Source: a virus
Length of the DNA stretch: 20,005 bases
Direction: 5' to 3' (one strand)
IMG/VR virus record: IMGVR_UViG_3300008120_004222
Span: 1-20,005 of that record
The notes under the pieces were generated by a model, which saw only the letters and a program-made list of their open reading frames with translations, was not told where the DNA came from and searched no databases. The translations under genes and the position numbers were made by a program. Shown piece by piece: positions 1-20,005 of this stretch (positions are counted from its first letter, which is position 1; each line of letters starts with the position of its first letter).

Positions 1-525
1 TTCATCAGCAACCAGACGATCTTTATATGAAGAATTTAGCTCCTCACATACTGTCATATCCTTAGCATAATAGAGATCAGAATATCTTTCCTCTGGTATC
101 TTACGACCTTGCAGATATTGCACAGCCCTATGGGTTGCGCTAAGGTCTGATACTGGAATCAGACCAAGATTAGTCAAGCGAGTCTCACCAGCCTGTTTAA
201 ATTCTGGTTTAGGTATTAGATATCGAGGTTCACTATTTGCACCACCCTTTTCCTCACGAAATACCTCAAGACGATATTCTCGTAATAGACCAGGATCAAC
301 TCGCTCTATTAGCTTGGCCATATTTGTGCTATAGCTACAATTATGACATTTAAATACCAAAATACCTTTATTCTGATAGACATAACCTCTAGCCTTTGTG
401 CGACTAGATTCCGAATCTCCACAAAATGGACAGCGGAAATTGAACAACCTATCACTTTTACGCTTGAATAGACCAAGCTTCATCGATAAAATGCTCAGGT
501 ATTTGTGATCGATATGTAAATGCAT
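1..525 (-). CDS. 61: DNA primase gp61-like, N-terminal part (runs off the left edge)
   Basis: Synthesises RNA primers for lagging-strand replication together with the gp41 helicase encoded further right. The 175 codons visible begin at the ATG at 525-523 and stay open to base 1. A zinc-ribbon reads CPFCGDS near residue 32 and CHNC about 30 residues later, which is the classic gp61 pattern. The residues before it (IDHKYLSILS) also match my memory of the start of T4-like primases. An in-frame TAA at 537-535 with no other start codon in between makes 525 the only upstream start; the next Met is residue 15. There is no convincing ribosome binding site. The catalytic TOPRIM region lies outside the window. 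The zinc-ribbon and position are seen; the function follows from family knowledge. Confidence 0.9.
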   Translation of the reverse strand, partial: MHLHIDHKYLSILSMKLGLFKRKSDRLFNFRCPFCGDSESSRTKARGYVYQNKGILVFKCHNCSYSTNMAKLIERVDPGLLREYRLEVFREEKGGANSEPRYLIPKPEFKQAGETRLTNLGLIPVSDLSATHRAVQYLQGRKIPEERYSDLYYAKDMTVCEELNSSYKDRLVADE

Positions 526-526
526 A

Positions 527-551
527 GGCCTATATTACACTATAATAGGCC
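527..551. promoter_or_regulatory. Palindrome overlapping the primase promoter
   Basis: GGCCTAT at 527-533 and ATAGGCC at 545-551 form 7-bp perfect arms around an 11-bp A/T-rich centre. The palindrome covers the -10 element and part of the spacer, a position typical of a repressor operator. No T-run follows it on either strand, so it does not look like a terminator. Operator function is a guess. Confidence 0.4.
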
Positions 552-560
552 GTTAGTCAA
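532..560 (-). promoter_or_regulatory. sigma70-like promoter for primase
   Basis: On the minus strand, TTGACT (560-555) is followed by a 17-nt spacer and TAATAT (537-532), close to the bacterial sigma70 consensus. The predicted transcription start, 7 nt downstream of the -10 box, falls at about base 525. That is the A of the primase ATG, so a message from here would have no leader. The -35 box is the same hexamer, in the same ATTGACTA context, as the promoter before the SprT-like gene. Host-polymerase use is inferred. Confidence 0.6.
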
Positions 561-577
561 TCTATTTTTGCGGCTAA

Positions 578-2023
578 TTAAAATACTTTTACGCCGTTTA
601 TATTTTCAAATACTACAGCTTGTTCCCAAGTGTTTACAAGGGGTTGTCCCTTTATGTTTAAGCTTGTATTGAGAAGCATAGGACAACCAGTCTTTTCATA
701 CCATAATTCTAGTATTTTTCTGAAAATGCTTTCTTCTAGATTATCCACTGTTTGCACTCTGCTCGTATTATCAATATGACAAATTCCTGGAAATAAATCT
801 GGATATTTACATTTCGATACGAATTGCATATATGGACTATGTTTCACGGGCATATCAAAATAATCTGATGCATGTTCAGAAAGTATTGCTGGTGCAAACG
901 GTCTAAATGGCTCTCTCCTTTTTATTAAATTCATTTTATCTTTTATATTAGAACCTCTTGGATCACATATAAGACTTCTATTACCAAGGGCTCTAGGACC
1001 AAATTCAGCACGACCATTTGCTATGCCTATTATCTCACCTTTTATAAGATGATCGACAACTGTATTAATATTGATATCTCTCTGTATATTAGTGCCTAGA
1101 TAAGGTTCTTTCCAATTCAATTTCTTTCTAGTCAAAGCTGCAACGGCACCAATACAGTTTCCTGCATCTCCAGGATTAGGCATGATGTGAATATTGTCAA
1201 ATATATTAGATATCAAACTATTTGCGACACAGTTTAATGCAACACCACCCATAATCACAAGATTATTAGATCGTATTGCAGTTCTCATCCACCAAATAGC
1301 ACCCTTAATATATTCTTCTATTATTGCTTGAGCTGAAGCAGCTATATCAAATTTATTTTCATTTTGACAATCCCACCATTTGCACCCACGATGTAAATTA
1401 TTTTTGGATACAAAATGAGGTGGATCCCATTCTAGAAAAAAATCTTTCTTCATTTTATCAACTAAAATTGGCTTACCAAATGCAGCCATACCCATGAGAA
1501 TATATTCTTCTTCATTAGGTTTTAAACCAACATAATCAGTAATAGCTGAATAGAAAAGTCCTATGCTATTGGGATACTTTAAACCCCATATAAATTTTAA
1601 TTGATCACCTTTACCTTCCCATATACTAATGGTATCTAATTCACCTATAGAATCAATTACTAATATCGCAGCATTATCAAATTTGGAAGTATAAAATCCT
1701 GCGGCCGCATGACATTCATGATGTCTAATATATTCTATTCGTTTTTTGTTTAATCCTAAACGGCTAATTTCATCCTTTGGATTAATCCATATAGGTCGTT
1801 CTCCAGAGTAAAGTCTGCGTAAACTTTTTAAAATAGGCTTATCAGAAATGGCTATGATATCAGGTGTTCCATATGACAACATTTCATTTATCATAGCCAT
1901 ACTAAGATAGCTATCATTTTTTATTCTACTATATCGTTCTGAATGTGCTGCCCATAAGATGTCGCCGCCATCTATGGCGGCGGCGCTTGCATCATGATTT
2001 TGGGAATTTATACCAAGTATCAT
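578..2023 (-). CDS. Carbamoyltransferase of the NodU/CmcH/TobZ family
   Basis: Predicted to transfer a carbamoyl group from carbamoyl phosphate, via carbamoyl-AMP, to a hydroxyl group. At 481 aa it is a little shorter than the 550-600 aa bacterial enzymes. Landmarks in order: NHDAS (residues 9-13), HHECHA (101-106, the metal-binding histidine cluster of the Kae1-like domain), MGMAAFGKP (177-185), GGVALNCVAN (259-268), EFGPRALGNRSL (340-351), EPFRPFAP (371-378) and NTSLNIKGQPL (452-462). All hallmark segments are intact, so it looks active. The ATG lies 1 nt after the stop of the 37-aa gene and lacks a good ribosome binding site, suggesting translational coupling. The acceptor is unknown: candidates are a hydroxymethylated DNA base, a sugar on a surface glycan, or a small molecule. 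No hydroxymethylase or glycosyltransferase is visible in this window to decide. Confidence 0.9.
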   Translation of the reverse strand: MILGINSQNHDASAAAIDGGDILWAAHSERYSRIKNDSYLSMAMINEMLSYGTPDIIAISDKPILKSLRRLYSGERPIWINPKDEISRLGLNKKRIEYIRHHECHAAAGFYTSKFDNAAILVIDSIGELDTISIWEGKGDQLKFIWGLKYPNSIGLFYSAITDYVGLKPNEEEYILMGMAAFGKPILVDKMKKDFFLEWDPPHFVSKNNLHRGCKWWDCQNENKFDIAASAQAIIEEYIKGAIWWMRTAIRSNNLVIMGGVALNCVANSLISNIFDNIHIMPNPGDAGNCIGAVAALTRKKLNWKEPYLGTNIQRDININTVVDHLIKGEIIGIANGRAEFGPRALGNRSLICDPRGSNIKDKMNLIKRREPFRPFAPAILSEHASDYFDMPVKHSPYMQFVSKCKYPDLFPGICHIDNTSRVQTVDNLEESIFRKILELWYEKTGCPMLLNTSLNIKGQPLVNTWEQAVVFENINGVKVF

Positions 2024-2024
2024 A

Positions 2025-2138
2025 TCAATATATGAACGGATCTCGCTTTGCTAATTCTTTAAGTATTTTTTTGGACCGGCGCTTTCTTTTAAATTCTTGC
2101 CATCTAAAAGAGATATTACTCAAAAATCTTTTTATCAT
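2025..2138 (-). CDS. 37-aa basic microprotein
   Basis: A short ORF fills the gap between the SGNH-like gene and the carbamoyltransferase. It starts at ATG 2138-2136 behind GGAG with 5-6 nt spacing, overlaps the end of the SGNH-like gene by 23 nt, and stops (TGA) 1 nt before the carbamoyltransferase ATG. The peptide is strongly basic, with K/R-rich residues 15-25, and ends in LAKRDPFIY. I recall similar short K/R-rich proteins ending in KRDPFIY in marine phages, but cannot confirm this here. The ribosome binding site and the tight junctions on both sides argue that it is translated. Function is unknown; a basic partner of a neighbouring enzyme is possible. Confidence 0.6.
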   Translation of the reverse strand: MIKRFLSNISFRWQEFKRKRRSKKILKELAKRDPFIY

Positions 2139-2805
2139 AAATCGCTCCATGCCCTGGATAATTTTCAATTATATCAAATAGAAATGTTGCAAATTGAACA
2201 TTTTCATAATTATTAAAATGATTAGGAAAACGTTCTATATCCGTGTTTAGTTTATGATAATTATAAAGAGGATCCATTATTGTAACACCATGTTTAAATT
2301 TATATAATGGTTTATTATGCCAATCAGGAAAACTATAAAGATGAATGACCTTTTCAATTTGATGTTTATTCATAATCCAATCAATCTCATGAAACCATTG
2401 ACGCATGGTCCAATCTTGAAATTCATGTGATAATAGATGGTTATAAAATCCTTCTGCTGCCTTAGCTAAATCTTCAGGCATCACCTTTTTTTGTTTTGGT
2501 ATTAACTCACGTATTTCAACACTTCTATGATTCAATGCATAATCATAGTCGCTTGGAATTCGCATTTTTTCGGTATGACAAAATATAATAACTTTTGGTA
2601 TTGATTTGTTTAATTCTTTCATTAAACAACGTCTTGTGCTCCACCAACTAGCACCATCAAATCCTGCACCGTTAGGTATTCTAGTTCTATCATATTCATT
2701 ATTACTTAATTTACAAGTAAGTGCTTGTGGCCAATCGGTCTCAGATAATCTATCTGAACAAAAGCTATCACCAACAATCAAAATATCATTCCAATTATAT
2801 GTCAT
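2116..2805 (-). CDS. SGNH-hydrolase-like protein, copy 1
   Basis: A 229-aa protein whose N-terminus, ILIVGDSFC (GDS at residues 12-14), matches block I of SGNH/GDSL esterases. A GxGFxGASWWS segment follows (about 47-56), then a beta-strand with FCHTE (75-79) and a late PNH (194-196), which can supply the block-V histidine. SGNH enzymes are usually esterases or acetyl-transferring enzymes acting on sugars and peptidoglycan. Here the fold is inferred from motifs only. The start has a clear AGGAG with 6-nt spacing and overlaps the stop of copy 2 by 11 nt. It is a tandem paralog of the next gene upstream. It may work with the carbamoyltransferase on the same modified substrate. Confidence 0.65.
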   Translation of the reverse strand: MTYNWNDILIVGDSFCSDRLSETDWPQALTCKLSNNEYDRTRIPNGAGFDGASWWSTRRCLMKELNKSIPKVIIFCHTEKMRIPSDYDYALNHRSVEIRELIPKQKKVMPEDLAKAAEGFYNHLLSHEFQDWTMRQWFHEIDWIMNKHQIEKVIHLYSFPDWHNKPLYKFKHGVTIMDPLYNYHKLNTDIERFPNHFNNYENVQFATFLFDIIENYPGHGAIYDKKIFE

Positions 2806-3487
2806 AACAATCTCCTAAATTTAACCTCTCTGTATATATTTGTCCATATTCTAGATAATTATCTATTAACTTGGTAAGAATTTTCGCTAATTTATAATTT
2901 TGTTCATCCGTTAAATGATTAGGAAATTTTTTAGGATTTAAGGTTTTATCTCTATAATTATAGAGTGCATCTTGAATAGTAATACCAGTCTTAAATTTGT
3001 AAGTTGCTATGCTATCTTTAGAATTTTTCCAAAACATGTCAGGAAAACAATGTAGATGAATAACCTTTTCAATATTATTTTCTTTTATGATTGAATCTAC
3101 TTCATCAAACCAACGTAATTGACACCATCTATAATAATCTAATGAATGAAGATGTTCAAAATATTTTACAGCAGCATCAAATCTTTCACCTCTATGTTGA
3201 TTTTCTAAGACAGACCAATAATTATATCCATAATCATAGTCACTTGGTATTCTATTAGCTTCTGTATGACATAGAATTAATAACTTTATAGGCTTATAAC
3301 TTAATTCTTCTAATAGTCGTTTTCTAACACTCCACCAACTAGCCCCTGGAAATCCTTTTCCCCTAGGTTCCAGTTCATGTTTTTCTGTAATTTTGTTTGT
3401 GAATATTTTTGGCCAATGATTATCGCCGGTTCTTTCTGCACACCAGCTATCGCCAATTATCACAATATCATCCCAATTATACATCAT
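2795..3487 (-). CDS. SGNH-hydrolase-like protein, copy 2
   Basis: A paralog of the following gene, with matching landmarks in order: MYNWDDIVIIGDSWC, GFPGASWWS, LCHTE, RIPSDYDY, DxxYNY and FPNH. GDS offers the nucleophile serine and PNH the histidine expected of an SGNH fold. I chose ATG 3487 because it aligns with the start of copy 1; ATG 3484 is equally possible, and a TTG lies at 3490. It ends inside the start region of copy 1 (11-nt overlap), so the two are co-translated. By eye the copies share a little under half their residues, which implies an old duplication. The region is clearly richer in A/T than the structural genes. Substrate unknown. Confidence 0.65.
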   Translation of the reverse strand: MMYNWDDIVIIGDSWCAERTGDNHWPKIFTNKITEKHELEPRGKGFPGASWWSVRKRLLEELSYKPIKLLILCHTEANRIPSDYDYGYNYWSVLENQHRGERFDAAVKYFEHLHSLDYYRWCQLRWFDEVDSIIKENNIEKVIHLHCFPDMFWKNSKDSIATYKFKTGITIQDALYNYRDKTLNPKKFPNHLTDEQNYKLAKILTKLIDNYLEYGQIYTERLNLGDCYDI

Positions 3488-3499
3488 CAATCCATTATT

Positions 3500-3811
3500 T
3501 TATTCGCCGTCGCCGTTTCCACCACGTGATGAACTACTTTTGCCGGCGCATACATTTCTACCAAGCGCCTTATAATGTACCTTTGGACAACCTTTCCACT
3601 GACCCAAAACTTTAGTTTCTTCTCCGCAGATCGGACAGAATGACGTGCCGGGCCCTTGTTCTTTAATATTATCTTTAATAAATTCTTTGAATCTGAGTTT
3701 TTTGCGACGAAGCATTCCCATAGGAGGTCTGCCCGGCTCACCCTTAGGACCGACTCCAACACCTGCGATATTACCGCCACCTACTGCATTAGCTGGTGCA
3801 TCTTCGTCCAT
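3500..3811 (-). CDS. Small Gly-rich zinc-ribbon phage protein
   Basis: A 103-aa protein starting behind a strong GAGGAGG site. The N-terminal part reads DAPANAVGGGNIAGVGVGP followed by a KGEPGRPP stretch. I recall this pattern as widespread in T4-like marine phage proteins without assigned function. A basic linker (RRKKLRFKEFIKDNIKE) leads to CPIC (about 59-62), then a further Cys at about 74, a His and a Cys near 88. These residues could bind one zinc ion. The start overlaps the upstream stop by 1 nt (TGATG). A rival ORF in another frame (3487-3780) lacks a ribosome binding site and family-like sequence. The role is unknown; it may be virion-associated or nucleic-acid binding. Confidence 0.75.
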   Translation of the reverse strand: MDEDAPANAVGGGNIAGVGVGPKGEPGRPPMGMLRRKKLRFKEFIKDNIKEQGPGTSFCPICGEETKVLGQWKGCPKVHYKALGRNVCAGKSSSSRGGNGDGE

Positions 3812-4200
3812 CAGATCCTCCTCAATAGCATTACTATTTCAGGATCCATCGGTATATCTGATCCGATGATCGTCTTATTATTTTTTCCAATACCATCTAT
3901 TCTATCAGGCCAATATCCCATTAGAACTAGAAAGGGTTTTAGATATTCTAGATGGTCTTTCATCTTGAATACTAACATTTTAGTAATTGCATCACGTTGA
4001 AATACATTATAAAGAGCAATCAGATGATTTAAAATATATCTATCCTTTAGCTCACCAGTCTTTACATATCGACTGATGAGCCTTTGGATATTTCGAATCC
4101 GTCCTAAATCATCGTAAAATTCTGCCTCATCCAAACAAGACGGATTCTCATAATGACGAGCGGCAAACAGCATAAAATTGCTGTCATCAAGTATTTGCAT
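3811..4200 (-). CDS. Conserved phage protein of unknown function (129 aa)
   Basis: A mostly alpha-helical, soluble protein. Its core (NFMLFAARHYENP, then DEAEFYDDLGRIRNIQRLI, then GELKDRYILNHLIALYN) resembles a small family I associate with T4-like phages, where it has no assigned role. The start sits directly after the TAA of the upstream structural gene with no ribosome binding site, so it probably depends on re-initiation. It lies between virion proteins and the zinc-ribbon protein, which suggests a late-expressed role, perhaps in assembly. No catalytic motif is seen. Confidence 0.75.
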   Translation of the reverse strand: MQILDDSNFMLFAARHYENPSCLDEAEFYDDLGRIRNIQRLISRYVKTGELKDRYILNHLIALYNVFQRDAITKMLVFKMKDHLEYLKPFLVLMGYWPDRIDGIGKNNKTIIGSDIPMDPEIVMLLRRI

Positions 4201-4202
4201 TA

Positions 4203-4607
4203 TTAGAATGTGCTAAGGGCAACTCTCTTCAAAGTCGTTGCATTTACGGCAATGTAGAGATATGTATTACTAGCAAACATTTGACCCACTTTGTAACCTG
4301 CCGTAGTTGCATTATTACTAGCTGGATTTGAACGAAGTGTGCCAATGAAGTTATTAACCTTCAATAGTCCACCTGTCGTGATATTCACATTGGATACAAT
4401 TAGCGTATTAGCGCAGGTAATCGTAGTATTTGCTTTCAATGAAACACGAGCATTGAATACCGTATTGGATGGTACTGCACCAAAGAAATTCTTGACGGTA
4501 ATATTCTTTGATACTGGAGTGCCATTCGGATCATCGACAATCAGAAGCAAATCTTCACGCGAAGTGCTGCCTAGTGACGTAAGTTGCGAGACCTTCTTAT
4601 CGGCCAT
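4203..4607 (-). CDS. Putative virion structural protein (134 aa)
   Basis: The N-terminus reads MADKKVSQLTSL, then DLLLIVDDPNGTPVSKNITVKNFFG. This is a pattern seen in marine phage tail or fibre-related proteins, where a short N-terminal domain precedes beta-rich repeats. The rest is Asn/Thr/Ala-rich and beta-prone (KANTTITCANTLIVSNVNI), as in fibre or capsid-decorating proteins. A clear AGGAG precedes the start. The neighbouring 239-aa protein has the same composition. The assignment as structural rests on composition and context; the exact location in the particle is unknown. Confidence 0.7.
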   Translation of the reverse strand: MADKKVSQLTSLGSTSREDLLLIVDDPNGTPVSKNITVKNFFGAVPSNTVFNARVSLKANTTITCANTLIVSNVNITTGGLLKVNNFIGTLRSNPASNNATTAGYKVGQMFASNTYLYIAVNATTLKRVALSTF

Positions 4608-4629
4608 CTGTTTTCTCCTACTTTATGAT

Positions 4630-5349
4630 TTAGCCGCCAGTTGTGGCGGAGCGCACAGTAAATGTGCCGAAGTTATTTGACACAGAGCCGGCAATCACAC
4701 TGTTTGCAGCTTCAGCACCGTTAGTGCTAATATTTAGGCTTACTAGATTAGCTGTAAATCCTGTGCTACCAGCGGAGTTACCAAAAGCTAGAGTTTGCGC
4801 GCCGACTTTATATGTACCAGCAACAGCAGGCTTAAAGCGGAATACTAGAGTATTATTCGCATTGATAATATCAGTGCTGGATGTCGAAGCCTTAGCATTG
4901 GCTGTAGCAATAAGATTATTACCACCAGCTGTATTCGAAAGAGTTAGACGAATGAATCCTGTGCCGCCCTTATGACGCACCGGCTCATTGAATACGACAT
5001 ACAGATTGGCTGTTCCGTTACGCACAAGTGCATTACCACCTGTCGAATTTGTCGATAGATAAATCTGTGTAATCTCAGGAAATCCTAGGTAAGCGACGTT
5101 AGCATAACCGTCATTGCTAATACCAGGATTAGCAGCGACTAGAATTTCATCACGCTGTGAGTTTGCACCATCTTTATTGATGTTACGACGGCGCACCCAA
5201 CCTTGGTTAGTCGCAACCACATTGCGTTTCCAAGATTCGCGACCATCGGTAGCACCACCGAAAGGTTGAAACCCGTATTTAATACCAGCGACTGTGTTGG
5301 CGCCGGCAACTGTATTCTCGGTATCTTTACCGAATCCCCATAAAGGCAT
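4630..5349 (-). CDS. Putative virion structural protein (239 aa)
   Basis: Begins MPLWGFGKDTENTVAGANTV and continues with YGFQPFGG and NQGWVRR, a start I recall from head- or tail-associated proteins of marine T4-like phages. The C-terminal two thirds are rich in N, T, G, A and S with alternating hydrophobic residues, as in beta-sandwich (Ig-like) surface domains. It has a good AAGGAG ribosome binding site and a 54-nt leader that holds a possible late-promoter variant. It probably forms a virion decoration or adhesion protein with its 134-aa neighbour. No enzymatic motif is visible. Confidence 0.7.
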   Translation of the reverse strand: MPLWGFGKDTENTVAGANTVAGIKYGFQPFGGATDGRESWKRNVVATNQGWVRRRNINKDGANSQRDEILVAANPGISNDGYANVAYLGFPEITQIYLSTNSTGGNALVRNGTANLYVVFNEPVRHKGGTGFIRLTLSNTAGGNNLIATANAKASTSSTDIINANNTLVFRFKPAVAGTYKVGAQTLAFGNSAGSTGFTANLVSLNISTNGAEAANSVIAGSVSNNFGTFTVRSATTGG

Positions 5350-5403
5350 AAGCGTATCTCCTTCGCTTTTCGTTAAGCACTACTCAGCATAATATAAGTG
5401 TTT

Positions 5404-6183
5404 CTATTTAGACTTTTTCGCAGATGATTTGGCTAGCGTTTCGCGAGCCTTCTTGGTCAATGACTTCAGATGCGAGCGAGTTGGGCTTGCATCTTTAGAC
5501 TTAGTATAGGGACCTTCGAACGGAGGCTTCTCTGTTGTGACTGCTTCAGCAGGAACACAGTTAGGAACCATGCGTCCACCTTTATTCTTCATACCCTTAG
5601 CAACATAACCAGACCAGCAAGCTTCATTTACTTTACTCTTAATTGCATTATTCAATGAATCGCGATTAGCATGAATTTTTTTAGTAAATTCATCCTTATC
5701 TTGTGTAGTTCTCATTGAATTGTGTGTAGATATAATTTGTCTAGCAAGATGTCTGTTTATCTTAGACTTAGATCCATCAACATGATGAAAATGTGGTTCT
5801 TTTCCATCACCACTTGCAGCAATTCTAGACATTTGAATCATTGGGTGCATATGCCCAGCAGGATCATCATCATCTTTAGATTTTGATTTGCGATCATATG
5901 GATCCTTAACTTTACTTTTAACATCTAAGTACCCATGGACTACACCTCGGCCTTGACCCTTGCGAGCACCTTCTTCAACACTTTCTTTCATCTCTGACTC
6001 CATATAATCACGCGCAGTCAGAACATAGTCCTGTGCAAGCGTGATTTTGAGTTGGACCCACTCTGGTAGGTCCGTCTCAGGTTTCAGCATTGACATAAGA
6101 GCTTCGGCGTTAGATATGATAGACTTTAACTGGCTAATTGCCATATCACCTTCATATCCATATTCGCGTTTGTCTTTAGCCAT
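5404..6183 (-). CDS. Conserved T4-like phage protein (259 aa), probably virion-associated
   Basis: I use ATG 6183 because AAAGGA lies 9 nt upstream and the preceding stop is 4 nt away. The resulting MAKDKREYGYEGDMAISQLKS start fits the family, whereas the longer 277-aa reading adds unrelated residues. Residues 1-75 (EGDMAISQLKSIISNAEALM, then LPEWVQLKITLAQDYVLTARDYM) form a helical domain that recurs in proteins of marine T4-like phages. The middle is His/Lys/Asp-rich and likely flexible. Residues 185-210 carry CWSGYVAKGMKNKGGRMVPNC, another recurring short motif with two cysteines. The C-terminus is Lys/Ser-rich. Function is unknown; being within the late block suggests a head or internal component. 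Confidence 0.7.
   Translation of the reverse strand: MAKDKREYGYEGDMAISQLKSIISNAEALMSMLKPETDLPEWVQLKITLAQDYVLTARDYMESEMKESVEEGARKGQGRGVVHGYLDVKSKVKDPYDRKSKSKDDDDPAGHMHPMIQMSRIAASGDGKEPHFHHVDGSKSKINRHLARQIISTHNSMRTTQDKDEFTKKIHANRDSLNNAIKSKVNEACWSGYVAKGMKNKGGRMVPNCVPAEAVTTEKPPFEGPYTKSKDASPTRSHLKSLTKKARETLAKSSAKKSK
5405..5412 (-). promoter_or_regulatory. Possible late promoter variant (TCTAAATA)
   Basis: TCTAAATA matches the T4 late -10 element TATAAATA at seven of eight positions. It overlaps the stop codon of the 259-aa gene, 55 nt before the next ATG, the same arrangement as the clearer late promoter at 13943-13950. A single eight-base near-match is weak evidence on its own. Confidence 0.3.
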
Positions 6184-6187
6184 TCTA

Positions 6188-6790
6188 TTAGTCCTTTGTT
6201 GGAACTTTAGGTGCAGCTGTTCCACCAACCTTACCACCCCACTTCTTAGTAAGGGCTAGAGCGCGGCCAGTCTTGCGCTTTTCGACTTCTTTTGGTGAGC
6301 TGGTTTCTGGATCAGTCTTTTTTAGATAACGACTAGCAAGACCTGTCGAGATTTCTTGAACCGGTACAGTTTCTTCCTTGGCCATCTTAGTAGCCGTAGC
6401 ATACATCACTTCTTTAGCACGCTCACCATAACGCTTCTTGAAGCCACCCATCTTTTTCTTGAGTGACATCACATATTTTTCTTTCTTATCAGTCTCAGCC
6501 CCGGTCAGCTTGCGCTCATCGACTTGCTCTTCCTCTTTAAGCTTCGGATCCAGCTCAACCTTTTCTTTGCGAGTCGCGACAATTGTACCCATGCGCTCAC
6601 CGCTATTTTCCTTCTTCAGGACACCGCGGCCAACCAGCACGTCTTTGTGCGTGATCTTATCCTTTGGGTGAGCCAGCGCAGCTAGCTTCTTTTCTTTATC
6701 ACCCTTAGGCACCGTATGCTCTTTCTCCATGATGGAGCGAACTGCGGCGATAAGTGAGTCTGATGACCCGAATTTACTATTGTCTTTCAT
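6188..6790 (-). CDS. Lys/Glu-rich conserved phage protein (200 aa), possible head or scaffold component
   Basis: A highly charged protein with low hydrophobic content. It begins with a helix (SDSLIAAVRSIMEKEH), continues with K/E-rich stretches and has a basic segment, GGFKKRYGERAKEVMYATA, near residues 115-135. I recall that segment recurring in internal-head or scaffold-type proteins of marine T4-like phages. The charge pattern resembles prohead core proteins. VQEIS near residue 148 could be a gp21-type cleavage site. A strong AAGGAGGAG site precedes the start. No enzymatic motif is seen. The prohead role is inferred from composition and late context only. Confidence 0.65.
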   Translation of the reverse strand: MKDNSKFGSSDSLIAAVRSIMEKEHTVPKGDKEKKLAALAHPKDKITHKDVLVGRGVLKKENSGERMGTIVATRKEKVELDPKLKEEEQVDERKLTGAETDKKEKYVMSLKKKMGGFKKRYGERAKEVMYATATKMAKEETVPVQEISTGLASRYLKKTDPETSSPKEVEKRKTGRALALTKKWGGKVGGTAAPKVPTKD

Positions 6791-6803
6791 GATAGTCTCC
6801 TCC

Positions 6804-8114
6804 TTAGCGAGTAATTTCTTCCCAGTCTATAGATGCAAATGCTTGGTCGCTGTTTGCAGCGCCTGAACAAGCAACGGTAAAATCTGTTGTGGCTCCAGTG
6901 AACGGATCTCGTTCTAACTGGAATCTGAATAAAGCTTCTTTAAGAATTTCGATAGCTTGTGTAGCCTGTGTAGTAATACCCAAAAACCCTGAGGCCATCA
7001 CTAGCCCACCAGTCAAACCAGTAGCTGTAATATTATATTCTATAGCTGAATCTGCTCCTGCTGATACCCAAGTGCCTGCAGTAGGTGAGCAACCTTTCAT
7101 TATGCGCCAAGATATTGTAGTGTTATTACCCTTACCAAGAATATTGACAGCCGTTGGTATTACTATTGCATCGGTTCTACCAGCTTTTAATCGTATAGAT
7201 GCAATAGGGTAATATGTACCAGCAGTAGCCATAGTATATGGCGCTGTTAAAACAGTTGATACTGATTGCTGAATACCTCTAAGCTCATATCCACCTTCGC
7301 TCATAACGGATGAGCAAATTTGCTTTAATGTGCTGTCGCTAGAGGTCGTACCAAAATTGGTGATTTCATATCTGAGAGGTAGAGATGCTGTTGACATATA
7401 TGGTAATGTGTTTACGTTGTCATTATGAAATACATGACCGGGTAACATCAAACCATCGATGACAAAGCCCATTCGTACATCACCAACACCTAACCATTCG
7501 ATATCTGTCCAAAGAATATTAGCCTTTGTGAGATTGATACCTGAAGTATGTTCACTACCCACAGGGCCCTGCGAAGATGCACCAGTACCATCAAATTTGT
7601 CTATATTCCAATTAGCTCTAGCAACCTTTGTATCAACTACAACACCAGACGTTTTCGACCTCTTTACAAAATAGATGTCAGAATTGGATTGCTCAAGAAA
7701 TATTCCATTAGAGTCATTGAAATAACCAATTCTTTGACGTAGATTTGGCTTAGCTTCATTAAAGACAAAAGTATTCATTAGTAATAAAGATTTACCGGGC
7801 TGATATGCAAATACCTTCTTTGTTTCACGAATTACTTGCTGCCCACTACCGGTACCAACATTCATATTGATTAGAGACTGATTATTCGCAAATGCATATG
7901 TCGTGCCTGCAGTATTTGATGTGGCCCATAGATTGTTATCGACATATCTGTGCTGACTGTCAAATAATGTTAGTGGATTAGATGTACGAATACGACCAAA
8001 TGCATCCGTTGCAGTTCCGGATGGCGTCAGACGATTGGACAGCATATTCACTTCGAACCTGGTGATCAGGTTCGCACCATCTAACTTATTAGTATCTGTC
8101 CGAAACTGTGCCAT
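6804..8114 (-). CDS. Virion structural protein (436 aa)
   Basis: Residues about 35-60 read DAFGRIRTSNPLTLFDSQHRY. RETKKVFAYQPGKSLLLMNTF and LRQRIGYFNDSNGIFLEQ follow. I recognise this series from large structural proteins of marine phages, where the domain often precedes receptor-contacting parts. The rest is beta-rich, with frequent G/T/S and few charges, as in tail or capsid-surface proteins. The ATG directly abuts the TAA of the 1092-aa gene (TAAATG), so translation is coupled. I cannot tell tail from head decoration. Confidence 0.75.
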   Translation of the reverse strand: MAQFRTDTNKLDGANLITRFEVNMLSNRLTPSGTATDAFGRIRTSNPLTLFDSQHRYVDNNLWATSNTAGTTYAFANNQSLINMNVGTGSGQQVIRETKKVFAYQPGKSLLLMNTFVFNEAKPNLRQRIGYFNDSNGIFLEQSNSDIYFVKRSKTSGVVVDTKVARANWNIDKFDGTGASSQGPVGSEHTSGINLTKANILWTDIEWLGVGDVRMGFVIDGLMLPGHVFHNDNVNTLPYMSTASLPLRYEITNFGTTSSDSTLKQICSSVMSEGGYELRGIQQSVSTVLTAPYTMATAGTYYPIASIRLKAGRTDAIVIPTAVNILGKGNNTTISWRIMKGCSPTAGTWVSAGADSAIEYNITATGLTGGLVMASGFLGITTQATQAIEILKEALFRFQLERDPFTGATTDFTVACSGAANSDQAFASIDWEEITR

Positions 8115-11100
8115 TTACCAGGCCCTGCAAGACCAGTAGCGTGCTTTCCAGCGCGGCCCTGGGTTATCGCAGTTATGACGCGCGCGGAAGTTGCTGCGGC
8201 GACCAGGGATGTTCTTCTTGATCGTCATATTGGGATCACCAAAGCGAACGATCACAACCTTACCAGCACCGTTTGTCGTATAAACGGCAGACTTCTTAGG
8301 GCCACCTGGGGTGCGGAATGGCTTATTCAAAGTCACCTTGCGGCCCTGATATTCAGCCTCGGTGATCTCCAGCTCCTCTTCGACATCATCGCACTGGCAG
8401 TTGCCACCGCAACCACAACCTGCATCTTCTTCCTCTTCGACTGAAGGATGATTAGCATAGCCGAATTGTGCGCGAATACCTAGCTGTTGAGCAGTTGGTG
8501 CATCCATGATTCCAGGTACAAAATCCTCAGACAATTCTGTTTGTTCACGGAGACCAGCTAGGGCCCTGCGTACATCTTCAAATGTCTTCGGTGACTTTGA
8601 ATCTTCTGTTGTCTGCTTTGCCCATGGCACTGGCGCCATATAGCGAGCGTCATTAGCAGATTCATTCTGTCCTGGTGTATCTTTCTTATAATTCTTTACT
8701 AAAGAATCTGTACCAGTCTCACGATGCAGAGGATTTGGATCACCCTCAACCTTTAGTTTCTTATGAACCTTGCGATATACAACTCTACCATCAGGTAGCT
8801 TTTCTTTCTTATATTCAAAGTCAGCGGATTTAACTGCTTCATCAACATCTTTTATATCTTTAACATTATGACCTGATTTCTTTAATGTATCAAGCTTGCT
8901 CTTATGCACTAAAGAGCCAATTTCCACATCGGATACCTGATGACCTAGCTCATGAACCCTATACATGTCACCATGTTCACGGTCAACATGCACAGCCATG
9001 GGGTCTAGCTTTCTTTCTTTAACTTCGACACCTTCTTTGCGAACCTTAGAAGCTAAATCCTTGTCAGCTCCACCCCATGTACCCTTACCCTTGGTGATGA
9101 AAGAGTTTACACGAGCATAGGCCCACTGTTGTTGATTGGCGCCTGGACGATGACCAGTCTTCCATGCGGCCATACCACGATTATAAACCTGACGCAATAC
9201 GCTAACTGGAATACCAGATTTTTCAGCCTTCTTTGCTAGACCTTGATCGGCCGCTTCTTCGACTGACATCTTTGGCTTAACATGTTTAATCAGTTTGCCA
9301 ACTTTACGATCTTTGACTGGATCTTTACCATTGTATTCGTGTGTTCTAGTTTCATAGTGATCCATACCATCATCATCGAGGTGACGTACACTATGAGTTA
9401 TCTTTGACCCATCAGAGGATACATGAATGGACTGCGCCCGACCATGCTTATCTTCTAGATGCTTTTTGACATGAGCTGGAACCCTCCAGCTTGCATTTCC
9501 GTCTTTAGTCGCTTCTGCAATTCGCTCGACTTCTTCATCGCGCTGCATCATTTTCTTGCGGAGATCCTGCATCTTCATGGATTCTCTCTCCCTCTCGTGC
9601 TTTTTAGCTAAAGTATCTTTTTCTCTGCGATGCTTATCTTGCATCAGCTTTGATGCGCTATCGGCGGATTCCAGATCATATCTTGATGTCGGAACTGCAT
9701 GGCTCAAAGGTTCTGTAGTCGGATCTAAACCGTGAGGAACGATTCCTCTAAACATGTCCCGATAACCAGCAGCTTCCGCGAACTGCTCAAATCTCTTGTT
9801 ATATGAAGCAGACAGATATGAATATCGCACGGGCAGCTCCGGTGGATTGAATTGAACATCATTCGCATTATAGTTATCGCCAAATTGTCTGCGATATTTC
9901 ATTGTATGAACACTTGTCTTAGTCTTTTTACTATCACCAGGCGCTGCCTTATATGCGCTTGGATCACTATCTGACATCTTTGTCTGTCTCTTAAATTGAG
10001 ACTTACGTTTGCTAGCAGTCGACTTGTCTAGGCCTGAATAATAGCGATGGCCTTCCATTGATAATTCTTTGTCGCCCAGCTCTGATTGAATCGACCACAA
10101 TTTCTGTAGATCACCTCTGCTGCGAAGTAACTTATAGACTATATTCTCAACACTATATTCGCCACCTTTAGCTAGGCCTGAACTACGCATTTCACGAAGC
10201 TCTGCCAGCAAAGCTCCAATTTTCGACATATCATTTGATTTTATGGCTGCATCGATCTCATCTTTATACTGACGATATTTGCTACGCACACTGACATCAT
10301 CCATGGTAGGCTTTTGATTAGTAGGATGCTTGACCCATTTGTCATTTTGGATGCTATACACACCAGAGCTAACCGCAGGCTCTTCGGTCGGTTCGATATA
10401 TAGCTCAACCTCAAAACCGCGAATCGTAATATTGTGCATCTGATTCCAGAGGCTTTTCTTTGCATCGAATAGCTGGCGCATATATGCGCGCATTGATGCA
10501 CCACCCTTTAGCTTCACAACCACATGTAGATCGATATCACTATGATCAGTATAATGATAGCTAGCATTAGAACCAGTGAATACAATATCTTTGACATCGA
10601 GAGGTACTGCAACAAAACGAATAAACTGATCTGCAATCTTGCGTAACTGAATGCGAACCTCAGGCATCAAGCGATCATCAGCAAATAGCTTATGATTTAA
10701 TTCATCGTGTGCACCGATAGCCTCGCTTGAACGAGGTTCATCGGGCCCATCAGGATCTTCTTCATGCTGCATCGATACTGCAGTCTCGGGTGGTGCTCTA
10801 TCCGCAGGAACAAACATATTCACGCCACCGCCGAACGGATCACCCTCTTCAACGTGACCCATACCAGAGCGAACCATCTTCATCACCCTATGTGACGATG
10901 ACCGTAAACCTGATGGTAGACCTGATTTGAAGGCTTCGTGATTTTTGTTTTTTGCGTGTTCTCGCATCTTGGATGCTGACATACCTTCAGCGCCTTCAGC
11001 ATCCGGGTCACGCTCCCCCGCAGAATGGACATGTATTTTATCAAAATGATAGTCCTTTCCATTATATTTGTGCAGAAGCTCATGCATTTCTTTGTGACGG

Positions 11101-11393
11101 TCACCACCTACCACGACATGAACTTCCTTACGACCTTGCTTATGAAGATGCTTCATCACATCAATGATAGTTTTATGTGGACCAGACTGAACAGAAGATC
11201 CAAAAGCTTTACGAGCTAGACCAACCTTCTGTCCATGCGACAGAGGATTTTTCTTGCTATCTTGTGTATGTGATAAATGAACCTCGGCGTCTGCACCATG
11301 CTTCTTTGCTACGGAATGCAAATGATCTACCAGTTTTTGGTGACCAATAGTAGGCGGGTTCATGCGCCCAAAAGTAATTGCAACAGGCTTCAT
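8115..11393 (-). CDS. 1092-aa multidomain protein: cytidylyltransferase-like + MNT-type nucleotidyltransferase + C-terminal phage domains
   Basis: Residues 1-170 resemble the HIGH-superfamily nucleotidyltransferases (NMN adenylyl/cytidylyltransferase type): FGRMNPPTIGH at 8-18 and GMSASKMR at 137-144, equivalent to ISSTxxR. Residues 225-390 resemble an MNT/polymerase-beta nucleotidyltransferase: GSNAS at 274-278 and DIDL at 286-289; the third acidic position may be VELY near 329. Residues 577-625 are a charged coiled-coil. Residues 715-785 (SGIPVSVLRQVYNRGMAAWK, then GHRPG, then FITKGKGTWGGADKDL) resemble what I recall as DUF5824. Four cysteines cluster at 993-1001. The last 80 residues end in FRARHNCDNPGP and ARYWSCRAW, a recurring terminal module of marine phage proteins. 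IAE/A at 625-628 and ITE/A at 1010-1013 could be prohead-protease sites. GGGAGG precedes the ATG. Probably packaged in the virion; biochemical function unknown. Confidence 0.75.
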   Translation of the reverse strand: MKPVAITFGRMNPPTIGHQKLVDHLHSVAKKHGADAEVHLSHTQDSKKNPLSHGQKVGLARKAFGSSVQSGPHKTIIDVMKHLHKQGRKEVHVVVGGDRHKEMHELLHKYNGKDYHFDKIHVHSAGERDPDAEGAEGMSASKMREHAKNKNHEAFKSGLPSGLRSSSHRVMKMVRSGMGHVEEGDPFGGGVNMFVPADRAPPETAVSMQHEEDPDGPDEPRSSEAIGAHDELNHKLFADDRLMPEVRIQLRKIADQFIRFVAVPLDVKDIVFTGSNASYHYTDHSDIDLHVVVKLKGGASMRAYMRQLFDAKKSLWNQMHNITIRGFEVELYIEPTEEPAVSSGVYSIQNDKWVKHPTNQKPTMDDVSVRSKYRQYKDEIDAAIKSNDMSKIGALLAELREMRSSGLAKGGEYSVENIVYKLLRSRGDLQKLWSIQSELGDKELSMEGHRYYSGLDKSTASKRKSQFKRQTKMSDSDPSAYKAAPGDSKKTKTSVHTMKYRRQFGDNYNANDVQFNPPELPVRYSYLSASYNKRFEQFAEAAGYRDMFRGIVPHGLDPTTEPLSHAVPTSRYDLESADSASKLMQDKHRREKDTLAKKHERERESMKMQDLRKKMMQRDEEVERIAEATKDGNASWRVPAHVKKHLEDKHGRAQSIHVSSDGSKITHSVRHLDDDGMDHYETRTHEYNGKDPVKDRKVGKLIKHVKPKMSVEEAADQGLAKKAEKSGIPVSVLRQVYNRGMAAWKTGHRPGANQQQWAYARVNSFITKGKGTWGGADKDLASKVRKEGVEVKERKLDPMAVHVDREHGDMYRVHELGHQVSDVEIGSLVHKSKLDTLKKSGHNVKDIKDVDEAVKSADFEYKKEKLPDGRVVYRKVHKKLKVEGDPNPLHRETGTDSLVKNYKKDTPGQNESANDARYMAPVPWAKQTTEDSKSPKTFEDVRRALAGLREQTELSEDFVPGIMDAPTAQQLGIRAQFGYANHPSVEEEEDAGCGCGGNCQCDDVEEELEITEAEYQGRKVTLNKPFRTPGGPKKSAVYTTNGAGKVVIVRFGDPNMTIKKNIPGRRSNFRARHNCDNPGPRWKARYWSCRAW

Positions 11394-11450
11394 TTGCCCT
11401 CCCTACGCTGGTTTTCCGTGGACTATACAGCGTTGACCTATTTAGGGATT

Positions 11451-12626
11451 CTAGCCTCTTGCTGATAAAAGATTGGCTCTGCTAAATTCTGCGCGGTCAA
11501 CTAGCTTAGTGGGAGCACCATTCTTAATTGCAACGAAGCCCTCAGGTTTTGCAGCTTGACCACCTATGGTATGCTGAAATGATCCTGGATTTGATGATAA
11601 TGCATGAACCAGAACATCTTTAGCACGTTGTAGATGTCCATGCAATTCAAAAGCTTTGTCTATATGTTGTCTATTAGCATCAAGATGATCAAGTGAATCT
11701 TTTAATTCTTGCTGTTTAACACTACGCGCTTTATCAGTTTTTAATGTTGATAATGCTTTTGCTTGTCTAGATGTGACGTATTTTTTAAGACCATCTGTAG
11801 TAGGCTTAGTGCCTTGACGGACAGTATCATTGATATACATCTTTATATTATCGCGATGTCTTTCAACAGCCTTATGGGATGATGATGTCATTGAAGATGC
11901 TACAGCTTTAGCCTTCTTCATATGACTTTCAAATTCGCGCTCTTGAGCTGATGTATATCCAGTACGTTCCACAGGATGCTCAACAGAAATCATATGAACA
12001 TCTGGATGCTGTTTAAATGATGATGTGTCAGGCTCAAATCCAGCCTTCATATCAGTCAATGTTTTACCTTGATATTTTGTATGCACAGCCACACCAAGCT
12101 GGGCTCGTGATACCTTCTTACCAACAGGACTATCTTTAGGTACTGAATATGTTATTGTATTAGGCTTGAAATTTAGTGTATCTCCTGAAGTCTTTACATC
12201 TTCAGGAGTATGCATAATATCGCCTTGATATACAGCACCCTTAGGTGTTACCTTGGGTAGATGTTTTAGTGCAGCCTTTAGCTTTGATACTAGACCTGGC
12301 GCATGACCATGATTAGCTTCTATATCTTGATCTGTATAATTGATCTTGGGCTTTACATTGAAGGCTGATTTTGATGCAACAAAAAATTTACCTGTTTCAG
12401 GATGATGACCAAATACTATTGATGGTGATCCATCATATTTCATCGTTACCTTGACATTAGAACCATCTTTGCGGCGAAGCTGATTATGTACAGCATTTAG
12501 TGTATCAGCAGCGTGCTTAAAACCCGCAGCACCTGCATTGATAGGATGATCCTCAGCATGTTCTAGATGCTTTAGCTTGTCATCAGCCGCTACAGATTCA
12601 GATAAAAATTTTGCGAACCCTGTCAT
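11451..12626 (-). CDS. Ligase/nucleotidyltransferase-like protein with KxDG motif (391 aa)
   Basis: VTMKYDGSPSIVFG places KYDG at residues 63-66, matching motif I (KxDG) of covalent nucleotidyltransferases: DNA and RNA ligases and capping enzymes. Later landmarks fit loosely: FFVASKSAF (81-89, motif III-like), YQGDIM (133-138) and LNFKPNTITY (151-160). Motifs IV and V are not clear, so activity is uncertain. The C-terminal half is helical and basic. The N-terminus, MTGFAKFLSES, has FLSE at residues 7-10, at the same place as FIAE in T4 internal head proteins. GAGGT lies 5 nt before the ATG. It follows the nuclease-like gene by 7 nt. A role on nucleic acid ends is the natural guess, with packaging into the capsid inferred from the N-terminus. 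Confidence 0.65.
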   Translation of the reverse strand: MTGFAKFLSESVAADDKLKHLEHAEDHPINAGAAGFKHAADTLNAVHNQLRRKDGSNVKVTMKYDGSPSIVFGHHPETGKFFVASKSAFNVKPKINYTDQDIEANHGHAPGLVSKLKAALKHLPKVTPKGAVYQGDIMHTPEDVKTSGDTLNFKPNTITYSVPKDSPVGKKVSRAQLGVAVHTKYQGKTLTDMKAGFEPDTSSFKQHPDVHMISVEHPVERTGYTSAQEREFESHMKKAKAVASSMTSSSHKAVERHRDNIKMYINDTVRQGTKPTTDGLKKYVTSRQAKALSTLKTDKARSVKQQELKDSLDHLDANRQHIDKAFELHGHLQRAKDVLVHALSSNPGSFQHTIGGQAAKPEGFVAIKNGAPTKLVDRAEFSRANLLSARG

Positions 12627-12633
12627 ATCTACC

Positions 12634-13377
12634 TCACACGAAACACGAAAGATTTATTTTTTTCTTGTCAATCGTGACACTTTTACCATCTACAGGGGCT
12701 ATATTGAAAGGAGATTTATTTGTCATAGAAAATTGCATTTCAAAAGTAAATTGGTAATTATCACTTCCCTTATATTGTACCCTAGCACGATATATTGCTT
12801 TAGCTGATTGAGAAAATCTAGGAACTCCTTTTAAACCAAAAGGATTAGAAGAACCAAAAAGATAAAAACCGTGGGTACCAACATTGACATAATATGTCTT
12901 TTTTCTATTATAATAATCTTCTATCTTAGAAGCTGGGATTTCACCTTTAATATCTTTGAATATTGAAAGGTCACGTTCATATCTTTGTCTAGCAGTCATC
13001 TGCCCTGCTGTAGCTTCCCATAGATCATCTTTATCTCTTTTAAATGGTATTTCTTTCCATTGTTTTTTAATAGTATCAAATAGACCGACATATTCGGCAA
13101 GTTCAGCAATGAATATCTTTTCTTTATCCTCAGGTCCTATCTTACCAAATCCCCATGGTGATCTTCTATTTTTGCCATCATATTTTATGACTAATGATCC
13201 TGCCGAGGCCGCTGTTATTTTTAATTCACAACCTGCAGTCTTTTTCTTATACATAAGCATTAAATCCGGTTGATCAGAGCCGGCGCCCGCAGGTTTAAAA
13301 TCTTTGGGGACAAATCCCATAGGTTTTAATATTTTTGCTGTATTTTCTTCATAAAGAAATCCTTGCTGAGCTGCCAT
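12634..13377 (-). CDS. PD-(D/E)XK nuclease-like protein (247 aa)
   Basis: GSDQPDLMLMY followed by AGCELKITAAS gives PD (residues 37-38) and E-L-K (51-53) with a 12-residue gap, the signature spacing of PD-(D/E)XK nucleases. An upstream glutamate in GFLYEE (10-11) suits the conserved N-terminal helix. The remainder is mixed alpha/beta with no other recognised domain. FLYE at residues 7-10 also fits the [F/W]-L-x-E start shared with the two neighbours. GGGGG lies 5 nt before the ATG, and the gap to the upstream stop is 1 nt. The gene is more A/T-rich than its late neighbours. Cutting host DNA or processing phage DNA after entry are possible roles. Motif evidence is good but short. Confidence 0.65.
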   Translation of the reverse strand: MAAQQGFLYEENTAKILKPMGFVPKDFKPAGAGSDQPDLMLMYKKKTAGCELKITAASAGSLVIKYDGKNRRSPWGFGKIGPEDKEKIFIAELAEYVGLFDTIKKQWKEIPFKRDKDDLWEATAGQMTARQRYERDLSIFKDIKGEIPASKIEDYYNRKKTYYVNVGTHGFYLFGSSNPFGLKGVPRFSQSAKAIYRARVQYKGSDNYQFTFEMQFSMTNKSPFNIAPVDGKSVTIDKKKINLSCFV

Positions 13378-13378
13378 C

Positions 13379-13918
13379 TTAACCCCCGAATTTTTTCATA
13401 TGGCCCTCAATAAATTCAGGAGGAATCGGTTTCTTAAACCGAACCTCTGTAGCCATATAATATTCGGAGTCAGCGGCCTCTGGATTTTTAGCTGTCCATT
13501 TGTAATATTCATTGCGATCCATCATGCGCTTCTTGGCATCACCCATGTTACCACGCAGATCAGCATCCATATTACGCTCTGCCCAATCGGCAGGTATTTT
13601 TAATTTTAAAACTGAGCGTTCGCTATGAGGAGTCGTGGTAGCTTTAGCATTGACACCTCTAAAATGTGCTTCACCCCCACCACCAGACATGGATGCATAT
13701 CCATGTGCGGTATGGGGATCTGGTGTTGTTGAATACATTCCTGTAGATGGATCTGGTCTATTGATACCAGATTTCATCATTGATGCTACATTGCGGTCAT
13801 GCGTGCCATGATATAGGATATAGTGATCACCTTCACGCCACCATCCACGACGTTTCGCTTTATCGAAAGGAAGTCTATTAGACTCCGTTTGTTCGAACAA
13901 CCATCTTTTGAATGACAT
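13379..13918 (-). CDS. ADP-ribosyltransferase-like protein (179 aa), first gene of the late block
   Basis: The pattern ILYHGTHDRNVASMMKSGI (YHGT at residues 36-39), then GMYSTTPDPHTAHGYA (60-75) and a C-terminal ATEVRFKKPI (156-165), follows the H-Y-E layout of diphtheria-toxin/PARP-type ADP-ribosyltransferases. Candidate NAD-binding and catalytic residues are H37, Y62 or Y74, and E158. Such enzymes move ADP-ribose from NAD to proteins or nucleic acids. T4 packages a different, R-S-E-type enzyme (Alt) and injects it to modify host RNA polymerase. The N-terminus MSFKRWLFEQ has WLFE at 6-9, a likely capsid-targeting/cleavage signal. GAGGT precedes the ATG, and a late promoter lies 25 nt upstream. 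Target unknown. Confidence 0.7.
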   Translation of the reverse strand: MSFKRWLFEQTESNRLPFDKAKRRGWWREGDHYILYHGTHDRNVASMMKSGINRPDPSTGMYSTTPDPHTAHGYASMSGGGGEAHFRGVNAKATTTPHSERSVLKLKIPADWAERNMDADLRGNMGDAKKRMMDRNEYYKWTAKNPEAADSEYYMATEVRFKKPIPPEFIEGHMKKFGG

Positions 13919-13942
13919 GGCTACCTCTTTATATGATAGCCA

Positions 13943-13950
13943 TATTTATG
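13943..13950 (-). promoter_or_regulatory. T4-type late promoter (CATAAATA)
   Basis: CATAAATA on the minus strand fits the T4-like late -10 box (TATAAATA; NATAAATA in marine relatives). It overlaps the stop codon of the 142-aa gene and lies 25 nt before the ADP-ribosyltransferase ATG. It is the best late-promoter match I found by reading the whole window, and it falls exactly where replication and host-takeover genes give way to virion genes. Dependence on a gp55/gp33/gp45-type late system is inferred. Confidence 0.65.
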
Positions 13951-14374
13951 AAACTATAAGCTTACCTTCAACCATAGTAAGATTAACTAATTTTCTAGTA
14001 TTGGTTTTGATGTAATCTCGACCACCGTCAATGAATACAGACCCATCTCTACTTTTCCGATAGTCATGTCTATATCCGCTTACGATAATCTCACCATCAT
14101 CTGCAACTGCTCCTGCGATTGGACTAGAAAAAGCTGATGTTGCATCACAGATATATGCATGTCCCTCAGGGCCCAAATAAACTCCAAAGTAATGTTTGTG
14201 AGATGCGTCTTTCAAAATAGGTTGATAGAAAACCTCGACTGGATGCAAACTCCAGTCTCCTGTTTTATCTTTGATAGACCACGCACCAACATATTTTGCA
14301 TCATATAGTCTTTCAACAGATTCTATTTTTAGACTATCATAGAAAGTTGTGGGTATACTAACTTCTTGACTCAT
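13946..14374 (-). CDS. Conserved phage protein of unknown function (142 aa)
   Basis: A soluble, beta-rich protein. Landmarks are YDAKYVGAWSI, HPVEVFYQP, HYFGVYLG, GEIIVSGYRHDYR and FIDGGRDYIK. I believe relatives occur in other T4-like phages without assigned function. Its ATG overlaps the stop of the 61-aa gene (ATGA), so it is translated with the SprT-like operon. Its stop codon is embedded in the late promoter of the next block. No signal peptide or catalytic motif is visible. Confidence 0.75.
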   Translation of the reverse strand: MSQEVSIPTTFYDSLKIESVERLYDAKYVGAWSIKDKTGDWSLHPVEVFYQPILKDASHKHYFGVYLGPEGHAYICDATSAFSSPIAGAVADDGEIIVSGYRHDYRKSRDGSVFIDGGRDYIKTNTRKLVNLTMVEGKLIVS

Positions 14375-14556
14375 TGCATCAACCTATAGCAGAAAAATGC
14401 ACGACGACCTCCAGGAGAATTGTCAAATGCACCAGCATTACCTATATTTGACCAAGTATTACATTCCTCATATGAAGAAGCAAGTAAAAGCTGAACCTTG
14501 GGACTGCCTTCATCTTGCGTAAATACCAAGCTTACTACAACCAGTAACCACATCAT
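14371..14556 (-). CDS. Small protein with hydrophobic N-terminus (61 aa)
   Basis: MMWLLVVVSLVFTQ forms a hydrophobic N-terminal segment of about 13 residues, like a short signal peptide or membrane anchor. The remainder is hydrophilic, with two cysteines (EECNTW and FFCYRL) that could form a disulfide if exported. GGAGGT lies 7 nt before the first ATG. Both ends overlap their neighbours by ATGA junctions (14553-14556 and 14371-14374), which strongly supports translation. It might act at the host membrane. I do not recognise the family. Confidence 0.65.
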   Translation of the reverse strand: MMWLLVVVSLVFTQDEGSPKVQLLLASSYEECNTWSNIGNAGAFDNSPGGRRAFFCYRLMQ

Positions 14557-15053
14557 CGTTTAGACCTCCATACATATTTTTCGTTACCTGTTGAAACTGC
14601 CCATTTATTAAGAAGAGGTATTTCCATATCATATGCTTCTTTTTCCCATGGTTGATCGATATAATCAACCACGGTACTATCAACTCTTTGACCTTTCCAT
14701 GTCACCAAATCAATATTTTGTATGTGATCATACATTTCTCTTTTAGCAAATTGCTTGACATGAATAAGTTCATGAGCCAAAGTCTTTAATGTTCTCTTTC
14801 TATTTGGACCAGCATATAATCTTATTACAAACTCTTTAGGTCTTTTATTATCATCAATCCATTCACAATCACCAAATATATGTTCATTCATATGAAGAAG
14901 TCTAATGAGATGGATTTTGATAATTAATTTTTGACTAAGTTTTTGACTAACAAGATCAGATATCATCCAACTAGCAGCTTTACGCACCAAAGCTCTATAT
15001 TTCGCGTCTCTGCCGCGAACATGGATTTTTGGTTTGATAACAGAAATTGCCAT
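14553..15053 (-). CDS. SprT-like zinc metallopeptidase family protein (166 aa)
   Basis: LAHELIHVKQF carries the zinc-binding HExxH (residues 94-98), and PWEKEAYDME (135-144) supplies the distal glutamate (probably E139), as in SprT/Spartan-like minigluzincins. SprT-type proteins in cells cut DNA-protein crosslinks; the phage versions have no settled role. I chose ATG 15053 because AGGAG sits 6 nt upstream. The longer readings (15068, or the ATG inside the ribosome binding site at 15059) would place the site too close or out of use. It has its own promoter and heads an operon with the 61-aa and 142-aa genes. The zinc motif is seen; proteolysis is inferred. Confidence 0.8.
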   Translation of the reverse strand: MAISVIKPKIHVRGRDAKYRALVRKAASWMISDLVSQKLSQKLIIKIHLIRLLHMNEHIFGDCEWIDDNKRPKEFVIRLYAGPNRKRTLKTLAHELIHVKQFAKREMYDHIQNIDLVTWKGQRVDSTVVDYIDQPWEKEAYDMEIPLLNKWAVSTGNEKYVWRSKR

Positions 15054-15073
15054 AGACATCTCCTGCATGAGGT

Positions 15074-15102
15074 ATCATACAAGGTATTACCCGAATAGTC
15101 AA
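15074..15102 (-). promoter_or_regulatory. sigma70-like promoter for the SprT-like operon
   Basis: TTGACT (15102-15097), a 17-nt spacer and TATGAT (15079-15074) on the minus strand. The start would fall near 15067, just ahead of AGGAG and the ATG at 15053. It shares the ATTGACTA -35 context with the primase promoter, which suggests a common early-promoter style recognised by the host polymerase. Confidence 0.65.
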
Positions 15103-15132
15103 TGGCAAAATATGTTCACTAAAGGTTATATA

Positions 15133-15315
15133 TCAACGACGCCCACGTTGTATTCTGGGCTGTTCCCATATAGGTTTAAATGGTGTTTCAATATCCATAG
15201 CTTCTTTTTTGGCGCGCTTTTCTTTGCGTTCATCTCGCCAGTCTCTTTCTTTAGGATCTGGAATACTATAATCATCTTCATAATCGTCCAGATTAAATTT
15301 ACGACTCTTACCCAT
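15133..15315 (-). CDS. Small charged protein downstream of gp41 (60 aa)
   Basis: MGKSRKFNLDDYEDDYSIPD followed by a K/R/E-rich helix and a basic tail ending RGRR. The mixed acidic then basic layout resembles small hypothetical proteins of marine T4-like phages (MGKSR start), which I recall only loosely. Its ATG lies 1 nt after the gp41 stop, so it is likely co-translated with the helicase. A longer ORF in another frame (15126-15368) starts inside gp41 and looks spurious. A helicase or ssDNA partner is possible but unsupported by motif. Confidence 0.6.
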   Translation of the reverse strand: MGKSRKFNLDDYEDDYSIPDPKERDWRDERKEKRAKKEAMDIETPFKPIWEQPRIQRGRR

Positions 15316-15316
15316 T

Positions 15317-16735
15317 TTACACCTTTAAACCTGAGAAGTCCTTCCGACCCGTTTTCTTTGTTTTCCAACCCATATTTTCTTCCTCATCACGGCGCTGACC
15401 AAAATTGGTTTTGTCCATGATAGGTTTATCCTCCATGATATCTGATTGGGCCGATTGCTCGACATCATAGAGACGCATCTTCTCTCGATCCACCCCGATA
15501 ACAAACCTACGGTTCATACCAGGATCACTATATCTATTCTTTAGTTGTTTTACCATGAATTGACTTAGCTCTTGTAGCTCCTCAGTAGAGATAAGGGCAA
15601 TCATGAAGTCGGCAGTCGCAGGTAGACCGAATGATTCAGATGTATCGGTCAAGTCAACATCAGAGCTGGCATAACCTGACCGTGTGGTTTGTGTCGCTGA
15701 TACGATTGGAACATTGCGCTCAACTGCAAGACCTCTTAGCTCCTCTGCTATAGCCTTAACATAGGTATAGCTATTTACATTAGAACCGGTCTTAATACGC
15801 GCAGACATACAAATATTCAGATAGTCAATATAGATGATATCTGGTACGAATGACCGCTTCAAGTTTAATTCATTGAGTAGATGACGGAAATGACCTGCAT
15901 GTGCTGAAGCTGTCGGATATTCTTTGATGATAAGCTTGCCAGTAGTCTTTGCTCGAATACCTGCAATCTTCTTTTCATATAAGTCTTTAGGCAGAGATTG
16001 CAAATCCGGAATCGGTACATTCAGTAGGTTAGCATCAATACGTTCAGCGATTTTTTCTTCAGCCATTTCCATCGTGATGTATAGAACATTCTTACCCATC
16101 ATCAAATTGGCTGCGGCCATATGACACATTGCTAGAGATTTACCAACACCAGTGCCCGCCAGAATAATATTCAGCGACTTGCGCGATAGACCACCTCTAG
16201 TAATCTTGTTCATATATTCTAGATCAAACGGAACCTTTTCTTCTATGCGATGATAGAAGTCATATCGACCTTGATAGTCATCGATCAGGTCATGGCCGAT
16301 ATGTGTATCAAAGGATACACCAAGTGCATCGGTAAGTATCTGTGGAATTGATCCTTTACTACGATCTTTATCTTTACCATCAAGGATGGTGATGCTATCC
16401 ATAATTGCATTATAGATGGCTCGCTCTTGACAAAATTTCTCAGTAGAGTCAAGTAACCAAGTCTTATCGACGGGCTCGGGTCGAGTAAGCCCGTCGATAA
16501 CTTGCATGACAGACTGATGTTCCTTCTCACCCAAACCCTTGGTGCCTTCTATCTCGATGGATAAGGCCTCACGGGTAGGAAGAGAATTATATTTCTCCAT
16601 GAACTCTGAAATGCGAGAATATACTAGCTTTTCAGAGATATCAGAGAAATATTTTTCGCTTACAAAAGGTAATACCTTTCGAGCAAAATCATCATCATGT
16701 AGTAGGTGCCGAAGCACCGTCGTTTCGATTCGCAT
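15317..16735 (-). CDS. 41: Replicative DNA helicase gp41
   Basis: The DnaB-family 5'-3' helicase of the replisome, which works with primase gp61. The 472-aa length is close to T4 gp41 (475). Walker A AGTGVGKS lies at about 193-200, the YITMEMAEE glutamate motif near 223, and Walker B IIYIDYLN with D304. Colinear matches to T4 gp41 run throughout, for example IGHDLIDDY, KVPF, RIDAN, KAIAEELR and SAGLPATADFM-like ESFGLPATADFM. I use ATG 16735, which aligns with the T4 N-terminus, rather than a TTG at 16756. It overlaps the upstream 109-aa gene by 41 nt and lacks a strong ribosome binding site, so translation is coupled. A 13-bp perfect inverted repeat lies within the gene. Confidence 0.95.
   Translation of the reverse strand: MRIETTVLRHLLHDDDFARKVLPFVSEKYFSDISEKLVYSRISEFMEKYNSLPTREALSIEIEGTKGLGEKEHQSVMQVIDGLTRPEPVDKTWLLDSTEKFCQERAIYNAIMDSITILDGKDKDRSKGSIPQILTDALGVSFDTHIGHDLIDDYQGRYDFYHRIEEKVPFDLEYMNKITRGGLSRKSLNIILAGTGVGKSLAMCHMAAANLMMGKNVLYITMEMAEEKIAERIDANLLNVPIPDLQSLPKDLYEKKIAGIRAKTTGKLIIKEYPTASAHAGHFRHLLNELNLKRSFVPDIIYIDYLNICMSARIKTGSNVNSYTYVKAIAEELRGLAVERNVPIVSATQTTRSGYASSDVDLTDTSESFGLPATADFMIALISTEELQELSQFMVKQLKNRYSDPGMNRRFVIGVDREKMRLYDVEQSAQSDIMEDKPIMDKTNFGQRRDEEENMGWKTKKTGRKDFSGLKV
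16464..16500. repeat. 13-bp perfect inverted repeat inside gp41
   Basis: TTATCGACGGGCT (16464-16476) and AGCCCGTCGATAA (16488-16500) are exact reverse complements separated by 11 bases (CGGGTCGAGTA). Seven of the 13 pairs are G:C, so the mRNA or ssDNA hairpin should be stable. It encodes the VIDGLTRPEPVDK stretch of the helicase, between the N-terminal and ATPase domains. There is no downstream T-run, so it is not a simple terminator. Confidence 0.85.
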
Positions 16736-17024
16736 TGATTTCAGCCGTTGTTTCAATTATATGATATAGTATTGATGCAATGGTACGTTCGAAGTCTTGA
16801 TTACCCTTAGTATTAAATTCATTTTCTAATACTGTATAGGTAAACCTGACGACTGCATTATCTTCATCATCAAGCGATTCACCAACTTTGACGGTATCGA
16901 AACGAAATACCGTCCCTTTGAACTTACCAGATTCAATACCAAAGCACATGTGGTCTTTCACCTCAGCGTGATCGACCACTGTATACTCAGCTAGCGGTCT
17001 CGTTGGCACTTTCTTCTTCATCAT
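16695..17024 (-). CDS. Unknown 109-aa protein between uvsX and gp41
   Basis: A beta-rich N-terminal half (YTVVDHAEVKDHMCFGIESG, then FKGTVFRFDTVKVGE) is followed by a C-terminal helix (FERTIASILYHIIETTAEI). I recall similar short proteins between uvsX and 41 in other T4-like phages, without known function. It is not obviously related to T4 gp40, which sits at this spot in T4. It overlaps uvsX by 38 nt and gp41 by 41 nt. GAGGT lies 6 nt before its start. The conserved location suggests a replication or recombination accessory. Confidence 0.75.
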   Translation of the reverse strand: MMKKKVPTRPLAEYTVVDHAEVKDHMCFGIESGKFKGTVFRFDTVKVGESLDDEDNAVVRFTYTVLENEFNTKGNQDFERTIASILYHIIETTAEINANRNDGASAPTT

Positions 17025-18063
17025 GTTCTACCTCACTTGTTTCACCTTGACCATACTTAAATTCTTTGGCTGCGACCGCATCAATACGATCTAGCAAATC
17101 TTTTGTAAAGAACCGTTCAGGATCTTGTTCAATTTGCTTTGCATAATATTTTCCACCATCAGGCATCTCATAGCGATTCGCGATCTTCTTGATTATACCA
17201 TATTTCTCAGCCAAGTCAAGCAATCCGTAGTAACGATCAAGGCCCTTATCATAAGATAGCCTTACATCAATCGACTTGTTTTCCTTAGTAAAGCGACTCT
17301 TCGCTACACGGCAATGAATGATATTACCAACAACTTCTGTGCCATCACGATCTTTCTTCTTAGATAGAAAAATAATCTGCGAGGCTGCATACTTCAAACC
17401 TTCACCACCACCCATATCTTTGGTCGGCACATATGCACCGATCACATTGAAGATATGATTGGTCACCAGCAGCGATACATTGGCCCGCGCAAGCTTGAGT
17501 GATAGTGCGCGGAAAGCACCACGAATAAGCTGTGACCGAGTCATATCGCGTGTATTCTTACCCTCTGCGATATCTTCCAATTCTTTTTCAGTTGAAAGCT
17601 GGCCAAGAGAGTCAAGCACCATGAGCATCTTTGGTCGTTCTTTCTCAGGCACCTTGAGATAATTATCAAGCGTTCTCATAACATGAGTGCGAAAGCCCTG
17701 TACAGTTGCCTGTTCAGAAATAACAACCCGGCGCGGATCGATTCCACGAGCTACAAACATTTCCTTAGTAACCGCAGCTTCTGTGTCATAATAAAAGACA
17801 CCAGCATCAGGATTATCTTTCAGGAACTGTTGCACGAGACCAAGAACAAAGAATGTCTTACCCGTTGCGCTTTCACCAGCAAATGCGGTGATTTTATTAT
17901 TAGGCACACCACCATAGATGCTGCCAGATAGTTCTGCATTTAATAGATATGAACCTGTATCCATTGCACCAGCAAATTCTGATGAATGTAAACCATCATC
18001 AGCAATATGTGTATCAACGTCACCGATTTGTTTAACCAAATCTCTAAAAAAATCTTTGCTCAT
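16987..18063 (-). CDS. uvsX: RecA-like recombinase UvsX
   Basis: Forms filaments on ssDNA and drives strand exchange for recombination-dependent replication. At 358 aa it is slightly shorter than T4 UvsX (391). Walker A GESATGKT lies at 63-70, Walker B MLMVLDSLG has D151, and VTNHIFNVIGAY with MGGGEGLKYAASQIIFLSKK matches the L2/DNA-binding area. The C-terminus is acidic (EVEHDEEES), as in many recombinases, where it modulates DNA binding. Its start overlaps the stop of the 211-aa gene (ATGA) behind GGAGATAAATC. The order polymerase, uvsX, 41 matches other T4-like phages. Confidence 0.95.
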   Translation of the reverse strand: MSKDFFRDLVKQIGDVDTHIADDGLHSSEFAGAMDTGSYLLNAELSGSIYGGVPNNKITAFAGESATGKTFFVLGLVQQFLKDNPDAGVFYYDTEAAVTKEMFVARGIDPRRVVISEQATVQGFRTHVMRTLDNYLKVPEKERPKMLMVLDSLGQLSTEKELEDIAEGKNTRDMTRSQLIRGAFRALSLKLARANVSLLVTNHIFNVIGAYVPTKDMGGGEGLKYAASQIIFLSKKKDRDGTEVVGNIIHCRVAKSRFTKENKSIDVRLSYDKGLDRYYGLLDLAEKYGIIKKIANRYEMPDGGKYYAKQIEQDPERFFTKDLLDRIDAVAAKEFKYGQGETSEVEHDEEESANETAS

Positions 18064-18695
18064 GATTTATCTCCTTGTCTAAATTCTGTCATGTAGCTGT
18101 TGTCTGTGATTAGATTACGTTTGTTTTCTACGGAATATACTGTCATGTCGATCTGATATCCTGGGTTATTTTTGAGCGGTACATCAATCCATGCATCATC
18201 ATGCCATATGATTCTATTGTTTGGGTATGCATAAAAATTACCATCATCAACCTTAAACATGTGAGCACATTTATGCTCAGGTGTCTCACTAAAATTGGTA
18301 TCTAAGATACCCTTATTCTCCCATGACCAATCCATAGTAAACATATATTCACCACTAATATGACTACCATCACAACGAATTAGTTGTGCGCGTAATCCAG
18401 CCATACGGGTGCGAATATTAACATCAATATATGGGCTAAAGCAGTTCCAGTAATAGCAATCTTCAATTTTTGGAACTGGTGCATCTTTCTTCCAACAGAA
18501 GGCCATTAACGGTCGGCGTGTCCAATTGACACCATTATCTAGAAAGGCCTCAAAGAGAGGCACCCGCTTCTCCATACTTGCGACACTATGCACATCACAT
18601 AGTGTAAATTCACCATAACCCTTCTCATGATTGTACAGATATTCATTCCGCATATAACATGTGAATGTCGGAAGATTATGATTCAAGTATGCCAT
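18060..18695 (-). CDS. Unknown 211-aa protein between gp43 and uvsX
   Basis: A soluble protein rich in aromatic residues and cysteines, with no signal peptide or membrane segment. Landmarks are FTCYMRNEYLYNHEKGYGEF, WTRRPLMAFCWKKDAPV, YYWNCFSPYI, MFTMDWSWEN and HMFKVDDGNFYAYPNNRI. I do not recognise the family. Its ATG overlaps the stop of the gp43 tail by 1 nt and its stop overlaps the uvsX start by 4 nt, so it belongs to the replication operon. Ten or so Trp/Tyr residues in pairs suggest a compact beta fold. Function unknown. Confidence 0.75.
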   Translation of the reverse strand: MAYLNHNLPTFTCYMRNEYLYNHEKGYGEFTLCDVHSVASMEKRVPLFEAFLDNGVNWTRRPLMAFCWKKDAPVPKIEDCYYWNCFSPYIDVNIRTRMAGLRAQLIRCDGSHISGEYMFTMDWSWENKGILDTNFSETPEHKCAHMFKVDDGNFYAYPNNRIIWHDDAWIDVPLKNNPGYQIDMTVYSVENKRNLITDNSYMTEFRQGDKS

Positions 18696-18889
18696 TATGC
18701 AAAAAACCTATCTAGCGTTGGTCGTTCCTCATCTTCCCATCCTATAACATTGAGGATAGATCGAAGAGGATCGAGAAATGCCTTTTCAAATTGTGTCTTA
18801 TAATCTATGTATCGCTCGACCTCAAACTCTGATGGTAGAATAGATGCGATAGCCAACACATTCTCATTTAATGGATTGGGCATTTTCAT
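18695..18889 (-). pseudogene. 43: Detached C-terminal fragment of DNA polymerase gp43
   Basis: The 64-aa reading contains LPSEFEVERYIDYKTQFEKAF, then LDPLRSIL and TLDRFF. This matches the end of T4-like gp43 (LP, helix, WIDY, FEKxF, PL and a final LxxFF, the sliding-clamp-binding tail). Coding similarity continues upstream of the ATG to about 18916, where the frame reads DGDKVKFCYMKMPNPLNEN, again as expected of gp43. It lies in the -1 frame relative to the polymerase ORF. No ribosome binding site precedes the ATG. The TAATG junction with the 211-aa gene shows this was the original end of gp43. Confidence 0.75.
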
Positions 18890-18900
18890 ATAGCAAAATT

Positions 18901-20005
18901 TTACCTTATCACCATCTTTCCTCTTGGAAATGCAATATCTTCAAAGCGCATCTTATTGAATTGCTCACGGAAAGATGCAATAAACTGATGCATTGCATTT
19001 TCATCTTTAGTCATAATGATATTCAATGCATCTTTAATAGCCTTACGACAAAACGCGGGAGTCGAAGATTTTACTGCTTCGATGCCCATCATCTTTAGCT
19101 TTGGTGTTTCATATCGCACACCTTCAGAGTCATGAACATTCAGAATGTAACGCTTCTTACCTGTCCAGATACCACGGTCTGCGATATTCTCTCGCTTCAT
19201 AGACATCTTCTGTGCGAAGGCATTCATATGCTCGCGCAGGCCTACATATATCTTGTCAATGACTGGCTTAAATGCTTGCGATGCAATCTTATCAAGGTAG
19301 GTGACAATCTGTTCGGTTGTAGGAGTTTTGTCTTTAAATACCTTAGCAACCAGACCATCAAGCGTGATATACAAGCTATCGGTATCAACCGCGATAACAT
19401 AATCAACATCTTCTGTACCAAGAAGCTTATTGATATATTCATTAATCTTAACTTCAGCCCAGCGAATAGAAAGCTGACCACCGACTGTGATAGCTGTAGC
19501 CTGATTAAGGTCATAGAAGCGGAAATATGGATTACCGATTGCACCGTAAGCTGAGTTTAGCTGAACTTTTTTTGCAAGCTGCATGTTCTTATATCGGGAT
19601 ACAGACTTTTCATGGTCGCGCTTTTCTTGTGGAGTCTTTGCAGATTCAACAGCCTTTTGAGCCTCAATCATCTTGCGCTTATATTCAGATCGACTCTCAT
19701 ACATGCGTTCCATCATCTCAGGTAGAAAGCCCTGAGACTGATTGCTGAAGTATCGACCATTTGCAGCAAGGCTATAACCTTCGCGCAGAGGCGGCTGATA
19801 ATTTGGATCGAGTAGATTATCGACAGTAATATCCACACGATTTACACGATCAAGTGTCTCGGGTGAGATATTATATTGCATGATCAAGTGTGGATACAGT
19901 GAATCCAAATCGAATGACAATACCCATTGATGCGCGCCAACAAGTGGTTCTTTGACATATGCGCCAACATAAGCTTCATCCTTGCTGCCACCACCAGTGA
20001 TAGGC
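18901..20005 (-). CDS. 43: DNA polymerase gp43 (family B), C-terminal half; 5' part beyond the right edge
   Basis: Replicative polymerase. The frame is open to base 20005 (YVGAYVKEP, then HQWVLSFD). Polymerase motif A is FDLDSLYPHL, motif B is KKVQLNSAYGAIGNPYFRFYD and motif C is AVDTDSLYI. KKRYILNVHDSEG, then KMMGIEAVKSSTP, matches the palm-thumb junction of T4 and RB69 gp43. The palm is therefore intact. The frame stops at 18901 shortly after EDIAFPRG, roughly 35-45 residues before the thumb segment resumes in another frame. The exonuclease domain is outside the window. As it stands, the encoded protein would lack the thumb end and the clamp-binding tail. A genuine split enzyme, a disabled copy or an assembly error are all possible. 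Confidence 0.92.
   Translation of the reverse strand, partial: PITGGGSKDEAYVGAYVKEPLVGAHQWVLSFDLDSLYPHLIMQYNISPETLDRVNRVDITVDNLLDPNYQPPLREGYSLAANGRYFSNQSQGFLPEMMERMYESRSEYKRKMIEAQKAVESAKTPQEKRDHEKSVSRYKNMQLAKKVQLNSAYGAIGNPYFRFYDLNQATAITVGGQLSIRWAEVKINEYINKLLGTEDVDYVIAVDTDSLYITLDGLVAKVFKDKTPTTEQIVTYLDKIASQAFKPVIDKIYVGLREHMNAFAQKMSMKRENIADRGIWTGKKRYILNVHDSEGVRYETPKLKMMGIEAVKSSTPAFCRKAIKDALNIIMTKDENAMHQFIASFREQFNKMRFEDIAFPRGKMVIR

Follow-up and report, generated by a model that had tools for sequence, protein, structure and literature searches.

The window is an entire virus contig of 20,005 bases, which carries a block of T4-like genes on the minus strand. The genes follow one another in the order gp43 (open at the contig end), a gene for a 211-residue protein, a RecA-like gene, a gene for a 109-residue protein, a DnaB-like helicase gene and further genes. 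The RecA-like gene is presumably of the UvsX type, and the gene at the other end of the contig looks like a primase gene. The locus around the 3' end of gp43 contains the following features:

18901 to 20004, minus strand: gp43 (family B DNA polymerase), palm, fingers and the start of the thumb; open reading frame with a Pfam DNA_pol_B match (E=8.1e-29)
18919 to 18920, minus strand: deletion junction at which 121 nt (40 codons and 1 nt) are absent; located by blastn and by alignment with contigs L082-L089, L136 and L140
18695 to 18919, minus strand: C-terminal 74 codons of gp43 (end of the thumb and clamp-binding tail) and the stop codon; read in frame -1 with respect to the upstream part, with the layout seen in relatives
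18060 to 18695, minus strand: 211-residue gene, function unassigned; intact, overlaps the gp43 stop codon, 99-100% identical to the closest relatives

The upstream part of gp43 occupies a minus-strand frame of 367 open codons (20004-18901), which ends in ...FEDIAFPRGKMVIR and a stop. The family B polymerase motifs DSLYP, NSAYG and DTDS are all found in this one frame. Its product has PDB matches to RB69 gp43, and over 361 residues it is 98.9% identical to residues 361-721 of the 835-residue gp43 of a related contig, G001. The frame is terminated prematurely by a TAA codon (18901-18903), which follows PRG-KMVIR. The -1 frame picks up at KDGDKVKFCYMKMPNPL and continues through ...KDGDKVKFCYMKMPNPLNENVLA... 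to RFFA and a stop (18919-18695), which is the normal gp43 C-terminus. Translation of the minus strand therefore confirms two statements of the initial annotation, namely that the gp43 frame passes from EDIAFPRG into KMVIR and a stop at 18901, and that the -1 frame runs on to the normal end of the gene at 18695. The complete thumb and the clamp-binding tail are not found in the same frame, 40 residues being absent and the frame being changed.

The first search with gp43 leads to contig L001 (86% amino acid identity), in which gp43 is intact. A search with the neighboring 211-residue protein finds contigs much closer to the window, including the ten IMG/VR contigs L082-L089, L136 and L140, which are about 95% identical to it on both flanks of the junction. 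All ten have 121 extra bases at this point and a single open frame. One deletion of 121 nt (40 codons and 1 nt) therefore explains both the lost residues and the change of frame; its position is ambiguous by up to 2 nt. The missing bases encode IQGLGKYRMVEKGIPIHVRASQTYNTRLKQLKLDKTYDLI (40 residues plus one base). The deleted residues correspond to 722-761 in the gp43 of G001, where the 74 residues that follow form the C-terminus, and they align to about 785-825 of RB69 gp43, in the thumb. The frameshift also removes the clamp-binding tail, which in RB69 gp43 comprises residues 883-903 (PMC3012046). The core of the initial annotation, an internal deletion with a frame change in the gp43 thumb and 35-45 residues missing, is thus supported, and the alignment with close relatives that it proposed now fixes the loss at 40 residues, or 121 nt, between 18919 and 18920. 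It had also proposed looking for the thumb segment elsewhere in the genome; the rest of the contig contains no protein match to it and only chance matches of 9-11 nt.

The segment is retained in frame in all 102 of the related loci that span the site, with 39 or 40 of its 40 residues aligned and no stop codon. Among the loci fetched, none of these 102 joins the two flanks without the segment, and none carries the identical short thumb in one frame, which was the case that would have spoken against a lesion. Because all 102 have the segment in a single frame, chance can be excluded. A search of the viral contig collection with the exact 32-nt junction gives no match, and a search with a 31-nt stretch just downstream of the junction does not turn up the strain a second time. 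The records searched may leave out those closest to the window, so that an identical strain may exist; all relatives compared differ from the contig by about 5%, and a lineage fixed for the deletion is thus improbable rather than strictly impossible. The loss of 121 nt, the change of frame and their uniqueness among the compared loci are thus matters of observation. As written, gp43 breaks off beyond the counterpart of residue 721 in the 835-residue protein of G001, and the predicted product lacks 40 residues of the thumb as well as the last 74 residues.

The 3' end of gp43 (18695-18856) differs from the closest relatives much more strongly than the flanking DNA does, synonymous sites included, with a peak of 13-15 differences per 50 bases at 18707-18756. 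This patch has possibly been recombined from an unsampled lineage. It has been considered as the boundary of a chimera and rejected as such, as its start is a good way downstream of the junction and none of the other compared lineages matches it better.

The codons that follow the break give an indication of its age. In comparison with relatives, these 74 codons contain 29 substitutions, of which 9 are nonsynonymous (P=3e-8 against neutral evolution). The dN/dS ratio of about 0.12 is similar to that between intact lineages. When the changes are polarized with seven outgroup loci and the branch of the window is taken alone, 6 of the 15 substitutions are nonsynonymous and 9 are synonymous (P=0.001), i.e. 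the codons are still constrained. Most of the divergence thus dates from a time when gp43 was intact, and the deletion is either young or never existed in the phage. The slow decay of an old pseudogene is rejected on the grounds that the codons after the break still bear the marks of selection.

The sequence at the junction suggests how the 121 bases might have been lost. Microhomology between the breakpoints amounts to 0-2 nt: the dinucleotide AA if the parent resembled contig L086, and none if it resembled L084. The right breakpoint (3776-3778 of L086) is at the foot of a perfect 9-bp hairpin, TTGATAAGA-CCTATGA-TCTTATCAA. This is the sole perfect hairpin of at least 8 bp with a loop of at most 12 nt in the 1430 nt of the gene that were examined, and hairpins of at least 9 bp occur five times in 26 kb of the relative. 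The chance that a breakpoint falls within 2 nt of such a foot is on the order of 1%, an estimate made from hairpin densities for a coincidence that was noticed afterwards. As a DNA fold, the region in its entirety is unremarkable (z = -0.99), the local 9-bp hairpin alone standing out. A polymerase copying the coding-sense template might stall at the foot of this hairpin. The stalled 3' end could then re-anneal about 121 nt further on, at the AA match, and continue synthesis from there. The position of the hairpin suits such a pause and re-annealing, be it in the phage or during amplification, and the combination of a 0-2 nt match with one breakpoint at a hairpin foot is shared with the short deletions that occur at microhomologies and hairpins through replication slippage or as amplification chimeras. 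A plain de Bruijn assembler does not easily fuse sequences that share 0-2 nt unless reads cross the junction; the join was thus probably present in real DNA molecules, whether natural or amplified.

By combining these observations, it is possible to weigh the ways in which such a gene could have come about. The initial annotation listed four: a natural deletion, a join made in assembly, a faulty intron excision and an unusual recoding event. The first two, with amplification added to assembly, are still standing, and the other two are unsupported. What the contig contains is very probably an ordinary T4-like gp43 that has recently suffered an out-of-frame deletion of 121 nt in the thumb, carried either by a defective molecule or minor variant or by a product of amplification or assembly. 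An artefact (a chimera from whole-genome amplification or library PCR, or an assembler error near the contig end), with the gene intact in the phage itself, appears somewhat the better bet. All 102 spanning relatives are intact at the site, the junction is just 1.1 kb from the contig end, and an essential gene is broken here without any compensating feature or decay. Furthermore, amplification with phi29 polymerase is known to rearrange DNA when displaced 3' ends re-anneal nearby, but that study found 85% of the junctions to be inverted and, among 475, just 11 direct joins under 10 kb, which makes a short direct deletion the rarer form (PMC1855051). The absence of Ns from the contig, and hence of any N run marking a scaffold join, also speaks against this origin. 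The assembly around the junction is otherwise sound, as the adjacent 211-residue gene is intact and 99-100% identical to that of the closest relatives. A natural deletion in a real phage genome, giving a defective variant that is dead or is kept by co-infection with intact relatives, is a serious but less probable origin. The hairpin foot and the short match at the breakpoint suit replication slippage on a DNA template, and assemblers seldom invent such joins; on the other hand, an allele with a defective polymerase would be expected at low frequency and would not often be the one that a contig consensus records, and the junction is absent from any second contig in the viral collection.

The readings in which the polymerase still works have far less in their favor. 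It is very improbable that the contig comes from a viable lineage with a polymerase whose thumb is 40 residues short and which is produced by frameshifting or put together from two chains, or one that relies on a polymerase from the host or a co-infecting phage. Even less credible is a functional split polymerase like that of Aeromonas phages 25 and 44RR, in which the C-terminal piece is translated separately. In those phages inserted DNA separates 43A and 43B, and the split pieces of the phage 25 gp43 co-purify and are active (PMC2988022). The window likewise has the coding sequence of gp43 interrupted into two frames, and the ATG at 18889 could start a C-terminal fragment. However, this fragment would have just 64 residues, the ATG is preceded at best by a weak AAGG 14 nt upstream, and no inserted element separates the parts. 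Whereas the Aeromonas genes were split by an insertion, here 121 nt are lost, nothing is inserted, the second piece has 64-74 residues, and 40 residues are wholly absent, so that the two frames do not together hold the whole of gp43. A programmed -1 ribosomal frameshift that fuses both frames into a short-thumb polymerase is the least believable reading of all. The frames do differ by -1 and share an overlap of a few codons, but the junction, CCA AGA GGA AAG ATG, contains no slippery heptamer of the form X XXY YYZ, in agreement with the earlier remark that GGAAAG is not a canonical slippery site. The pattern expected of programmed frameshifting (a slippery heptamer with downstream structure, conserved in relatives) is not seen here: two frames or a short thumb occur in 0 of the 102 spanning relatives, and even the fused product would be without 40 residues common to every relative. 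In some relatives, gene 43 is known to contain introns (PMC2993671). None of the compared relatives carries an insertion at the junction point and the window contains no intron remnant; the scar of an intron or intein is rejected, as the difference consists of the loss of 40 ordinary conserved thumb codons.

The window thus shares with gp43 of the T4/RB69 type an ordinary palm, ordinary fingers and the first part of the thumb, and differs from it in the 40 lost thumb residues and the change of frame, which leave a truncated product without the clamp-binding tail. Such a truncated gp43 is not expected to replicate a genome and would be non-functional. It is therefore most unlikely that a thriving phage has this form of the gene fixed; a recent defect, or an artefact of laboratory work or assembly, is most likely, rather than a new kind of polymerase. 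The biological import is accordingly small, as this is a broken copy of a well-known gene that is intact in every close relative. If the lineage were viable after all, the question would arise of what part of the thumb a replicative polymerase can do without. The locus also advises caution, since in a single metagenome contig a one-off deletion or a chimera, which is the simpler explanation, can pass for the splitting or recoding of an essential gene.

In a comparison with G001, nearly all genes other than gp43 that have a counterpart agree closely with it in length, most of them also in frame, and the exceptions noted are sited in regions that are variable or contain in-frame differences. No other clearly broken conserved gene is found in the contig by this comparison, which leaves gp43 as the one clear lesion. 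The gene at 6188-6790 is about 59 residues shorter than its G001 counterpart (200 versus 259 residues), the two differing in frame-preserving fashion near 6369-6379. At 12634-13377, a position that varies between otherwise conserved genes, G001 has an unrelated gene and the window a 247-residue gene with no Pfam match; by eye, the stretch SDQPDLMLMYKKKTAGCELKI of the latter resembles a PD-(D/E)XK nuclease motif. The adjacent 179-residue protein (13379-13918; YHGTHDRNVASMMKSGI...STTPDPHTAHGYA...TEVRFKKPIP), which also has no Pfam match, is by eye a candidate ADP-ribosyltransferase-like protein. A carbamoyltransferase gene at 578-2023, with both Pfam domains (E=3e-50 and 2e-38), adjoins two tandem, related genes of about 230 residues at 2116-2805 and 2795-3490. 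A short cysteine-containing module (CWSGYVAKGMKNKGGRMVPNCVP) of a 277-residue gene, at 5532-5633, matches part of a different gene, of 1057 residues, in G001, and this match suggests that modules have been shuffled between genes.
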